Below, piece by piece: positions 1 to 64,000 of a stretch of DNA of 64,000 bases. This DNA comes from Confluentibacter lentus (GTDB taxonomy: Bacteria; Bacteroidota; Bacteroidia; Flavobacteriales; Flavobacteriaceae). The translations under genes were made by a program, and so were the position numbers. Position 1 is the first letter of the stretch; the number at the start of each line of letters is the position of its first letter. The DNA lies in contig NZ_NIHE01000001.1 in assembly GCF_002806995.1 (NCBI RefSeq), positions 806,001 through 870,000 of the forward strand, read 5' to 3'. A model generated the notes under the pieces. The model was not told the origin of the DNA, did not search any database, and saw nothing but the letters and a program-made list of their open reading frames with translations.

Positions 1-1971
1 GTCATTCTCATCTTCTAAAGCATTTGCAATAAACTCATCAATGTCGGCATTAGTTTGCAACCCACCTTTAAGCAACACGCCTAAAGCAATGGTAACAGCT
101 ATTCGAGTCCCAATCTTTTTTGCTGCGGTGTTAAATAAAGGTTGCAACTCTTCATAAGTGACCTCTTTAGCCAATTGTTGGATTTCAGCCTTAGCCTTTA
201 ACTGTTTTTCCTCTGGCAAATTGGTGTATTTTTTTCCTAATTGCTGAATAACATCAATAGCTTTTCTTTGTGGTTGAGCTGGATTGTTTTGTTGTTTATT
301 TTGATGATTATTGTTCTCTACTGGTTTTTGTTTTTCCCAAGAATCCCTTAACCCAACAGTTTTATTGAAAACTAATCTTTTATCTGAAGAATCATTATCC
401 ACATTAAAATAACCTATCCGCTGAAACTGAAACCGCTCTCCTACTTTGGCTTCTTTTAAACTTGGTTCTACAAAAGCCTCAACAATCTTTAAAGAATTCG
501 GATTTAAAAACTCCATAAAATCCTTATCGGGATGACTGTCTGGCGCTTCGTCCATAAACAATCTATCATATTCCCTAACCTCTGCTTTAATCGCATGTTT
601 TATGGAAACCCAATGCAATGTGCCTTTTACTTTTTTTGAAGTGTCTTCAGAATAGGTACAATGAACTTCTGCAATATTTCCGTTAGAATCTTTTACAACA
701 CTTTCTGCTTTAATGATATAAGCATTTTTCAGACGCACTTCACCACCTAATTTTAATCGGAAAAAATTGTTTTCGGCTTCTTCTTTAAAATCTTCTTTTT
801 CAATGTATAATTCTCGTGAAAATGGGACTTTTCTAAAACCAGCTGCGTCATCTTCTTGATTATTTTCAGCTTCCAACCATTCTTCTTTTCCTACAGGGTA
901 ATTGGTAATGATTAATTTTACTGGATCTAAAACTGCCATAACCCTCGGTGCCGTTTTGTTTAAATCTTCACGAATACAAAACTCCAACAACGATACTTCA
1001 ATCACATTGTCCCGCTTAGCAACGCCGACGGTTTCTACAAACTTTCTTAAGGAATTCGGTGTGTAACCTCTTCGGCGCAACCCAGAAATGGTTGGCATGC
1101 GTGGGTCATCCCAGCCAGTTACAATGTTATCTTCTACCAGTTTGAGCAATTTACGCTTGCTCATAATGGTGTAGCTTAAATTTAAACGCGCAAATTCCCG
1201 TTGTTTTGGTTTTAGTTTTCCTTTATCAGTAATTTGTTCTAAAAACCAATCATAAAGCTCTCTGTGGGGTTTAAATTCCAATGAGCACAAGGAATGTGAT
1301 ATTTGCTCGATATAGTCACTTTCACCATGCGTCCAATCGTACATGGGGTAAATACACCAATCGTTGCCTGTTCTATGGTGATGCTTTTTTAAAATACGAT
1401 ACATAATGGGGTCACGCATCAACATATTGGGGTGTTGCATATCAATTTTTGCTCGCAGAATATGTGAGCCTTCTTCAAACTCACCTTGTTTCATGCGTTC
1501 AAATAAATCCAGATTTTCGGCTACGCTCCTATTTCTATAAGGCCCATCAACACCTGGTTGGGTTGGCGTTCCTTTCTGTTCCGCCATAGCTTCACTGGAT
1601 TGGGAATCAACATACGCCTTGCCTTCTTTTATGAACATCACTGCCCAATCGTAAAGCTGTTGGAAATAATCTGAAGAATACAATTCCTTATCCCATTTGT
1701 AGCCTAACCAAGCCACATCTTCTTTAATGGCATCAACATATTCCTGTTCTTCTTTTGCTGGATTGGTATCATCAAAGCGCAAATTCACAGGAGCGTTATA
1801 TTTTTCACCCAAACCGAAACTGATGCCAATGGCTTTAGTATGCCCAATATGCAAATATCCGTTTGGCTCAGGAGGAAATCTAAAACGCAATTTGCTTTTA
1901 GGTAAACCATTCGCTAAATCTTCTTCTATAATTTGCTCTAAAAAGTTAAGTGGTTTTTTTTCTTCAGACAT
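1..1971 (-). CDS. glnS: Glutaminyl-tRNA synthetase, 3' end beyond window
   Basis: Charges tRNA-Gln with glutamine in the cytoplasm. I translated this frame from the sequence: it opens at the ATG at 1971 and stays open to base 1, so 657 residues are visible and the C-terminus is missing. The class I signature NGYLHIGHTKAI lies about 30 residues in, and an MSKRK-type motif follows in the catalytic core. After the usual core end (about residue 545) comes an Asn/Gln-rich linker (ENNNHQNKQQNN) and a helical extension of at least 90 residues. Fusions of a YqeY/GatB-like domain to GlnRS are known in other bacteria, so that is the likely identity, but I did not recognise a YqeY motif. It is divergent from folB. 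Confidence 0.93.
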   Translation of the reverse strand, partial: MSEEKKPLNFLEQIIEEDLANGLPKSKLRFRFPPEPNGYLHIGHTKAIGISFGLGEKYNAPVNLRFDDTNPAKEEQEYVDAIKEDVAWLGYKWDKELYSSDYFQQLYDWAVMFIKEGKAYVDSQSSEAMAEQKGTPTQPGVDGPYRNRSVAENLDLFERMKQGEFEEGSHILRAKIDMQHPNMLMRDPIMYRILKKHHHRTGNDWCIYPMYDWTHGESDYIEQISHSLCSLEFKPHRELYDWFLEQITDKGKLKPKQREFARLNLSYTIMSKRKLLKLVEDNIVTGWDDPRMPTISGLRRRGYTPNSLRKFVETVGVAKRDNVIEVSLLEFCIREDLNKTAPRVMAVLDPVKLIITNYPVGKEEWLEAENNQEDDAAGFRKVPFSRELYIEKEDFKEEAENNFFRLKLGGEVRLKNAYIIKAESVVKDSNGNIAEVHCTYSEDTSKKVKGTLHWVSIKHAIKAEVREYDRLFMDEAPDSHPDKDFMEFLNPNSLKIVEAFVEPSLKEAKVGERFQFQRIGYFNVDNDSSDKRLVFNKTVGLRDSWEKQKPVENNNHQNKQQNNPAQPQRKAIDVIQQLGKKYTNLPEEKQLKAKAEIQQLAKEVTYEELQPLFNTAAKKIGTRIAVTIALGVLLKGGLQTNADIDEFIANALEDEND

Positions 1972-2042
1972 AAATGTGTGATTGCAGATTTCTTGTGGAT
2001 AGAAACTAACGTTGTTAAACAAAAATATTGTGTAAAATTAGG

Positions 2043-2050
2043 TAATTTTG
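2043..2050 (+). promoter_or_regulatory. Predicted -7 element of folB promoter
   Basis: TAATTTTG matches the Bacteroidota -7 consensus TAnnTTTG exactly and lies 20 bases before the folB ATG at 2071. No convincing -33 TTG is seen at the right distance, so this rests on one element. Confidence 0.4.
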
Positions 2051-2070
2051 GTGACTTAAAAATAGTAATA

Positions 2071-2433
2071 ATGGGAATTATAAAAGTTGAAAATATTCGT
2101 GTATTTGCTTATCATGGTTGCTTAAAAGAAGAAACAAAAATAGGAAGCAACTATCGCGTAGATTTAAAAGTTAAGTCTGATTTACAGAAGTCGGCAAAAA
2201 CAGATCGTTTGAGTGATACTGTTGATTATGTGTTCTTAAATCGAATTATTAAAGAAGAAATGAACAAACCCTCTTATTTACTAGAAACCGTTTGCAGACG
2301 CATTTTAGATAGGATTTTTAATGAAGACAAACTTGTGAAGAAAGCAACTGTTTGGGTTGGTAAATTAAACCCGCCCATTGGAGGTGATGTAGAATGTGTA
2401 ACGATTAAAATGACTGATAAGCGTAAAAAATAA
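2071..2433 (+). CDS. folB: Dihydroneopterin aldolase
   Basis: Converts 7,8-dihydroneopterin to 6-hydroxymethyl-dihydropterin and glycolaldehyde in folate synthesis, in the cytoplasm. The 120-residue product has the usual family length and pattern: an N-terminal strand ending in FAYHGCLKEE, the substrate-binding YLLETVC region in the middle, and KLNPPIGGDVE near the C-terminus. The reading frame is open upstream to 1978, but the ATG at 2071 is chosen because homologues begin at MGIIKVENIRVFA and a -7 promoter element sits just before it. It is divergent from glnS and is followed by tRNA-Cys. Confidence 0.93.
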   Translation: MGIIKVENIRVFAYHGCLKEETKIGSNYRVDLKVKSDLQKSAKTDRLSDTVDYVFLNRIIKEEMNKPSYLLETVCRRILDRIFNEDKLVKKATVWVGKLNPPIGGDVECVTIKMTDKRKK

Positions 2434-2464
2434 TTTTTAACAATATTAAAGTCTTATTTTTTTT

Positions 2465-2472
2465 TACATTTG
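2465..2472 (+). promoter_or_regulatory. Predicted -7 element for tRNA-Cys
   Basis: TACATTTG matches TAnnTTTG and ends 12 bases before the tRNA 5' end, so transcription would start within a few bases of the gene. Confidence 0.5.
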
Positions 2473-2484
2473 CAAACAAATTAC

Positions 2485-2555
2485 GGTGTCGTGGCCGAGT
2501 GGCTAGGCTCAGCTCTGCAAAAGCTGCTACAGCGGTTCGAATCCGCTCGACACCT
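2485..2555 (+). tRNA. tRNA-Cys (anticodon GCA)
   Basis: A 71-nt cloverleaf. Acceptor arms GGTGTCG and CGACACC pair fully; the anticodon stem CAGCT/AGCTG encloses loop CTGCAAA with anticodon GCA; the T arm is AGCGG-TTCGAAT-CCGCT. The discriminator is T and CCA is not encoded, as is usual in Bacteroidota. A hairpin terminator follows directly. Confidence 0.96.
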
Positions 2556-2560
2556 CAAAA

Positions 2561-2588
2561 AAAGCTTTCAGTTTACTCTGGAAGCTTT
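2561..2588. terminator. Bidirectional terminator between tRNA-Cys and lysE-like gene
   Basis: AAAGCTTTCAG and CTGGAAGCTTT form an 11-bp stem (one G-U pair) around a 6-nt loop. A T-rich run follows on the plus strand and an A-run precedes it, so it can serve both converging genes. It overlaps the TAA stop of the minus-strand gene. Confidence 0.75.
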
Positions 2589-3268
2589 TATTTTTTAGGT
2601 GTGATTTTCTCAAATCTTTCCTTTATCATTTCTTTTTCCTTAGGGAAAAATCCTTGAACCAGAAGCAGTACGCCAAAACCTAAAATGACTAAAGCAATTA
2701 TTTTTTTGGTTTTGAATATTCTCTTTGGTGTTAATCGGTTTTTTAATTTTTTTGCTAAACTCATTTTTATCAAATCAACTAAAAAGTAAACGATTAAAAT
2801 GGTGCTTAAAAATACTAACAGGCCGTCTTTAGATTCTGTTAAGGAGTTGCCTATCACAATAAAAGCAACCCAACCTAACAAAACACCAATGTTTATAAAA
2901 TTGAGCAAAAAACCCTTCAAAAAGAGCTTTCCATACTTTTTTTGAATATCAATTTTATGGTATTCCTTAACAATATCCCGAAACGATTTTGATGTCTTAA
3001 TAAACGAAATAACGCCATAAACAAATAACAAAACACCTCCAAAAATTAAAAAACTAGGGTCGTCCTTAACCTTTTCCAAAAGTTTATTGGTACTAAAAAA
3101 AGCGATTAAAATAAAAACAATATCTGCCAGCACAACCCCTAAATCAAAAATTAAGGCGCTTTTAAATCCTTTTGTGGCACTGGTTTCAAGAAGCACAAAA
3201 AACACTGGGCCAATGGTAAACGCCAATATAATGCCAAATGGAATAGCTGATAAAATATCATTAAACAT
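2588..3268 (-). CDS. LysE family translocator
   Basis: Predicted inner-membrane exporter of amino acids or similar small metabolites. The 226-residue protein shows the LysE/RhtB layout: an N-terminal helix with IPFGIILAFTIGPVFFVLLE (the conserved glycine/proline-rich first segment), then a second hydrophobic segment with GVVLADIVFILIAF, a basic middle loop and further membrane segments to the C-terminus, about six in all. The substrate cannot be told from sequence. It converges on tRNA-Cys and is separated from the upstream PUL by a terminator hairpin at about 3.3 kb, so it is probably transcribed alone. Confidence 0.85.
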   Translation of the reverse strand: MFNDILSAIPFGIILAFTIGPVFFVLLETSATKGFKSALIFDLGVVLADIVFILIAFFSTNKLLEKVKDDPSFLIFGGVLLFVYGVISFIKTSKSFRDIVKEYHKIDIQKKYGKLFLKGFLLNFINIGVLLGWVAFIVIGNSLTESKDGLLVFLSTILIVYFLVDLIKMSLAKKLKNRLTPKRIFKTKKIIALVILGFGVLLLVQGFFPKEKEMIKERFEKITPKK

Positions 3269-3300
3269 AATTAAAAAGGATTTCGTACAAAGAAAAGAAA

Positions 3301-3332
3301 AAAAGGTATGCTAAACCAATAACATACCTTTT
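3301..3332 (-). terminator. Terminator at the end of the laminarin PUL
   Basis: AAAAGGTATG and CATACCTTTT pair over 10 bp with a 12-nt loop. On the minus strand the stem runs into a T-tract (A-run on the plus strand just before 3301). It lies 58 bases after the GH3 stop and ends the PUL transcript. Confidence 0.65.
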
Positions 3333-3389
3333 AAACACCAACTAAATTAACTATTAAACTAATTTTATTTTTAGACTAGAACATATTTA

Positions 3390-5693
3390 CTATTTCATAG
3401 ATGTTTCCTTTTCAACTAATAAATTAGACTCTAAACCTAATTTAGAACTACCTCCAACAAATACCTTAAATTCACCTGGTTCAAGAATAAACGCTCCTTC
3501 ATTATTAAAAAATCCTAGTTGATCTTTTGATAAATTAAACGTAATTCTTTGTTGTTGATTTGGTTTTAATTCAACCATTTTAAATCCTTTTAACTCTTTA
3601 ACCGGCCTTGTGATGCTAGAAAACACATCTTGAATATATAGCTGTACTACTTCCTTTCCAATGACTTTTCCTGTGTTTTTAATATCCACAGAAACATTAA
3701 AGGTGTCGTTTGAAACCTTATTAACAATTAAATTATTGTAGATAAATGTGGTATAACTGAGCCCGTGTCCAAATGGATAAAGAGGATCGTTACTTTCATC
3801 GGAATAGTGAGACCAAAAGACTTGGTTAGCACCAGGATTAACAGGTCTTCCTGTATTTTTATGATTATAGTAAATAGGCACTTGACCAATACTTCTTGGA
3901 AAAGACATGGGTAACTTGCCACTTGGATTATAGTCCCCATACAAAACCTGAGCTATGGCATTGCCACTTTGAGTGCCTAATTGCCAGGCTTCAACAATAG
4001 CTGGAATATGTTTATCTGCCCAAGTTATTGTTAAAGGTCTTCCGCTGTTAAGCACCAAAACAATGTTTTTATTCACCTTATAAATAGCTTCTAAAAGTTC
4101 TTGCTGCACGCCCGGTAAATCTAAATCCGCGCGACTTCTAGCTTCACCACTTTGAAACCCATGTTCACCCAAAACCATAACTACAACATCTGCTTTTCTA
4201 GCGGTTTCAATGGCTTCTGGAAATTCACTTTTGTCTTCGGTATTAATGGTCAACTCTATGGCAAATTCCGTTTTACCTATGGCTACATCTGCTCCTTTGG
4301 AATAGGTCAATTTATTGTCTGGGTACTTTTGCATGCCTTCCAAAACAGATACGGCGGTATTGTCTTCAGCGGCTATTCTCCAACTTCCTAGCGGACTGGT
4401 TTTATCGGCTGCCAAAGCACCAATTAAAGCAATGTTTAAACCTTGCTTTTTTAAGGGAAGTAAATCGTTCTCGTTTTTTAGTAAAACAATAGATTTTTTG
4501 GCCATGTCTAATACAGCTTCTTGGATCTCTTTACTTCCTGTTACTTGTTGCTCTCTAAGTTCATCACAATATTTATAGGGATCATCAAAAAGGCCTAATT
4601 CAAATTTTACCCTTAAAATGCGTTTTACGGCATCATCAATAAGGGATTCCTTTACTTTTCCTTCCCGTACTAATTTAGCCAATTCATCAACATAAGCATA
4701 AGATTCCATATCCATGTCCGAACCCGCCATAATGGATAATTCTGCTGCTTGCTTCTTATCTTTTGCATATCCGTGGGCAATCATCTCATTAATGGAGCCC
4801 CAATCTGAAACTACAAATCCATCAAATTGCCATGCCCCTTTTAAAATATCTCTTTGCAAATACGCATTTCCGGTGGCAGGTATACCATTAAGTTCATTAA
4901 ATGAATTCATAAAAGTTCTAACACCAGCCTTAATTGAAGCTTTAAATGGTGGGAAAATAATATTATTAAGCGTTGATGTGCCTACATCTACGGTATTGTA
5001 ATCTCTTCCTGCTTCAGAAAAACCATAACCTGCCCAGTGTTTGGCACAAGCGGCAATAGTTTCTGGAGATGATAAATCATCACCTTGAAATCCATGAACC
5101 CGAGCCATGGCTATTTCTGAACCTAAATAAGGGTCTTCACCAGCTCCTTCCATAACACGTCCCCAACGGGCATCTCTTGAAATATCAACCATAGGAGCAA
5201 AAGTCCAGTTAATACCTGCCGCAGCCGATTCTTTTGCAGCAACTTGGGCGGATCTTTTTATGGCTTCCAAATCCCAACTCGCGGCTTCTGCTAAAGGAAT
5301 AGGACTTAATGTTTTATAGCCATGGATGACATCAAAACCGATTATTAAAGGAATACCAAGGCGTGTTTCTTCAACAGCTATTTTTTGAACAGCCCTAACT
5401 TCTTTTACGCCTCTTACATTAAGCATGGAACCTACATAGCCCTTTCTTAAATGTTCGTATTTTTTAGCAGCGTCGCCATCTATAGGTTGTGGGCCGGTAA
5501 CATCCCAAAATCCATTATATTGATTCATCTGACCAATTTTTTCCTCTAGTGTCATTTTAGACAATAAATCGGCTACTTTCCTTTCTATCGAGTTGGATTT
5601 ATTTTCAATTGAATTATCCTCCGCCCTTTCTTTACAAGAAACATTGAAAATCGTTAAGATAATGATTAAAATACCTAAGCTAGTTTTCTTCAT
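3390..5693 (-). CDS. bglX: GH3 beta-glucosidase lipoprotein
   Basis: Exo-acting beta-glucosidase that should release glucose from beta-glucan oligosaccharides in the periplasm. The 767 residues contain a lipoprotein signal with Cys20 (FNVSC), the GH3 N-terminal barrel with KHWAGYGFSEAGRDYN at about 218-233, the nucleophile motif SDW (Asp297), the C-terminal alpha/beta sandwich with GEHGFQSGEARSRADL, and a fibronectin III-like tail. Length and order match BglX-type enzymes. It starts one base after the GH16 stop, so the two are co-transcribed. Together with GH16 this is the usual enzyme pair of laminarin loci. The symbol is a family label; exact linkage preference is inferred. Confidence 0.92.
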   Translation of the reverse strand: MKKTSLGILIIILTIFNVSCKERAEDNSIENKSNSIERKVADLLSKMTLEEKIGQMNQYNGFWDVTGPQPIDGDAAKKYEHLRKGYVGSMLNVRGVKEVRAVQKIAVEETRLGIPLIIGFDVIHGYKTLSPIPLAEAASWDLEAIKRSAQVAAKESAAAGINWTFAPMVDISRDARWGRVMEGAGEDPYLGSEIAMARVHGFQGDDLSSPETIAACAKHWAGYGFSEAGRDYNTVDVGTSTLNNIIFPPFKASIKAGVRTFMNSFNELNGIPATGNAYLQRDILKGAWQFDGFVVSDWGSINEMIAHGYAKDKKQAAELSIMAGSDMDMESYAYVDELAKLVREGKVKESLIDDAVKRILRVKFELGLFDDPYKYCDELREQQVTGSKEIQEAVLDMAKKSIVLLKNENDLLPLKKQGLNIALIGALAADKTSPLGSWRIAAEDNTAVSVLEGMQKYPDNKLTYSKGADVAIGKTEFAIELTINTEDKSEFPEAIETARKADVVVMVLGEHGFQSGEARSRADLDLPGVQQELLEAIYKVNKNIVLVLNSGRPLTITWADKHIPAIVEAWQLGTQSGNAIAQVLYGDYNPSGKLPMSFPRSIGQVPIYYNHKNTGRPVNPGANQVFWSHYSDESNDPLYPFGHGLSYTTFIYNNLIVNKVSNDTFNVSVDIKNTGKVIGKEVVQLYIQDVFSSITRPVKELKGFKMVELKPNQQQRITFNLSKDQLGFFNNEGAFILEPGEFKVFVGGSSKLGLESNLLVEKETSMK

Positions 5694-5694
5694 A

Positions 5695-6804
5695 TTACTT
5701 ATATACTTTAATGTAATCTATCTCCATGACAGATTCTTCGAAATTTGGATCTATAGAAAACCAACTGCCTCCCATGGCAACATTTAAAATTAAATATTGA
5801 GGTGCAAAATATGGCCAATTACTACTGTTTTTAACGGTTGGTTTATAGCTATACTTTAGGTTTCCATCTATAATAAAGTTTAATTCATCCGCTGTCCATT
5901 CTAGACTATATATATGAAATTCCGTAGCGTAATCCGTTATGGTTGTTTCACCTACTTTTGTGTTTGGGCAGCCTCCAGAACATGATGGTGTGTGTGTTGC
6001 GCTTGAAACAAGAGTAGGATTATGCCCCCAATGTTCCATGATATCTATTTCTCCACAAATAGGCCACCCAACAGCATCAATATTGGCACCCAACATCCAT
6101 ATGGCAGGCCATGTTCCAGAACCACTTGGTAGTTTCGCCCTAACATCTACTCGTCCATAAGTGAAATCAAATTTCCCTTTAGTTAATAGTTTTGCAGATG
6201 TATATTCAGAACCTTCATAGGCCTCCTTTTTGGCTACTATTTTTAGTACGCCGTTCTCTACTTTTACATTATCTGTTCTATTTGTGTAATATTGCTTTTC
6301 ACCATTTCCCCAGCCACATATATCTGGACAACCATTACCTAAATCGAAGCTCCATTTGGAGGTATCTGGTGCGCCATCTGTATTGAATTCATCAGACCAA
6401 ATTAATTGTAGTCCGCTTTCAGCAACAAAAACGGCTACTTTTTTAAAACTACTAATGCTATTACCAGTACTTGAATAAGCAAAAACGGTTATAACGTACT
6501 CGTTTAATCCTTCGGTAGTACATGTATAATTGAATTCGCCATTAGAACTTTTAATTTCTGCATCACTTCCTACCTTAAAACCATAAGAAACAGCATCGAT
6601 TGCCGAAGCTGTGCATGTGATATTACCGGAACCATCACCATTTGGATTTGCGGTATTTGTACCTGATATAGCTATTGTTAATGATAGATTTTTTGGGATT
6701 ATTTCTTTTGGTTCCTCTATTATTTCGGAATCATTTCCTCCTCCTGAACAGGACAGTAGAAAAACTAAAATTATATTGGTTATATAAAACATTCTTTTAA
6801 ACAT
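5695..6804 (-). CDS. GH16 endo-beta-1,3-glucanase (laminarinase-like) lipoprotein with PKD-like domain
   Basis: Probable cell-surface endoglucanase cutting laminarin or mixed-linkage beta-glucan. The 369 residues hold a lipoprotein signal (LLSC, Cys19), a PKD-like module at about 40-128, and a GH16 domain from LIWSDEF at about 134 to the end. The catalytic motif GEIDIMEHWG places nucleophile Glu252 and acid/base Glu257; TWPAIWML and GRVDVRAKLP are typical of laminarinases. Cysteines in GCPDIC and SCSGGC may form disulfides. It follows the PKD lipoprotein after a 62-bp gap with a hairpin terminator, and abuts the GH3 gene. Confidence 0.93.
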   Translation of the reverse strand: MFKRMFYITNIILVFLLSCSGGGNDSEIIEEPKEIIPKNLSLTIAISGTNTANPNGDGSGNITCTASAIDAVSYGFKVGSDAEIKSSNGEFNYTCTTEGLNEYVITVFAYSSTGNSISSFKKVAVFVAESGLQLIWSDEFNTDGAPDTSKWSFDLGNGCPDICGWGNGEKQYYTNRTDNVKVENGVLKIVAKKEAYEGSEYTSAKLLTKGKFDFTYGRVDVRAKLPSGSGTWPAIWMLGANIDAVGWPICGEIDIMEHWGHNPTLVSSATHTPSCSGGCPNTKVGETTITDYATEFHIYSLEWTADELNFIIDGNLKYSYKPTVKNSSNWPYFAPQYLILNVAMGGSWFSIDPNFEESVMEIDYIKVYK

Positions 6805-6828
6805 TTGTTTTTTAAATTTAAAATTTAA

Positions 6829-6854
6829 AATAGGGAGGGTTAAATCTCCCTATT
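6829..6854 (-). terminator. Hairpin inside the PUL, upstream of GH16
   Basis: AATAGGGAG and CTCCCTATT form a perfect 9-bp stem with an 8-nt loop between the PKD lipoprotein gene and GH16. On the minus strand it is followed by TTTTAAATTTT, so it looks like a partial terminator or a 3'-end stabiliser. All other gaps in this operon are 1-11 bp. Confidence 0.55.
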
Positions 6855-6866
6855 CTGTTGCTTTTT

Positions 6867-7757
6867 CTATTCAGGAATTAACCTAAACCACCAATCAAAT
6901 TCGCCATTCCCATCTGTTGTGCGAAGAATCATTTCATCAGCTGAACGGCTAAATATTTGGTAACTATGATTTCCTCCAACATAATACCCAATGAAACCAA
7001 TACCAGTTAAACTTAAAGTTTCAACGCCACTAGGTGCTGTTAAAACCCATTGCGCTGTATATGACCCAAATGTATATTGTTCTATATCTGCGCCGTTTAC
7101 AGTGCCTCCTGATCCGCCTAACTCGTTAATTAATGGATCGCGTCCAAATACAAAACCATCTGCGCCTACATTGTGTGTAAATGTTCCGTCTACGTTAAAC
7201 GTATATCGGTCATCATACATGCCTGAAACCGCCTTGTCTCCTGGAGCAGCACCATAGTATTCAAACTCCGTAGCACCACCTACAGGTCCTAAACCAAAGT
7301 GTTTGTTTACTTCAGAAGCAATCTTCCAAGTCCTTGAGTTATTGGAGGTAAGCATGGTCAATAAATCTGCTGGCGGTTCATACAATGCCAACACTTCCAC
7401 TTCAATGGTTTTGCTAGATGATGCGCCTCCAGTTCCAAAAGCAACCACGGTAACCGCATAGGTGTTGGTGCCGAGCGTTGTAAAGGTGTGGGACGCACTA
7501 CCTGATTTTTGAAGTTTTGTTTGTCCTTGTACTACAAAATGATATGCTGTTGCATTATTGGCTGTGGCAGATAATTTAATCTCCCCACTGCCCAAACCAG
7601 GCGCAGGAGATTCTGTGTCATCATCTATATAAGTAACCGTTACTTCAATGTTAGAAGGCGCTACAATCTCTCCGAAAGTAAGGTTGTCTTCTTGGCAGCT
7701 TGTAAATGACAAAACCGCTATTAATAAGACACTCAATATATTTGTTGTTTTTTTCAT
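6867..7757 (-). CDS. PKD-domain surface lipoprotein of the laminarin PUL
   Basis: Likely cell-surface glycan-binding protein; no enzyme motif is visible. The 296 residues begin with a lipoprotein signal (SFTSC, Cys21), followed by a PKD-like beta sandwich at about 35-125 (SGEIKLSATANNATAYHF), and a C-terminal aromatic-rich domain from TWKIASEVNKHFGLGP at about 145 to WWFRLIPE at the end. The C-terminal part resembles proteins commonly found beside GH16 genes in flavobacterial beta-glucan loci. It lies 11 bases after the 695-residue binding protein. Binding to beta-1,3-glucan is inferred from context only. Confidence 0.75.
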   Translation of the reverse strand: MKKTTNILSVLLIAVLSFTSCQEDNLTFGEIVAPSNIEVTVTYIDDDTESPAPGLGSGEIKLSATANNATAYHFVVQGQTKLQKSGSASHTFTTLGTNTYAVTVVAFGTGGASSSKTIEVEVLALYEPPADLLTMLTSNNSRTWKIASEVNKHFGLGPVGGATEFEYYGAAPGDKAVSGMYDDRYTFNVDGTFTHNVGADGFVFGRDPLINELGGSGGTVNGADIEQYTFGSYTAQWVLTAPSGVETLSLTGIGFIGYYVGGNHSYQIFSRSADEMILRTTDGNGEFDWWFRLIPE

Positions 7758-7768
7758 CGTTCTAAATT

Positions 7769-9856
7769 TTAATTATGGAAATAAAAATTATCGATATATA
7801 CTTTTGCTCCAGAAGATTCAAAGATTAACTGCGTAATTGCTGAAACATCCGTGGTATAATTTACTAAAGGGATATCGACACTTACCCAAGTTCCTTGCGT
7901 GATGTTTGCTAAGTATTCTATATCTTCTTTTAGCGGGTCTCCATCACCTTTTGTTGTATTGACTAATTTTAAGCCAAGTGTTGTGGCATTTGGCGTGAAA
8001 TAATCAAAATGAACATATTTAAAACCTGCTAAATTGGTTGGGTTGCCATAATCGGTTACAATACCCGTGTAATTCAATGACTCATAAAGCCATACATTAT
8101 TTGCTCCAATTTGTATGGTTGTTAGTGTAGTAGATTGTCCCCAATTAGGATTCACTTCATTTAAAACAACATTGGTATAAGCATCACTAAAAATGGAAAC
8201 CACACCACTTTGGTTTATGGTTGGAGACGGTGCCGCAACTGTTGGTGCTGAACCATCGCCATTCGTATAAAAATATAGGTTATCGATATATACTTTTGCT
8301 CCAGAGGACTCAAAAATTATTTGTGTTATTGCTGATATATCTGTGGTGTAAACAGACAATGGAATATCGACACTCACCCAAGTTCCAAGCGTCACACTAG
8401 ATACATATTCTATATCTTCTTTAAGGGGATCGCCATCACTTTTTGTTGTGTTAACTAATTTTAAACCGAGTGTGGTGGCATCTGGTGTGAAGTAATCAAA
8501 ATGAACAAAAGTCATCCCACTTAAATCAGTTGGGTTACCATAATCGGTTACGATGCCCGTATAATTCAATGACTCATAAAGCCATGTATTATTTCCTTGA
8601 ACATTCACGCTTGTTAACGTGGTAGATTGTCCCCAATTTGGATTCAGTTCGCTTAACGCTACATTGGTGTAAGCATTACTAAAAATAGAAACCACATTCC
8701 CTTGTGGTGCTGTTGGTGAAGGAGCGGCCACAATAGGTTCGGTTGGAATAGATGATGGCTTATAAAAATAAATATTATCTAAAAATATGGTTCCTGATCC
8801 GCCACCAGGTAATGGTGCGCCAACAAACTTAAATTGGAAAATATCTGCCATAGATAATCCTTGATCTGTAAAATCACTTAAAGGAATATCCAGACTCACC
8901 CATTGGTCTGCCACAAGAGCTTTAGAAACAGATTTTTCTCCTGTTGCTGCACTTATTGGGAAAATCTCAAGAGCAGCTAAATCAGCTGTCCAAACATCAA
9001 TGTGTAAATACTCCATAGAAGATGCATCAATGTTAGAACCAAAATCTATTCCTTGATAATTTAAATTACCATATTGAATGATGTTGTTTCCATCGACATC
9101 GATTTCAGTATAGGTGGTTGCTTGTCCCCAATTAGGATAAAAATTGACACCCGTTAAACTTGTGTAAGCATCGCTATAAATTGAAATCACCTCTGAAGTA
9201 TCACGTCGTGGTGGTAGTGCCGGATTAGAAATAGGCTGTAAAATAGCAGTAACCTCAAACTCTTGGGTATATTCCGTGGTTTGAATAGCGCCACCTTTGG
9301 CAACGACCCTGATTGTATAAGTTCCCACGTCTAGGTATGTGTAACTTACAACGTCTCCAATATTACCAATTACGGGTTCATCATTACCAGTTTCTCCAAA
9401 ATAGACTTCAAAAAACATCGCAAAATCTGCTGTTGCTACCACATTTACCTGCTTAGATAATGCCGCATCATTCTCAATGGTTACTACTAAATTTTCTGGA
9501 GCTTTAAACGACACAACGATGTCTTTTGTAACCTCGCTTTTTAAACCTGTAATGCCAACAGCTTCTATTTTAACATTATAACTGCCTTCTTCATAGACAT
9601 GCTGTGCGCTAGAGCCTTGCTTTATTGCAATCATTTCTGAACCATCACCAAGTGTTATGTTGTAAGAAACAGCGCCTTCCGCACTTGGTGTTAAAGTTAC
9701 TAGGCCAGAATTATCTTGTGTAATTTGAAACAATGCTGAAACGTTTGTTGGCGCTACAACATTTTCGATAAAACTTAAATCATTATCGTCTTGCGTACAA
9801 TTAAAAAAGACGATTAAAATGACACTTAAGTTACATATATATTTTAATGTTTTCAT
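7769..9856 (-). CDS. Modular glycan-binding lipoprotein (SusE-position), two PKD and three CBM-like modules
   Basis: Predicted outer-surface glycan-binding protein, in the position of SusE. The 695 residues have a lipoprotein signal (FFNC, Cys20), two PKD-like modules at about 35-115 and 118-205, then three related beta-sandwich modules of about 155-165 residues. Each module opens with VxSIxSxAYT followed by NPNWGQ or YPNWGQ and ends in VYIDNxYF or IFLDNIYF, the pattern of carbohydrate-binding modules that bury an aromatic surface. Modules 2 and 3 share most residues and repeat at a 492-bp spacing in the DNA. It sits 11 bases after susD. Ligand specificity is inferred from the GH16/GH3 neighbours. 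Confidence 0.8.
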   Translation of the reverse strand: MKTLKYICNLSVILIVFFNCTQDDNDLSFIENVVAPTNVSALFQITQDNSGLVTLTPSAEGAVSYNITLGDGSEMIAIKQGSSAQHVYEEGSYNVKIEAVGITGLKSEVTKDIVVSFKAPENLVVTIENDAALSKQVNVVATADFAMFFEVYFGETGNDEPVIGNIGDVVSYTYLDVGTYTIRVVAKGGAIQTTEYTQEFEVTAILQPISNPALPPRRDTSEVISIYSDAYTSLTGVNFYPNWGQATTYTEIDVDGNNIIQYGNLNYQGIDFGSNIDASSMEYLHIDVWTADLAALEIFPISAATGEKSVSKALVADQWVSLDIPLSDFTDQGLSMADIFQFKFVGAPLPGGGSGTIFLDNIYFYKPSSIPTEPIVAAPSPTAPQGNVVSIFSNAYTNVALSELNPNWGQSTTLTSVNVQGNNTWLYESLNYTGIVTDYGNPTDLSGMTFVHFDYFTPDATTLGLKLVNTTKSDGDPLKEDIEYVSSVTLGTWVSVDIPLSVYTTDISAITQIIFESSGAKVYIDNLYFYTNGDGSAPTVAAPSPTINQSGVVSIFSDAYTNVVLNEVNPNWGQSTTLTTIQIGANNVWLYESLNYTGIVTDYGNPTNLAGFKYVHFDYFTPNATTLGLKLVNTTKGDGDPLKEDIEYLANITQGTWVSVDIPLVNYTTDVSAITQLIFESSGAKVYIDNFYFHN
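7785..8750 (-). repeat. Tandem duplication of a CBM-like module
   Basis: Two adjacent units, with a period of about 492 bp (for example TTATCGATATATACTTTT at 7788 and TTATCGATATA at 8280), encode modules 3 and 2 of the glycan-binding protein. Identity is high at DNA level, implying a fairly recent duplication. Confidence 0.85.
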
Positions 9857-9867
9857 ATCTTATTTTT

Positions 9868-11349
9868 TTAGTTTTCGTATCCAGGATTTTGGTTCCAAGT
9901 GCCTCCTGACAATTCAATTTCCTGAATAGGAATAGGGAAAAGTTCATGCTTGCCCGCTTGAAAACCAGGAATTGTTCCAGCGGCTCTTCCTGTTCTAACC
10001 AAGTCGAAGAAGCGATGGCCCTCACCTACTAATTCTACCCGTCGTTCTTTATAAATATCATTGGTAAGATTAGATCCAGTCGTTGTGATATCTCCTAGCA
10101 TAGCTCGGTTTCGCACTTCATTTAAATAATTTTGAGCCCGTGTATCGCTAATAGCACCTCTATTTAAAGCCTCTGCAGCCATTAATAATACATCAGCATA
10201 ACGAATGACCCTTGTGTTATTTGGATTTGTTAATGCCGCATCTGGACGGTTGGCGTCACCTAAACGCGCGATGTATTTTCTATTAAAATAGCCTGTTTGT
10301 TCATATCCAGCACCTTCATCATAGCTAGCTGTTGGATTCTCTTGTATCCATTTTTCAATATCTAAAATGGAGTAGTCCAATCTAATATCGCCATCTTCAA
10401 AAGCATCAACGACATCTTGAGTGGGTACATTAAAACTGTAACCAAAATCGAATACCGGACCAACATAGCCTCTCACACCGTTGAAACCTACAGCATAATT
10501 ACCTTCTAAACATTGAAAACAATCATAAGACCCGCCGTCAACATCAGAATATTGTATTTCGAAAACAGATTCTATATTGTTCTCATATTCGTTCTCCCAC
10601 ATTAATGGAGCGATATCTGAAGATAATAAATCGTGTGGACCATTGTTAATTAGGTTTTCCAATACAGTTGCCGCCTCAGGGAATTTTTCTTGAAACAAAT
10701 AGGCTTTACCTAATAATGCTTCTGCAGCTCCTTTTGTTATTCTTCCCGTTTGACTTTGAGTGTAAGGCAAGTTATCTATGGCAAAAATTAAATCTTCTTC
10801 AATTTGTGCATAAATCTGTGCTTTTGGGGTTCTTTCTAGACCAAATTGATCACCATATTGAATACGTTTATCAACTACTAAGGGCACATCGCCAAACCAT
10901 TTTACCAATTCAAAATAATAGAATGCCCTTAAAAATCTGGTTTGGGCAATAACACTGGTTTTATTAGCGAAATCCGTTTTATCTTTAAACTCCATGATGT
11001 AGTTTGTTCTATTAACACCAGTGTACATCCAAGTCCAAATATTTCTCAGTTGCGCATTTATTGGTGTATGGATCATATCGTCAATTTCTTGAATACCCGG
11101 AGTATCCGTGGCACTTTCTCCACCAGCAAGTGTATTATCCGAAGCTATTTCTGCTATTTGAAATTGTTGTGCCGTTGCTTGTAAATAATCGTATGCAGCA
11201 ATTAGTGCATCTTGATAGTCTGCTTCTGTGTTGAAAAAATCTTCTGAATTTTCATCTTGCGAAGGCACATCGATAAAATCATCAGCACATGAAAACATTG
11301 CTAAAAAAGCAAGTGAAACAAGGATATTTATAGTTTTTAAATTTTTCAT
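9868..11349 (-). CDS. susD: SusD/RagB family nutrient-binding outer-membrane lipoprotein
   Basis: Binds the polysaccharide at the cell surface and forms the lid of the SusC channel. The 493 residues have a lipoprotein signal (AMFSC, Cys21), a SusD N-terminal helical region with the typical SEDFFNTEADYQDALIAAYD opening, the TPR-like scaffold in the middle (RFLRAFYYFELVKWFGDVPL), and the RagB C-terminal part with RYADVLLMAAEALNRG and the closing ELVGEGHRFFDLVRTGR. It lies 9 bases after susC and is translated from its own ATG. Specificity for laminarin is inferred from the downstream glucanases. Confidence 0.96.
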   Translation of the reverse strand: MKNLKTINILVSLAFLAMFSCADDFIDVPSQDENSEDFFNTEADYQDALIAAYDYLQATAQQFQIAEIASDNTLAGGESATDTPGIQEIDDMIHTPINAQLRNIWTWMYTGVNRTNYIMEFKDKTDFANKTSVIAQTRFLRAFYYFELVKWFGDVPLVVDKRIQYGDQFGLERTPKAQIYAQIEEDLIFAIDNLPYTQSQTGRITKGAAEALLGKAYLFQEKFPEAATVLENLINNGPHDLLSSDIAPLMWENEYENNIESVFEIQYSDVDGGSYDCFQCLEGNYAVGFNGVRGYVGPVFDFGYSFNVPTQDVVDAFEDGDIRLDYSILDIEKWIQENPTASYDEGAGYEQTGYFNRKYIARLGDANRPDAALTNPNNTRVIRYADVLLMAAEALNRGAISDTRAQNYLNEVRNRAMLGDITTTGSNLTNDIYKERRVELVGEGHRFFDLVRTGRAAGTIPGFQAGKHELFPIPIQEIELSGGTWNQNPGYEN

Positions 11350-11358
11350 AATCCTTAA

Positions 11359-14300
11359 TTAAAATTTTAAGTTAATTCCTAATAAAAAGGTTTTGGCACT
11401 AGGATAAAACCCTTGGTCTATACCACCTCCAAGAGGCGCTCCGCTTGAGGCGGTAGGATCGAAACCTTTATATTCAGTAAGTGTGAATAAATTGCTTGCC
11501 GAAACATAAAGACGTAAATTGGTAATTCTAGAATCTTTAAACACATCGTCTGAAAATGTATAACCTAATTGTACATTTTGTAAACGAACAAAGGATCCAT
11601 CTTCTACATAAAAATCTGAAAACAAGGTGTTTGGCGTTGCGCCGTTTGAAACCCTTGGAAACGAATTACTTGTTCCCTCACCTGTCCAACGGGCTAAATA
11701 AGAATTTGTTCTGTTGGTAAGTTGTTGACCACGTTCATAATTTCTAACAATTTCATTTCCAACAGATGCGAAGGCATAAGCAGCAAAATCGAAATTCTTA
11801 TAATCCAAAGAGATATTAAGACCCATGGTAGCATCAGGTATAGGGCTACCAATATTAACCATGTCATCTTCGGTAATAAAACCATCTCCGTTTTGATCTA
11901 CGTATTTAATATCTCCCGGCTCTGGTTGAATATCTCCAACAGCGGAAGCGTTTATTTCTGCTTGATTTTGAAAAATACCATCGGTTTTATAGCCGTGAAA
12001 ATAACCTATTGGGAATCCAGCTTCCATTCTAGAAGGTGCTGGTTGACTGATGCCAAATCCACCTCCAATCAAAACACCTGTATTGGTATTTACATATAAA
12101 ACTTCATTTTTAATATAAGTGACATTGTACTTAATGCTGAATTTAAAATTGTCGTTGAAATTATCAGCATAACCTATCGCGAATTCTAATCCTGTATTTT
12201 CAACCGTACCACCATTAACTACTGGCGCACCGCCTGTGCCAAGTAAACCTGATACTTCTGGAATAACCAATAAATCTTCTGTTCTTTTTTTAAAATAATC
12301 TGCTGTAATATCGAGCTTGTTATTTAAAAAACGCATATCCAAGCCAATATCAAACGTTTTTTGTTTTTCCCATCTAATTTCTGGGTTAGCAATACCCCCG
12401 CTGGCAGTACCAATATATTCTATGTCATCAAAAATATACGTTCCTTCTCCATTTAATAATGATATGTATCGGTAATCTGGAATTCTATCATTTCCTAAAA
12501 TACCATAAGAAGCTCTTACTTTTAGTAAATCAATAAAACTGTTGTCTTTAAGAAAATCCTCATCTGAAACTACCCAGCCAATGGAGCCCGAAGGAAAGAT
12601 ACCAAATCTATTTTCTGGTCCAAATTTTGTTGAACCATCACGTCTAATAACGGCAGACAGTAAATATTTTCCTTTATAATCATACTGAAGTCTGGCAAAA
12701 TAGGATAACAATCTAGAATCGAACGTAGGGTTTCTTCCTGTGAACCTATTGATGTTTTCAATGTCCTGAGCTTGTTCTAAATTGGCATAGGCCGCATTAT
12801 TATTTATAATATCAAATCCTGTTGCTCCCGTAAACTCACCAGTAGTTTTAAATACCGATGTTCCTAAGAGGACATTGACATTATGTACATCATTAAATTT
12901 ATTTTCATATTTAATAAAGGCATCAAAGGTGTAATCCCTAAAATAATTTAAACCTTCAAAAACACTGCTTCTGGCAACATTACTGTTTTTTCCGCTACCA
13001 AAATTAGCAATCGGATTAAACACATGTGATTTGACCTCTGAATAGTTAAATTGAATATTTGATTGTGCGGTAAAATGATCCAAGAAGTTATAAGATAATC
13101 CAGCATTTCCACTTAACCTTGCGACTTTTAATCTATCAAAAGTATCGTCGATTTGCGCTAGAGGATTAATAACTTCTCCTCCTAAACCTTCAGCTAATGT
13201 ATATTTGCCGTCTTCATCATAAACCGAAAAGGTTGGTGCCATATTAATAGCGTTGAAAAGCACAGACGAATTTGAATTTTCTGGAAGATTCCTTTTATTG
13301 GTTCGCATTAAAGTAAGACCAGAAGTGAATTTAAAATTCTCTAAAAAGTCTAAGTTGTAACTTATATTATTTGTAAAACGTGTGAAGTTGGATTTGTTTC
13401 CACCTACAATACCATCTTGTGTTAAAAAAGAACCACTATAAGAGTAATAAGATTTTTTACCCCCACCTTTAAACATAATGTTGTGGTTTTGAATTGGTGC
13501 TGATTCAAAAACCAAATCTTGCCAATCTGTACCAACACCTAAACCCGATAAATTAGCAAAAGGCGGTGTGTTACCACCAGCTGCATAGGCTTCGTTAACA
13601 ATGGCCGCATATTCGGTTGCATTTAAAACAGGAATTTTTCGAGTAGTTTGTTGAAAACCTCCATAACCATTATATTCAACCGTTAATGGCATTTCTTTAC
13701 GACCCGTTTTGGTTTTTATAAGAATGACACCATTTGCAGCTCTAACACCATAAATACCAGCCGTAGCATCCTTAAGAATGTTTATGCTTTCAATATCGCT
13801 AGGGTTTAAAACACTTAAGTCTTCAATAACGTTGCCATCTACTAAAATTAAAGGCCTGCTATCTCCATTAGTAGACACACCTCTAATACTAATTGTCGAA
13901 CCACCGCCAGGCGTACCAGATTGTGATGTAATATTGACTCCCGCTACTTGACCTTGAAGCGCTTGTTCAATTCGTGTTGGTTTTAAGGCTTCAATACTTT
14001 CGCTAGAGATAACACTAACGGCGCCGGTGATTTCCTTTTTGGTTTGTGTTCCATACCCAATGACCACAATTTCATCAAGTCTTGCGATATCTTCTTGAAG
14101 AGTAATGGTTAATTTTGAGTTATTGGTAATAAGTACCTCATTCGTTATATAGCCTATATAACTGAATGTTAATGTTGAACCAATTTCTACATCAGATAAT
14201 GTAAAGTTGCCATCAAAATCAGAAACCACTCCTTTTGTTGTATTTTTAACTACAACATTTGCCCCAGGAATTGGGATTCCGCTTGCATCCTGAATTACTC

Positions 14301-14376
14301 CACTTACATCTATATTTTGGGCACCAGAATATGCAATAAAAAATAGAGTTAGAATTTTAAAGAGATAATGTCTCAT
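11359..14376 (-). CDS. susC: SusC/RagA family TonB-dependent outer-membrane transporter
   Basis: Imports glycan oligosaccharides across the outer membrane using TonB energy. The 1005 residues show a signal peptide ending at SGAQ, a carboxypeptidase-regulatory-like domain (IDVSGVIQDASGIPIPGANV) at about 22-100, the plug with VVIGYGTQTKKEITGAVSVI and NILKDATAGIYGVRAANGVI, and a long beta barrel ending in the aromatic C-terminus LLGINLKF. Length is typical of the family. It is the first structural gene of the PUL; the 228-bp gap before it holds operator-like repeats next to the regulator gene. Confidence 0.96.
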   Translation of the reverse strand: MRHYLFKILTLFFIAYSGAQNIDVSGVIQDASGIPIPGANVVVKNTTKGVVSDFDGNFTLSDVEIGSTLTFSYIGYITNEVLITNNSKLTITLQEDIARLDEIVVIGYGTQTKKEITGAVSVISSESIEALKPTRIEQALQGQVAGVNITSQSGTPGGGSTISIRGVSTNGDSRPLILVDGNVIEDLSVLNPSDIESINILKDATAGIYGVRAANGVILIKTKTGRKEMPLTVEYNGYGGFQQTTRKIPVLNATEYAAIVNEAYAAGGNTPPFANLSGLGVGTDWQDLVFESAPIQNHNIMFKGGGKKSYYSYSGSFLTQDGIVGGNKSNFTRFTNNISYNLDFLENFKFTSGLTLMRTNKRNLPENSNSSVLFNAINMAPTFSVYDEDGKYTLAEGLGGEVINPLAQIDDTFDRLKVARLSGNAGLSYNFLDHFTAQSNIQFNYSEVKSHVFNPIANFGSGKNSNVARSSVFEGLNYFRDYTFDAFIKYENKFNDVHNVNVLLGTSVFKTTGEFTGATGFDIINNNAAYANLEQAQDIENINRFTGRNPTFDSRLLSYFARLQYDYKGKYLLSAVIRRDGSTKFGPENRFGIFPSGSIGWVVSDEDFLKDNSFIDLLKVRASYGILGNDRIPDYRYISLLNGEGTYIFDDIEYIGTASGGIANPEIRWEKQKTFDIGLDMRFLNNKLDITADYFKKRTEDLLVIPEVSGLLGTGGAPVVNGGTVENTGLEFAIGYADNFNDNFKFSIKYNVTYIKNEVLYVNTNTGVLIGGGFGISQPAPSRMEAGFPIGYFHGYKTDGIFQNQAEINASAVGDIQPEPGDIKYVDQNGDGFITEDDMVNIGSPIPDATMGLNISLDYKNFDFAAYAFASVGNEIVRNYERGQQLTNRTNSYLARWTGEGTSNSFPRVSNGATPNTLFSDFYVEDGSFVRLQNVQLGYTFSDDVFKDSRITNLRLYVSASNLFTLTEYKGFDPTASSGAPLGGGIDQGFYPSAKTFLLGINLKF

Positions 14377-14460
14377 ATATTTTAGTTTTAGTTTGTATTA
14401 AAAATAAGTTGAATTGATTGATTTGTTAAATTTTGAACCGCAACAAAAAACATACATATT

Positions 14461-14544
14461 AAAAAACCGCCTGTTTTTTTAGTAAAATACCAATAAAACA
14501 GATGGTTTTTAAGAATAATATATTTACAAAACTTGATGGTTTAA
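14461..14544. promoter_or_regulatory. Operator-like repeats upstream of susC
   Basis: Three related elements: AAAAAACCGCCTGTTTT at 14461, its inverted counterpart AAAACAGATGGTTTTTA at 14495, and AAAACTTGATGGTTTAA at 14528. The GATGG cores of the last two are 34 bp apart, about three helical turns. Arrangement between a regulator gene and its probable target suggests binding sites for that regulator. This is inference. Confidence 0.45.
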
Positions 14545-14604
14545 CTAACTGAAATTTGTTAATGTTGTGGTTTTGTATAGGTAAAAATCACACTTGTTGT
14601 GCTA

Positions 14605-17421
14605 TTAAATTTTTAAAATATAATCTGTTAAGCTTGCATCGTGCTCTAAATTCATCTTTTTTCGCAGCCTATATCGCTTAACCTCAACACTTCTCGAAGA
14701 TATGTTCAGTAGGGGAGCGATTTCTTTAGAAGATAAATTTAGCCTCAAGTAGGCACATAGACGCAAGTCGTTGGATGTTAAAGAAGGGTGATGCGTTTTT
14801 ATTTTTTTAAGGAAATCTTTGTCAGCGTTATTAAAAGCCTCTTCAAAGGCATGCCAATCGTCAGTATTATTCAAATTTTTATCAATGATTCTAATAACCT
14901 GTTTTAAATTTTTATCGTCTCTCGTCTTTTGTAACTCTTTTTTAATAGTGTTTAAAAATTCATTTTTTTTGATTAGGCTCATGGTAGAATTATCCAATTC
15001 ACGATTTTTATTTTCAATGTCTTGTCTTAACTTATCGTTATTAAATCGCATTAATTGCTCTTTATTTTCAAGCTCTTTTAATTCTAATTCTCTTTGTGTT
15101 TTGTGAAGTAATTTTTCCCTTTGCCTTTTATAATATTGTTTATAAATATTATGCATCAACAAAGAGAAAAGCAATATGAATAGTATGTACCCCACTATTG
15201 CTAGGTTGGAAATATACCAAGGCCTTTCTATAGTGAATTCATAGCGTTCTGTGTTTTCAGAAATTTGATTTCCTAAGCGAGATTTAACATAAAAAGTATA
15301 ATTCCCATAAGGTAAATTTTCAAATAAGGCATTTGAATTAGTTGACCATTGACTCCATTCTTCATAAATACCGTTTAATTTAAATTGGTATTCTGGTATG
15401 TTATATTTTTCAAACTCGGGTGTACTAAATTCAAATTCAATATTATTTTCATTGCTTTTAAAATCACCTTTTAAAGATTTATCTATTAAATTGAATTTAT
15501 AGCCATGCTTATAAGTACTTATGGAAATAGAGGTGATATTAACCTCAAAAGGTTTACTAATCATTTTGTCTAAGTCTATTAATATATAACCTTGAGAGGT
15601 CCCGTAGAGATATAAATTATCCTTTACATTCGTTATGTTTTCATAACCAGAAACATCGTTTCTTAAACTACTTGGCAATGAGATTTCATTAATATTAGGA
15701 ATATTGCTTAACTTCCTGGGAGATACATAACTAACATTATAATTCGAAAAACTCCATAATTTATCAGATTCAGCATCTACAACCAGTTTTCCTGAAGTGA
15801 AGTCCTCTTTATTAAACAATTTACTATAAATAGTGTCTTTAATGAATTTTTGTTTATTTGTATCGTATTTAAAAACGCCTTCATCGTAAGCATATAAGAT
15901 GTTTCCTTGATATTTTATAAGGCTTGATTTAGCACCTTTTGAAACCGATGTGTCTTGAACAACCGTTTTTACTTTCATTAAATCATCTTCTAACTTTATT
16001 CTAAAAACGCCTTTGTATTCATGACTGACAATAACTTCGTTTGTATTAAGCATTTCAAAATACCTACTAGAAATATCAAATCCATTAATTCTATTTTTTA
16101 GCTGCCATTTTCCATTAACTTTTTCAATAATATTTAAACCATTATAATTGCCTTGCAATAATAAATCATCTTTGCCATCAATTTTTTTTATCCCCCATGT
16201 TCCTTGAGCATCTATTACCAAAGTTGCCCCTTGACCTTCTACAATAAAAGTTCCAGAATTATGACCACAAAAAAGCGTGTTTTCTATAGTTGTTAAACAC
16301 CAAACCGCGCCTTGTGTGCCTTCAATAAGTTTAAATTCATCTGTATTAGAATCTATTGGTTTATAAAACAACCCTTGATTGGTGCCTAGATATAAATAGC
16401 CATTAAAGTTTATGGAAGCATTAACAGAGCCAACATTTCCTTGCTGATCTTCATAAATCCTAAATGGTGATTTTATGTTTATACAATTAATACCATTCTC
16501 TAAGCCCAGCCATATATTATTTTCTACATCCTCAAAAACAGAAAGTACCGTATTATTACTTAAACCATTTGTTTGGTCTATTTGATAGTTAATATCTCCT
16601 TGAGGTGTTAAATGAATGATACCGTTTGAAACGCTTCCCAATAAAAAGCTTTTATCTTTTAATTGTATGCTACTATAAATTCTGATTTTAGACAATACAT
16701 TATTAGCAGAAACCTCCCATTTTTTAAAGGCGTTATTTTTTAATTGATAAAACCCGTTATCCTCCGTTTGAAATAAAATATATCCATTATGATAAAAAAT
16801 ATTAACAAGTAAGTTTTCGTTTAAAATGCGATTATTTGAAATTAGTTTAGATTTTCCATTCACAATTTCATACACACCATCTTTAACACTTTGAAAATAA
16901 ATACTTTCATTGACCTTAAACATTCTGTAGATGGTAGAATTGGTCTCAATGATTGAATAATTTTTGTTCTTTTGATTGAAAACATAAATTCTGCTCAAAG
17001 ATTGAAATAAAATAAAATCGTCAATAGAAATAATTTTCCAAATTTCCTCATCATCTAAAAAGGAAATATTCAATTTTTTTGAAAGCGAGGTATATTCTAG
17101 TTTACCGTAATTATTTCTATTCCAATAACCAAATTCTCTATAGCTACCAGTATAAATGCTATTATCTATTACCTCTACCGAGCGTATGGTGCTTTGATTT
17201 AAAGAAGTATAAAGCGTCCATTTTGCTCCATTAAATTCTAAAAGCCCTTTATTGTTGGCCGCATAAATATATTTTCCTTTTGATTGTGATATTGACCAAT
17301 TTTGATTTTCAGCTTTATAATCGGATGGTGAATAGACTTTAATAGGCGGTTGTTCTTGAGATTCTAATGAAACACAAGCACAAAATATAAAAAGAAAAAA
17401 AATTAGTTTGGTTGGCTTCAA
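14605..17421 (-). CDS. Membrane-spanning PUL sensor-regulator with beta-propeller, Y_Y_Y and LuxR-type HTH domains
   Basis: Probable activator of the adjacent PUL that senses a glycan in the periplasm and binds DNA in the cytoplasm. The 938 residues carry a signal sequence (residues 1-20), two-component-regulator-like propeller repeats to about 640 (for example NNTVLSVFEDVENNIWLGLE), a Y_Y_Y-type sandwich at about 650-730 (YGNYTFYVKSRL), one membrane segment at about 738-757, a coiled coil at about 765-830, and a LuxR/GerE-like helix-turn-helix near 880-925 (LNLSSKEIAPLLNISSRSVE). No histidine kinase or receiver domain is present, unlike classical hybrid two-component sensors. It reads in the same direction as susC, 228 bp before it. 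Confidence 0.85.
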   Translation of the reverse strand: MKPTKLIFFLFIFCACVSLESQEQPPIKVYSPSDYKAENQNWSISQSKGKYIYAANNKGLLEFNGAKWTLYTSLNQSTIRSVEVIDNSIYTGSYREFGYWNRNNYGKLEYTSLSKKLNISFLDDEEIWKIISIDDFILFQSLSRIYVFNQKNKNYSIIETNSTIYRMFKVNESIYFQSVKDGVYEIVNGKSKLISNNRILNENLLVNIFYHNGYILFQTEDNGFYQLKNNAFKKWEVSANNVLSKIRIYSSIQLKDKSFLLGSVSNGIIHLTPQGDINYQIDQTNGLSNNTVLSVFEDVENNIWLGLENGINCINIKSPFRIYEDQQGNVGSVNASINFNGYLYLGTNQGLFYKPIDSNTDEFKLIEGTQGAVWCLTTIENTLFCGHNSGTFIVEGQGATLVIDAQGTWGIKKIDGKDDLLLQGNYNGLNIIEKVNGKWQLKNRINGFDISSRYFEMLNTNEVIVSHEYKGVFRIKLEDDLMKVKTVVQDTSVSKGAKSSLIKYQGNILYAYDEGVFKYDTNKQKFIKDTIYSKLFNKEDFTSGKLVVDAESDKLWSFSNYNVSYVSPRKLSNIPNINEISLPSSLRNDVSGYENITNVKDNLYLYGTSQGYILIDLDKMISKPFEVNITSISISTYKHGYKFNLIDKSLKGDFKSNENNIEFEFSTPEFEKYNIPEYQFKLNGIYEEWSQWSTNSNALFENLPYGNYTFYVKSRLGNQISENTERYEFTIERPWYISNLAIVGYILFILLFSLLMHNIYKQYYKRQREKLLHKTQRELELKELENKEQLMRFNNDKLRQDIENKNRELDNSTMSLIKKNEFLNTIKKELQKTRDDKNLKQVIRIIDKNLNNTDDWHAFEEAFNNADKDFLKKIKTHHPSLTSNDLRLCAYLRLNLSSKEIAPLLNISSRSVEVKRYRLRKKMNLEHDASLTDYILKI

Positions 17422-17493
17422 AACAAAAACGGTTATGTCACTAATTTAATAAAAATAAGGTATTGTATTAACTAAAAGCATTATAAAACAAAA

Positions 17494-17517
17494 AACCCAT
17501 GAAAAATTCCATGGGTT
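17494..17517 (-). terminator. Terminator after the head-GIN gene
   Basis: AACCCATG and CATGGGTT form an 8-bp stem with an 8-nt loop, followed on the minus strand by TTTTTTG. It ends the rnr-ybjQ-GIN transcript before the PUL regulator gene. Confidence 0.65.
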
Positions 17518-17544
17518 CGTGTTACTGTTTTAAACTCTTAAAAA

Positions 17545-18219
17545 TCAATCCATCCGTTTTACACGGCCTCCAAGAACTTTGCTTTCGTTAATGGTTTCGG
17601 GTTTTCCATAAATAAAGACATCGCCACCAGCTCTAATTTTAATATCTAATACTTTTGATACATTTACATAGGCTTCTCCAGCGGCATTAATAGATACATC
17701 GGAGTTTTCAGCCTTAAGTGCTTCACCGTGAAAAATACCTCCTGTTAACAATGATACATTTTGCTTTTTAGTGATGCCACTAACTTTTATAATACCGCCT
17801 GTAACTGCTTTTACATTTATATAATTAACATCTACGGGAACATCTATATTAGCGCCTTCTTGGGCTTTTAAATCCATTTCAAATTGCTTAATAACATCTT
17901 TAGAATGTATTTTAGATCCTTCATTGGCGTCAATAACATCAATCTTGGTGTAGTACAGTTTCACTTTGGTGAAGTTGCCATCAAAAATTCTTGATAATTC
18001 CATTTTTATTTTAAGTACGCCATTTTTATTGTTTACCAAAACACTTTCGGCATGACCTCCTGTGATAACAATTTTATTGGCGTCCGATTTAATTAATTCA
18101 ACTTCTATTAAATCGTACACTTTAAGTTCTTTAAAATCCCCAATGTTTTTTTCTATAGGGTTTTGAGCTATAACTATTGAAGTTATTAATATGGTGAAAA
18201 TTGTAAATAAGCGTTTCAT
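17545..18219 (-). CDS. Head GIN domain (DUF2807) secreted protein
   Basis: Function unknown; a secreted protein with a putative auto-transporter adhesin head GIN domain. The 224 residues begin with a signal peptide (MKRLFTIFTILITSIVIAQ) and continue as one DUF2807-type beta-helical domain: FKELKVYDLIEVELIKSD near the start, then short strands rich in GG and N/D turns (VTGGIIKVSG, LLTGGIFHGEA, AAGEAYVNVS). Such proteins are common in Flavobacteriia. It lies 47 bases after ybjQ and ends at a terminator, so it is probably the last gene of the rnr transcript. Confidence 0.8.
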   Translation of the reverse strand: MKRLFTIFTILITSIVIAQNPIEKNIGDFKELKVYDLIEVELIKSDANKIVITGGHAESVLVNNKNGVLKIKMELSRIFDGNFTKVKLYYTKIDVIDANEGSKIHSKDVIKQFEMDLKAQEGANIDVPVDVNYINVKAVTGGIIKVSGITKKQNVSLLTGGIFHGEALKAENSDVSINAAGEAYVNVSKVLDIKIRAGGDVFIYGKPETINESKVLGGRVKRMD

Positions 18220-18266
18220 TTTTATTTTTTTTATTAGTTTATGATATAAACGTTACATATCAATAA

Positions 18267-18575
18267 TTATTCCTTTATTTTAACAATGCTGACTGCTGTG
18301 CCCGTTACAGCAACCGTTGCATAATTAGTTGTTGTTAACTCAATGTCCATTTTTATACCTACTATAGCATTAGCGTTCAAATTTTTAGCATTGTTTGTTA
18401 GCTGTTGAAGTGCTTGTTCTTTGACTTCAGCAATATTCTCACTGATGGCCGCATAATATTTTTGCATATTGAACGTCATTTTCATCTTTTGCATATTTGT
18501 AACATGTCCAGAAACGATGCCTTTATATTCTATAATTCTATAACCTTCTACGGAATTTGTTGTCGTTAAAATCAT
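18267..18575 (-). CDS. YbjQ/UPF0145 family protein
   Basis: Small cytoplasmic protein of the YbjQ (DUF74, 'heavy-metal-binding domain') family; its biochemical role is not established. The 102 residues begin MILTTTNSVEGYRIIEYKGIVSG, which is the family opening, and contain ALQQLTNNAKNLNANAIVGIK, the conserved helix and strand with the N-A-N-A-I-V-G motif. Family members assemble as pentamers. It sits 42 bases after rnr and 47 before the head-GIN gene on the same strand. Confidence 0.88.
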   Translation of the reverse strand: MILTTTNSVEGYRIIEYKGIVSGHVTNMQKMKMTFNMQKYYAAISENIAEVKEQALQQLTNNAKNLNANAIVGIKMDIELTTTNYATVAVTGTAVSIVKIKE

Positions 18576-18617
18576 AATTAAAATTTTAATTAATTAGTAT
18601 AGCCATTTAAAAAGATG

Positions 18618-20855
18618 TTACGCTTGCTCATTATGTTTTCCTATTAAAATAAAATCGAGATGTTTTTTAACTAAATCAGCATTTTTAACTTTTACAATAA
18701 CTTCGTCACCAAGTTGGTACATTATTTTTGTATGCCTTCCTATCATGGCATATTGTTGTTGGTCAAAAGCATATTGGTCATCTTTCATATCGCGAACACT
18801 AACCATACCTTCACATTTATTGGCTATAATTTCTACATAAATGCCCCAATCGGTCACACCGGAAATAACACCAATAAAGTTTTCATCTTTATGGTCTTGC
18901 ATGAATTTAATCTGCATATACTTAATAGAATCCCGTTCTGCTTTTGTAGCCAAATTTTCCATGCTACTTGAATGTTGACATTTTTCTTCATAAAGGGCTT
19001 CATTAACTGATTTTCCGCCATCTAAATAATGTTGCAACAAGCGATGTGACATCACATCAGGATACCGTCGAATTGGTGATGTAAAATGACTATAATAATC
19101 AAAAGCCAAACCATAATGTCCTATATTTTGTGTGGAGTATTCAGCTTTACTCATGCTTCTAATAGTAAGTGTATCTACTAAATTTTGTTCTTTTTTTCCA
19201 ACCACATCCTGTAATAAATAATTAAGGGATGCTGTGGTAGTTTTTTTATCTTTAAAATTGAGTTTATAACCAAATTTAGAGACAATACTTTGAAGATTGG
19301 CTAATTTACTTTCATCCGGTTCATCATGTATACGATATACAAATGTTTTTTTAACCGACTGTTTTCCAACATATTCTGATACTTTTCTATTAGCTAACAA
19401 CATAAACTCTTCAATAAGTTTATTAGCATCTTTACTTGATTTAAAGAACACACCAATTGGATTGGCGTTTTCATCCAAATCAAATTTAACTTCCACTTTA
19501 TCAAAGGAAATAGCACCAGCACTCATGCGTTTTTGACGCATTATTTTAGCTAAAGCATCCATTTTTATAATAGCTTCAGCAATATCTGGTGATGTATTAT
19601 ATGTTTCACCTGTTAGTGAAACTTCTTTTGGAATTGTGGTATTGATTGATGCGATTCCTGCCTTCGCAGGAATGACAAAACCAACATTATTCTCAATAAC
19701 TGCTTGAGCTTCTTCATACGCAAAACGAGCATCGCTATAAGTTACGGTCCTTCCAAACCATTCGTTTTTTATCTCCGCTTTATCATTCATTTGAAACACT
19801 GCCGAAAACGTAAATTTTTCCTCTTTTGGTCTTAATGAACACGCATTATTTGATAAAATTTCAGGTAACATAGGTACCACTCTATCTACTAAATATACCG
19901 AAGTGCCACGTTGATACGCTTCTTCATCTAAAATAGTGCCTTCTTTTACATAGTGAGAAACATCGGCAATATGAATGCCTATTTCATATAAACCATTGTC
20001 CAATACTTTAAAAGACAAGGCATCATCAAAATCCTTTGCATCCTTTGGATCTATCGTAAACGTTAAATCTTGGCGCATATCCCGTCGATTTGCTATCTCT
20101 ACAGTAGTAATTGAAGTATCTATATTATTAGCAAAATCTTCTACTTCTTGTGGAAATTCATAAGGCAAACCATATTCCGCTAAAATGGAATGTATTTCTG
20201 TATTATGATCCCCAGGTTTCCCAAGTACTTGAATCACTTTTCCATAGGGTGAATCGGCATTCTCTGGCCAATCTTCCAATTTTACCAAAACCTTATCACC
20301 ATCTTCGGCTTTAAAGGTTTTATTAATTGGAATAAAAATGTCTTTATACATTTTATTGCTATCTGCAATCACAAAAGCATAATTATTATGAAGTTGGATA
20401 ACGCCTACATACTCACTTTTTTCACGATTTATAACTTTAGTGATTTCACCTTCCATACGGCCTTGTTTACGACGTTTGTAAACATAGAATTCTACTTCAT
20501 CACCATGTAGTGCTTTATTAATATTGTTGGAGGCCACAAACACATCTTCATCAAAATCATCTGAAATAATATATCCTGTTCCTTTACCAGATAAATCTAA
20601 TTTACCTGTATGGTATTCTGCAGTAAAAATAGCTTTGTATTTGCCACGTTCTACTTCTTCAATTTCTTTTTTAGCGTGTAATTCGTGAAGTTTTTTTATA
20701 ATTTGATTTCTGCTACTGGCATCATCTACACCAAGTTTAGCCGCAATTTGTTTATAATTGTATGATTGATTTTTGTCTTTTTTTAAAATACTTAAAATCG
20801 TATTTGTGAGGTTGGCAATCCCTTTATTGGATTTTCCTTTTTTCTTTCTTGTCAT
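18618..20855 (-). CDS. rnr: Ribonuclease R with in-frame palindromic insertion
   Basis: 3'-to-5' exoribonuclease that degrades structured RNA. The 745 residues contain an N-terminal winged-helix region, cold-shock domains, the RNB catalytic domain with the metal-binding aspartates in FTIDPKDAKDFDDALSF (about 265-282) and FDYYSHFTSPIRRYPDV later on, and a C-terminal S1 domain (GVISGVTDWGIYVEI). Length is normal apart from an odd stretch at about 390-405, NVGFVIPAKAGIASINT, lying inside the RNB domain just before TIPKEVSLTGE. This is encoded by an 8-bp-stem palindrome of the widely dispersed VIPAKAGI type. The reading frame is intact. It heads the rnr-ybjQ-GIN group. Confidence 0.95.
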   Translation of the reverse strand: MTRKKKGKSNKGIANLTNTILSILKKDKNQSYNYKQIAAKLGVDDASSRNQIIKKLHELHAKKEIEEVERGKYKAIFTAEYHTGKLDLSGKGTGYIISDDFDEDVFVASNNINKALHGDEVEFYVYKRRKQGRMEGEITKVINREKSEYVGVIQLHNNYAFVIADSNKMYKDIFIPINKTFKAEDGDKVLVKLEDWPENADSPYGKVIQVLGKPGDHNTEIHSILAEYGLPYEFPQEVEDFANNIDTSITTVEIANRRDMRQDLTFTIDPKDAKDFDDALSFKVLDNGLYEIGIHIADVSHYVKEGTILDEEAYQRGTSVYLVDRVVPMLPEILSNNACSLRPKEEKFTFSAVFQMNDKAEIKNEWFGRTVTYSDARFAYEEAQAVIENNVGFVIPAKAGIASINTTIPKEVSLTGETYNTSPDIAEAIIKMDALAKIMRQKRMSAGAISFDKVEVKFDLDENANPIGVFFKSSKDANKLIEEFMLLANRKVSEYVGKQSVKKTFVYRIHDEPDESKLANLQSIVSKFGYKLNFKDKKTTTASLNYLLQDVVGKKEQNLVDTLTIRSMSKAEYSTQNIGHYGLAFDYYSHFTSPIRRYPDVMSHRLLQHYLDGGKSVNEALYEEKCQHSSSMENLATKAERDSIKYMQIKFMQDHKDENFIGVISGVTDWGIYVEIIANKCEGMVSVRDMKDDQYAFDQQQYAMIGRHTKIMYQLGDEVIVKVKNADLVKKHLDFILIGKHNEQA
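19654..19673. repeat. VIPAKAGI-type palindromic repeat inside rnr
   Basis: ATTCCTGC-CTTC-GCAGGAAT is a perfect 8-bp inverted repeat with a 4-nt loop. On the coding strand it gives the in-frame residues VIPAKAGI (394-401). The same peptide is a familiar mark of a dispersed palindromic repeat in many bacterial genomes. Confidence 0.8.
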
Positions 20856-20947
20856 TTAAATTTTGTAATCGTTTTCTTTTCCTAAGATACTGGAAATTCT
20901 TTTATCAAATAGCGTTTTAAAGGAGAAGTATTTGCTATTTATTGACA

Positions 20948-20955
20948 CAAAGTTA
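20948..20955 (-). promoter_or_regulatory. Predicted -7 element of rnr promoter
   Basis: On the minus strand this reads TAACTTTG, an exact TAnnTTTG match, about 93 bases before the rnr ATG. It implies a leader of about 85 nt. No clear -33 element. Confidence 0.4.
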
Positions 20956-21043
20956 CAACATAAAATTTAAATCATGTTTTCTAAATGTTAATTCATAAAA
21001 AAATACATTACTTTATATACGCTTTTTAAAAAAATTTAAATAA

Positions 21044-22513
21044 TTACTCTATAATAACTTTTTTTGCCGATTTTCCTTTATCTGTTACTATTTCAATAAA
21101 ATACATACCGCTTTTTAAATTGTCAGTATTTATTTTTAATTCTTTAGTTGAATATAAATATTGGCTTAAGCTATTATAAATATTAATTTGTTTTAATTCT
21201 AAACCTTGGTTTAAGTTAATATTTAATTCTTCTTTAACTGGGTTTGGATACATTGAAAAATAATCTTTATTAAAACTTTCGGTTGATAAAACTGCACTTA
21301 AATCATAAACACGAACATGACCTGAATCTAAGCCATTACCATCATTAAATCTTGAACCAATTGCAAGTTTAGAACCATTTGAAGATAATGATACACTATA
21401 ACCAAATTGATCAACAGCGGCTTCTCCATTTATATCTACTCCAATTTGATTCCATAATGTTCCATTCCATTTAAAAACACGAGCATGTCCTGCTAAAGAT
21501 CCATTATCTGAATTTCTAGTTGCTCCTATAGCTACTATTGTTCCATCTCCTGATATTGATACTCCAAAACCAGATGAATTATCAGCAGCTTTTCCATCTA
21601 TGTCTTGTCCTAGCTGTACCCATGAAGTTCCATTCCATTGATAAACCCTAACATGTCCTGCTCCTGCTCCATTCCCATCGTTTCCTGTTGCACCTATAGC
21701 TACTATATCACCATTACTAGATAGCGATAATCTAATTCCAGATAAATCATCTGCAGCCTCTCCATCTATATCTTGTCCTAACTGTACCCATGAAGTTCCA
21801 TTCCATTCATAAATCCTAGTATGCCCTGAAGCAGATCCATTCCCATTATTTCCATAAGCACCTATTGCTACTATTGAGCCATCAGAAGATAAAGAAATAC
21901 CCCAACCTGTTTGATCATTAGCAGCTTCTCCATCTATATCTTGTCCTAATTTAATCCATGTAGTTCCATTCCATTGATAAACCCTAGTATGTCCAGAGTT
22001 AGATCCATTCCCATCGTTATTAGGTGCAGCAATAGCTACTATTGTACCATCAGATGATAAAGATAAATTATATCCTGAATAATCATTAGCAGCTTCCCCA
22101 TCTATATCTTGTCCTAACTGTACCCATGAAGTTCCATTCCATTGATAAACCCTAACATGTCCAGAATCTACTCCATTTCCATTATTAAATGCTCCTCCTA
22201 TTGCTACTACATTACCATTACTAGATATTGAAATAGAAAAACCAAAAAAATCATCTACTGCTTCTCCATTTATATCTTGTCCTTTTTGAGACCATGAAGT
22301 TCCATTCCATTCATATATTCTTGCATGTCCTGAATTTGATCCATTTCCATCATTTCTAGGAGCACCAATAGCAACTATATTACTATCTGATGACATTGAT
22401 ATAGACCAACCTGATTGATCATCTACTGCTTCTCCATCTATATCTTGTCCTAATTTTGTTTGTGAATACATTAAAAAAGGAAGCATTAATAAAATAAGTA
22501 AAAGTTTTTTCAT
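21044..22513 (-). CDS. Seven-repeat beta-propeller protein with T9SS type A sorting domain
   Basis: Secreted or surface-anchored protein of unknown function. The 489 residues have a signal peptide (to MYSQ), then seven repeats of 56 residues, each of the form GQDIDGEAxxDxSG...IVAIGAxxNDGNG...GHxRVYxWNGTSW, which should fold as a seven-bladed propeller. The C-terminal 75 residues are a type A T9SS sorting domain (FSMYPNPVKEELNINL ... SGMYFIEIVTDKGKSAKKVIIE). The DNA repeats at 168 bp. NDGNGxxSGH resembles calcium-binding FG-GAP-like loops, but that is inference. Strong A/T bias at wobble positions compared with neighbours. Confidence 0.85.
   Translation of the reverse strand: MKKLLLILLMLPFLMYSQTKLGQDIDGEAVDDQSGWSISMSSDSNIVAIGAPRNDGNGSNSGHARIYEWNGTSWSQKGQDINGEAVDDFFGFSISISSNGNVVAIGGAFNNGNGVDSGHVRVYQWNGTSWVQLGQDIDGEAANDYSGYNLSLSSDGTIVAIAAPNNDGNGSNSGHTRVYQWNGTTWIKLGQDIDGEAANDQTGWGISLSSDGSIVAIGAYGNNGNGSASGHTRIYEWNGTSWVQLGQDIDGEAADDLSGIRLSLSSNGDIVAIGATGNDGNGAGAGHVRVYQWNGTSWVQLGQDIDGKAADNSSGFGVSISGDGTIVAIGATRNSDNGSLAGHARVFKWNGTLWNQIGVDINGEAAVDQFGYSVSLSSNGSKLAIGSRFNDGNGLDSGHVRVYDLSAVLSTESFNKDYFSMYPNPVKEELNINLNQGLELKQINIYNSLSQYLYSTKELKINTDNLKSGMYFIEIVTDKGKSAKKVIIE
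21300..22470 (-). repeat. Seven tandem 168-bp units in the propeller gene
   Basis: Near-identical blocks recur every 168 bp, for example CATGAAGTTCCATTCCATT at 21621 and CATGAAGTTCCATTCCATT-like sequence at 21789. Each unit encodes one 56-residue blade. Confidence 0.9.
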
Positions 22514-23140
22514 AAGTTTTGGTTGTTTAAAATTTTAATAAATATATTAATAAAATAAAAAAAAATTAAAAAATATAGATAAAAGTAAAATAAGTCAAAA
22601 TATAACATTTTATATAGTTATCCACATTCTAAATAATATTAATAAATCTTTTAAATTTTAAAAAATTAAAATGGTGATTATTATAGTTTGTTAATATGTT
22701 CAATAACTTTTTAAATATTTGTTTTGATTTTAAGTTATTGATTTTTTTTTAGATAGTAATTAACATCTTTTATTTTCTTAATAGCTTTAAAATAAGCCTT
22801 TTTATTTTTTCTATTAACAATGGTTTAGAACGGTTGCTAACATCTTTTTTTAATAAGTATTTTTTTAATTTCTTCTTATAAAAGCCCTTTTATACGCTTA
22901 TAACTTAACAAGAAATTTACATTAACTTATTTGCATGTTAACTAAAGGTTATGGATTAGAAAAATAAATGGATTATCATTGTTTTTCTTTTAAAAACTAA
23001 TCAACACTTATTAACAACTAATGAGTATTTTAATACACACTCTATTTAATTATAATTTAAAAGTAAAATCATTTAAATACCAATTAAGTGATTATCATCG
23101 TTATTTCGTAACTTTGTTATATAAAATTAATAACAAAATC
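22514..23140. other. AT-rich 627-bp intergenic region with one DnaA-box sequence
   Basis: No gene found. The stretch is extremely A+T rich. It holds one exact consensus DnaA box TTATCCACA at 22618, a repeated motif GATTATCATNGTT at about 22971 and 23091, and the -7 element of rpiB at 23109. An ATG at 23021 is in frame with rpiB but its extension is not family-like. Confidence 0.5.
23109..23116 (+). promoter_or_regulatory. Predicted -7 element of the rpiB operon
   Basis: TAACTTTG matches TAnnTTTG exactly, 25 bases before the rpiB ATG at 23141. It also argues against translation from the upstream ATG at 23021. Confidence 0.5.
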
Positions 23141-23575
23141 ATGACAATATCTATAGGAAATGATCACGCAGGCACGGATTATAAATTTGCTATAAAAGAG
23201 TATTTAGAGGCTAAAGGATATACTGTTATTAACCATGGAACGGATGCTAATAATAGTGTGGATTATGCAGATTTTGTGCATCCCGTGGCAGAGGATGTTG
23301 AAAACAAAAAAGCCACTTACGGTATTTTAATTTGTGGTAGTGCTAATGGTGTGGCTATAACAGCTAATAAACACCAAAAAATCCGGGCCGGTTTGGCTTG
23401 GAACAAGGAAATTGTTCAATTGGTTCGTGGCCATAATAATGCTAATGTATTGTGCATTCCTGCTCGTTTTACAGCTATTCACCAAGCGGTAGAAATGGTT
23501 GAAACATTTTTAAATACTGAATTTGAAGGTGGTCGCCACCAAACACGGATAGATAAAATACCATTATCTTGCTAA
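23141..23575 (+). CDS. rpiB: Ribose-5-phosphate isomerase B
   Basis: Interconverts ribose 5-phosphate and ribulose 5-phosphate in the pentose phosphate pathway. The 144 residues match the RpiB/LacAB family: MTISIGNDHAGTDYKFAIKE at the start, the VDYADFVHPVAE segment, the active-site GILICGSANGVAITANK (Cys as base) and RGHNNANVLCIPAR. The frame is open back to 23021, but the ATG at 23141 is chosen because homologues begin there and a -7 element lies just before it. The stop codon touches the ATG of the next gene, so the three genes here form an operon. Confidence 0.95.
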   Translation: MTISIGNDHAGTDYKFAIKEYLEAKGYTVINHGTDANNSVDYADFVHPVAEDVENKKATYGILICGSANGVAITANKHQKIRAGLAWNKEIVQLVRGHNNANVLCIPARFTAIHQAVEMVETFLNTEFEGGRHQTRIDKIPLSC

Positions 23576-24487
23576 ATGGGTCTTTCACATACGCATACCC
23601 ACTCCCATAATAGTAAAAAGGATAAAAACCTTTTCATCTCTATTTTATTAAATATTGTTATTACAGTTGCGCAAATAATAGGAGGTGTACTATCAGGAAG
23701 TTTGGCGTTGTTGAGTGATGCGCTTCATAATTTTAGTGATGTTTTATCATTAGTAGTTAGTTATGTTGCTTCTAAATTAGCTAAGAAAAAAGCGTCCCCA
23801 GATAAAACCTTTGGATACAAACGGGCCGAAATTTTAGCAGCTTTTGTCAACGCCTCTACATTGGTTATTGTGGCGGTGTTATTAATCATTGAAGCTATCA
23901 AACGTTTTAAAAATCCTGAAGAAATAGAAACCGGATTGGTAATTTGGTTATCGTTTATAGCCATTATTGCAAATGGTGCCAGTGTGTTGCTTTTAAAAGC
24001 AGATTCAAAAAATAATATCAATGTGAAGTCGGCTTATGTACACTTATTAACAGACATGTTGGCAAGTGTTGCTGTTTTAATTGGCGGATTGCTAATGAAA
24101 TTTTATGAAGTGTATTGGGTAGATAGTGTATTGACCTTGTTGATTGCTATTTATTTAATTGTAGTAGGATTTAGCTTATTAAGAACATCTACGCGTATAT
24201 TGATGTTATTTACCCCAGATCACATCAATATAAAAGAGGTTGTGAATGCTGTGAATAATATCCCTAAAGTTAATAAACTGCACCATGTTCATATTTGGGG
24301 GCTGAATGATGATGAATTTCATTTGGAAGCACATTTAGATTTTACGGAAGATATAACGATTTCTGAATTTGATGCTATTTTAGATGATATAGAAACGTTG
24401 TTACACGATGATTTTAACATTAACCACGTCACTATTCAACCGGAATTCAATAAACAAGACCCTAAAGAAATCATTATTCAAGATTAA
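23576..24487 (+). CDS. Cation diffusion facilitator family transporter (zinc-type)
   Basis: Inner-membrane exporter of divalent cations, most likely zinc, driven by proton exchange. The 303 residues start with a His-rich tail (MGLSHTHTHSHN), then six membrane segments. The metal-site motifs SDALHNFSD in segment 2 and HLLTDMLAS in segment 5 match the HxxxD pairs of zinc CDF proteins. A cytoplasmic C-terminal domain follows (LHHVHIWGLNDDEFHLEAHL). It begins immediately after the rpiB stop with no spacer and overlaps the next gene by one base (TAATG), suggesting translational coupling. Confidence 0.93.
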   Translation: MGLSHTHTHSHNSKKDKNLFISILLNIVITVAQIIGGVLSGSLALLSDALHNFSDVLSLVVSYVASKLAKKKASPDKTFGYKRAEILAAFVNASTLVIVAVLLIIEAIKRFKNPEEIETGLVIWLSFIAIIANGASVLLLKADSKNNINVKSAYVHLLTDMLASVAVLIGGLLMKFYEVYWVDSVLTLLIAIYLIVVGFSLLRTSTRILMLFTPDHINIKEVVNAVNNIPKVNKLHHVHIWGLNDDEFHLEAHLDFTEDITISEFDAILDDIETLLHDDFNINHVTIQPEFNKQDPKEIIIQD

Positions 24488-24930
24488 TGTTGAAAATTGT
24501 CATCAAACCTTTTTCTGAATTATCTACCCAAGAATTGTACGCTATTTTGCAATTAAGAAGCGAAGTTTTTGTAGTTGAACAAGATTGTGTTTACCAAGAT
24601 ATAGATGGAAAAGACCAAAAGGCCATTCATGTTTTAGGTGTTAAAAACGATAAGGTTGTGGCTTACACGCGCATTTTTAAACCAGGCGATTATTTTGAAT
24701 ATGCCAGCATTGGCAGGGTTGTGGTTGCTAAATCCGAAAGACAGCATAAATATGGTTATGATATCATGAACGCCTCCATGAATACCATTGAAAAAGAATT
24801 TAAAGAAGACACTATCAAAATTTCCGCTCAGGCGTATTTAAAAGGCTTTTACAAGAATCTAGGCTTTAAACAAATAGGGGAGGCGTACCTTGAAGATAAT
24901 ATTCCACATATTGCTATGATAAGACAGTAA
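24487..24930 (+). CDS. ElaA-like GNAT N-acetyltransferase
   Basis: Predicted cytoplasmic acetyl-CoA-dependent N-acetyltransferase; substrate unknown. The 147 residues fit the ElaA branch of the GNAT fold: LSTQELYAILQLRSEVFVVEQDCVYQDID at the start, then YASIGRVVVAKSERQHKYGYDIM, the acetyl-CoA-binding loop region, and a C-terminal YKNLGFKQIGEAYLEDNIPHI. The ATG overlaps the stop of the CDF gene by one base, so it is translated from the same message. A functional link with metal export or pentose metabolism is not evident. Confidence 0.88.
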   Translation: MLKIVIKPFSELSTQELYAILQLRSEVFVVEQDCVYQDIDGKDQKAIHVLGVKNDKVVAYTRIFKPGDYFEYASIGRVVVAKSERQHKYGYDIMNASMNTIEKEFKEDTIKISAQAYLKGFYKNLGFKQIGEAYLEDNIPHIAMIRQ

Positions 24931-25036
24931 AAACTGAAATTTTTTTCGCGACTCGCTTCGCGAGATTTAATATAAACCAGCGGTCTTTTTTTAGTTAAAA
25001 TAAAAAAATGCTTTAAGTAAAAGTGATAGAATCTTT

Positions 25037-26647
25037 TTAGCGCTTTAAAGTAAAATGTCCTTTTATAGTTTCTCCTGTATTCAATGTAATAGCATACCAA
25101 TAATCATTACTTTCCAATAATCGGCCTCTATAAGTACCGTTCCAACCTTCAGCATTTGGTTGTAGCGATTTTAAAAGTTTACCATATCTGTCATAAATCT
25201 TAATAGTATTTATGGCATTGGAATTATCTAAGACCTGCCAATAATCGTGGCTTCCATCATTATTAGGGGTAAAGAATTTTGGAATGTAATAATCGCTGGC
25301 CGTTATAATAACATTAAAGCTAGATTCATTACTATAGCAATTGACCTGATTATAAATATAAATTGTTTGCGAATTTGCAATAATATCTCCTGCATTCAAG
25401 CTAGTTCCATTACCATTAGGTTGTGTAAAATAATATCCGTTATTAATTACAGGAAGCGTATAAGACATGCCAATAAAATCATTTAAAGTATCTACGGGAG
25501 GTGTTGTGTTACCAAATGCATCACATTGTGCTTGGGAAGTCACAAAATTTGAAGCTGCATCAATATTGGTCCAGTTTGCGTTACTATAAGCGATATTATC
25601 TACAAAAATACAAGACAGGTTAGGGTTGTTGTTGGAATTATAGTTTACAATATTGCTATTGTTTCCGTTTCTAATGTTTAAGTAACAAAGGTTGTTATTG
25701 CCAGCTCCAAACTCTCTTAAATTACTGTTTCTAGTAAGGTCAAGAGATGTTATGTTGTTAAAGTCACAAAAAAAACTATCCAAGAGCAAATTATTACTCA
25801 CATCTAAACTTGTAATTAAATTTCTTGAACACCACAACTGTTCTAATAGGGGGTTGTTACTGACATTTAATGAGGAAACTTGGGTCTGACTAAAAGTAAG
25901 CCTTTGCAATACAAGGTTATTAGTAACGTTTAAATCATTTATTGGAATTCTTGCACAAAACAAGGTCGATAATCTTGTGTTTTGGGTTAAATCTAATGAG
26001 GTTATTAAATTATCTCCACAGGCAAGATATTGTAAATCAATATTGGTTGATGTATTTAAGGTTGTCAATGAATTATAGCCAATACTAAGATAGAAAAGAG
26101 ACAGATTATTAGATATGTCTATGTTGGTTAGTTGATTGTTTTCACAAGATAAAACAGTCAAAGCCGTATTGGCTGTAACATCTAAATTATTTATAGGATT
26201 GTCGTCTGTAATTAGAGAAATTAATTGTGTATTGTTGGAAACATCTAGGCTATTGAGCTGATTTTCTTCAACCCATAAAATATTTAAAAGCGTGTTTTGT
26301 GAGGTATCTAAGGTTGTTAATTGGTTATTTCTACAAAATAATTGGGTCAGGTTTGTATTTTGTGTTACATCTAAACTTGTTAAATTATTTTGGTCGCAAT
26401 TAAGAGTTGATAGCGCGGCAAAATCTTCAATACCTGTTAAGTCAGAAATATTTAAATTGTTAACATCCAAATCTGTGATGGCACTTATATTTGCGGTAGG
26501 AACATAATCATCTAGAGCACCAAAATCTAAGCCTAAATCTATTAACGCTTGTTCAAAATTATCATCTGGAACAAAGGTGTTTTGAGCTGTGCCAACAAAG
26601 TAAGTTAGCGTTATTATGACAAGAGAGATAACCGTTTTTATATCCAA
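25037..26647 (-). CDS. Leucine-rich-repeat-like secreted protein with T9SS type B sorting domain
   Basis: Surface or secreted protein, probably for adhesion or binding. The 536 residues have a signal peptide (to FVGTAQ), an opening NTFVPDDNFEQALIDLGLD that recurs in bacterial repeat proteins of this class, then about 13 repeats of roughly 21 residues (NLTSLDVTQNTNLTQLFCRN) from about 55 to 340, an Ig/HYR-like linker, and a C-terminal gliding-motility-associated domain (type B sorting tail) with FTPNNDGSHDYWQV and IKIYDRYGKLL. It lies 11 bp before the OmpA-family gene's stop codon in the genome, downstream of it on the same strand, so the two may be co-transcribed. Confidence 0.87.
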   Translation of the reverse strand: MDIKTVISLVIITLTYFVGTAQNTFVPDDNFEQALIDLGLDFGALDDYVPTANISAITDLDVNNLNISDLTGIEDFAALSTLNCDQNNLTSLDVTQNTNLTQLFCRNNQLTTLDTSQNTLLNILWVEENQLNSLDVSNNTQLISLITDDNPINNLDVTANTALTVLSCENNQLTNIDISNNLSLFYLSIGYNSLTTLNTSTNIDLQYLACGDNLITSLDLTQNTRLSTLFCARIPINDLNVTNNLVLQRLTFSQTQVSSLNVSNNPLLEQLWCSRNLITSLDVSNNLLLDSFFCDFNNITSLDLTRNSNLREFGAGNNNLCYLNIRNGNNSNIVNYNSNNNPNLSCIFVDNIAYSNANWTNIDAASNFVTSQAQCDAFGNTTPPVDTLNDFIGMSYTLPVINNGYYFTQPNGNGTSLNAGDIIANSQTIYIYNQVNCYSNESSFNVIITASDYYIPKFFTPNNDGSHDYWQVLDNSNAINTIKIYDRYGKLLKSLQPNAEGWNGTYRGRLLESNDYWYAITLNTGETIKGHFTLKR

Positions 26648-26658
26648 ACAGACCTTGT

Positions 26659-27522
26659 TTATTTTACACTAACCGATTTATCCACATGGGTTATTAGTAT
26701 TTCCACGCGTCTATCCTGTTCTGGGTCGCCTCCCAAAGGAAATTTCCGGCGCATGCCCACATAGCGCATTCTTTTTTTGTCAATACCTTTTTTTACAAAA
26801 AAATCATAGACGAACTTGGCTCTAGCTTCAGAGAGGTTTTGCTTTTTTGTTTTTCTGTCAATCGCATCCCGACTGTATTGCGTACAGCACACATGTCCTT
26901 GAATCGTAAAATATACGTCGTCTCGTTCCACTAAAGATTTGGCAATATTTTCTAAAACTTTTTTAGATTCGGGCATTAAAATCGTATAGCCCGTTTTAAA
27001 TAAAAGGTTTTCAAAAACAATCTTATCGCCCACTTTTATATCGCCTTTTATAAGTTCTGCGGCATCTTTCTTTTTCTCTTCAACCACAATAGGAGGAACT
27101 TCTTTAGCTACAGGCGCTTTTTCTTTGACGATGATTTCAACTTTTCTATTGAGCCCTCTAATCTTTACAACATCCTTTTCTTCTACGATTCTTAATAAAA
27201 TCTGACCTTTTCCATCCACGTTTGAAATCAAGGATTCGCTTATTTCATTATTGGCAAAAACAGCTCTAATGGCATCAGCACGTTGTTGTGAAAGTTTTAA
27301 ATTATAAGCGGGCGCGCCAACATCATCGCAAAAACCATATATGGCAATGGATTCTATATCCATGTCCGCTATATTTGAAATAAAAAGCAATAGCCGACTT
27401 TCTTCGGTAGTGGGAATATCATATTTATCAGTCTCAAAATAAACTTCTTGTTTTAATTCCTTTTGAGAAAAAACAAACAAACAGTTAAAAAGTGTTACTA
27501 TAAAAAAAATATGCCTATTCAT
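26659..27522 (-). CDS. OmpA-family protein with two OmpA-like domains
   Basis: Probable periplasmic or outer-membrane peptidoglycan-binding protein. The 287 residues begin with a signal peptide (to FVFSQ). Two OmpA_C-type domains follow: one at about 25-135 (YFETDKYDIPTTEESRLL ... LSQQRADAIRAVF) and one at about 165-280 (VFENLLFKTGYTILMPESKK ... EARAKFVYDFFVKKGIDKKR ... PEQDRRVEILI), joined by a Lys/Glu/Val-rich linker. The usual beta-barrel or TPR part is absent. It is upstream of the T9SS type B protein gene with an 11-bp gap. Confidence 0.82.
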   Translation of the reverse strand: MNRHIFFIVTLFNCLFVFSQKELKQEVYFETDKYDIPTTEESRLLLFISNIADMDIESIAIYGFCDDVGAPAYNLKLSQQRADAIRAVFANNEISESLISNVDGKGQILLRIVEEKDVVKIRGLNRKVEIIVKEKAPVAKEVPPIVVEEKKKDAAELIKGDIKVGDKIVFENLLFKTGYTILMPESKKVLENIAKSLVERDDVYFTIQGHVCCTQYSRDAIDRKTKKQNLSEARAKFVYDFFVKKGIDKKRMRYVGMRRKFPLGGDPEQDRRVEILITHVDKSVSVK

Positions 27523-27569
27523 TTATTTGGGAGTGGAATATCTTTATAAAGATAGCATTTTTTATAAAT

Positions 27570-29204
27570 CTATCTTAAATAATTTAAGTAAGCCGTTGAA
27601 TTTCCGAGAATTTCTGTCGCCTTTTTTATTTCTGGGTCGTGTATTTTGTAGTATTCATACAAACCTTCCCTGTATACATAGCGCTTAACAATATCTTCTG
27701 TTAACAGACCCAGCAAGTAGTCTTTATTTTCATCTATAGCATTACTTTTTGATATTTTTAAATTTGAAATCAAGGTGTTGTAATCCGCATTAATCTCATC
27801 ATTTAAACCTTCTTTGGTTGCTTCATCAAAGGCTTTTAGAAGAGCTTTTTCGGTATTGCTTTCAAACGAAAAATTGTTGGTTTTTAAATAGTTTTTAAAG
27901 TTTGAAAAATCAGCCGAAGTCAGTTTAAACGTATTAATATCTGCTATTTTATGACTATAGTAATAATCGGTAGCAAAATCAAAAATCATATCATCGTTCA
28001 CTAAGGCATTTGTAATGGTAGAATTTTTAACGATATTTAAATGTTCATCTGGCAAAACACCGCCGCCATCAAACACTTTTCTTCCGTTTTTTGTTTTAAA
28101 CTCGTTGTAATTTTCTTGTTTCACACGAACGGCTTCGCCGTTTTCATCCCTATGCCAATAATCCAAAGCTTGAATACACCTTCCAGATGGCGTATAATAT
28201 CTAGAAATGGTAATCTTAACTTGGGTACCATAAGTTAATTCTTTTGGACGTTGTACCAAGCCTTTTCCAAAGCTTCTAGAGCCCACAATAACAGCTCGGT
28301 CTAAATCTTGTAAAGAACCAGCGACGATTTCACTTGCTGATGCACTGCCACCATCAATAAGCACTACTAAGGGCATCTCTGTATCAACCGGGTCTTTTTG
28401 CGTATAATAGGTCTTGTTGTATTTTTCGACTTTCGACTTTGTAGTGACCACCAATTGGCCTTTTGGAATAAATAAATTAACAATATCTACGGCTTCATTA
28501 AGTAAACCACCAGGGTTTCCTCTTAAATCCAATATAATGCGTTCTGCTCCCTGTGCTTTTAAATCCCTTAATGCATAACTGGTCTCAGAGGTTGCCTTTT
28601 GGTTAAACTGACTTAAAACAATAAAGCCTGTTTTGCTATCAACCATAGAGAAATGGGGAACTGCTTTCAGTTCCACTTCGGCTCTTTTTATGGTGGTTGT
28701 TAGGGTTTTTCCTTGACGTACATACGTGACTTCTACCGAGGAGTCTGGAGCGCCTTTAAGCAAATCGCCAGCATCTTCTTTATAATCTGCCACCAGTGCA
28801 TTGCCTACTTTAATAATTTCATCGCCCGCTTTTAAACCTGCTTTATCTGCTGGATAATCTTTATAGGGCTCTACAATAATCAACTTATCTTTTTGGGTTT
28901 TTACTTTGGCGCCAATTCCGGTATAATCACCCGTGTTATTAATCCTGGCCGCTTCTACATCTTGTTCGTTCATAAAGTTGGTGTACGGATCTAAATCGGC
29001 CAACATGCTTTTAATGGCTTTATCCATTAAATCGCCCGGATTGGTTTCATCAACATAATTCATGTTGAGTTCCTTAAACAAAGTGGTGAAAATTTCTAGT
29101 TGTTTCGCGATTTCAAAAAAGTCGTTTTTAAAGGATGTTGTTGAAAAAAAGACAACAATGGCCAAAACGGGGATTAAAATTCTTTTTTTTAGTAATGTTT
29201 TCAT
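27570..29204 (-). CDS. S41 family C-terminal processing peptidase
   Basis: Periplasmic serine protease of the tail-specific/CtpA family. The 544 residues have a hydrophobic N-terminal signal or anchor, a PDZ domain at about 90-172 (GIGAKVKTQKDKLIIVEPYK), and the S41 core with DLRGNPGGLLNEAVD, the nucleophile in GGSASASEI (Ser289) and the general base in SFGKG (Lys314, 25 residues on). A C-terminal region of about 150 residues follows. Its ATG overlaps the stop of the DUF4349 gene by four bases (ATGA), and rnpA lies ahead of that, so the three are probably co-transcribed. Confidence 0.92.
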   Translation of the reverse strand: MKTLLKKRILIPVLAIVVFFSTTSFKNDFFEIAKQLEIFTTLFKELNMNYVDETNPGDLMDKAIKSMLADLDPYTNFMNEQDVEAARINNTGDYTGIGAKVKTQKDKLIIVEPYKDYPADKAGLKAGDEIIKVGNALVADYKEDAGDLLKGAPDSSVEVTYVRQGKTLTTTIKRAEVELKAVPHFSMVDSKTGFIVLSQFNQKATSETSYALRDLKAQGAERIILDLRGNPGGLLNEAVDIVNLFIPKGQLVVTTKSKVEKYNKTYYTQKDPVDTEMPLVVLIDGGSASASEIVAGSLQDLDRAVIVGSRSFGKGLVQRPKELTYGTQVKITISRYYTPSGRCIQALDYWHRDENGEAVRVKQENYNEFKTKNGRKVFDGGGVLPDEHLNIVKNSTITNALVNDDMIFDFATDYYYSHKIADINTFKLTSADFSNFKNYLKTNNFSFESNTEKALLKAFDEATKEGLNDEINADYNTLISNLKISKSNAIDENKDYLLGLLTEDIVKRYVYREGLYEYYKIHDPEIKKATEILGNSTAYLNYLR

Positions 29205-30025
29205 TTTTTACTTTTTTTATTTATCCATCTTTTCAATACAAAAAAGACAATGATTACGATGATAATAAAAGGCCAAATATATAATATGCCCAAGAAGAAA
29301 ACCGATAAGCCATCAAAGCCAGAACCAAGGGCGTTCCACATCTTTTTACCATACGAAGTGGTAATGCCTGTTTCGGCAGTTTGCTTGTAAAACTCAATAT
29401 TTATGGTGCTTAAGGATACTTGGTTTTCAAGATATTTTAAACGGCCTTGTTTGGCTTCAATTTCCTCACGTATGTTTGAAAGTTCGCGTTCTATTTCTAG
29501 CATATCTTTTACGTTATTGGCTTTTACCAACAATTCTAAATAGCGTTTTTCTAAGGTTTTTTTGGCATTAAGGCGCGCTTCCAAATCGATAAATTCTTCG
29601 GTAACATCTCTGGCCGAAATGCTTTTTGTGTCAAAATAAGCCACCTGCTTACTTATGGAATCAATGGTAGTTTGAAAGGTGTTGGTAGGAATCCTAATCG
29701 TTAAATGCCTAGTAATGGTGTTATAGGATTTGTTGGCATTATCGCTTTGTATGATGCCTTTATTTTGAAGGACGATTTTTTTTATGTCCGAATAAGTTTT
29801 ATCCAAATCTTGGGTTTCAAAACGTAAATAAGACTCTTTGATTATTTTTTGTTTGGCATCCTCTGAAACCATATCAACAGTCCCAGCATCATTAAGTATA
29901 ACAGCCTGCTTTAAACTTGAAGCACTTGGTTCAGCTTCCATGGCGGCATAACTGGTATCATCAGATTTGCCCTCAGAGCACATTAAAGGAAGCATTAATA
30001 CAAAAAATGAGAAAATTAATTTCAT
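29201..30025 (-). CDS. DUF4349 membrane lipoprotein
   Basis: Function unknown. The 274 residues start with a lipoprotein-like signal (MLPLMC, Cys16), followed by a DUF4349 domain: ESYLRFETQDLDKTYSDIKK, a strand-turn-strand, and a long coiled coil with DLEARLNAKKTLEKRYLELL and DMLEIERELSNIREEIEAKQGRLKYLE. A transmembrane helix lies near the C-terminus (WPFIIIVIIVFFVLKRW) with a basic tail. The coiled coil and double membrane attachment suggest an envelope role, but nothing more can be said. It overlaps the S41 protease gene by four bases. Confidence 0.85.
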   Translation of the reverse strand: MKLIFSFFVLMLPLMCSEGKSDDTSYAAMEAEPSASSLKQAVILNDAGTVDMVSEDAKQKIIKESYLRFETQDLDKTYSDIKKIVLQNKGIIQSDNANKSYNTITRHLTIRIPTNTFQTTIDSISKQVAYFDTKSISARDVTEEFIDLEARLNAKKTLEKRYLELLVKANNVKDMLEIERELSNIREEIEAKQGRLKYLENQVSLSTINIEFYKQTAETGITTSYGKKMWNALGSGFDGLSVFFLGILYIWPFIIIVIIVFFVLKRWINKKSKK

Positions 30026-30029
30026 AGTC

Positions 30030-30413
30030 CTAAGATTGCGGTTTAGAAATGGTGCCTATAAATTTTTCAAACAATTGGTTCATTTTGGTTTCCACTTGCC
30101 CGTACGTTGGTTTGTCTTTACCAATGTACAAAATCATTAACGCATAAGATGTTGTAATGTTGTTAAAATAATCAGGCTTATTTAATCGGTAAGATTCTCT
30201 TAATAAGCGTTTTATTCTATTTCGGTCAACCGCTTTTTTAAAATGTCGCTTGCTAACGGAAACCCCAGCCTTCACCAAAACAGCGTCATCAAACGACGCA
30301 TTCATATAAACCAAACGCAACGGATATGCCGTAACCGATTGCCCTTCGGTAAACAGCACTTCAATTAATTTTTTGCTTTTAAGCTTATCTTTTTTGTTAA
30401 ACGTGAATTTCAA
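30030..30413 (-). CDS. rnpA: Ribonuclease P protein component
   Basis: Protein subunit that helps the RNase P RNA remove 5' leaders from pre-tRNAs. The 127 residues show the family opening (FNKKDKLKSKKLIEVLFTEG), the basic RNR motif region GVSVSKRHFKKAVDRNRIKRLLRESYR, and the closing helix. In many bacteria rnpA follows rpmH near dnaA; here neither is present. Instead it leads a group with the DUF4349 and S41 genes (4-bp gap). Confidence 0.94.
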   Translation of the reverse strand: MKFTFNKKDKLKSKKLIEVLFTEGQSVTAYPLRLVYMNASFDDAVLVKAGVSVSKRHFKKAVDRNRIKRLLRESYRLNKPDYFNNITTSYALMILYIGKDKPTYGQVETKMNQLFEKFIGTISKPQS

Positions 30414-30432
30414 GACCTTTATTTTAAGTAGC

Positions 30433-30440
30433 CAAAGGTA
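30433..30440 (-). promoter_or_regulatory. Predicted -7 element of rnpA promoter
   Basis: Reads TACCTTTG on the minus strand, an exact TAnnTTTG match, 20 bases before the rnpA ATG. Confidence 0.45.
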
Positions 30441-30507
30441 CTAAAATATAAAACCTGATGAAAAGTTGTTCAATTTGTAATGACATGGCTCGCTTAAACG
30501 GCGTGGA

Positions 30508-32652
30508 TTATTGTTTGGCAATCTCAATATCTTTTAGCACATCGTTACGCAATAATGCCCAATGGAATCTTAAACTATCGTTTTCTTGCCAAGTCTTCCC
30601 ATTATTTTCACTGTAATGTACCAAAGGCATATCGTTGTATATGGGGCGGGTTATTTCAATAATTTTGTCCCAATAACCCAAAGCATTTTCTAAATGGGTC
30701 ATGGCTAATTGTTTGTTTTTTGAATCATTACTTTGGCGGTACGTTTCCAAGGCTAAGCCGCCCTTTATTTTTTCCGCCATGTAAAGTCCCATATATGCCC
30801 AGGTTTTAATATCCGCCACTTCATACATTAAATCAGTGTTGTCTTCAGTAATATTTTCAACCAAGCGAAGCGCTTCTTTAGAATCTCGTTCAAGGTCGCT
30901 GGCAAGCATTACCGGTGTGGTATATCCTTCTGGAAGGGATTGCTGTTTCGACGCATAATTTTTAATATAATTGGCGATGGAAACAAAGGTGGTGTCTTGT
31001 GGCGGTTGATTGATAAAACGGTTAATGTTTATAAACTCGACATTTTCAGTCTCAGGATTTCTATAGGTAAACCCTTCCGCATAGATGGTAAAATCCCAAG
31101 TAGAATCAAAAAAGGACACCAAACGAAGCGGTGTTTTTCCAGCTAAATTAGAAGCTTTAAAAAGATTTTCAGCATGTGCTTCTCCATAGCGTTGTTTAAA
31201 TGCGTTGACAAAAACGGTGTTTGGTGTATCAGCATTATAAAGCAATCGTCCCCAAAGTTTGTAGAACAACCATTGGCGTTCAAAAGCATATTTCGCACTT
31301 ATTTTATAATCGGGGTTTGTAAAATAATCTTTAGCGGGAATATAGGTTTCAGAGCCTATAAAATAGCCGCCCACATAATCAGGGGTATTTGCTTTAATGT
31401 GTGCACGGGCAAATTTCTCTACGCCCCAACGTAAGCAGAAAAAATCCTCGTTTCTAACGGTCCAAACAATTTTAAAATCTTGTGGAACCGGGTCGAAATA
31501 CTTGCCATATAACTTACCGCCATGAACCTTAATGAGCTTTGTGGTAGAGTGGGGGTGCGACCAATTAAACTTCATGCTCGCCCAAACAGGTTTTTCAATC
31601 TTTTCCATTGCGGCCTCTTTTTCAATGCCGTCGCGGGTTATTTGTTCCATTTCCATGGAGGTCGCCCCTAACGATTCGGTATTACCTGAAAACGGAATAC
31701 GATGTATCAATTTTGAAGTACGATTCGCCTGTTGCATACCCGCAATAATGGTTTCTTGCATCCACTGTTCGCGTTCAAAAGGCGTCATACCTCCCATGCC
31801 TTCGCCTAGGGTTAAGCCCATTCCCGACAAATCGGGATATTCATTTAATAATTGCGTGACGCTTTCGCGTGTATAGGTTTTTATAATTTGCGATGTATCT
31901 GCATCCACATAATGATGGTGTTCTAGGTTATTCAAGGCCACACCATGTTTTTTAGCAAAAGAGGGCGGCACAAAAATATTAAACGGCATCACGTAGGTAT
32001 CAATACCTCGTTCTTTTGCCATTTTAAAAATGGACGTAAACAGATGTTTCCATTCTTTCATTTCGGCATCGGTCCACTCCGATGCTTCGGGAAAATTTTT
32101 CGACTTAATCATAAAAGGGTATGGATGCAGGTTCCAAACGGTAAGTACATTAAAACGGTTGTCGCTCATCATATCTAAAAATGCTTCCCAATACTCCAAA
32201 TCCCGACACATCTCATCATGTTGGCTCAATGCATAACTGTGGCGATAGCTATCCCAAGGAAGGTCGAACTTAATGGCGCGAAATAGTAATTTCGGACTTT
32301 CAGACCTGTTTTCAACCGCATGTAATGTAATGCCGTTTTTTAAATCTTCAACGATACTTTGTGCGGCATATATCAATCCAGTTTCGTTACCACCAGTAAG
32401 CACGATGTTTTTCCCTTGATTATTTATGGTATACGCTTCTTTTCCTAAAGTGGTGTCTAATTTAAATTCTACAGTAATGGTAGCGTTGTTGTCGGCAATG
32501 GTATACCCGTTTTTTAGCAGACTTTCTGAAAGTTTTTTGGTAGCATATTGTTGTTGCAGGGAAGCAGCATCAAAGTTTAATTGCACCGATTGGGTGTCTG
32601 CACAGCTTACGGTTAAAAGCAGCAATACTAGGTAAAAAACGATTTTTTTCAT
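30508..32652 (-). CDS. Unassigned glycosidase-like lipoprotein (GH20/GH67-type N-domain plus barrel)
   Basis: I do not recognise a characterised family. The 714 residues have a lipoprotein signal (LTVSC, Cys17), an N-terminal alpha/beta domain at about 25-115 like those preceding GH20 and GH67 barrels (GGNETGLIYAAQSIVEDL), then a barrel-like region starting SPKLLFRAIKFDLPWDSYRH with LEYWEAFLDMMSDNRFNVLTVWNLHPYP, and a helical C-terminal part. LTLGEGMGG at about 280-290 and FIGSETYIPAKDY later hold candidate acidic residues. It follows a ThuA protein and a dehydrogenase gene on the same strand, after a 208-bp gap with a palindromic repeat. Release of a sugar or uronic acid is inference. Confidence 0.6.
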   Translation of the reverse strand: MKKIVFYLVLLLLTVSCADTQSVQLNFDAASLQQQYATKKLSESLLKNGYTIADNNATITVEFKLDTTLGKEAYTINNQGKNIVLTGGNETGLIYAAQSIVEDLKNGITLHAVENRSESPKLLFRAIKFDLPWDSYRHSYALSQHDEMCRDLEYWEAFLDMMSDNRFNVLTVWNLHPYPFMIKSKNFPEASEWTDAEMKEWKHLFTSIFKMAKERGIDTYVMPFNIFVPPSFAKKHGVALNNLEHHHYVDADTSQIIKTYTRESVTQLLNEYPDLSGMGLTLGEGMGGMTPFEREQWMQETIIAGMQQANRTSKLIHRIPFSGNTESLGATSMEMEQITRDGIEKEAAMEKIEKPVWASMKFNWSHPHSTTKLIKVHGGKLYGKYFDPVPQDFKIVWTVRNEDFFCLRWGVEKFARAHIKANTPDYVGGYFIGSETYIPAKDYFTNPDYKISAKYAFERQWLFYKLWGRLLYNADTPNTVFVNAFKQRYGEAHAENLFKASNLAGKTPLRLVSFFDSTWDFTIYAEGFTYRNPETENVEFININRFINQPPQDTTFVSIANYIKNYASKQQSLPEGYTTPVMLASDLERDSKEALRLVENITEDNTDLMYEVADIKTWAYMGLYMAEKIKGGLALETYRQSNDSKNKQLAMTHLENALGYWDKIIEITRPIYNDMPLVHYSENNGKTWQENDSLRFHWALLRNDVLKDIEIAKQ
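31822..31837. repeat. Short palindrome inside the glycosidase-like gene
   Basis: TCCCGA-CAAA-TCGGGA, a 6-bp perfect stem with a 4-nt loop, lies in frame in the segment encoding YPDLSG. Confidence 0.5.
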
Positions 32653-32756
32653 GTTGTTGGTAAGTTAGGAAGCACGTTTAAGGATGCTTATAAAGTAACT
32701 AAAGATACTAAAAAGAAACCATCAAGTGGGTATTGAAACTTTTATGATTATTTGAT

Positions 32757-32832
32757 GTCAGTTCGAGTGATTCGCCAAAGCGAATTGTATCGAGAACCAT
32801 TCTATTAATTAAAAATTTGATTCTCGATACAA
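32757..32832. repeat. REP-like intergenic palindromic element
   Basis: Begins GTCAGTTCGAGTG, contains hairpin ATTCGC-CAAA-GCGAAT (32770-32785) and then TTGTATCGAGAA (32785-32796), which is matched 24 nt later by its inverse TTCTCGATACAA (32821-32832). The nested palindromes and lack of coding content indicate a repetitive extragenic element. Confidence 0.6.
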
Positions 32833-32860
32833 ATTTCACACATGAAAAATGGTTAGAATA

Positions 32861-33763
32861 TCAGTATCCTTTCACGTAGTTTCGCCAGTTATGTTGTTCT
32901 TTAAACCCTAGTACTTCACGGATTTTACGATTTGAAAACAAAGCTTCATGTTCCTCCAATTCACGAGTGATTGGTACACCCGGAAAAAATTGTTCAGCCA
33001 ATTGTTTGCTCGGGATGATGGCGCCGTTATGATCGTTTCCAGCATTGAAAATCTGAAAACCAAGCCTATCTTTTTGCAAACATAAATCCACTATCTGGCC
33101 CAAATCGCGGGCATCAATATAGCAGAACGCATTCCTACGGCGCACTTCGGGATGTTTAAAAAAATGCGGAAATAAGGTTTCATATTCGTGCGGCTCAATA
33201 ACGTTACCAATACGAAGCGCATAAATATCAAAACCCGAGCGACGCTGAAAGCTGCGTGCCGTTTTTTCATTCATCACCTTTGATAAGCCATAACTATCCA
33301 TTGGGTCTACATCATAATCTTCTTCCAAGGGTAGGACGTGCGGATTGGTAATGCCATCCGAAAAGCAAACCCCATACGTGGTCTCAGATGATGCAATGAT
33401 AATCTTCTTTATGCCCAGTTTCACAGCTGCTTCAATCACATTGTAGGTGCCTATGGTGTTTACTCGAAACGTTTCATTATCGGGGTTAATCAATATTCTA
33501 GGTACGGCAGCAAAATGCACGACGGCATCAAATTTTGGGATGCCGTTGCCAAAGTCTAATTCATCTAAGCCAGCATAGGAGCTCATGGCATTAAACATTT
33601 GTCCAGAATCCGTTATATCTGCGATTAAGTTATCCACACCCGGGTAATCTAAAGGCGTTAGGTCTACATTCATTACTCGGTGTCCTTGCTCCAGAAGATA
33701 GGCGATGGCGTGCTTGCCTGCTTTTCCAGAACCGCCCGTAAAAAGTATGCGCTTTTTGGTCAT
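32861..33763 (-). CDS. NAD-dependent epimerase/dehydratase (extended SDR)
   Basis: Predicted NAD(P)-dependent sugar dehydrogenase or epimerase in the cytoplasm. The 300 residues open with the Rossmann motif FTGGSGKAGKHA, continue with VNVDLTPLDYPGVDNLIADITD, and carry the SDR catalytic Tyr-Lys pair in DSYGLSKVMNEK with the preceding ASSETTYG. The line LTPLDYPG...ADITD recalls uronate dehydrogenases, but I cannot confirm this. It is 27 bases after the ThuA gene. With a glycosidase-like gene downstream, a role in oxidising a released sugar is likely. Confidence 0.85.
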   Translation of the reverse strand: MTKKRILFTGGSGKAGKHAIAYLLEQGHRVMNVDLTPLDYPGVDNLIADITDSGQMFNAMSSYAGLDELDFGNGIPKFDAVVHFAAVPRILINPDNETFRVNTIGTYNVIEAAVKLGIKKIIIASSETTYGVCFSDGITNPHVLPLEEDYDVDPMDSYGLSKVMNEKTARSFQRRSGFDIYALRIGNVIEPHEYETLFPHFFKHPEVRRRNAFCYIDARDLGQIVDLCLQKDRLGFQIFNAGNDHNGAIIPSKQLAEQFFPGVPITRELEEHEALFSNRKIREVLGFKEQHNWRNYVKGY

Positions 33764-33790
33764 GTATGTTTTATTTTTTACTAATTTTTA

Positions 33791-34699
33791 TTAATCAACA
33801 GTCACTAATTTAATCTCACTTTCCGTTGGGAAATCTTCAGGCACTTTATAGGTTGTTTTGCCAGTAGCCAACCATTCCGTTGCCCTAATCAATGTGGTTT
33901 GAAACCCTATGCATCTGTAACTAACGGGATAGGTTTCGCCTCGCCATAAATGCCCCATGCTGGAATTATAAACCTGGCCTTTTCCATACGCTACTACCCA
34001 TTCCACGGGCCAATTAATAGTCGTTTCTTTTTCAGTAGCATAAGATAAAACGGTCAGGTTTTTGGCAGGGCCTCGGGCATATTTATAAAGTTCCATATCG
34101 GGTGTTTTCCATGCTTTTGGAAAACCATCATTTATGGGGTGGTTGTTAAGAATATGAATGACTTCATCGTTTCTTGGGCCGTGGTACGTCCCTTTGCCTT
34201 CACCTATGGGGATTTCTTTTATTTCACCATCATCAGCTACTCGAAGCGCAACGCCTTCTGCCGGAGATCGCCAGCCCAAGCCAATCATCTCGTTATAGGC
34301 ATCCCAATGCGGAAACGCATTATTGGCAGAATGAAGCACATACAAGCCGCCGCCCGATGCCACATAGCTTTCAAGACGTTCTTCAACCCTTTTTGGCCAT
34401 TTTGTGTTTTTCATATCAATGTTGTTGGTGTTTTGAATAACCACGGCATAGTTTTCAAAGGCAGGATTCCATGTGTCCCAAGTAGCATAGTCAGGTCGTA
34501 AAGGTGCTGTTGAAACACTGACATTAAATAAGCCTGTTTTTTCTAGAATGGATGTAACCACCAACGTAGTTTGTTTCCAGTCGTGATTACTAAAACCATC
34601 AATGATGAGTACCTCTATTTTATCTGGTTTTGATTGACCAAAAGCAAACAGATTAATAAATACCAAACAAGTAATTACAGCAAATTTAATATTCTTCAT
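33791..34699 (-). CDS. ThuA domain secreted protein
   Basis: ThuA-like glutamine-amidotransferase-fold protein linked in other bacteria to disaccharide or keto-sugar metabolism; its reaction here is unknown. The 302 residues have a signal peptide (to FAFGQ), then the ThuA fold: VLIIDGFSNHDWKQTT, YVASGGGLYVLHSANNAFPHW, a DEVIHILNNHPINDGFP segment typical of the family and a PVEWVVAYGKGQVYNSSMGH segment near the end. It is first in a leftward group with the SDR and glycosidase-like genes, and has its own -7 element. Confidence 0.88.
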   Translation of the reverse strand: MKNIKFAVITCLVFINLFAFGQSKPDKIEVLIIDGFSNHDWKQTTLVVTSILEKTGLFNVSVSTAPLRPDYATWDTWNPAFENYAVVIQNTNNIDMKNTKWPKRVEERLESYVASGGGLYVLHSANNAFPHWDAYNEMIGLGWRSPAEGVALRVADDGEIKEIPIGEGKGTYHGPRNDEVIHILNNHPINDGFPKAWKTPDMELYKYARGPAKNLTVLSYATEKETTINWPVEWVVAYGKGQVYNSSMGHLWRGETYPVSYRCIGFQTTLIRATEWLATGKTTYKVPEDFPTESEIKLVTVD

Positions 34700-34734
34700 G
34701 GATTATTTAATTTAATGACAAACGAAAGATAGTG

Positions 34735-34742
34735 CAAATTTA
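34735..34742 (-). promoter_or_regulatory. Predicted -7 element of the ThuA gene
   Basis: Reads TAAATTTG on the minus strand, an exact TAnnTTTG match 36 bases before the ThuA ATG. It abuts the T-tract of the preceding terminator. Confidence 0.45.
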
Positions 34743-34746
34743 AAAA

Positions 34747-34763
34747 CCCTCTTATTAGGAGGG
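34747..34763 (-). terminator. Terminator after the M1 peptidase gene
   Basis: CCCTC and GAGGG pair around a 7-nt loop and are followed on the minus strand by TTTTT. Short but well placed, 30 bases after the stop. Confidence 0.55.
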
Positions 34764-34792
34764 CTTTAAATTCATAGAAACTATAATGACAT

Positions 34793-36622
34793 TTACTTTT
34801 TATTATTCTCCTTATTAATATCCGCCATCAAGTTTTTAGGGTCAATCTCCACGCTTTTAACCGTTTTATTGGTTTCGAAACTATAGGTTGGGTAAGCCCA
34901 AGCCCAATTTGGTTGTACGGTGGCACGGGTTGGTTTTTCGCCATGCATCATGCGTAATGGAATATAAAAATCTTCGGTGGTGTCGTCCATATAGGTTATG
35001 GTAACATCTATAGGCATCGGCATTAAACCTATACGTTCCAGCGTTACTGTGTTACCCTCAACAGATTTTACGCCATAATCGATGGTGTTGGTGGTTTGGC
35101 CAAAATCGGTTAAATACCAATCCAACTCCAATCCAGATACTTTTTCTGCCACGCGAATAAAATTGTTGGGGTTTGGGTGTTTAAAAGCCCATTCTTTAAA
35201 ATAGGTTTTAATGGTTTCTTGTAAAGCGTCATCGCCCATAATATAGCCCAACTGCGCTAAAAACACGGCACCTTTGTAATACGATGCTAAACTGTAAGCA
35301 GCATTAATGGCGTACCTATCAGCCTGTGTGGTTAAAGGGTGCTCTCTTCCAGATTTCGCTAGATAGATGTATTTGTCATAAACATCTTCTAGGGGGTTTT
35401 GTTTCCCTTCATTAAAAATGGTATTTACGGCATTATATTCTACATAGGTGGCAAAACCCTCGTCCATCCAAGGGTGTTTAGCTTCGTTGGTTGCCAGTAA
35501 AAACTGAAACCAGGTATGTGCCATTTCATGCGATATGACATCTTTAGCGATACCTTCATAAGTGCCTTCCCCCAAAAGAAGGGTACACATGGCATATTCC
35601 ATACCGCCATCACCACCTTGGATGATGGAATATTGTTTATAAGGATAATTGCCAATATGCTCACTGTAATATTGCATAAACTCTGCCGCTTTGGGTTGTA
35701 TTTTTTTCCAATTGTCCAAATTACTTTGGGGCATGGTATTTTTATAAAAAAAGTGAAGCATGGGTCCGTTTGGAACTTGAAAGGTGTCGTGTGCATAATC
35801 AGGGTCGGCTGCCCATGTAAAGTCGTGTACATTAGGTGCTAAAAAATGCCACGTGAGTTTATCGGTTTTTGGGACATTTAACTTACCGATTTCGTAACCG
35901 TGACCGATTTCGTTGGGGTTTTGTAAATAACCCGTACCACCTATAGTATAATGTTTATCGATGGTTATTTTTACATCAAAATCGCCCCAAACACCATAAA
36001 ATTCGCGAGCGATATACGGGTCGGTATGCCAACCATCCACATCATACTCCGCTAATTTAGGATACCATTGCGCCATCGATAAGGCAACACCTTCCGAATT
36101 GTTTCTACCCGAACGCCGTATTTGTAAGGGGACTTGGGCATCAAAAAGCATATCGAACGAGACTTTTTCTCCGGGCTGTATAGGTTTAGCTAAAGTCACT
36201 TCTAAAATGGTTCCAACGGTTTTATGCGTAATATCTGTACCATTTTGTTTTAAGGAATTGACTTTAATATAGCCAATCTCGTTGGGTTGTAACTTGCTAA
36301 TGCGATCCTTAACCCTACGGTCTGGGTCTGGAATCGTTCTGGAACGCACATCCATTTCGCTACCCGGTTGAAAGGCGTTAAAATATAAATGGTAAAACAC
36401 CCGATGTAGCACATCGGGTGAATTATTGGTATAAACTAACTGTTGTTTTCCTTTGTATTGATAGGTGTTTACATCCATATCAATCTCCATTTTATAATCT
36501 ACATGTTGCTGCCAATAGTAAGGGTTTGAAGAAACCAAAACTTTTGATGGGGATTGTGAAGTTCCTTTACATGAAATGAATAAAATGGTTAAGCATAAAG
36601 TATATAAAAATATTCTCTTCAT
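34793..36622 (-). CDS. M1 family metallopeptidase lipoprotein
   Basis: Zinc aminopeptidase-like enzyme attached to the envelope. The 609 residues have a lipoprotein signal (LFISC, Cys18), an N-terminal beta domain (FYHLYFNAFQPGSEMD), the exopeptidase-type motif GGMEYAM at about 339-345, and the zinc site HEMAH (His365, Glu366, His369) with Glu388 in WMDEGFATYVEY. It lies 13 bases after the subtilase gene; MBL hydrolase, subtilase and this gene probably form one transcript. A perfect 10-bp hairpin lies in the coding sequence at 36398-36420. Confidence 0.93.
   Translation of the reverse strand: MKRIFLYTLCLTILFISCKGTSQSPSKVLVSSNPYYWQQHVDYKMEIDMDVNTYQYKGKQQLVYTNNSPDVLHRVFYHLYFNAFQPGSEMDVRSRTIPDPDRRVKDRISKLQPNEIGYIKVNSLKQNGTDITHKTVGTILEVTLAKPIQPGEKVSFDMLFDAQVPLQIRRSGRNNSEGVALSMAQWYPKLAEYDVDGWHTDPYIAREFYGVWGDFDVKITIDKHYTIGGTGYLQNPNEIGHGYEIGKLNVPKTDKLTWHFLAPNVHDFTWAADPDYAHDTFQVPNGPMLHFFYKNTMPQSNLDNWKKIQPKAAEFMQYYSEHIGNYPYKQYSIIQGGDGGMEYAMCTLLLGEGTYEGIAKDVISHEMAHTWFQFLLATNEAKHPWMDEGFATYVEYNAVNTIFNEGKQNPLEDVYDKYIYLAKSGREHPLTTQADRYAINAAYSLASYYKGAVFLAQLGYIMGDDALQETIKTYFKEWAFKHPNPNNFIRVAEKVSGLELDWYLTDFGQTTNTIDYGVKSVEGNTVTLERIGLMPMPIDVTITYMDDTTEDFYIPLRMMHGEKPTRATVQPNWAWAYPTYSFETNKTVKSVEIDPKNLMADINKENNKK
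36398..36420. repeat. Strong hairpin within the M1 peptidase gene
   Basis: CACCCGATGT-AGC-ACATCGGGTG is a perfect 10-bp inverted repeat with a 3-nt loop, GC-richer than its surroundings, in frame and encoding SPDVLHR. Confidence 0.7.
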
Positions 36623-36635
36623 TAATTAGCTGTTT

Positions 36636-38240
36636 TTATAGCTTCGAAGCCATAATCAACGCATTATAAGCGTTAACCATTTTTCCCGATGAGGTTAAGT
36701 TTGAAAATGGTTTTACATTTTCGGTATCACCACCCACAACAACATTTGCTTTAATTGGTAATCCAGAGTCCATAAGAATCTTTTTAACCTGAGCAGCCGA
36801 TAATTTTGGATAAAGCGAACGAATTAACGCCGCAACGCCCGCAACCGCAGGAGCTGCCATAGAGGTACCACCTTTAGTGTCATACTCGTTTTGTGGCGTA
36901 GTTGAGTATATTTTTGCTCCAGGGGAAAACACATCAACATTAATTTTTCCATAGTTTGAGAAATCGGCAACCATATTGGCACCATATTTTGGCTCTAAAG
37001 CACCCACGGTGATAAACGTATCTGACACTTCTGGACCATTATTAATTTGATCGTTAGGGTATACGTTTTTTTTATCTAAATCTTCGCCTTCATTTCCAGC
37101 CGCTTTTACAATTAAAACATCATGTTTTCCTGCATAGGCAATGGCTTCCCTTACCCAATCACTGTGAGGTGAATAGTATTTACCAAAACTTCCGTTAATA
37201 ACTTTAGCACCGTTATCAACGGCATAGCGAATGGCTAGGGCAATATCTTTGTCGTATTCGTCTCCATTAGGAACGGCACGAACGGACATGATTTTTACAT
37301 TATTGGCAACACCGTTAGCACCTTTGCCATTGTTGCGTTCAGCAGCTATAATACCCGCAACGTGCGTACCATGGCTTTCGTCTTTTTTACTTGGTTTTAC
37401 ATTACCATTGCCATAGTATTTTGTGGACATATCGTCTGGATTGTCTCCATTTAAACGGCCTTTAAAGGTTAGATTTAAATTATAGTTTAGGCGATCATTA
37501 AATTGCTCGATACCTTCGTTTAGTTGTTTTTTAAATTCTGTAACGCTGCCACTATCTAAACTATATACATATTTTATAAGCCCAACTGCTTGTTGCAGTT
37601 TTTCGTTTTCGGCTTTTATAGCATTAACATCGTCTTGCGTGTATTCCTTTTTGTTCAAATGTGTTGAAACAATGTCGTCCGCAGCAATTAATTGTTGTAA
37701 AAACTGTTCGTAATTGGTTTTAAGCCCTGTATATTTTTCATATTCCTCATCATACTCGGCTTTTGCCCTAGCATAATCAGGATTGTTGGTGTCATTACTA
37801 GCTAGAATACGCACAAACTCCAATTGTTCATTATAGGCATCTCCTAAAAAATTCCAGCCATGTATGTCGTCTACATAGCCATTTTTGTCATCATCAATCC
37901 CATTATTTGGAATTTCTTTTGGATTGGTCCATATAACACCATCCAAATCTTCATGGTCCGTATCAATACCTGTATCAATCACAGCTACGATAACCGTTTG
38001 TCCCTTGTTGTTTTTAATAATCTCCTGATAGGCTTTATCAACGCTCATGCCTGGTATGGTATCTTTAACCAAATCTAAATGTCCCCAGGTTTGTTTTTCC
38101 TTTTCTGTTAAAGCCGACACCTTTAATGGTGAAGAATCGATATTTTCTATAGGTGTTGATATTATTGGCGCGGTACTTCCACAGCCATAAAATAATACGG
38201 CCGCCAAAGCCGCTACTGATAATGATTTAAATCTGTTCAT
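36636..38240 (-). CDS. S8 subtilisin-like serine protease lipoprotein
   Basis: Envelope-attached serine protease. The 534 residues have a lipoprotein signal (FYGC, Cys20) and the full catalytic triad: Asp89 in VAVIDTGID, His290 in SHGTHVAG, and Ser460 in GGTSMAAP, with the oxyanion Asn in KAAGNEGE. Between Asp and His there are about 200 residues instead of the usual 30-60; 135-260 is a lysine/glutamate-rich helical insertion. Flavobacterial homologues share this design as far as I know. It is 30 bases after the MBL-fold gene and 13 before the M1 peptidase gene. Confidence 0.94.
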   Translation of the reverse strand: MNRFKSLSVAALAAVLFYGCGSTAPIISTPIENIDSSPLKVSALTEKEKQTWGHLDLVKDTIPGMSVDKAYQEIIKNNKGQTVIVAVIDTGIDTDHEDLDGVIWTNPKEIPNNGIDDDKNGYVDDIHGWNFLGDAYNEQLEFVRILASNDTNNPDYARAKAEYDEEYEKYTGLKTNYEQFLQQLIAADDIVSTHLNKKEYTQDDVNAIKAENEKLQQAVGLIKYVYSLDSGSVTEFKKQLNEGIEQFNDRLNYNLNLTFKGRLNGDNPDDMSTKYYGNGNVKPSKKDESHGTHVAGIIAAERNNGKGANGVANNVKIMSVRAVPNGDEYDKDIALAIRYAVDNGAKVINGSFGKYYSPHSDWVREAIAYAGKHDVLIVKAAGNEGEDLDKKNVYPNDQINNGPEVSDTFITVGALEPKYGANMVADFSNYGKINVDVFSPGAKIYSTTPQNEYDTKGGTSMAAPAVAGVAALIRSLYPKLSAAQVKKILMDSGLPIKANVVVGGDTENVKPFSNLTSSGKMVNAYNALIMASKL

Positions 38241-38270
38241 TTTTATGTATTTGAATTAGTCTATTGTTTG

Positions 38271-39131
38271 TTAACCGAAAACCTCTTGGGATGTATATAT
38301 CTCATTTAATCTTACGCCTTTTTCGGTATGTTTTACAGTTATTATGTGGTTGTTAGCGTCATGTTCTAAAAATAGATAATAATTATTATCTGCCGCTATA
38401 TTAAGAAATTTTTCTTTCTCGTTTAAGGTTAATAGAGGCCTTGTGTCGTAACCCATAACAAATGGTAATGGCAAATGTCCCACAGTTGGCAATAAATCGG
38501 CCATAAAAGCAATGGTTTTGTCTTTGTAATGAATCATGGGAATCATTTGTTTTTCAGTATGTCCGTTAGCAAAAAAAATATCAAAACCCAACTCTCCATT
38601 TTTAAGCAAATCATCTTCAGGAAGCGTTAAAAACTTTAATTGTCCGCTAGCTTCTATAGGCAAAATATTTTCCTCTAAAAACGATGCCTTTTCGCGTTTA
38701 TTGGGTTGGGTTGCCCATGCCCAATGGTTTTTATTGCTCCAAAAATGGGCATTTTTAAAGGCGGTCTCATAACCCGAATGGTTTTTGTTCCAATCTATGG
38801 CACCCCCACAGTGGTCGAAATGAAGATGCGTTAAAAACACATCAGTTATATCGTCATGATGAAAACCATGTTTTTTTAAGGAATTATCCAAAGAATCATC
38901 ACCCCATAAATAATAATACCCAAAAAATTTATCAGATTGTTTATTGCCCATTCCAGTATCAATCAATATAAGTCTGTTGCCATCTTCAATAAGCAAGCAT
39001 CTGGCGGTAAGATCTATCATATTATTGGCATCTGAAGGATTGGTTTGTTGCCAAATGGATTTTGGAACCACACCAAACATGGCACCACCATCTAACTTAA
39101 AATTTCCAGAATTTATGGAATATAACTGCAT
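38271..39131 (-). CDS. MBL-fold metallo-hydrolase
   Basis: Metallo-beta-lactamase-fold hydrolase of unknown substrate, probably cytoplasmic. The 286 residues contain LIDTGMGNKQSD, the zinc-binding HLHFDHCGG, further ligands in NGHTEKQMIPMI and a later FLEHDANNH. The arrangement is that of quorum-quenching-type or general MBL hydrolases, but no specific activity can be assigned. There is no signal peptide. It heads the leftward group with the subtilase and M1 peptidase genes and is divergent from the ion-transport island. Confidence 0.88.
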   Translation of the reverse strand: MQLYSINSGNFKLDGGAMFGVVPKSIWQQTNPSDANNMIDLTARCLLIEDGNRLILIDTGMGNKQSDKFFGYYYLWGDDSLDNSLKKHGFHHDDITDVFLTHLHFDHCGGAIDWNKNHSGYETAFKNAHFWSNKNHWAWATQPNKREKASFLEENILPIEASGQLKFLTLPEDDLLKNGELGFDIFFANGHTEKQMIPMIHYKDKTIAFMADLLPTVGHLPLPFVMGYDTRPLLTLNEKEKFLNIAADNNYYLFLEHDANNHIITVKHTEKGVRLNEIYTSQEVFG

Positions 39132-39276
39132 TAGGGATTAAAATATTTTGCAAATTAGTAAAACGGTTAAAATAAGCGCAAATTCTTAAACTTTATTAGT
39201 TGTTTTTTAACAGTTTTAAACAGCAGTAGTTTGTTGATTGCGAATTATTGCCCTATTTTTATAACAAATTCCACCG

Positions 39277-39624
39277 ATGAAGTTTTTACCACTATCCCCA
39301 ATGAAAATAACTAAGATGAAAATTTTACAATTTGGGCGTGATTTTAAACCAGATGATGAAATTATTCTTAGAGATTATCTAGCCATAGAACGAACGCGCT
39401 TGGCTAACGAACGCACTTTACTATCATATATTAGGTCATCGCTTTATCTCATTTTGGGGGGTATTGCCTTTTTACAGCTGGAAGGTTTTTCAAATATTAA
39501 ATACTTAGGATTATTATCACTTTTATTAAGTGTTATTTTTTTAGTTGTTGGAGTTTACAGATTTATGCTTTTAAAGAAAAGCTTAAAGAATTTATATTAT
39601 AAAAAGGAACACAAGGATGAATGA
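39277..39624 (+). CDS. DUF202 small membrane protein
   Basis: Function unknown. The family core is clear: LRDYLAIERTRLANERTLLSYIRSSLYLILGGIAF, then a second membrane helix and a short cytoplasmic tail (115 residues from the ATG at 39277). In-frame ATGs at 39301 and 39316 are equally possible starts, as the conserved part begins after the third. Its last eight bases overlap the next gene, so it is coupled with the CPA2 antiporter and probably belongs functionally with it. Confidence 0.85.
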   Translation: MKFLPLSPMKITKMKILQFGRDFKPDDEIILRDYLAIERTRLANERTLLSYIRSSLYLILGGIAFLQLEGFSNIKYLGLLSLLLSVIFLVVGVYRFMLLKKSLKNLYYKKEHKDE

Positions 39625-41638
39625 TTTTATAAATCACCTATTAGCCGAATTTGAATTGCCGCTTGGTAATCCAGTTTTAATTTTTTCTCTTATTTTATTT
39701 ATCATTCTTTTAGCACCTATTTTGCTAAAAAAAATTAAAATACCAGGAATTATTGGATTGATTATTTCCGGAATAGTTATTGGTCCTGAAGGATTTAATC
39801 TTTTGGAAAAGTCACTTTTTGTTGATGTGTTTTCTACCATAGGCTTGCTTTATATCATGTTTATTGCAGGTTTAGAACTCGATTTAAATGAGTTTAAAGC
39901 CAATAAAAACAAGAGCCTTTTATTTGGCTTATTTACTTTCATAATACCCTTTGGAATTGGCTATCCTGTTTGTTATTATATTTTAGGTTATGGTGGCAAC
40001 CCAAGTTTTTTAACGGCTAGTATGTTTGCAACCCATACTTTGGTGACCTATCCTATAGTAAGCAAGTTAGGTATTTCAAAAAATCAAACAGTAGCTATTA
40101 CTGTTGGCGGAACCATTTTAACAGATACGGCTGTATTGATGATTTTAGCAATAATCATGGGGTCACACAATGGCGGATTGACACAGGAGTTTTGGATTCG
40201 GTTAGGTGTATCGTTAACCATTTTTTCAGTCATTATGTTTTATGTGATTCCCAAAATTGCCAAATGGTTTTTCAGAAAATTGGAGAGCGAAAAACATTCA
40301 CATTATATTTTTGTGTTATCGGTTGTTTTTTTTGCAGCCTTCTTGGCTGAAATTTCAGGGTTAGAACCTATTATAGGGGCATTTATAGCAGGTCTGGCTT
40401 TAAATAGGTTAATACCACATTCATCTGTATTGATGAACCGTATTGAGTTTATTGGTAATTCCCTCTTTATTCCGTTCTTTTTAATAAGTGTAGGCATGTT
40501 GGTAAATGTTAATGTTATTTTAAGCGGACCAACAGCATTAATTATAGCAGGAACTTTATCTGTGGTTGCATTAGCAGGAAAATGGTTTGCCGCTCTTTTT
40601 GCACAACTCGTTTTTAAGTATAATAGCATCCAGCGACAATTGATATTTGGTCTAAGCAGCTCACATGCAGCGGCAACTCTAGCCGTTATTCTTGTTGGAT
40701 ATAAAGCGGGTATTTTAGATGAGAATATTTTAAACGGCACCATAATTCTAATTCTAATTACTTGCATTGTAGCTTCTTTTGCTACGGAACAAGCGGCTAA
40801 AAAAATGGCAATATTAATAGCTGATGAGGTGGAGGAAGTTCAAAGCACTGTTTTTAAAAGTGAGCGTATTTTGATACCGATTGCAAATCCGGAAAATATG
40901 CCTACGATTTTGGATTTTGCCGTATATATTAAAGACAGAAAATCAAATAATCCAATCATAATTTTAACCGTTGTTCCTAATAATGTAGAAGCGAGAAAGA
41001 ATATTGCTAAAGCCAAAAAAAATCTGGAAAATACGATAAAAGACCTTGCAGCATCAGAAACAAAGGCCGAAGTTATAGCTACTATAGATTACAACATTTC
41101 AAGTGGTATTTCTAGAACGGCGCGTGAGATTTCTGCAGACATCATCATTTTAGGTTGGCCACAAAAAACAGGTTTTTTTGACAAGCTGATGGGAGATAAA
41201 ATGGAGAGTATTATAGATAATACCGAAAAAACGCTCTTTATTTCAGATTTTGAAAATCCACTGATAAATCACAAACGCATATTTGCTATTGTGCCACCAA
41301 GAGCAGAAAATGAGGAAAGTTTTACAAGTTGGGTGTTCAAATTATCAAAATTGGCAAATGAGTTAAGTGTCCCTTTTCACATGAATTGTAATAATGAAAC
41401 AAAACAGGCCTTAGTAAAACTTGCGAAAATTAATAAAACAATCCCATTAATTATTTTTTCAGAATTTACTGATTGGGATGATTTTTTTGTGCTTTCTAAA
41501 GATATCAACAGTACCGATTTGATAGTGCTTGTTTCCGCAAGAAAAGGAAGCGTGTCCTATTTTAACCAACTTGATAAATTGCCTTCAAAACTTGAAAAAC
41601 AGTTTCCTTTAGTTAGTAAAATTATTGTTTATCCGTAG
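39617..41638 (+). CDS. CPA2-type cation:proton antiporter with C-terminal universal-stress-like domains
   Basis: Inner-membrane Na+ or K+/H+ antiporter. The 673 residues begin with about 12 membrane segments in the Na_H_Exchanger pattern (PILLKKIKIPGIIGLIISGIVIGP ; LYIMFIAGLELDL ; AFIAGLALNRLIP), to about residue 395. A cytoplasmic part of some 280 residues follows with SERILIPIANPENMPTILDFAVYI and ADIIILGWPQKTGFFDKLMG, resembling universal-stress-protein folds. It overlaps the DUF202 gene by eight bases and is six bases ahead of the SLC13 gene: one operon. Ion specificity cannot be read from sequence. Confidence 0.9.
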   Translation: MNDFINHLLAEFELPLGNPVLIFSLILFIILLAPILLKKIKIPGIIGLIISGIVIGPEGFNLLEKSLFVDVFSTIGLLYIMFIAGLELDLNEFKANKNKSLLFGLFTFIIPFGIGYPVCYYILGYGGNPSFLTASMFATHTLVTYPIVSKLGISKNQTVAITVGGTILTDTAVLMILAIIMGSHNGGLTQEFWIRLGVSLTIFSVIMFYVIPKIAKWFFRKLESEKHSHYIFVLSVVFFAAFLAEISGLEPIIGAFIAGLALNRLIPHSSVLMNRIEFIGNSLFIPFFLISVGMLVNVNVILSGPTALIIAGTLSVVALAGKWFAALFAQLVFKYNSIQRQLIFGLSSSHAAATLAVILVGYKAGILDENILNGTIILILITCIVASFATEQAAKKMAILIADEVEEVQSTVFKSERILIPIANPENMPTILDFAVYIKDRKSNNPIIILTVVPNNVEARKNIAKAKKNLENTIKDLAASETKAEVIATIDYNISSGISRTAREISADIIILGWPQKTGFFDKLMGDKMESIIDNTEKTLFISDFENPLINHKRIFAIVPPRAENEESFTSWVFKLSKLANELSVPFHMNCNNETKQALVKLAKINKTIPLIIFSEFTDWDDFFVLSKDINSTDLIVLVSARKGSVSYFNQLDKLPSKLEKQFPLVSKIIVYP

Positions 41639-41644
41639 ATTATT

Positions 41645-43408
41645 ATGAGTACAGACTTAATAATAACATTTTGTGTCATCGGTATTGGGATTTTTCTTTT
41701 TGTTAAGGATTATTTTTCAATTGATACCACGTCCATTTTAATTATGGTACTGTTTATTGTGGCAGGTGTTTTAAATCCTGAAGAAGGTTTTTCTGGATTT
41801 AACCATCCGGCCACTTTAACATTGGGCTGCATATTTGTGGTTAGTGGTGGCGTATTTCATTCGGGTATTTTAAATGGACTAAGTGGGCATATTATCAAAT
41901 TGGCCAAAATTCATTATGTGGTGGCACTTGTTGTATTTTGTGTGATTACAGCCTTGTTTTCAGCTTTTATAAACGATACGGCAATCGTGGCATTAATGCT
42001 GCCCATAGCTTTAACGGTATGTAGGGAAACCAATATTAGCCCAGGAAGGTTATTGATGCCCATATCGTTTGCCGCGCTTTTTGGAGGTACTTGCACACTC
42101 ATAGGTACATCAACCAATATTTTAGTTAGTAGTTATGCTAAAAAATATGGCCTGGAAGAATTTGGGATGTTCGAATTTAGCTTGGCGGCACTTTGTTTGC
42201 TTTTTATAGGGTTTCTTTATATCTTTTTTATTGCTCCTTTTTTACTTCCAAAACGTAAAGATGAGGCTAGTGAACTTATTAAACAAGTAGAGGAATATGT
42301 TATTGAAATAGTTATAGAAGAAGGGAGTATAGACATTAATAAAACTATAGTAAACTCAAAACTGGTTTTAGATTACAATGTAAATATCCTATCTATAATG
42401 AGAGAAGGGATTTTAAACTACGATTTAGGCCCTAAAACCATGATTATAAAAGGCGATGTTTTGAAAGTCGTTTTACCGCCACAAATGGTTCATAAATTAT
42501 TGGATGTTAAAGGCTATAGAATTAAAGGGAGCAAACTAGTAAATAACCCCGACAATCATAATGTTTATGAGGTGATTATTCCCTTTGGATCCAGTTTATC
42601 GGAAGGGTCATTAAAATCCATGCAGTTTAATAGACGTTATAATATGTCGGTATTGGCGATTCGTCACCGAGGCGAAATTATATTCGACAAATTATCATCT
42701 GTAAAGCTCATGGAAGGCGATATGCTGTTAGTTTTAGGACAAAAAGAAGATATCAAAAATTTAGAAGACAAAAAATTGGTGGTAACACTTTCAGAATATC
42801 AAAAGAAAAAGGTTAATTTAAAAAAGGCCATACCAGCGGTGTTGATTGGATTAGGTGTTGTTTTGGCGGCATCCCTCAATTTTACCTCAATATTAATAAG
42901 TGCCATGATAGGAGCTTTGTTAATGGTTTTGACTAAAATATTAAAACCCATAGAAGCTTATAACGCGGTAGAATGGAAAGTTATTTTTATGATGGCAGGC
43001 GTACTATCCATGGGAACAGCCTTAGAAAAAACGAGAGGCGACGAGCTTATAGCCGGTTTTGTACAAAATACGTTGGGACAATACAATCCGCATATTACGT
43101 TAAGCTTGTTATATTTAATAACCTTTATTTCAACTAATCTTATTTCCAGTAAAGCGACGGCAGCTTTGCTAACGCCTGTTGTTATTAGTCTGGCAGCCAT
43201 TATGGAAATCAGTGAGCGCCCTTTTTTGGTAGCAGTGATGTTTGCTTGTTCATTAACGTTTATGACGCCAGTAAGTTATCCCACCAATACCATGGTGTAT
43301 GCCCCTGGAAACTATAAGTTTAATGATTTTTTACGCGTAGGAACCCCTTTAAATGTAATAATATGGATTGCAGCATCCTTTGTTATTCCTTATTTTTTTC
43401 CTTTTTGA
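41645..43408 (+). CDS. SLC13/DASS-type permease with two RCK_C (TrkA_C) domains
   Basis: Inner-membrane sodium-coupled anion permease or related ion transporter. The 587 residues have two halves of membrane segments with the family's paired substrate motifs (LIGTSTNILV at about 155 and VSYPTNTMVY near the C-terminus). Between the halves, about 205-385, lie two TrkA_C-like ligand-binding domains (EGSIDINKTIVNSKLVL ; VIIPFGSSLSEGSLKSMQF). Family members carry sulfate, phosphate or dicarboxylates. It follows the CPA2 gene by six bases. Confidence 0.9.
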   Translation: MSTDLIITFCVIGIGIFLFVKDYFSIDTTSILIMVLFIVAGVLNPEEGFSGFNHPATLTLGCIFVVSGGVFHSGILNGLSGHIIKLAKIHYVVALVVFCVITALFSAFINDTAIVALMLPIALTVCRETNISPGRLLMPISFAALFGGTCTLIGTSTNILVSSYAKKYGLEEFGMFEFSLAALCLLFIGFLYIFFIAPFLLPKRKDEASELIKQVEEYVIEIVIEEGSIDINKTIVNSKLVLDYNVNILSIMREGILNYDLGPKTMIIKGDVLKVVLPPQMVHKLLDVKGYRIKGSKLVNNPDNHNVYEVIIPFGSSLSEGSLKSMQFNRRYNMSVLAIRHRGEIIFDKLSSVKLMEGDMLLVLGQKEDIKNLEDKKLVVTLSEYQKKKVNLKKAIPAVLIGLGVVLAASLNFTSILISAMIGALLMVLTKILKPIEAYNAVEWKVIFMMAGVLSMGTALEKTRGDELIAGFVQNTLGQYNPHITLSLLYLITFISTNLISSKATAALLTPVVISLAAIMEISERPFLVAVMFACSLTFMTPVSYPTNTMVYAPGNYKFNDFLRVGTPLNVIIWIAASFVIPYFFPF

Positions 43409-43573
43409 TTCTTTTGATTAATTAAAGTAGGTTCCATAAATAACGAAAATCTTTAATATCTACCATGCTTTTTTGTAGGCAAATAAGATCACTTCGTTGA
43501 CCTAAATTAGCATTTTACTGTATTTAATAATTTAAATTTTATGTTTCTGGTGTTATCCAATAAACGGTGTAAA

Positions 43574-45364
43574 TTATTCAACAGATATTACTTTTTCATT
43601 TACGTCTAAAGTATCATTGTATCCAAAAGGGCGCTTTTCCCCGTTCTTGGCTACAATAATTAATGGGAGTATGTTTTTGTTTTGTTTTAATTTATCCTTA
43701 AGCCATAAACGGGTTGAGGTTTCTTTTTTTATAACAATTTCAATCTCTTTATAGTTTAAAGACTGGATTTTGCTTATCCAAGGTTCGATGTTAATTTTGC
43801 CCGCAAACAAAGAAGAGGCAGAAGCCGTTTTCAACGAATTTATGCCCACACCTTCTCCACTTTCATTTGGTGATATAACAATATATTTTTCGGGGATAAA
43901 AAAAGCATCGTTTGCCAATTGCGAGGCCAATAAGTTAATTTCATTATTTACAGTCAACGCAATGAATGTTCTAAAGTTTCCAGCAGAGGCTTCCGTTAAG
44001 GTCGTTTCGTCCAAGATATTTCCATGGATACATTTAAATCCTTTATCTTTTGCTAGTTCTGATACCGCTTTGTTGGCATCTATAAAAAGAACGTTGGTAG
44101 TTTCCTTTAAGTGTTTCCCTAGGAGAAGCCCTAAGGGATTGGCTCCCAAAATTAAGTAACCTTTTTTTGAATACTGTTTTACAAGTTCGCCACGTTTTTT
44201 TAACCAATTGGTAGACCAAGTTAATAAAAAAGGCACCGAAAGGGTTGTTAGTATAGCCATAAAAACAAGTATAGAAAATATTTCTTGGGAGATGATGCCT
44301 TTTTGCAAACCAATGCCTGCAATTATAATTTCTACGGCACCACGCCCGTTCATTCCGGTTCCAACGGCTAGGCCTTCTCGCCAGCCATTACCACTGGGTA
44401 GATAAAACAAAATGGTTCCAAGTATCTTTCCAACAAAGGCGACACCAAGAATTAAAAGCAGAAGATTCAAATCTGTTTGAAACACATCTAAAGAGACTTG
44501 AAATCCAGCAGTAACAAAAAAAACTGGAGCCATAAAACCAACAGAAACATCATGAAAAACGCGAATGATCTCTTTCGTTATTTTTTGGGGAAAAACGCCA
44601 TCTTTTATAAAAAGTCCAGCCATAAAGGCTCCTAAAATACCATGAAGACCTACAAGTTCAGCCAATTCTGAAAGGCCAAAAACAATAATAAGGAGAAATG
44701 TAAAGTAAAAGGTTCGATTTTCTACCTTTCTTTTGGTTAGCCATTTACCAAGCCGAGGAAGGGCATACAAACCTAATGCAGTCGCAAAGGTAAAAAACAA
44801 TAAAATTTTACCACTAATTATTAAAATCTCTGATATGTTTACAGAACCTGCGTCTATAAAACTAGATAGGCCTGCAAAAATAATAAGGGCTAAAGTATCA
44901 GAAATCAAAGCACCTGCCATGAGTACATAGGCGATACGGGTATCCAATAAGTTTAAATCTACAAGAATGCGGCTTTTGGTAGCCAAAGAGGTTACTCCAA
45001 CAGCAATACCCACAAATAATCCAGCCATATTTGTACCTCCAGATAGGGTTACCACATAATATCCCAACGCAAACGGTACTACAAATCCACCAATGGCGGC
45101 TAAAAGTCCTGCCCAAGAAGCTTTGCCTAGGTCTTTAAAATTAATTTCTGTTCCTATATAAGCCATAAGCAGGATAACTCCCGCTTCAGATAAAATGGTT
45201 AAGGTGCTAGAAGTTTCTACAACGCCCAATAAGGGAGGGCCTATAATAACACCTACCAATAACTCTCCTAAAATGCTCGGATATCCAATACGTTTAATTA
45301 AAGCACCAGCTCCCCAAGCCGAGAGTAGCACAATGAATAAGTTTAAAATGCTAAATCCTTCCAT
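43574..45364 (-). CDS. KefB-like CPA2 cation:proton antiporter with TrkA_N domain
   Basis: Inner-membrane K+ or Na+/H+ antiporter. The 596 residues hold about 12 membrane segments (GYPSILGELLVGVIIGPPLLG ; ILLMAYIGTEINFKDLG ; LGAFMAGLFIKDG ; GMNGRGAVEIIIA) to about 385, then a Rossmann-type TrkA_N domain (YLILGANPLGLLLGKHLKET ... IDANKAVSELAKDKGF ... HGNILDETTL) and a C-terminal extension. It is oriented against the DUF202-CPA2-SLC13 operon and is divergent from the CPA1 gene, sharing a 130-bp upstream region with it. Confidence 0.92.
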   Translation of the reverse strand: MEGFSILNLFIVLLSAWGAGALIKRIGYPSILGELLVGVIIGPPLLGVVETSSTLTILSEAGVILLMAYIGTEINFKDLGKASWAGLLAAIGGFVVPFALGYYVVTLSGGTNMAGLFVGIAVGVTSLATKSRILVDLNLLDTRIAYVLMAGALISDTLALIIFAGLSSFIDAGSVNISEILIISGKILLFFTFATALGLYALPRLGKWLTKRKVENRTFYFTFLLIIVFGLSELAELVGLHGILGAFMAGLFIKDGVFPQKITKEIIRVFHDVSVGFMAPVFFVTAGFQVSLDVFQTDLNLLLLILGVAFVGKILGTILFYLPSGNGWREGLAVGTGMNGRGAVEIIIAGIGLQKGIISQEIFSILVFMAILTTLSVPFLLTWSTNWLKKRGELVKQYSKKGYLILGANPLGLLLGKHLKETTNVLFIDANKAVSELAKDKGFKCIHGNILDETTLTEASAGNFRTFIALTVNNEINLLASQLANDAFFIPEKYIVISPNESGEGVGINSLKTASASSLFAGKINIEPWISKIQSLNYKEIEIVIKKETSTRLWLKDKLKQNKNILPLIIVAKNGEKRPFGYNDTLDVNEKVISVE

Positions 45365-45496
45365 AATTATGTGCTTTAATTAAAAACTGAGACATTATAA
45401 ATATCCGACATTTTTTTAAAATAACCCATAATCATGCGTGTTTAGTAGCTATTTTTTAATATTTTGCTGCTGATTAAAAAAAATCCGACTAATAAT

Positions 45497-47353
45497 ATGA
45501 TTGAACTTTCGGGTATTGTAATTTTGGGTATTTTATCGCAATGGGTGGCATGGCGATTTAAGCTTCCCGCAATTTTACCATTAATACTTATTGGTCTTTT
45601 TGTTGGTCCTATATCTACGTTATTCTCAGAAGATGGTAGTAAGTGGATAGAACCCGTGTGGAATGGCAAGAAAGGGCTGTTTCCAGGCGATAGTCTTTAT
45701 AGTTTTGTTTCTTTGGCAATAGGTATCATACTGTTTGAAGGAGGACTTACTTTGAGAAAAAATGAAATTTCAAAAGTCGGCCCAGTTATTTTGAAATTGA
45801 TAAGCTTTGCGGCTGTTATAACCTTTATAGGTGCTGGTTTGGCGGCACATTTTATCTTTGGTATAAGCTGGGAGGTTTCTTTTTTGTTTTCGGCACTTAT
45901 TATAGTTACTGGCCCTACTGTAATAGCTCCAATACTAAGGAATATACCTTTAAAAAAAGAAATATCGGCAGTTTTAAAGTGGGAAGGTATTTTAATAGAC
46001 CCTATTGGAGCACTCGCTGCGGTTTTAATGTTCGAATTTATTAGTATTGGAGATAGCAATGGTTATACACTACAGGCCATTATGGAGTTTGGTAAAATTG
46101 TTGTTATTGGTTTGTCTTTTGGAACTACAGCAGCTTTGATACTTTATTTTGCGATCAAAAAGAAACTTATACCTCATTATTTGCTAAATGTCACAGCTCT
46201 TTCCGTGGTGCTTTTGGTGTTTGTGGAGTCTGATATTTTTGCACATGAATCAGGTCTTTTGGCCGTTGTTGTTATGGGGATGGTTTTGGGAAACAGTAAA
46301 TTGCCAAATTTAAAGGAGTTGCTTTATTTTAAGGAGTCTTTAAGTGTATTACTAATATCCATTCTTTTTATTTTGCTTTCGGCCAATATCAACCTTGAGG
46401 ATTTAATGATTGTATATCAATGGAAAACGGTTGTTCTTATGGCAATCATTATTTTTGTTTTACGACCATTAGGCGTTTTTCTAAGCAGTATAAATTCGGG
46501 GCTTAAATTTAACGAAAAGGTATTTATAAGCTGGGTTGGACCAAGAGGTATTGTGGCGGCAGGCATTGCATCGTTGTTTGGAACCAAGCTTGCCTTAAAA
46601 GGAGAGCCTTTCGCTGAATATATAACTCCTTTGGTGTTTACCACTGTAATGGTTACAGTTTTTTTGAATGCTGCTTCTGCAAGGCACATTGCAAAATGGA
46701 TAGGTGTTTATTTAAAAGCAAGCAACGGCATTTTGATAATTGGAGCCTCTGAGGCATCAATAATCATAGCTAAATATTTAAAAAATAATGGCAGACATGT
46801 TGTTTTAATAGACAATAATTTGGTCAATATAGATAAAGCCAAAAGTAAAGATCTGGACGCTATGCAAGCCAATATTTATTCTGAAGACTTATCTAATGAT
46901 GTTGAATTAAGCGATATAGGTTATTTGTTTGCATTTACAGGAAGTGATGAAATAAATAAATATAGTATAAACAAATTTAAAAATGAATTGGGTGAAAAAG
47001 GGGCTTATAGGTTAATTTCATCGGAAGAAATCAACAATCAACAAAATATTTCTATCAACAATCTTTTTTCTAAAAAAGATGACTTTATTAATTTTAGTGA
47101 AGTGGCTCGAGATTACCCAATTATCCATGAGGTTCCTATAAATTCTCAAGAAGAGTTTCTTAAAAAAATAGATATTCTTAATAATGAACAGAAGGCTATA
47201 CCGCTGTTTGTAAAAGATGCTATTGGAGAATTACATATTATTTGTGAGCTAACTAAGGCGTTTACTATAGAAAAAAACTTCATGCTTGTTTATTTAGGAA
47301 AACCTTTTGATAAGGAAGCTTTTAATGAAGTGCCAAAAAAAGAATCTATATAA
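45497..47353 (+). CDS. CPA1-type sodium/proton antiporter with TrkA_N domain
   Basis: Inner-membrane Na+/H+ or K+/H+ antiporter. The 618 residues begin MIELSGIVILGILSQWVAWRF and show the CPA1 membrane pattern (LAIGIILFEGGLTLRKNEI ; IIVTGPTVIAPILRNIPL ; WEGILIDPIGALAAVL ; WVGPRGIVAAGIASLFG). After about residue 410 comes a TrkA_N-type domain (GILIIGASEASIIIAKYLKN) and a further regulatory region. The frame is open from 45464, but the ATG at 45497 gives the family-like start. It ends at a strong bidirectional terminator facing the GH31 gene. Confidence 0.92.
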   Translation: MIELSGIVILGILSQWVAWRFKLPAILPLILIGLFVGPISTLFSEDGSKWIEPVWNGKKGLFPGDSLYSFVSLAIGIILFEGGLTLRKNEISKVGPVILKLISFAAVITFIGAGLAAHFIFGISWEVSFLFSALIIVTGPTVIAPILRNIPLKKEISAVLKWEGILIDPIGALAAVLMFEFISIGDSNGYTLQAIMEFGKIVVIGLSFGTTAALILYFAIKKKLIPHYLLNVTALSVVLLVFVESDIFAHESGLLAVVVMGMVLGNSKLPNLKELLYFKESLSVLLISILFILLSANINLEDLMIVYQWKTVVLMAIIIFVLRPLGVFLSSINSGLKFNEKVFISWVGPRGIVAAGIASLFGTKLALKGEPFAEYITPLVFTTVMVTVFLNAASARHIAKWIGVYLKASNGILIIGASEASIIIAKYLKNNGRHVVLIDNNLVNIDKAKSKDLDAMQANIYSEDLSNDVELSDIGYLFAFTGSDEINKYSINKFKNELGEKGAYRLISSEEINNQQNISINNLFSKKDDFINFSEVARDYPIIHEVPINSQEEFLKKIDILNNEQKAIPLFVKDAIGELHIICELTKAFTIEKNFMLVYLGKPFDKEAFNEVPKKESI

Positions 47354-47382
47354 AAAATGGCATCCAATAAAGATGCCATTTT
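47354..47382. terminator. Bidirectional terminator between CPA1 antiporter and GH31 genes
   Basis: AAAATGGCATC and GATGCCATTTT make a perfect 11-bp stem with a 7-nt loop, with T or A runs on both sides. It serves both converging genes. Confidence 0.85.
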
Positions 47383-47400
47383 ATAATTTAGTAGGATGTT

Positions 47401-49806
47401 CTATGAGCTTGTGATAACAAGCTCCCTAAAGTTTTTATCTACGATGATGGTTGTTTCCCCATCAACAACGATTTCCTCGCACAAAAACCCTTCTTTATCA
47501 ATTTTAACTTTTGACACTTTAAACGGCAAACCATGAAACTCTAATTTAAATGTTTGATAAGGCGCATCAAATTTCCCTGATTTATGTTGTTGTATTATGA
47601 GTTCCTTTTCTTTACCAATTAAATTAAATTCTCTAAAACTATATCGGCCTTTAATATAATCATAGCCATCATGGGCATCTTCAAATAATTGCGACGATTC
47701 TTTGCCCGGCTTATAATACACGTCAAATTTTAATTCATCAATAACCTTTTCCCCAACATATTGTTGTACTGGGTATTTCGGAATCATAGAACCTTCTTTA
47801 ATAAATATGGGCATGCTATCTAAATCGGCATCCACCCAAAGTTCTTGACCGCCTTCAACCAATTCATCCGTCCACAAGTTGTACCAATTTCCTCTCGGGA
47901 AATACATGCGTCTTCCTCTGGAGTTAGGGGCGTTTACAGGGCAAACCAGTATTTTTTCACCAAAAATAAATTCATCATTTCTATGGTGCGTATGTTTATC
48001 TTCTTGATCAAACAACACCAACGATTTTAAAATAGGAATGCCTTCACTGGCATATTTCCAAAAAGCGGTGTATAAATAAGGAAGTAACTGATATCTTAAC
48101 TCAATGAATTTCCTAACAATATCGGTAATGTTTTTACCAAATGCCCAAGGTTCTTGATCGCCATGATCGCCAGAGGAGTGTGTTCTACAAAATGGATGGA
48201 AAACGCCTAATTGTATCCATCGTGCATACAATTCGCCATTAGGTTGCTCTGCAAACCCACCAATATCCGAGCCAACAAATGAAAACCCAGACATGGCCAT
48301 ACGTTGCGCTTGTACGTTGGCAATGGTTAAGTGTTCCCAACTAGCCACGTTATCGCCAGTCCATGTTGAAGTGTAACGTTGGGTTCCAGAATAAGCAGCC
48401 CTGGTTATTACAAATGGCCTTTTTGGATAGGAGAACTTTTTAAGACCTTGGTAGGTGGCACGAGCCATTTGCATACCATAAATGTTATGTGCTTTTCTGT
48501 GACTGCAATGGTTGCCCTCATAATCATGTCGCACATCATCTGGAAACGATTTTCCGGGTACATCCATAACGGCAGGTTCGTTCATATCGTTCCAAACGCC
48601 TTTTACGCCAATATCTTCAACAAGTTCTTTAAACAAATCAGACCACCATTCGCGCACTTCGGGGTTTGTAAAATCGGGGAAATAACATTCGCCCGGCCAA
48701 ACTTTGCCTTTCATATAAGGCCCATCGGCACGTTTACAGAAGTAATCTTTTTCTAAGCCTTCTTTAAAAACCCAATAATCTTTGTCTATTTTAATGCCGG
48801 GGTCAATAATAACAATGGTTTTAAAGCCTTGATCGGCCAATTCCTTAACCATTCGTTTAGGGTCGGGAAAATAGTCTTTACTCCAAGTAAAACATCTAAA
48901 TCCTTCCATATAATCGATGTCCAGATAAATGGCATCACAAGGAATTTGTAATTCCCTAAACTTATTGGTGATTTCCTTAACGTTAGATTCCGGATAATAA
49001 CTCCATTTGCATTGGTGGTATCCTAAAGTCCAAAGTGCTGGCATTTCATGGGGTTTCCCAGTTAAATCGGTGTAATTTGCAACGACATCGGACATCGCAG
49101 GGCCATAAATAAAATAATAATTCATTTCACCACCATGCGCCCAAAAACTGGTAATATTTCGTCTTTCTTGGCAAAAATCAAATTGGGACTTAAATGTATT
49201 GTCAAAAAAGATTCCATATGATTTGCCGTGATGTAACGCAGTATAAAAAGGAATGGCTTTATAAATGGGGTCTGTGTGCTTACCAAAGGCATACGAATCC
49301 GTTACCCAATTTTCAAAACGCTTCCCTTTAAGATTATTGTCTGTAGGTTTATCACCCAAACCATAATAACTTTCGCTGTCTTGTGCGGTTTTTGACATTT
49401 TAACGATGTTACCGCCGTAGTGATAGCTTTCTTCCCAATGGAACCCTAATTCGTCTTCACATAAAAGCGTTTTGTCTTTAGCATCATAAATAAAACTTCT
49501 TAAATCGGTTTTTGAAATATTACAAATCAGTTTTGATGTGGTGATGATATAAAACGTTTCATCTTCTGTTACTTCAAGAAAATTATAGCCTCTGCTAGCA
49601 TATTTTGTGATGGCATACGAGAAATCTTTTTCAAAAACAGATGTTGTGGTGAATCTGAATCTCAATACACTATCCCTTACCACGGTAACCTGCAATGCCA
49701 CACCGTTTTCTGATGTAAATGTTAAAGTATCCCTATTTTTTACGTAAGATATTATTTTTGTGGGAAATAAGTTCCCTTTATATTCTAATTCGGTGTTTAA
49801 TATCAT
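47401..49806 (-). CDS. GH31 alpha-glucosidase
   Basis: Cytoplasmic alpha-glucosidase, since no signal peptide is present; it probably hydrolyses maltose-type oligosaccharides or glycogen ends. The 801 residues contain the N-terminal beta-sandwich, the barrel with nucleophile Asp407 in GVWNDMNEPA and acid/base Asp485 in TWTGDNVASW, and the C-terminal beta domains. DAIYLDIDYMEGFRCFTW is typical of alpha-glucosidase II-like members. It lies downstream of glgB on the same strand, but a strong hairpin at 49883-49925 separates them, so it may be expressed partly on its own. Confidence 0.95.
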   Translation of the reverse strand: MILNTELEYKGNLFPTKIISYVKNRDTLTFTSENGVALQVTVVRDSVLRFRFTTTSVFEKDFSYAITKYASRGYNFLEVTEDETFYIITTSKLICNISKTDLRSFIYDAKDKTLLCEDELGFHWEESYHYGGNIVKMSKTAQDSESYYGLGDKPTDNNLKGKRFENWVTDSYAFGKHTDPIYKAIPFYTALHHGKSYGIFFDNTFKSQFDFCQERRNITSFWAHGGEMNYYFIYGPAMSDVVANYTDLTGKPHEMPALWTLGYHQCKWSYYPESNVKEITNKFRELQIPCDAIYLDIDYMEGFRCFTWSKDYFPDPKRMVKELADQGFKTIVIIDPGIKIDKDYWVFKEGLEKDYFCKRADGPYMKGKVWPGECYFPDFTNPEVREWWSDLFKELVEDIGVKGVWNDMNEPAVMDVPGKSFPDDVRHDYEGNHCSHRKAHNIYGMQMARATYQGLKKFSYPKRPFVITRAAYSGTQRYTSTWTGDNVASWEHLTIANVQAQRMAMSGFSFVGSDIGGFAEQPNGELYARWIQLGVFHPFCRTHSSGDHGDQEPWAFGKNITDIVRKFIELRYQLLPYLYTAFWKYASEGIPILKSLVLFDQEDKHTHHRNDEFIFGEKILVCPVNAPNSRGRRMYFPRGNWYNLWTDELVEGGQELWVDADLDSMPIFIKEGSMIPKYPVQQYVGEKVIDELKFDVYYKPGKESSQLFEDAHDGYDYIKGRYSFREFNLIGKEKELIIQQHKSGKFDAPYQTFKLEFHGLPFKVSKVKIDKEGFLCEEIVVDGETTIIVDKNFRELVITSS

Positions 49807-49882
49807 ATAAGAAATTAAAAAGTATAATTAATTCTCGAAAATAATAAATTTAATAGGCTTTTGTTGTCAATATTCATTAAAA

Positions 49883-49925
49883 ATACCGCTGATAATTTGT
49901 GGCTTGCATAAATTATCAGCGGTAT
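49883..49925 (-). terminator. Terminator after glgB
   Basis: ATACCGCTGATAATTT and AAATTATCAGCGGTAT pair over 16 bp with an 11-nt loop; on the minus strand TTTTT follows. It lies 24 bases past the glgB stop. Confidence 0.85.
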
Positions 49926-49948
49926 AATTGTATAAATCTCAAACGTTT

Positions 49949-51859
49949 CTATGCTTTTATACTGAAAGCAATCATGCTTAAAGGAGGCAGCGTTATTTGT
50001 GCGGAATTTTTCTTGCCATTCCACGATTCATTTTTTATGGTGATGGCTCTTTTATTTGAAACACCACTACCTCCAAACTCCAAAGCATCACTATTAAATA
50101 TTTCTTCCAATTTGCCCATTACAGGAATACCTATTTTATATTTTTTATGGACAGTAGGCGTTAAATTACATAAAACCACAACATCATTTTCTGGATTGTT
50201 TCCTTTACGTATGTAGCTGATGACACAGTTTTGGTGGTCATCATAACTAATCCATTCAAAACCATCGTGGCTAAATTGTTTTTCAAATAAACCGGGATTG
50301 GATTTGTAGAAGGCGTTTAAAGCTTTAAAATAATTTTTTAAATCTTGGTGTGGTTTAAAATCCAGCAAATTCCAGTCTAAACTACCTTGAAAATCCCATT
50401 CGTTATATTGGCCAAATTCACTTCCCATAAACAACAATTTCGTTCCGGGATGGGTGAACATATAGCCATAAAGCAAACGTAAGTTTGCAAAACGCTGCCA
50501 CTCATCACCCGGCATTCTTCCTAAAATGGAATTTTTACCATATACCACTTCGTCATGCGATAACGGAAGCATAAAATTTTCGGTAAATGCGTAGGCTAAA
50601 CTGAACGTGATGTCGTTTTGATGGTATTGCCTGTAAATAGGGTCCTTTGAAAAATAATCAAGGGTATCGTGCATCCAACCCATCATCCATTTCATGCCAA
50701 AACCCAATCCGCCTAAAAATACGGGTTTAGAAACGCCCGTAAATGCCGTGGATTCTTCGGCAATAGTTTGCACATCCGGGAACGATTTATAAACCGCCTC
50801 ATTTAATTCTTTTAAAAACGCAATAGCATCTAAATTCTCTCGACCTCCAAAAATATTCGGTTCCCATTCGCCTTCTTCACGTGAATAATCTAAAAATAGC
50901 ATGGAAGCAACAGCATCTACACGCAAAGCATCTGTATGGTAGTGTTCTAACCAAAAAATAGCATTACTTATTAAAAACGATTTTACTTCGTTTCGCCCGT
51001 AATTAAAAATCAAACTTTTCCAGTCTTGGTGATAGCCTTTTCTCTTATCGGGATGCTCATAAAGGCAAGAGCCATCAAAAAAGCCCAATCCATGAGCATC
51101 TTCCGGGAAGTGGGAAGGCACCCAATCTAAAATAATACCAATATCGTTTTGGTGTAATTTATCAACTAAATATTTAAATTCCTCTGGGTAACCAAAACGT
51201 GAGGATGGGGCAAAATAACCCGTTACTTGGTAACCCCACGAAGGGTCATATGGGAATTCCATGATAGGCATGAGTTCTACATGCGTAAAATTCATGTCTT
51301 TTACATAGGTAACCAAATCATCAGCCAACTCAAAATAGGATAGAAAACGATCTTCTTCTACCTGTCTTTTCCAGGAACCTAAATGCACTTCGTAAACAGA
51401 ATATGGAGCATCTAACGCATTGTGTTTCTTGCGTTTTTTCATCCAATCGCTATCTTTCCATTTATAGGAGTCTTCCCAAACAATAGAAGCTGTTTTGGGA
51501 GGGTGTTCACTACGCCTGGCATAGGGGTCCGCCTTTTCCGTTTTTATACCGTTATTATGACTTTCAATTTTGTATTTATATAAATTGCCTTTACCAACAA
51601 GAGGAATAAATCCTTCCCAAATACCACTGCTATCCCAACGCACATTTAATTGATGCTCTCCTTCTGTCCAAAAGTTAAAATCGCCAATGACAGAGACTTG
51701 TTTGGCACTAGGGGCCCATACAGCGAAATACGTACCATCAATACCATCAACGGTAACGATATGAGAACCAAATTTTTCAAAAAGCCTATAGTGTTTACCC
51801 GCTTTAAAAAGGTTGATATCGAAGTCTGTAAATAGACTATAAACTTTTACTTGTGCCAT
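49949..51859 (-). CDS. glgB: 1,4-alpha-glucan branching enzyme
   Basis: Creates alpha-1,6 branches in glycogen. The 636 residues include a CBM48 domain at about 25-125 (YFAVWAPSAKQVSVIGDFNFW), the GH13 barrel with nucleophile Asp315 in LRVDAVASML, acid/base Glu368 in TIAEEST and the third acid in LSHDEVVYGK, and the all-beta C-terminal domain. The N1 domain of long branching enzymes is absent, which gives the normal short form. It begins three bases after the glgC stop and is the third gene of glgA-glgC-glgB. Confidence 0.97.
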   Translation of the reverse strand: MAQVKVYSLFTDFDINLFKAGKHYRLFEKFGSHIVTVDGIDGTYFAVWAPSAKQVSVIGDFNFWTEGEHQLNVRWDSSGIWEGFIPLVGKGNLYKYKIESHNNGIKTEKADPYARRSEHPPKTASIVWEDSYKWKDSDWMKKRKKHNALDAPYSVYEVHLGSWKRQVEEDRFLSYFELADDLVTYVKDMNFTHVELMPIMEFPYDPSWGYQVTGYFAPSSRFGYPEEFKYLVDKLHQNDIGIILDWVPSHFPEDAHGLGFFDGSCLYEHPDKRKGYHQDWKSLIFNYGRNEVKSFLISNAIFWLEHYHTDALRVDAVASMLFLDYSREEGEWEPNIFGGRENLDAIAFLKELNEAVYKSFPDVQTIAEESTAFTGVSKPVFLGGLGFGMKWMMGWMHDTLDYFSKDPIYRQYHQNDITFSLAYAFTENFMLPLSHDEVVYGKNSILGRMPGDEWQRFANLRLLYGYMFTHPGTKLLFMGSEFGQYNEWDFQGSLDWNLLDFKPHQDLKNYFKALNAFYKSNPGLFEKQFSHDGFEWISYDDHQNCVISYIRKGNNPENDVVVLCNLTPTVHKKYKIGIPVMGKLEEIFNSDALEFGGSGVSNKRAITIKNESWNGKKNSAQITLPPLSMIAFSIKA

Positions 51860-51862
51860 ATA

Positions 51863-53128
51863 TTAAATTACAAATCCGTGAGGAATAGTTGCTCCGTTTT
51901 TAATTACTACAATACCATCTCTAATAGCATAGGTATCGGTTTCTGTGTCTTGCAAGTGATTGCCTCCATTTATTCTTACGTCATCACCAATACGACAATT
52001 TTTATCCAGAATAGCATTTTTTATAAAGCAGCGCTCTCCAATGCCCATTAATATTTTAATTTGTTTTTCTTCAATTTCTTTGAGGGTTTCATAATAATCG
52101 CTACCCATCATATAGGTTTTTATAACGGTAGATTCTTTACCAATTCTAGATCGAATACCAATAACGGACTGCTCAATTTTAGCAGCACCAATGATGCACC
52201 CTTCGGCAATCACAGCTTTGTCTAAAGTTGTTCCGGCAACTTTGGTAGTTGGCAACATTCTAGCATGGGTGTAAATACGTTTGTTTCTATCGTATAAATC
52301 GAACTTGGGAATATCATCTGTCAAGCCTATATTTGCTTCAAAAAAGGAATCGATATTCCCGATGTCTGTCCAATACCCTTCATATTGATAACTTAAGGTT
52401 TTATGTTTTTCAATGGATTGTGGAATGATTTCCTTACCAAAATCTATGGTAGAGGGGTCGTTCATCAATTCCACTAAAAGGTCTCTATTAAAGATGTAAA
52501 TACCCATGGAGGCCAAATAATGACGCCCTTCACGTTTCATCTCGTCACTAACATCTGAAGTCCATTCAGGTAACAAACTAGCATTTGGTTTTTCAATGAA
52601 TGAGGTCACTAAACTTTCTTCATTAGATTTTAATATACCAAAAGAGGTAGCGTCTTTTGCATTAACAGGAATGGTTGCAATGGAAATTTTTGCGTTATTT
52701 TTTTCATGGGCTTCTATCATTTTATCATAATCCATTTGATATAATTGGTCACCAGATAGAATTAAGGCATATTCAAAATCATGTCTTAAAAAGTGATGCA
52801 TACTTTGTCGAACAGCATCTGCAGTGCCTTGAAACCAACCTTTGTTTGCAGGTGTTTGCTCAGCTGCAAGAACGTCAACAAATGCACTACTAAAAAAGCT
52901 GAAATGATAGGTATCTTTAATATGACGATTAAGTGAGGCCGAATTGAACTGGGTTAACACAAATATACGTTTAATGTCGGCGTTAATACAATTAGATATT
53001 GGGATATCTACCAATCTGTATTTTCCTGCAATAGGTACGGCAGGCTTAGATCTATTTTCTGTTAATGGGTGCAATCTGGAGCCTTGACCGCCACCTAATA
53101 TGATGGCTAAAACCTTATTGTTAATCAT
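51863..53128 (-). CDS. glgC: Glucose-1-phosphate adenylyltransferase
   Basis: Makes ADP-glucose from glucose 1-phosphate and ATP, the committed step of glycogen synthesis. The 421 residues start with the nucleotidyltransferase motif IILGGGQGSRLHPLTENRSKP, carry the glucose-phosphate region (FIEKPNAS) and a C-terminal left-handed beta-helix with hexapeptide repeats (VIAEGCIIGAAKIEQSVIG). Length is as expected for GlgC. It lies six bases after glgA and three before glgB; allosteric control by glycolytic intermediates is known for the family. Confidence 0.97.
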   Translation of the reverse strand: MINNKVLAIILGGGQGSRLHPLTENRSKPAVPIAGKYRLVDIPISNCINADIKRIFVLTQFNSASLNRHIKDTYHFSFFSSAFVDVLAAEQTPANKGWFQGTADAVRQSMHHFLRHDFEYALILSGDQLYQMDYDKMIEAHEKNNAKISIATIPVNAKDATSFGILKSNEESLVTSFIEKPNASLLPEWTSDVSDEMKREGRHYLASMGIYIFNRDLLVELMNDPSTIDFGKEIIPQSIEKHKTLSYQYEGYWTDIGNIDSFFEANIGLTDDIPKFDLYDRNKRIYTHARMLPTTKVAGTTLDKAVIAEGCIIGAAKIEQSVIGIRSRIGKESTVIKTYMMGSDYYETLKEIEEKQIKILMGIGERCFIKNAILDKNCRIGDDVRINGGNHLQDTETDTYAIRDGIVVIKNGATIPHGFVI

Positions 53129-53134
53129 AATTAG

Positions 53135-54541
53135 TTAGTTTATAGAGTTATATAAATTTATGTATTCTTGTGCCGAAACGTTCCAGGAATGGTCTATTTC
53201 CATGATTGCGCTTCTTAGTTTTTTATATTTTGATGGCTCATTGTAAAGAGCAACGGCTCGATCAATAGCATGTATTATTTCTAAAACGGTAACGTTTTCA
53301 TGGCATATACCAAAACCGTTTTTTTCTGAAATATCTACAACGGTATCTTTTAATCCACCAATACTTCTCACAATAGGAATGGTGCCGTACCTTAAAGCAT
53401 ACATTTGATTTAAACCACAAGGTTCCACTCGAGAAGGCATTAGTAAAAAATCGGCTCCCGCATAAATAATATGGGATAGCTTTTCATCATACCCAATAAA
53501 AGCGTTATATGTTCTAATATAATCATTTTTTAGGGCTTCCAATTGGTTTTCAACAAACTTATTTCCTGAACCCAATAATAATATGGTGGCATTATTTTTT
53601 TCGAGGGCCAATTTGAATACTTCAGGAAATAAATCGGATCCTTTTTCGTCAACCAGTCTCCCAATAAATGCAAAAAGGGGTTTTTCAAAATCTAAATTAA
53701 AGGTATCACACAAATATTTTTTATTAGCAAAAGCCCCAGAATCAACGGTCTTTGTATTGTAATTTTCAACAATGTAAGGGTCAGTTTCAGGATTCCAAAC
53801 GTTCCAATCAATACCATTTAAAATACCAGAACATTTAGCACTTTCTGCACTTAGTAAACTCTCTAAACCATTGGCGGCAATTTTTAATTCTTCCATATAA
53901 CTAGGAGAGACCGTTGTAACCCACCAGGCACATTTTATTGCTGCAGCTAACGGATTTATATTTCCACTCCAATCCAATAAGCCAACATGGTTAAAATCAA
54001 AAGCAGGGATTAAGCCCACTTTTTCATGGGAAAACCACCCTTGATATTGCGCATTATGAATGGTTAAAATATTAGGGATTTTTCTAAAAGTTTCATATTT
54101 AAAACTTTCTTGAAGCATGAATGGAATAAGTCCAGTATGATGATCATGGCAATGGACAATATCTGGAAAGGTTTCCCACGTTAGCATCCAATCCAAAGTA
54201 GCGATTTGAAACGCTAAAAAGCGCTCGGTATCATTGAATGAATACACAAACTCTTTAAAAAGAAGTTCAGGCACATCAACAAAGAAAACGTCAAAGTCAA
54301 GAGGTTTTTCCTTAAGGGTTAAAATTCTAAACTCATAAGGAACCTCACCTAGACTTAAATTTGCCTTATATATGGTTGAAAATAGATTTTCTTTAGTAAA
54401 CGTGTTATCATAAAATGGCATGATAACTCGCGAAGATATTTTTGGACCATTTTGATATTTAGGTAATGCCCCAACAACATCTGCAAGCCCTCCAACTTTT
54501 GCAACAGGGTAACATTCTGCACTTACGTGAATAATCTTCAT
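53135..54541 (-). CDS. glgA: Glycogen synthase (ADP-glucose, GT5)
   Basis: Extends alpha-1,4-glucan from ADP-glucose. The 468 residues have the GT5 N-terminal motif (AECYPVAKVGGLADVVGALPK, the K-V-G-G-L site), a histidine-containing loop (HCHDHHTGLIPF), LTIHNAQYQGWF, and the C-terminal GT-B half with FIGRLVDEKGSDL and the EPCGLNQMYALRYGTIPIV catalytic segment. It is first in glgA-glgC-glgB, with a -7 promoter element 29 bases before its ATG. Confidence 0.97.
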   Translation of the reverse strand: MKIIHVSAECYPVAKVGGLADVVGALPKYQNGPKISSRVIMPFYDNTFTKENLFSTIYKANLSLGEVPYEFRILTLKEKPLDFDVFFVDVPELLFKEFVYSFNDTERFLAFQIATLDWMLTWETFPDIVHCHDHHTGLIPFMLQESFKYETFRKIPNILTIHNAQYQGWFSHEKVGLIPAFDFNHVGLLDWSGNINPLAAAIKCAWWVTTVSPSYMEELKIAANGLESLLSAESAKCSGILNGIDWNVWNPETDPYIVENYNTKTVDSGAFANKKYLCDTFNLDFEKPLFAFIGRLVDEKGSDLFPEVFKLALEKNNATILLLGSGNKFVENQLEALKNDYIRTYNAFIGYDEKLSHIIYAGADFLLMPSRVEPCGLNQMYALRYGTIPIVRSIGGLKDTVVDISEKNGFGICHENVTVLEIIHAIDRAVALYNEPSKYKKLRSAIMEIDHSWNVSAQEYINLYNSIN

Positions 54542-54850
54542 TTAGAATTTAGCTTATTTTATAAACATACAAAATTATTATACATTTTTCCAGCTAAATT
54601 TTATTTTTAAAGAAAATATTGAAGAATCAACTTTAATCAAAATTTTCAATAATAATATAGCATAAAAAACCAATAGCATTAAGAAATCTTAATGATTCCA
54701 TTTTAAAAATACCATAAAGGGTCTTGTTGGTGAATTTAAATATTTCCTCATTTAATAAGTTATAGCCAGAAATACACTTTTGTGCCTTTTTTATTTAAAT
54801 GATAACTTAAATGTTTTAGTTTCTATATTTGTTTTGTTCTTTATTAAAAT
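54542..54850. promoter_or_regulatory. Divergent promoter region between glgA and the histidine kinase gene
   Basis: 309 bases without a gene. Contains a -7 element for each side: TAATTTTG on the minus strand at 54570-54577 (glgA) and TATATTTG on the plus strand at 54824-54831 (histidine kinase). The middle is AT-rich and shows no other structure I can support. Confidence 0.5.
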
Positions 54851-56896
54851 ATGCGCACAAAATACCTTTATATATTTATTTTATTTCTTGTTTCCAGTTT
54901 AGGGGCTCAAAATAATACTTTCAAAAAGCAATTGGATAGTATACAAGAATTGAGGACACTTTCCAAAAGCACGAAATTTGATTTAGAAACAAGGATAGCG
55001 TATGCAAGACAAGCTGTAGCATTATCAACAAGGATGGGTCAAGATTCAATAGTTTTAAATTCTAATAGTAATCTTGCTTGGGTTTATTTACATAATGGTA
55101 AATATTTTGATAAATCAAAAACTTTGCTACATAAAAACCTAAAAGATGCTTATACTTTGCATGACACATTAAATATATATCATACATTTATTAGATTAGG
55201 ATATATATATGCGCGTTCCCAAAAAGCAAATGATAGTTCTTATTATTACTATTACAATGCTATAAAATATATTGAAAACAGTCCCTCATATGAAGAAAAC
55301 AAATATAAAATATATCAAGCTAATATATATAATAATATAGCTAATTTGCAAAAAGTTGAACAGGATTATGTCGGAAGTCAAGAGACAATAATAAAAGCAA
55401 TTAATCTAATTTTAACGGTTCCAGAAAGCCAAGAAAGCCTAGAATTTTTATCAGATGCATATAATTTATTGGGGTTGAATCTAAAGGACATTAAAGAGTA
55501 TCAAAAATCATTAGATTACTATCAAAAATCATTGGAGATTAGTAATAAAATACCAAATAAATATCAAAACAAGTTATACGCATTAATCAATATGGCGGAA
55601 GTTTATAGATTAATGAAATATTACAAAAAGGCTCTTCTTATATATTACGATTTACTAGAGGACAGTGAATTATTCGAAAAAGACCCTAGTTCTTATGGTG
55701 CCATTCTAAACAATATGGCCTATACCATGTTTTTGTCTAAAGATAATAATGTAAAAAAAATAGATTCCCTTTTCACCAAGGCTCATCGCATTTTTGAGGA
55801 TTTACAATTACCTTATGAGCTGTCCGCAAGTAGTAATGATATGTCTAAGTTCTACGAGGCTATTAACAAAAAAGAAAAAGCCCTTTTTTATGCTGATAAA
55901 GCTTATGATTTAAGCAAAACTATTCAAAACTATGAAGAAGAATTACGTGCCCTAAAACAACTTTCTAAACTAAAAGAAGGTAATGAGGGCAAAGCCTATT
56001 TATATAAATACATAGCACTTAATGACAGCTTAATAGCCAACGAGCGTGCCAATAGAAATAAATTTGCCCGAATACAATTTGAGACCGATGAATATATAAA
56101 AGAGACCGAACGCTTAAGTACACAAAACATATTAATATCCATTATAGCAGTCATTCTTATACTAAGTTTGGGATTATTATATTTTATAAGGCTGCAACAA
56201 GGAAAGCATCAAAAGCTTCTTTTTGACAAAGAGCAACAAGAGGCCAACCAAGAGATTTACAGTTTAATGCTTAGGCAGCAAGCCAAATTAGAGGAGGGCA
56301 GGATGCAAGAGCGCCATAGAATAGCAGAAGATTTACATGATGGTATATTAAGTCAGTTACTAGGCACTCGAATGAATCTGGGCTTTTTAGATTTAAAAGG
56401 TGATAAAGATACCTTAGAGGATTATCAACGGTTTTTAAACGAAATCCAAAAGATTGAAAAAGAAATTAGATTATTATCTCACGAGCTCAAAGGAGATGAT
56501 GTTCTAATAAAAACAAATTTCGAATCGATAATGGATCACTATTTAAAGAACCAAAGTATTGTAGGTAATTTTAAATATGAAATTATAAATAAAGGCATTT
56601 TATTTGATAGCATTAATGATTTTACAAAAGTTAATATGTATAGAATCCTTCAAGAAGCGATACAAAACATTATTAAATACGCAAAAGCCACTCATGTTTG
56701 GATTCATTTTTATTTAGAAGCAGAAGAGTTAAATTTGGTCATAGAAGATAACGGAGTGGGCTTTGATGTCAACAGTGACAAAAAAGGTATTGGCCTAAAA
56801 AACATAGCTTCAAGAGTTCAAAAGCTAAAAGGTTTTTTTAAAATAGAATCCATACCAAATAAAAAAACCTTAATACACATAATTATCCCAGTTTAA
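54851..56896 (+). CDS. TPR-containing sensor histidine kinase (HisKA_3)
   Basis: Two-component sensor of unknown signal. The 681 residues have a signal peptide (to LGAQ), a periplasmic TPR-like region at about 60-400 (AYNLLGLNLKDIKEYQKSLDYYQKSLEI), one membrane helix at about 430-450 (ILISIIAVILILSLGLLYFI), and a cytoplasmic kinase with phospho-acceptor His496 in RHRIAEDLHDGILSQL. The ATPase domain shows N, G1 and G2 boxes (LQEAIQNIIKYAKA ; EDNGVGFDV ; GIGLKNI). This is the NarL/DegS-like HisKA_3 class, common in Flavobacteriia. Response regulator gene follows after 11 bases. Confidence 0.93.
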   Translation: MRTKYLYIFILFLVSSLGAQNNTFKKQLDSIQELRTLSKSTKFDLETRIAYARQAVALSTRMGQDSIVLNSNSNLAWVYLHNGKYFDKSKTLLHKNLKDAYTLHDTLNIYHTFIRLGYIYARSQKANDSSYYYYYNAIKYIENSPSYEENKYKIYQANIYNNIANLQKVEQDYVGSQETIIKAINLILTVPESQESLEFLSDAYNLLGLNLKDIKEYQKSLDYYQKSLEISNKIPNKYQNKLYALINMAEVYRLMKYYKKALLIYYDLLEDSELFEKDPSSYGAILNNMAYTMFLSKDNNVKKIDSLFTKAHRIFEDLQLPYELSASSNDMSKFYEAINKKEKALFYADKAYDLSKTIQNYEEELRALKQLSKLKEGNEGKAYLYKYIALNDSLIANERANRNKFARIQFETDEYIKETERLSTQNILISIIAVILILSLGLLYFIRLQQGKHQKLLFDKEQQEANQEIYSLMLRQQAKLEEGRMQERHRIAEDLHDGILSQLLGTRMNLGFLDLKGDKDTLEDYQRFLNEIQKIEKEIRLLSHELKGDDVLIKTNFESIMDHYLKNQSIVGNFKYEIINKGILFDSINDFTKVNMYRILQEAIQNIIKYAKATHVWIHFYLEAEELNLVIEDNGVGFDVNSDKKGIGLKNIASRVQKLKGFFKIESIPNKKTLIHIIIPV

Positions 56897-56907
56897 TTTT
56901 TTTAGTT

Positions 56908-57582
56908 ATGAATGCATATCTTGTTTTAATTATTGAAGATCATCCACTAATAACAGAAGCTTATAAAAAGGCATTCTCTCAGATTAGCTTAAAAAACCCC
57001 CAATTAAGTTTCATAATTAGTACAGCAAATACTTGTGATGAAGCATACTTAAAGATTAATGACGCTTCAAAGCAACAAGGATTTGATATTATTATTTTAG
57101 ACATTAAATTACCGCCATCTAAAGAAGGAATACTATTATCTGGTGAAGATTTGGGACTTAAAATAATTGAACTGTTGCCCGATTCCAAAATAGTGGTATC
57201 AACGACGTTTAATGATAATTACAGAATCAATTCTATTTTTAAAAGCTTAAACCCAGAAGGATTTTTAATAAAGAACGATTTAAATCCTAAAGAACTGGTT
57301 TTGGCTATTGAATCCATAATCGAAGGGAAGCCTTATTATAGTAAATCGGTCATTGAATTAATGCGTAAGTTAACGGCCAATGATTTTTTAATAGACGCTG
57401 TTGATAGAAAGTTATTATATGAATTATCTAAAGGTACAAAAATGAGTCAGTTGCCAGAGATCATACCGTTGTCCATCTCAGCATTAGAAAAAAGAAAACG
57501 TGTGCTTAAAGAGATTTTTAATTTAGCCGATAAAGAAGACAGAGATCTTTTTAGAATTGCAGAGGAAAAAGGTTTTATCTAA
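56908..57582 (+). CDS. Response regulator with atypical C-terminal domain
   Basis: Partner of the upstream kinase. The 224 residues have a receiver domain to about 135 with IIEDHPLI at the acidic pocket, phosphorylation Asp65 in IIILDIKLPP and the conserved Lys in GFLIKNDLNP. The C-terminal part (about 145-224) sits where a LuxR-type helix-turn-helix would be, and PEIIPLSISALEKRKRVLKEIF may be its recognition helix, but the usual LuxR signature is weak. It could bind DNA in a divergent way. There is no further gene on this transcript. Confidence 0.88.
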   Translation: MNAYLVLIIEDHPLITEAYKKAFSQISLKNPQLSFIISTANTCDEAYLKINDASKQQGFDIIILDIKLPPSKEGILLSGEDLGLKIIELLPDSKIVVSTTFNDNYRINSIFKSLNPEGFLIKNDLNPKELVLAIESIIEGKPYYSKSVIELMRKLTANDFLIDAVDRKLLYELSKGTKMSQLPEIIPLSISALEKRKRVLKEIFNLADKEDRDLFRIAEEKGFI

Positions 57583-57752
57583 CTATTTAAGTGTATTTAG
57601 CGGTGTAATTACGGAACAGCCTTACTTATTTTGAGGAAAAACCTTTGACGTTATAACCACTTACCATTTATATTTGAGCGCTATTAATAATCGAGAATAT
57701 ATAAAACTCTCGAATACATTGCTTATCAACTAATAATGAGGGAGATTTCAAA

Positions 57753-57782
57753 AAGCGGTATGATAAATTTATCATACCGCTT
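57753..57782. terminator. Perfect palindrome terminator after lepA
   Basis: AAGCGGTATGATAAA followed directly by its inverse makes a 30-bp perfect palindrome seven bases beyond the lepA stop. T-runs flank it on both strands. It can also stop transcripts from the response regulator side. Confidence 0.8.
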
Positions 57783-57789
57783 CATTTTT

Positions 57790-59586
57790 TTAATCATTCA
57801 GTTTTAAAACAGCCATAAATGCCTGTTGTGGAATTTCTACATTTCCTACTTGGCGCATGCGTTTTTTACCTTTTTTCTGTTTTTCAAGAAGTTTGCGTTT
57901 ACGGGATATATCACCACCATAACATTTGGCCGTAACATCTTTACGTAAGGCTTTTATGGTTTCCCGCGAAATAATTTTGGCACCAACGGCTGCTTGAATA
58001 GGAATATCGAATTGCTGGCGTGGAATAAGTTCCTTCAACTTTTCACACATTTTTTTGCCAATATTCTGTGCGTTATCGGCATGGATTAATGCAGAAAGCG
58101 CATCAACAGGTTGGGAATTCAATAAAATATCCAATCTAACCAATTTAGAAACTTTCATTCCTATAGGATGATAATCAAAAGAAGCATAACCTTTTGAAAC
58201 GGTTTTTAAACGGTCATAAAAATCGAATACAATTTCTGCCAAAGGCATTTCAAAAGTTAATTCTACACGCTCTGGCGTTAAATAGGTCTGTCCGGAAACA
58301 ATGCCTCGTTTTTCAATACAAAGGGACATAACGTTTCCAACAAAATCAGATTTTGTAATGATGGTCGCTTTTATATAAGGTTCTTCAACCCGATTTACGG
58401 TTGTTGGTTCTGGTAAATCAGACGGGTTGTTAACTATGAAAGGGACATCCGGATTTTTATTGGTATAAGCATTGTAAGATACGTTGGGAACCGTGGTGAT
58501 GACAGTCATATCAAACTCGCGTTCTAAACGTTCTTGAACAATTTCCATATGAAGCATGCCTAAAAATCCGCAGCGAAACCCGAAACCTAAAGCAGCCGAA
58601 CTTTCTGGGATAAACACCAACGAAGCATCGTTTAATTGTAATTTTTCCATAGAACTTCTCAGCTCCTCATAATCTTCCGTATCAACAGGATAAATACCCG
58701 CAAAAACCATAGGTTTTACATCTTCAAAACCTTCTACGATATTGGTGGTTGGTTTGGCAAAATCGGTAATAGTATCACCTACTTTCACTTCTTTAGCGGT
58801 TTTAATGCCCGTAATTAAATAACCAACATCGCCCGTTTTCACGCTTTGTTTGGGTACTTGACTTAGTTTTAAGGTACCAACTTCATCGGCGTAATATTCA
58901 TTATCTGTCGCAACAAATTTTATTTTTTGTCCTTTTTTAATTTCACCATTAAACACTCTAAAATAAGTTTCAATTCCTCTAAAAGAGTTATAAACCGAAT
59001 CAAAAATCAATGCTTGAAGCGGTGCGTCTGGGTCGCCTTTAGGTGCCGGAATACGCTCAATAATAGCCGCCAAAATATTATCAACACCAAAACCAGTTTT
59101 TCCGCTGGCGTGAATGATGTCTTCTGGCTTACAACCTAATAAATCTACAATATCGTCGGTGACTTCTTCTGGGTTAGCACTAGGTAAATCTACTTTATTA
59201 AGAACAGGAATGATTTCTAAATCGTTTTCTAAAGCCAAATATAAATTGGAAATGGTTTGCGCCTGAATACTTTGTGCAGCATCAACAATCAACAATGCAC
59301 CTTCACAAGCGGCAATAGAACGCGATACTTCATAACTAAAATCTACGTGGCCAGGGGTGTCAATAAGGTTTAAAATATATTCTTCACCTTTATAGGTATA
59401 TTCCATTTGGATGGCGTGCGACTTAATGGTAATACCACGTTCGCGCTCCAAGTCCATATTATCTAAAAGTTGGTCTTGTTTCTCTCTTTCAGTTACCGAA
59501 CCCGTAAAATCCAATAAACGGTCTGCAAGCGTACTTTTTCCGTGATCTATATGTGCAATAATGCAAAAGTTTCTAATGTTCTTCAT
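57790..59586 (-). CDS. lepA: Elongation factor 4 (LepA)
   Basis: Ribosome-associated translational GTPase that promotes back-translocation or affects initiation. The 598 residues show the G motifs [24 protein letters not shown] and NKVDLPSA, switch I with [17 protein letters not shown]-like domains, and the LepA C-terminal domain ([20 protein letters not shown]) ending in [12 protein letters not shown]. Length is standard. It is divergent from dusB. Confidence 0.98.
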
Positions 59587-59615
59587 AAAAGTAATCTACA
59601 CCTAGATTTAGTTTG

Positions 59616-59623
59616 CAAATATA
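59616..59623 (-). promoter_or_regulatory. Predicted -7 element of lepA
   Basis: Reads TATATTTG on the minus strand, an exact TAnnTTTG match, 30 bases before the lepA ATG. Confidence 0.45.
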
Positions 59624-59696
59624 GATGTTTTTATCTGCAAATATCCGGATTTTAAAACATGATATCCTTAGTTTTAGTTAGATAAAATAAAAACAC

Positions 59697-59704
59697 TAAT
59701 TTTG
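59697..59704 (+). promoter_or_regulatory. Predicted -7 element of dusB
   Basis: TAATTTTG, exact TAnnTTTG match, 17 bases before the TTG start of dusB. The leader would be about 10 nt or less. Confidence 0.5.
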
Positions 59705-59720
59705 CACAAAAATTAATGGT

Positions 59721-60716
59721 TTGGTAAAAATACACAACATAGAACTTCCAGATTTTCCATTGCTTCTAGCACCTATGGAAGATGTGAGCGACCCACCGTT
59801 TCGTGCCTTGTGCAAGGAACAAGGTGCTGATGTGGTTTATACCGAATTTGTGTCTAGTGAAGGCTTGATTCGTAATGCTGCCAAAAGCGTTATGAAGTTG
59901 GATATTTATGAAAGGGAACGTCCCGTTGGGATTCAAATATTTGGAGCCAATTTAGAAAGTATGCTCCAAACCATTGATATTGTTGAAAAATCAAATCCAG
60001 ATATAATTGATATTAATTTTGGTTGTCCCGTAAAAAAAGTGGTCAGCAAAGGGGCTGGTGCAGGCATTTTAAAAGATGTTTGCTTGATGGAACAATTGAC
60101 TGCCGAAATGGTGAAGCGCACCAACATTCCTATAACTGTAAAAACCAGATTGGGGTGGGACCATGATTCCATACGGATTGTTGAAGTTGCCGAAAGACTC
60201 CAAGATGTTGGCTGTAAAGCCATTGCCATTCATGGGCGGACACGCGCTCAGATGTATAAAGGAAGTGCCGATTGGAAACCCATTGCCGAAGTTAAAAATA
60301 ATCCAAGAATGCACATTCCCGTATTTGGAAATGGCGATGTTGATACGCCTGAAAAAGCTATGGAAATGCGTGATGTTTATGGATTAGATGGTGCTATGAT
60401 TGGTCGCGCCAGTATTGGAAATCCTTGGTTTTTTAAACAAGTAAAACATTTTTTTAAAACAGGTGAACATTTAGGCCCTATTTCTATTGAAGAACGTGTA
60501 GATGCCGCCCGCAGGCATTTACAAATGGCAATCGATTGGAAAGGTGAAACTCTAGGCGTATTTGAAACCCGCAGGCATTACACCAACTATTTTAAGGGCA
60601 TTCCACATTTTAAAGATTACAGAACCAAAATGGTCACTAGCGACGATGCTGCCGATGTATTTGCCGCTTTTGATGCCGTTCTTGAGCATTTTTCCGATTA
60701 TCAGTTTACGGAATAA
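59721..60716 (+). CDS. dusB: tRNA-dihydrouridine synthase, TTG start
   Basis: Reduces specific uridines in tRNA to dihydrouridine using FMN and NADPH. The 331 residues begin (M)VKIHNIELPDFPLLLAPMEDVSDPPF, the start expected for flavobacterial Dus proteins, and hold catalytic Cys in NFGCPVKKVVSKGAGAGIL, VKTRLGWDH, and the FMN-phosphate region FGNGDVDTPEKA. The start is TTG: the nearby ATG at 59716 is in another frame and stops after three codons. The symbol follows the DusB-type assignment common in this group; other Dus classes are possible. Confidence 0.93.
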   Translation: MVKIHNIELPDFPLLLAPMEDVSDPPFRALCKEQGADVVYTEFVSSEGLIRNAAKSVMKLDIYERERPVGIQIFGANLESMLQTIDIVEKSNPDIIDINFGCPVKKVVSKGAGAGILKDVCLMEQLTAEMVKRTNIPITVKTRLGWDHDSIRIVEVAERLQDVGCKAIAIHGRTRAQMYKGSADWKPIAEVKNNPRMHIPVFGNGDVDTPEKAMEMRDVYGLDGAMIGRASIGNPWFFKQVKHFFKTGEHLGPISIEERVDAARRHLQMAIDWKGETLGVFETRRHYTNYFKGIPHFKDYRTKMVTSDDAADVFAAFDAVLEHFSDYQFTE

Positions 60717-60722
60717 TTCAAA

Positions 60723-61937
60723 TTAATGATTTTCTACAAGGGTTTTGGTGATTCTTACCGAAGCTATTTTTGATGCTATAACACCTAATACTGAAATAGT
60801 AACAAATACAACCAACACATTTATCACTTTAATGGTAATAGGATAAGGAAGACTTGGCGTGATGTAAATTTTAAGAAATTCTGGTCCGTAAAGTTGATTT
60901 ACCGCGAGCAATAATCCCATTAAAATACCAATACAGCCACCAAAAATACTCATTAAACTTCCTTGGTAAAAGAATATTTTTCTAATATCCTTAAGTGTTG
61001 CACCCATATTGAAAAGGGTACTTAATGTTTTCTTTTTATCTAGAATCATCATGATGATAGAACCAATCACATTAAACAAAGCAATAATTAAAACCAAAGT
61101 GAATATCAAATACACGGCTAAATTTTCAGTATTCAACATTTTATAAAGCTTATCATTCAGTTGTTCCCTAGTTTTTAAAATAACTTTACCCCCTAAAGCA
61201 GCTTGTATTTTTGAGATGGCATTTGTTTTATCAACACCATCTTTCAGTTTAAATTCGATGGCAGAGATTTGATTTGGTTTATAATTTAGCAAATATTCAA
61301 CTAAGCTGATGGGCGCAAATACATAGGTATCGTTTAAGGTTTCATTAATATCAAAAATCCCAACATTAATGGTGTTTATGGAACTGTAAGCGTTTTTTAT
61401 AGAGGTAATTTGTCCTTTCCCAGGTTTGGGAACATAGATGTTTATGGATTTGGCATAATCTAAAACGCCTAGAGATAAATTGGACGAAATGCCCCAGCCC
61501 ACCACTATTTGATTACTATCCTGTTCAAACCAGTCGCCTTGAACAATAACGGAATCTATGGCATTAACCCGCTGAAACTGCTCATCAACACCTTTAATAG
61601 TTGCCAAATAGTTTTTTTCATCAAACCCAATAATAACACGCTCTTCAATAATTTTAGAATAAGAAGCAATAGCATCAATAGTGTTTAATTTTGAAACATC
61701 CTCATCACTCAAAATAAAAGATTTGCCTTTAGCCGTTTCAGCTTTTAAATCAGGGTCGACAATAGTTGAAAATTGCAGCGTAAAATCTTTTAATCCAGCA
61801 AATCCAGACAGTACAACAAATAGGGAAGCAGCACCTAGAATAACCCCAACGGCAGCAATAATGGTAATAAAATTAATAGCATTGTTACTGCTTTTAGAGC
61901 GCAGGTAACGTTTTGCTATGTATAAGGGGAAGTTCAA
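60723..61937 (-). CDS. FtsX/LolE-like ABC transporter permease
   Basis: Inner-membrane permease, probably of the lipoprotein-releasing (LolC/E) or MacB-like type. The 404 residues start MNFPLYIAKRYLRSKSSNNA with a first membrane helix (FITIIAAVGVILGAASLFVV), a periplasmic domain of about 220 residues, and three C-terminal membrane helices with the FtsX motif (LFNMGATLKDIRKIFFYQGSLM). No ATPase gene is next to it, so its partner is encoded elsewhere. Its ATG directly abuts the rbfA stop. Confidence 0.9.
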   Translation of the reverse strand: MNFPLYIAKRYLRSKSSNNAINFITIIAAVGVILGAASLFVVLSGFAGLKDFTLQFSTIVDPDLKAETAKGKSFILSDEDVSKLNTIDAIASYSKIIEERVIIGFDEKNYLATIKGVDEQFQRVNAIDSVIVQGDWFEQDSNQIVVGWGISSNLSLGVLDYAKSINIYVPKPGKGQITSIKNAYSSINTINVGIFDINETLNDTYVFAPISLVEYLLNYKPNQISAIEFKLKDGVDKTNAISKIQAALGGKVILKTREQLNDKLYKMLNTENLAVYLIFTLVLIIALFNVIGSIIMMILDKKKTLSTLFNMGATLKDIRKIFFYQGSLMSIFGGCIGILMGLLLAVNQLYGPEFLKIYITPSLPYPITIKVINVLVVFVTISVLGVIASKIASVRITKTLVENH

Positions 61938-62342
61938 TTAAGTTTTCTTTCTTTTTTCTAAAATACTCGGGTCTTTAATAGGGTTCTCCTGTCCTTTTAA
62001 AGATTTTTCAATTTGGTCGATATATTCTAAAGAGTCATCTACAAAAAATTCCAAATGGGGCATACGTCTTAATTGGTGCTTGGTACGTTGTGCCAATTCG
62101 TGTCTAATTAAAGGGGTATTCGATTTGATGCCGACCAAAAGTTCTTTAGCCTTATCATTTGGAAAAATACTTAAATATACTTTGGCAACCGATAAATCTA
62201 CAGTTACCTTCACTTTAGAAACTGAAATTAATATACCCTGCATACCGCCTTGTGTGGCAGCACTTTGCAATACATCCACTAAATCGCGTTGTAATACCGA
62301 ACCTATTTTTTTTTGTCTTTGACTTTCCTCTACGTTGCTCAT
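61938..62342 (-). CDS. rbfA: Ribosome-binding factor A
   Basis: Binds the 30S subunit and assists 16S rRNA 5'-end maturation. The 134 residues fit RbfA: an N-terminal QKKIGSVLQRDLVDVLQ, VKVTVDLSVAKVYLSIFPND in the KH-like core, and HELAQRTKHQLRRMPHLEFFVDDSLEY near the end. It runs straight into the permease gene with no spacer, a pairing seen in other Bacteroidota as far as I recall. A -7 element lies 26 bases upstream. Confidence 0.95.
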   Translation of the reverse strand: MSNVEESQRQKKIGSVLQRDLVDVLQSAATQGGMQGILISVSKVKVTVDLSVAKVYLSIFPNDKAKELLVGIKSNTPLIRHELAQRTKHQLRRMPHLEFFVDDSLEYIDQIEKSLKGQENPIKDPSILEKRKKT

Positions 62343-62367
62343 TTATTACCTATTAAGGTTTATACCG

Positions 62368-62375
62368 CAAAAATA
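62368..62375 (-). promoter_or_regulatory. Predicted -7 element of rbfA
   Basis: Reads TATTTTTG on the minus strand, an exact TAnnTTTG match, 26 bases before the rbfA ATG. Confidence 0.4.
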
Positions 62376-62441
62376 CGGGATATTTAAAGATTAGTTTACT
62401 TTTAGTCACAAAATTTGTATCTTACTTAAAATGGATTTATA

Positions 62442-62843
62442 ATGAAGCATATAGAACATATAGGAATAGCGGTTAAAAACTTAGATGATGCTAATAAATT
62501 ATACGCCAAACTATTTGGCAAACCATCTTACAAAACCGAAGTTGTAGAAAGCGAAAACGTTAAAACATCTTTTTTTAAAGTCGGAAATAATAAAATTGAG
62601 TTATTGGAAGCTATGGAAGAGGATAGCATCATCGCAAGATTTATACAGAAAAAAGGGGAGGGCATTCACCATATAGCTTTTGAGGTTGAAAACATTAATG
62701 AAGAAATAAAACGATTAAAATATGAGGGCTTTGTTGTTTTGAGTGATGTGCCAAAAAAAGGTGCTGATAATAAGCTGGTTGTTTTTTTACATCCCATAAG
62801 CACGAATGGTGTATTGATAGAGCTTTGTCAAGAAATTATTTAA
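62442..62843 (+). CDS. mce: Methylmalonyl-CoA epimerase
   Basis: Interconverts the (R) and (S) forms of methylmalonyl-CoA in propionate metabolism. The 133 residues are a two-module VOC-fold protein: metal-binding His in MKHIEHIGIAV, FFKVGNNKIELLEA with a ligand Glu, GEGIHHIAFEV with the second His, and the C-terminal NGVLIELCQ. Length is exactly that of the family. It is divergent from rbfA, and no mutase genes are in the window. Confidence 0.95.
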   Translation: MKHIEHIGIAVKNLDDANKLYAKLFGKPSYKTEVVESENVKTSFFKVGNNKIELLEAMEEDSIIARFIQKKGEGIHHIAFEVENINEEIKRLKYEGFVVLSDVPKKGADNKLVVFLHPISTNGVLIELCQEII

Positions 62844-62856
62844 ACAAATTATTTTC

Positions 62857-62887
62857 TTGTAGAGTTATAAAATTAGTATTAAATTCG
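62857..62887 (+). promoter_or_regulatory. Predicted promoter of the CAT-anticodon tRNA
   Basis: TTG at 62857, a 20-bp spacer, then TAAATTCG at 62880, one mismatch from TAnnTTTG. Ends 12 bases before the tRNA. Confidence 0.45.
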
Positions 62888-62898
62888 CAGCCAATTTC

Positions 62899-62972
62899 GG
62901 TCCTATAGCTCAGTTGGTTAGAGCACCTGACTCATAATCAGGTGGTCCCTGGTTCGAGCCCAGGTGGGACCA
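62899..62972 (+). tRNA. tRNA with CAT anticodon (elongator Met or Ile2)
   Basis: A 74-nt cloverleaf with acceptor arms GGTCCTA/TGGGACC, anticodon stem CCTGA/TCAGG, loop CTCATAA (anticodon CAT) and T arm with GTTCGAG. Discriminator A, no encoded CCA. The base-paired first position argues against initiator tRNA. Whether it is Met or the lysidine-modified Ile2 cannot be settled from sequence alone. Confidence 0.93.
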
Positions 62973-62983
62973 CTAATATAAAC

Positions 62984-63021
62984 AAGGCTTTACAGATTTT
63001 TTAATTCTGTAAAGCCTTTTT
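62984..63021 (+). terminator. Strong terminator after the tRNA
   Basis: AAGGCTTTACAGA and TCTGTAAAGCCTT pair perfectly over 13 bp with a 9-nt loop, followed by a T-tract. Confidence 0.9.
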
Positions 63022-63126
63022 ATTTGTAAATGCTTTTTAGGTTTAATACTATTTTTACAAAAAAGTATATTTTTCTAAATGAATGGTATTCCCATTTTAA
63101 AATGACTTACATCAGTCCATTAACAA

Positions 63127-64000
63127 TTATCGTTTTATTACCATTTGTTTTTGGAATTGCTGTCCGTTACTATTTATTGCTCTTATTAAATAGGTTCCTT
63201 CCTGAAGATTCGATACCTGTATTTGATATCTTTTACTTTTAGATCCAGCCCTTACCGTACTGATTAACCTGCCTACCAAGTCGAATACTTGGAAATGTTG
63301 AACCTCTATCTGTTTTTCAAATTCAAGAGTGGCACTTTCATTTGTAGGATTTGGATAGAGCTTCATAGTCGTGGGTACATCTTCGGGGTCGTTGGCTGAT
63401 ACATTCATTTCCATGTATGTCTGTTCAATACCTATGGAAACCTCGCTAGCTCCGTTGATCTGTATGGTCTCTGAGCACGTAGCTTCATCAATAGCTAAGT
63501 TTGTAGGGTTGGATACAATACTTTTACTTAACACAATTCTATCTAGTAGATGAAATTCTGATCGTGCAGATATCTCCATGGTATATATACCTGGCGAATC
63601 AAATCGAACAAAAACCTCATGGCCATCGTTGTCACTTACTAGGGTAGACCATGTCCAATTTGTAGTTCCGTTTGAATATACCTTGAACCAACCAGCAGAT
63701 CCAGCACCTTCTGGATTGGGAGTTTTACCACTTCCCGTTGGATAAATAATGCTTGATCCATCTTGTCCGAAGAAATCATCAGCATCTGGAAAACGCAGCC
63801 AAGAATCATTTTCATCTGTAGAACTTGTGCCAGCACCAACTTTGGTTCTCCATTGAAATTTATATACTCCAGTATTGTTTATCTTTATTTTTGCAGAAAA
63901 TTCCCCATTCCCTGGAGTAGTAAAAAATTCCCCATTCCCCCATTCTAAATATCCACTGCCAGAAAATCCAGTAACATTATTTTTAATATCCCATAAACCA
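63127..64000 (-). CDS. T9SS type A sorting-domain protein, 5' part beyond window
   Basis: Secreted protein, 5'-truncated by the window edge; I read the frame open from 63999 to the stop at 63127 (about 290 residues). The visible part starts with GLWDIKNNVTGFSGSGYLEWG and goes on as a carbohydrate-binding-like beta-sandwich (VYKFQWRTKVGAGTSSTDEN, GWFKVYSNGTTNWTW, VFVRFDSPGIYTMEISARS), then a spacer and a type A sorting domain (LYPNPTNESATLEFEK ... EGTYLIRAINSNGQQF). WSTL-type aromatic strands suggest glycan binding. An enzyme domain may lie upstream, outside the window. Confidence 0.88.
   Translation of the reverse strand, partial: GLWDIKNNVTGFSGSGYLEWGNGEFFTTPGNGEFSAKIKINNTGVYKFQWRTKVGAGTSSTDENDSWLRFPDADDFFGQDGSSIIYPTGSGKTPNPEGAGSAGWFKVYSNGTTNWTWSTLVSDNDGHEVFVRFDSPGIYTMEISARSEFHLLDRIVLSKSIVSNPTNLAIDEATCSETIQINGASEVSIGIEQTYMEMNVSANDPEDVPTTMKLYPNPTNESATLEFEKQIEVQHFQVFDLVGRLISTVRAGSKSKRYQIQVSNLQEGTYLIRAINSNGQQFQKQMVIKR

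Follow-up and report, generated by a model that had tools for sequence, protein, structure and literature searches.

A dispersed palindromic repeat read in frame in a variable loop of RNase R from Confluentibacter lentus and other Flavobacteriaceae

How did a short palindrome come to be read in frame inside the gene for RNase R, and does it belong to a repeat that is dispersed in the genome? The window analyzed here is a 64-kb stretch of DNA from Confluentibacter lentus (genome G000, 3.35 Mb in 32 contigs). Pfam matches to a 745-residue open reading frame of the window include RNB, CSD2, OB_RNB, and S1, and the solved chains nearest to the encoded protein (8cdu and 5xgu) are both RNase R. The palindrome ATTCCTGCGAAGGCAGGAAT consists of an 8-bp stem and a 4-nt loop (ATTCCTGC GAAG GCAGGAAT) and encodes IPAKAG with partial codons at both ends. 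Together with the TGTC tag it specifies residues 394–401, VIPAKAGI. The open reading frame and the sequence match bear out the initial annotation, in which a perfect palindrome with an 8-bp stem was placed in frame at these residues. A single match to ATTCCTGCGAAGGCAGGAAT is found in the window, where 0 are expected from 100 shuffles. The rnr reading frame is intact, and D269, D275, D277, and D278 are among the columns that are invariant over 30 relatives. Judged from the open frame, the VIPAKAGI segment is presumably part of RNase R as coded. The positions of the features are collected in Table 1. The ORF that adjoins rnr (21044–22513, minus strand) contains repeats of the type GQDIDGEAxDD...HVRVYQWNGTSW, and its C-terminal end has what we take to be a likeness to a secretion sorting domain.

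Table 1. Features of the rnr locus in the window.
Feature	Position	Strand	Basis
rnr, RNase R, 745 codons, open	18618..20855	-	ORF list; Pfam; solved-chain matches
REP palindrome, family A, 8-bp stem and 4-nt loop	19654..19673	-	33 genome copies, control 0
TGTC tag, 5' of the palindrome (coding strand)	19674..19677	-	Column majorities in 30 aligned copies
Variable loop, residues 389–407, 19 residues	19635..19691	-	Alignments with relatives; structure model
Block of residues 389–434, substitutions track loop type	19554..19691	-	Residue associations; synonymous linkage

The initial annotation held the palindrome to be dispersed, and the claim was upheld by a search of G000 for other copies. At two or fewer mismatches, 33 copies of the repeat (family A) were found, compared with 0 for the reversed control pattern. 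Six of the 33 copies, that of rnr included, are identical to ATTCCTGCGAAGGCAGGAAT. The conserved span of 30 aligned copies is about 25 bp and comprises the TGTC tag, the palindrome, and a C(C/T) tail, with no agreement beyond. The tag columns (−4 to −1) contain T in 26, G in 21, T in 22, and C in 21 of these copies. The tail columns contain C in 27 copies, followed by C in 15 or T in 12, and then A in 17. Three inverted pairs are present among the 33 listed copies, a count that leaves out diverged partners. Since only 8 of the 33 copies have a counterpart at the same place (≤1 mismatch) in G002, the closest genus mate, family A turns over within the genus. A copy was scored as inside an ORF when 40 codons on both sides lay in a stop-to-stop frame. 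By this rule, the rnr copy and one doubtful N-terminal case (L011) are inside an ORF among the 33 copies of G000, and 0 of 30 copies are so placed in G002. In genome G274, chosen because its rnr carries a repeat, family A is inside rnr alone among the 30 of 36 copies examined. Another palindrome family, of the ATTCCGCA...TGCGGAAT type, adjoins the family A copies at L003 and L004, downstream of the repeat.

Among known repeats, the rnr element most resembles the CGTC-1 REPs and not the long RPE-1. As described in the main text of Di Nocera et al. 2013 (PMC3733652), CGTC-1 REPs carry CGTC, TGTC, or CCTC at one end and have an 8-bp stem that opens with A/T pairs around a 4-nt loop; they are high in copy number, mostly intergenic, found in inverted pairs, and lack a dedicated transposase. 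The rnr copy has the TGTC tag and a stem and loop of this form, and family A, with its 33 copies, is likewise abundant and mostly intergenic. A CCA tail after the palindrome and frequent head-to-head dimers are also described there. The tail of the rnr copy is CGC. Intragenic REP copies are known from several species, among them copies in recB at about the same site in two Xanthomonas species, and rickettsial RPE-6 and RPE-4 are assigned to CGTC-1 and CGTC-4, respectively (PMC3733652, main text). That main text, additional files aside, names Bacteroidetes once and contains none of the terms 'flavobacter', 'rnase', 'ribonuclease', and 'exonuclease'; a family-wide recurrence in one loop, with a second unrelated repeat family, was not found described in it.

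Two other known systems were compared. Palindromic elements of Rickettsia are also read in frame inside genes, according to passages of PMC10969869 and PMC3733652. As given in those passages, the rickettsial elements are about 150 bp long and occupy many genes in one genus, whereas the rnr repeats are about 25 bp long and occupy one loop in many genera. With about 25 conserved bp, family A also falls short of the ≥100 bp of RPE-1. GTAG REPs and REPINs, which go with RAYT transposases, resemble family A as short palindromes that occur singly or in inverted pairs. Their hallmark is a genomic Y1 transposase gene that adjoins the repeat; in contrast, family A has the tag TGTC, and no match to PF01797 (Y1_Tnp) was found in G000. 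Such a match is present in 15 of the 40 genomes searched (G000 was searched too), and no repeats were found beside the Y1_Tnp genes at 10 loci of relatives, one locus per genome. A RAYT was therefore rejected as the mobilizer of family A.

The RNase R of the window was compared with those of three genus mates that have an rnr match; a fourth, G001 (70% complete), gave no match. The protein of G002 is 94% identical overall to that of the window. The loop consists of 5 residues in G002, G003, and G004 (SKSNV, SKSNT, and SKSNI) and of 19 residues in G000. The segment is missing from all three genus mates, and the net excess in G000 is 14 residues, close to the 15 or so that had been estimated from the sequence. 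This excess is longer than the part encoded by the repeat. In G000 the repeat is preceded by NN and followed by INTT; both flanks are absent from the genus mates and are common to other long loops. In view of these shared flanks, the A copy of G000 may be part of a long-loop allele of older date and need not have entered the short loop recently. On the rnr tree, the G000 gene lies within three short-loop genes. If the genus had started with a long loop, with independent losses in G002, G003, and G004, this would agree with the presence of A in L151, the nearest gene on the tree beyond the genus, and with the long-type residues P423 and E427 that accompany the short loops of G002 and G004. Such a history is nonetheless unlikely, since at least two losses would be needed, each ending in the usual short form SKSN, compared with one gain toward G000. 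At sites where G003 and G004 agree, the window rnr has 24 unique amino acid changes, compared with 7 in G002; the changes of the window gene include a cluster at residues 236–253.

A total of 216 rnr genes was collected from 30 loci, 80 loci, and 106 genes picked from a wider list of matches. Removal of 14 duplicates left 202 distinct genes, a sample that leans to close relatives; rnr matches are present in 291 of 299 genomes. The loop has 9 or fewer residues in 138 of the genes and 11 or more in 64. Loop DNA was scored against family A, family B (GTCACGTTGAGCGCAGTCGAAACGTC, also in a shorter form), and family C (GTCACCTCGAGCGCAGTCGAGAGGTC, a variant of B) with a cutoff of ≥72% identity and a shuffle p < 0.01. 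Repeats were assigned to 28 loops (11 A, 13 B, and 4 C), where the B count includes L128, assigned by hand after its loop had been cut by the loop parser. No recognizable repeat is present in 36 of the 64 long loops, and decayed forms of the repeats fill the same loop in relatives. No match to A, B, or C at ≥72% is found outside the loop in the 202 genes. The best off-loop matches on the coding strand are 0.65 for A, 0.64 for B, and 0.60 for C, and the best on either strand is 0.70 (reverse strand, L253). The shorter B form, scored off the loop on the coding strand only, gave one strong match, in L128, and this match is itself in the loop. Perfect matches to A or B occur in the rnr loops of other genera. 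Among 39 chosen genomes, A is dispersed in 35 (controls 0) and B/C in 36 (controls 0–2).

The rnr loop holds repeats of two families across the Flavobacteriaceae and is a hotspot. General occurrence of the residues in RNase R of this family of bacteria, or a lack of other genomic copies, would have spoken against the initial annotation; family A is present at ≥72% in 11 of the 202 genes, and there are other copies in the genome. The parallel with rickettsial in-frame repeats that had been drawn for a flavobacterial rnr is supported, in that the repeat is multicopy and absent from close relatives; as a refinement, the G000 repeat is one state of a repeat-holding loop rather than an isolated case. 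In the first sample, of 30 relatives' loci, the one recognizable repeat in rnr is that of G000 itself, so the repeat rate depends on the clade sampled. Loop length and sequence vary across the family, as they would if a hypervariable loop merely resembled a repeat by chance. That reading is refuted by the copy counts (33 copies versus 0 for the control). The 20-nt identity with five other genomic copies, the perfect A and B matches in other genera, and an off-loop best of ≤0.65 (A, B, and C, coding strand, 202 genes) likewise leave it a negligible probability.

The history of the loop was followed on a tree of 122 of the 202 genes, those with ≥74% identity, from which the loop columns were excluded. 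Branch support was taken as SH-aLRT from a short search, forced changes were counted at branches with support ≥95, and gains and losses were pooled. Loop length requires 26 changes on this tree, at least 16 of which are forced by well-supported branches. The minimum numbers of changes for A, B, and C are 8, 9, and 3, respectively. The scatter of A over the tree does not differ from that of shuffled labels (135 of 500 shuffles score as low). The sisters L212 and L213, of one genus, carry A and B, respectively, at the same spot. C is found in two reading frames (L194 versus L180) and B in more than one, with that of L128 differing. Several arrivals of repeats are therefore needed. All 11 A copies have one reading frame and one orientation; because of this and of the shared NN...INTT flanks, a common long allele is favored over independent insertions.

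Residues next to the loop change with it. When residues are ranked by association with loop type, the top 25 all lie within residues 389–434, and a few of these positions belong to the loop. N390 is present in all 50 long-loop genes, compared with 3 of the 72 with short loops. The corresponding counts are 3 of 50 and 60 of 72 for Q423 and 0 of 50 and 57 of 72 for D427. P423 tracks loop type in independent pairs, with a median p of 0.004 (range 0.0005–0.07). Greater synonymous similarity in pairs of the same type is confined to the windows that start at 397, 409, and 421. This signal persists at conserved residues, mainly through Y419 and L414, and 0 of 429 contiguous control sets are as high.

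These observations bear on the possibility that the long-loop allele arose once, anciently, that long and short forms were exchanged by homologous recombination, and that the differences among A, B, and C go back to genomic REPs that later replaced the insert or acted through gene conversion. This account overlaps with the reading preferred below and differs from it by making insertion into the loop rare. It has a substantial chance of being correct, somewhat short of even. The common flanks, the linked residues 423 and 427, the confined synonymous likeness, and the single frame of the A copies all speak for it, although codon context could produce part of the synonymous signal. Against it, C lies directly in a short loop without NN...INTT flanks in L129, and the repeats of L128 and L180 are in other frames. 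In recently switched pairs the amino acid divergence of the block is 0.12–0.30, compared with 0.05–0.10 elsewhere, but no switched pair has a significantly raised synonymous divergence in the block, a comparison of low power. Nor was a donor for the G000 block seen; the best local match, L062, is at 0.82, compared with 0.81 for the whole gene of that pair. Pairwise synonymous divergence gives no support to the idea that the loop came recently from another genus, whereas the all-pairs synonymous linkage points the opposite way. Some unswitched pairs also have raised amino acid divergence in the block (G002–G004, 0.18 versus 0.06; L152–L063, 0.16 versus 0.06), so part of the divergence is faster change of the block's own. 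The linked block fits adjustment of neighboring residues, exchange of an old allele, or both.

The insert was placed on the structure with an AlphaFold2 model of the window RNase R, which is of moderate quality (pLDDT 68, pTM 0.44). In this model it lies in a poorly ordered loop between helices 380–389 and 423–445. Structure comparison gave RNase R and Rrp44/Dis3-type relatives and added nothing on the insert. The repeat segment of rnr folds strongly as RNA (z −3.8), and diverged A copies keep their pairing in 87.5% of cells, compared with 81.4% in shuffles. In Escherichia coli, RNase R contributes to the decay of RNA that contains REPs. Taken together, these points would suit a hairpin in rnr mRNA that acts as a regulatory element, for example one through which decay of this mRNA responds to the level of RNase R. 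Such a role is very improbable: the insert is absent from 138 of the 202 genes, long loops without a recognizable repeat are numerous (the 36 above), the covariation score of the A copies is similar after a slide of one column, and no Rfam match is found over 18600–20900. The case for selection on the hairpin at the RNA level is weak, and such selection is not claimed.

The preferred reading, to which a probability of roughly 0.75 is assigned, is that a dispersed REP-type palindrome (family A, CGTC-1-like) is read in frame in a loop of RNase R that is exposed and flexible, and that this loop recurrently holds two REP families. REPs would reach the rnr loop by their usual process of dispersal, and long and short loop alleles have probably also been swapped between species via short-tract homologous recombination. 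The inserts may persist since the loop joins two helices and would tolerate extra residues. After insertion, residues 389–434 would adjust, and the inserts would later decay or give way to other REPs. The insert needs no function, and the hairpin in rnr mRNA is probably a by-product. A bolder proposal is that the loop diversifies actively, as a module that is partly exchanged horizontally and draws its coding material from REPs, and that alternative loops are selected for altered contact of RNase R with its substrates or the ribosome. This is quite unlikely; if true, dispersed noncoding repeats would continually supply a core enzyme with functional protein segments.

REPs read in frame are already known and have mostly been reported as scattered oddities. 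The literature searched, in which most subscription journals are not included, yielded neither a recurrent two-family site in rnr nor any published account of the rnr insertion site. The rnr loop can be compared over about 200 relatives in its empty, A-, B-, and C-filled, and decayed states, several of which occur inside single genera. One spot in a core RNA-degrading enzyme is repeatedly remodeled by genome repeats, and the series offers a natural means to ask how noncoding repeats become protein and how neighboring residues adjust. It also bears on the crossing of genus borders by short alleles and on the spread of REPs without a known transposase.

The gene mnmE was used as a control in 80 genomes of the rnr set, with one scanning rule for both genes; the genome rankings for rnr and mnmE both started from insert-carrying queries. 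Repeats are present in 19 of 80 rnr genes and in 5 of the 78 genomes that have mnmE. Every one of the 19 rnr repeats falls in the RNase R loop, and the 5 in mnmE share a single site in the MnmE G domain, with B/C-type sequence in L317 (G286), L492 (G150), L470 (G318), L455 (G221), and L452 (G164). Thus, rnr is not the only gene in which repeats recur at a single site, but it is the stronger of the two. An earlier control took 30 loci each of mnmE and polA, the query gene included, from relatives of G286, a genome set other than that used for rnr. It gave two mnmE repeats at one site, a weak reverse-strand match elsewhere in mnmE (L335), and one polA repeat. A B/C-type repeat was seen in mnmE of L325 (G012) in this control.

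By the 40-codon rule given above, repeats of the B/C type are also found inside other genes. In G286, likewise chosen for the repeat in its rnr, 5 copies are inside genes among the 30 examined of 32; the genes are rnr, mnmE, polA, and those for a lipoyl acyltransferase and an aminotransferase-fold enzyme. In G000, one B/C copy out of 10 lies within a gene, read as mfd. This family B repeat is in frame (VMLSAVETSQ) in L380:1-2511 (minus strand) on contig C1 at 662889–662904, outside the window. The gene is probably mfd, as judged by its UvrB-interaction, CarD/TRCF RID, and DEAD helicase domains. The DNA polymerase I of G286 (L291:568-3015) has an in-frame C-type repeat between its nuclease domains. 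The lipoyl acyltransferase of G286 (L296:763-2403) has an in-frame C-type repeat in its linker and a second, B-like stretch, DVTLSAVEESQ.
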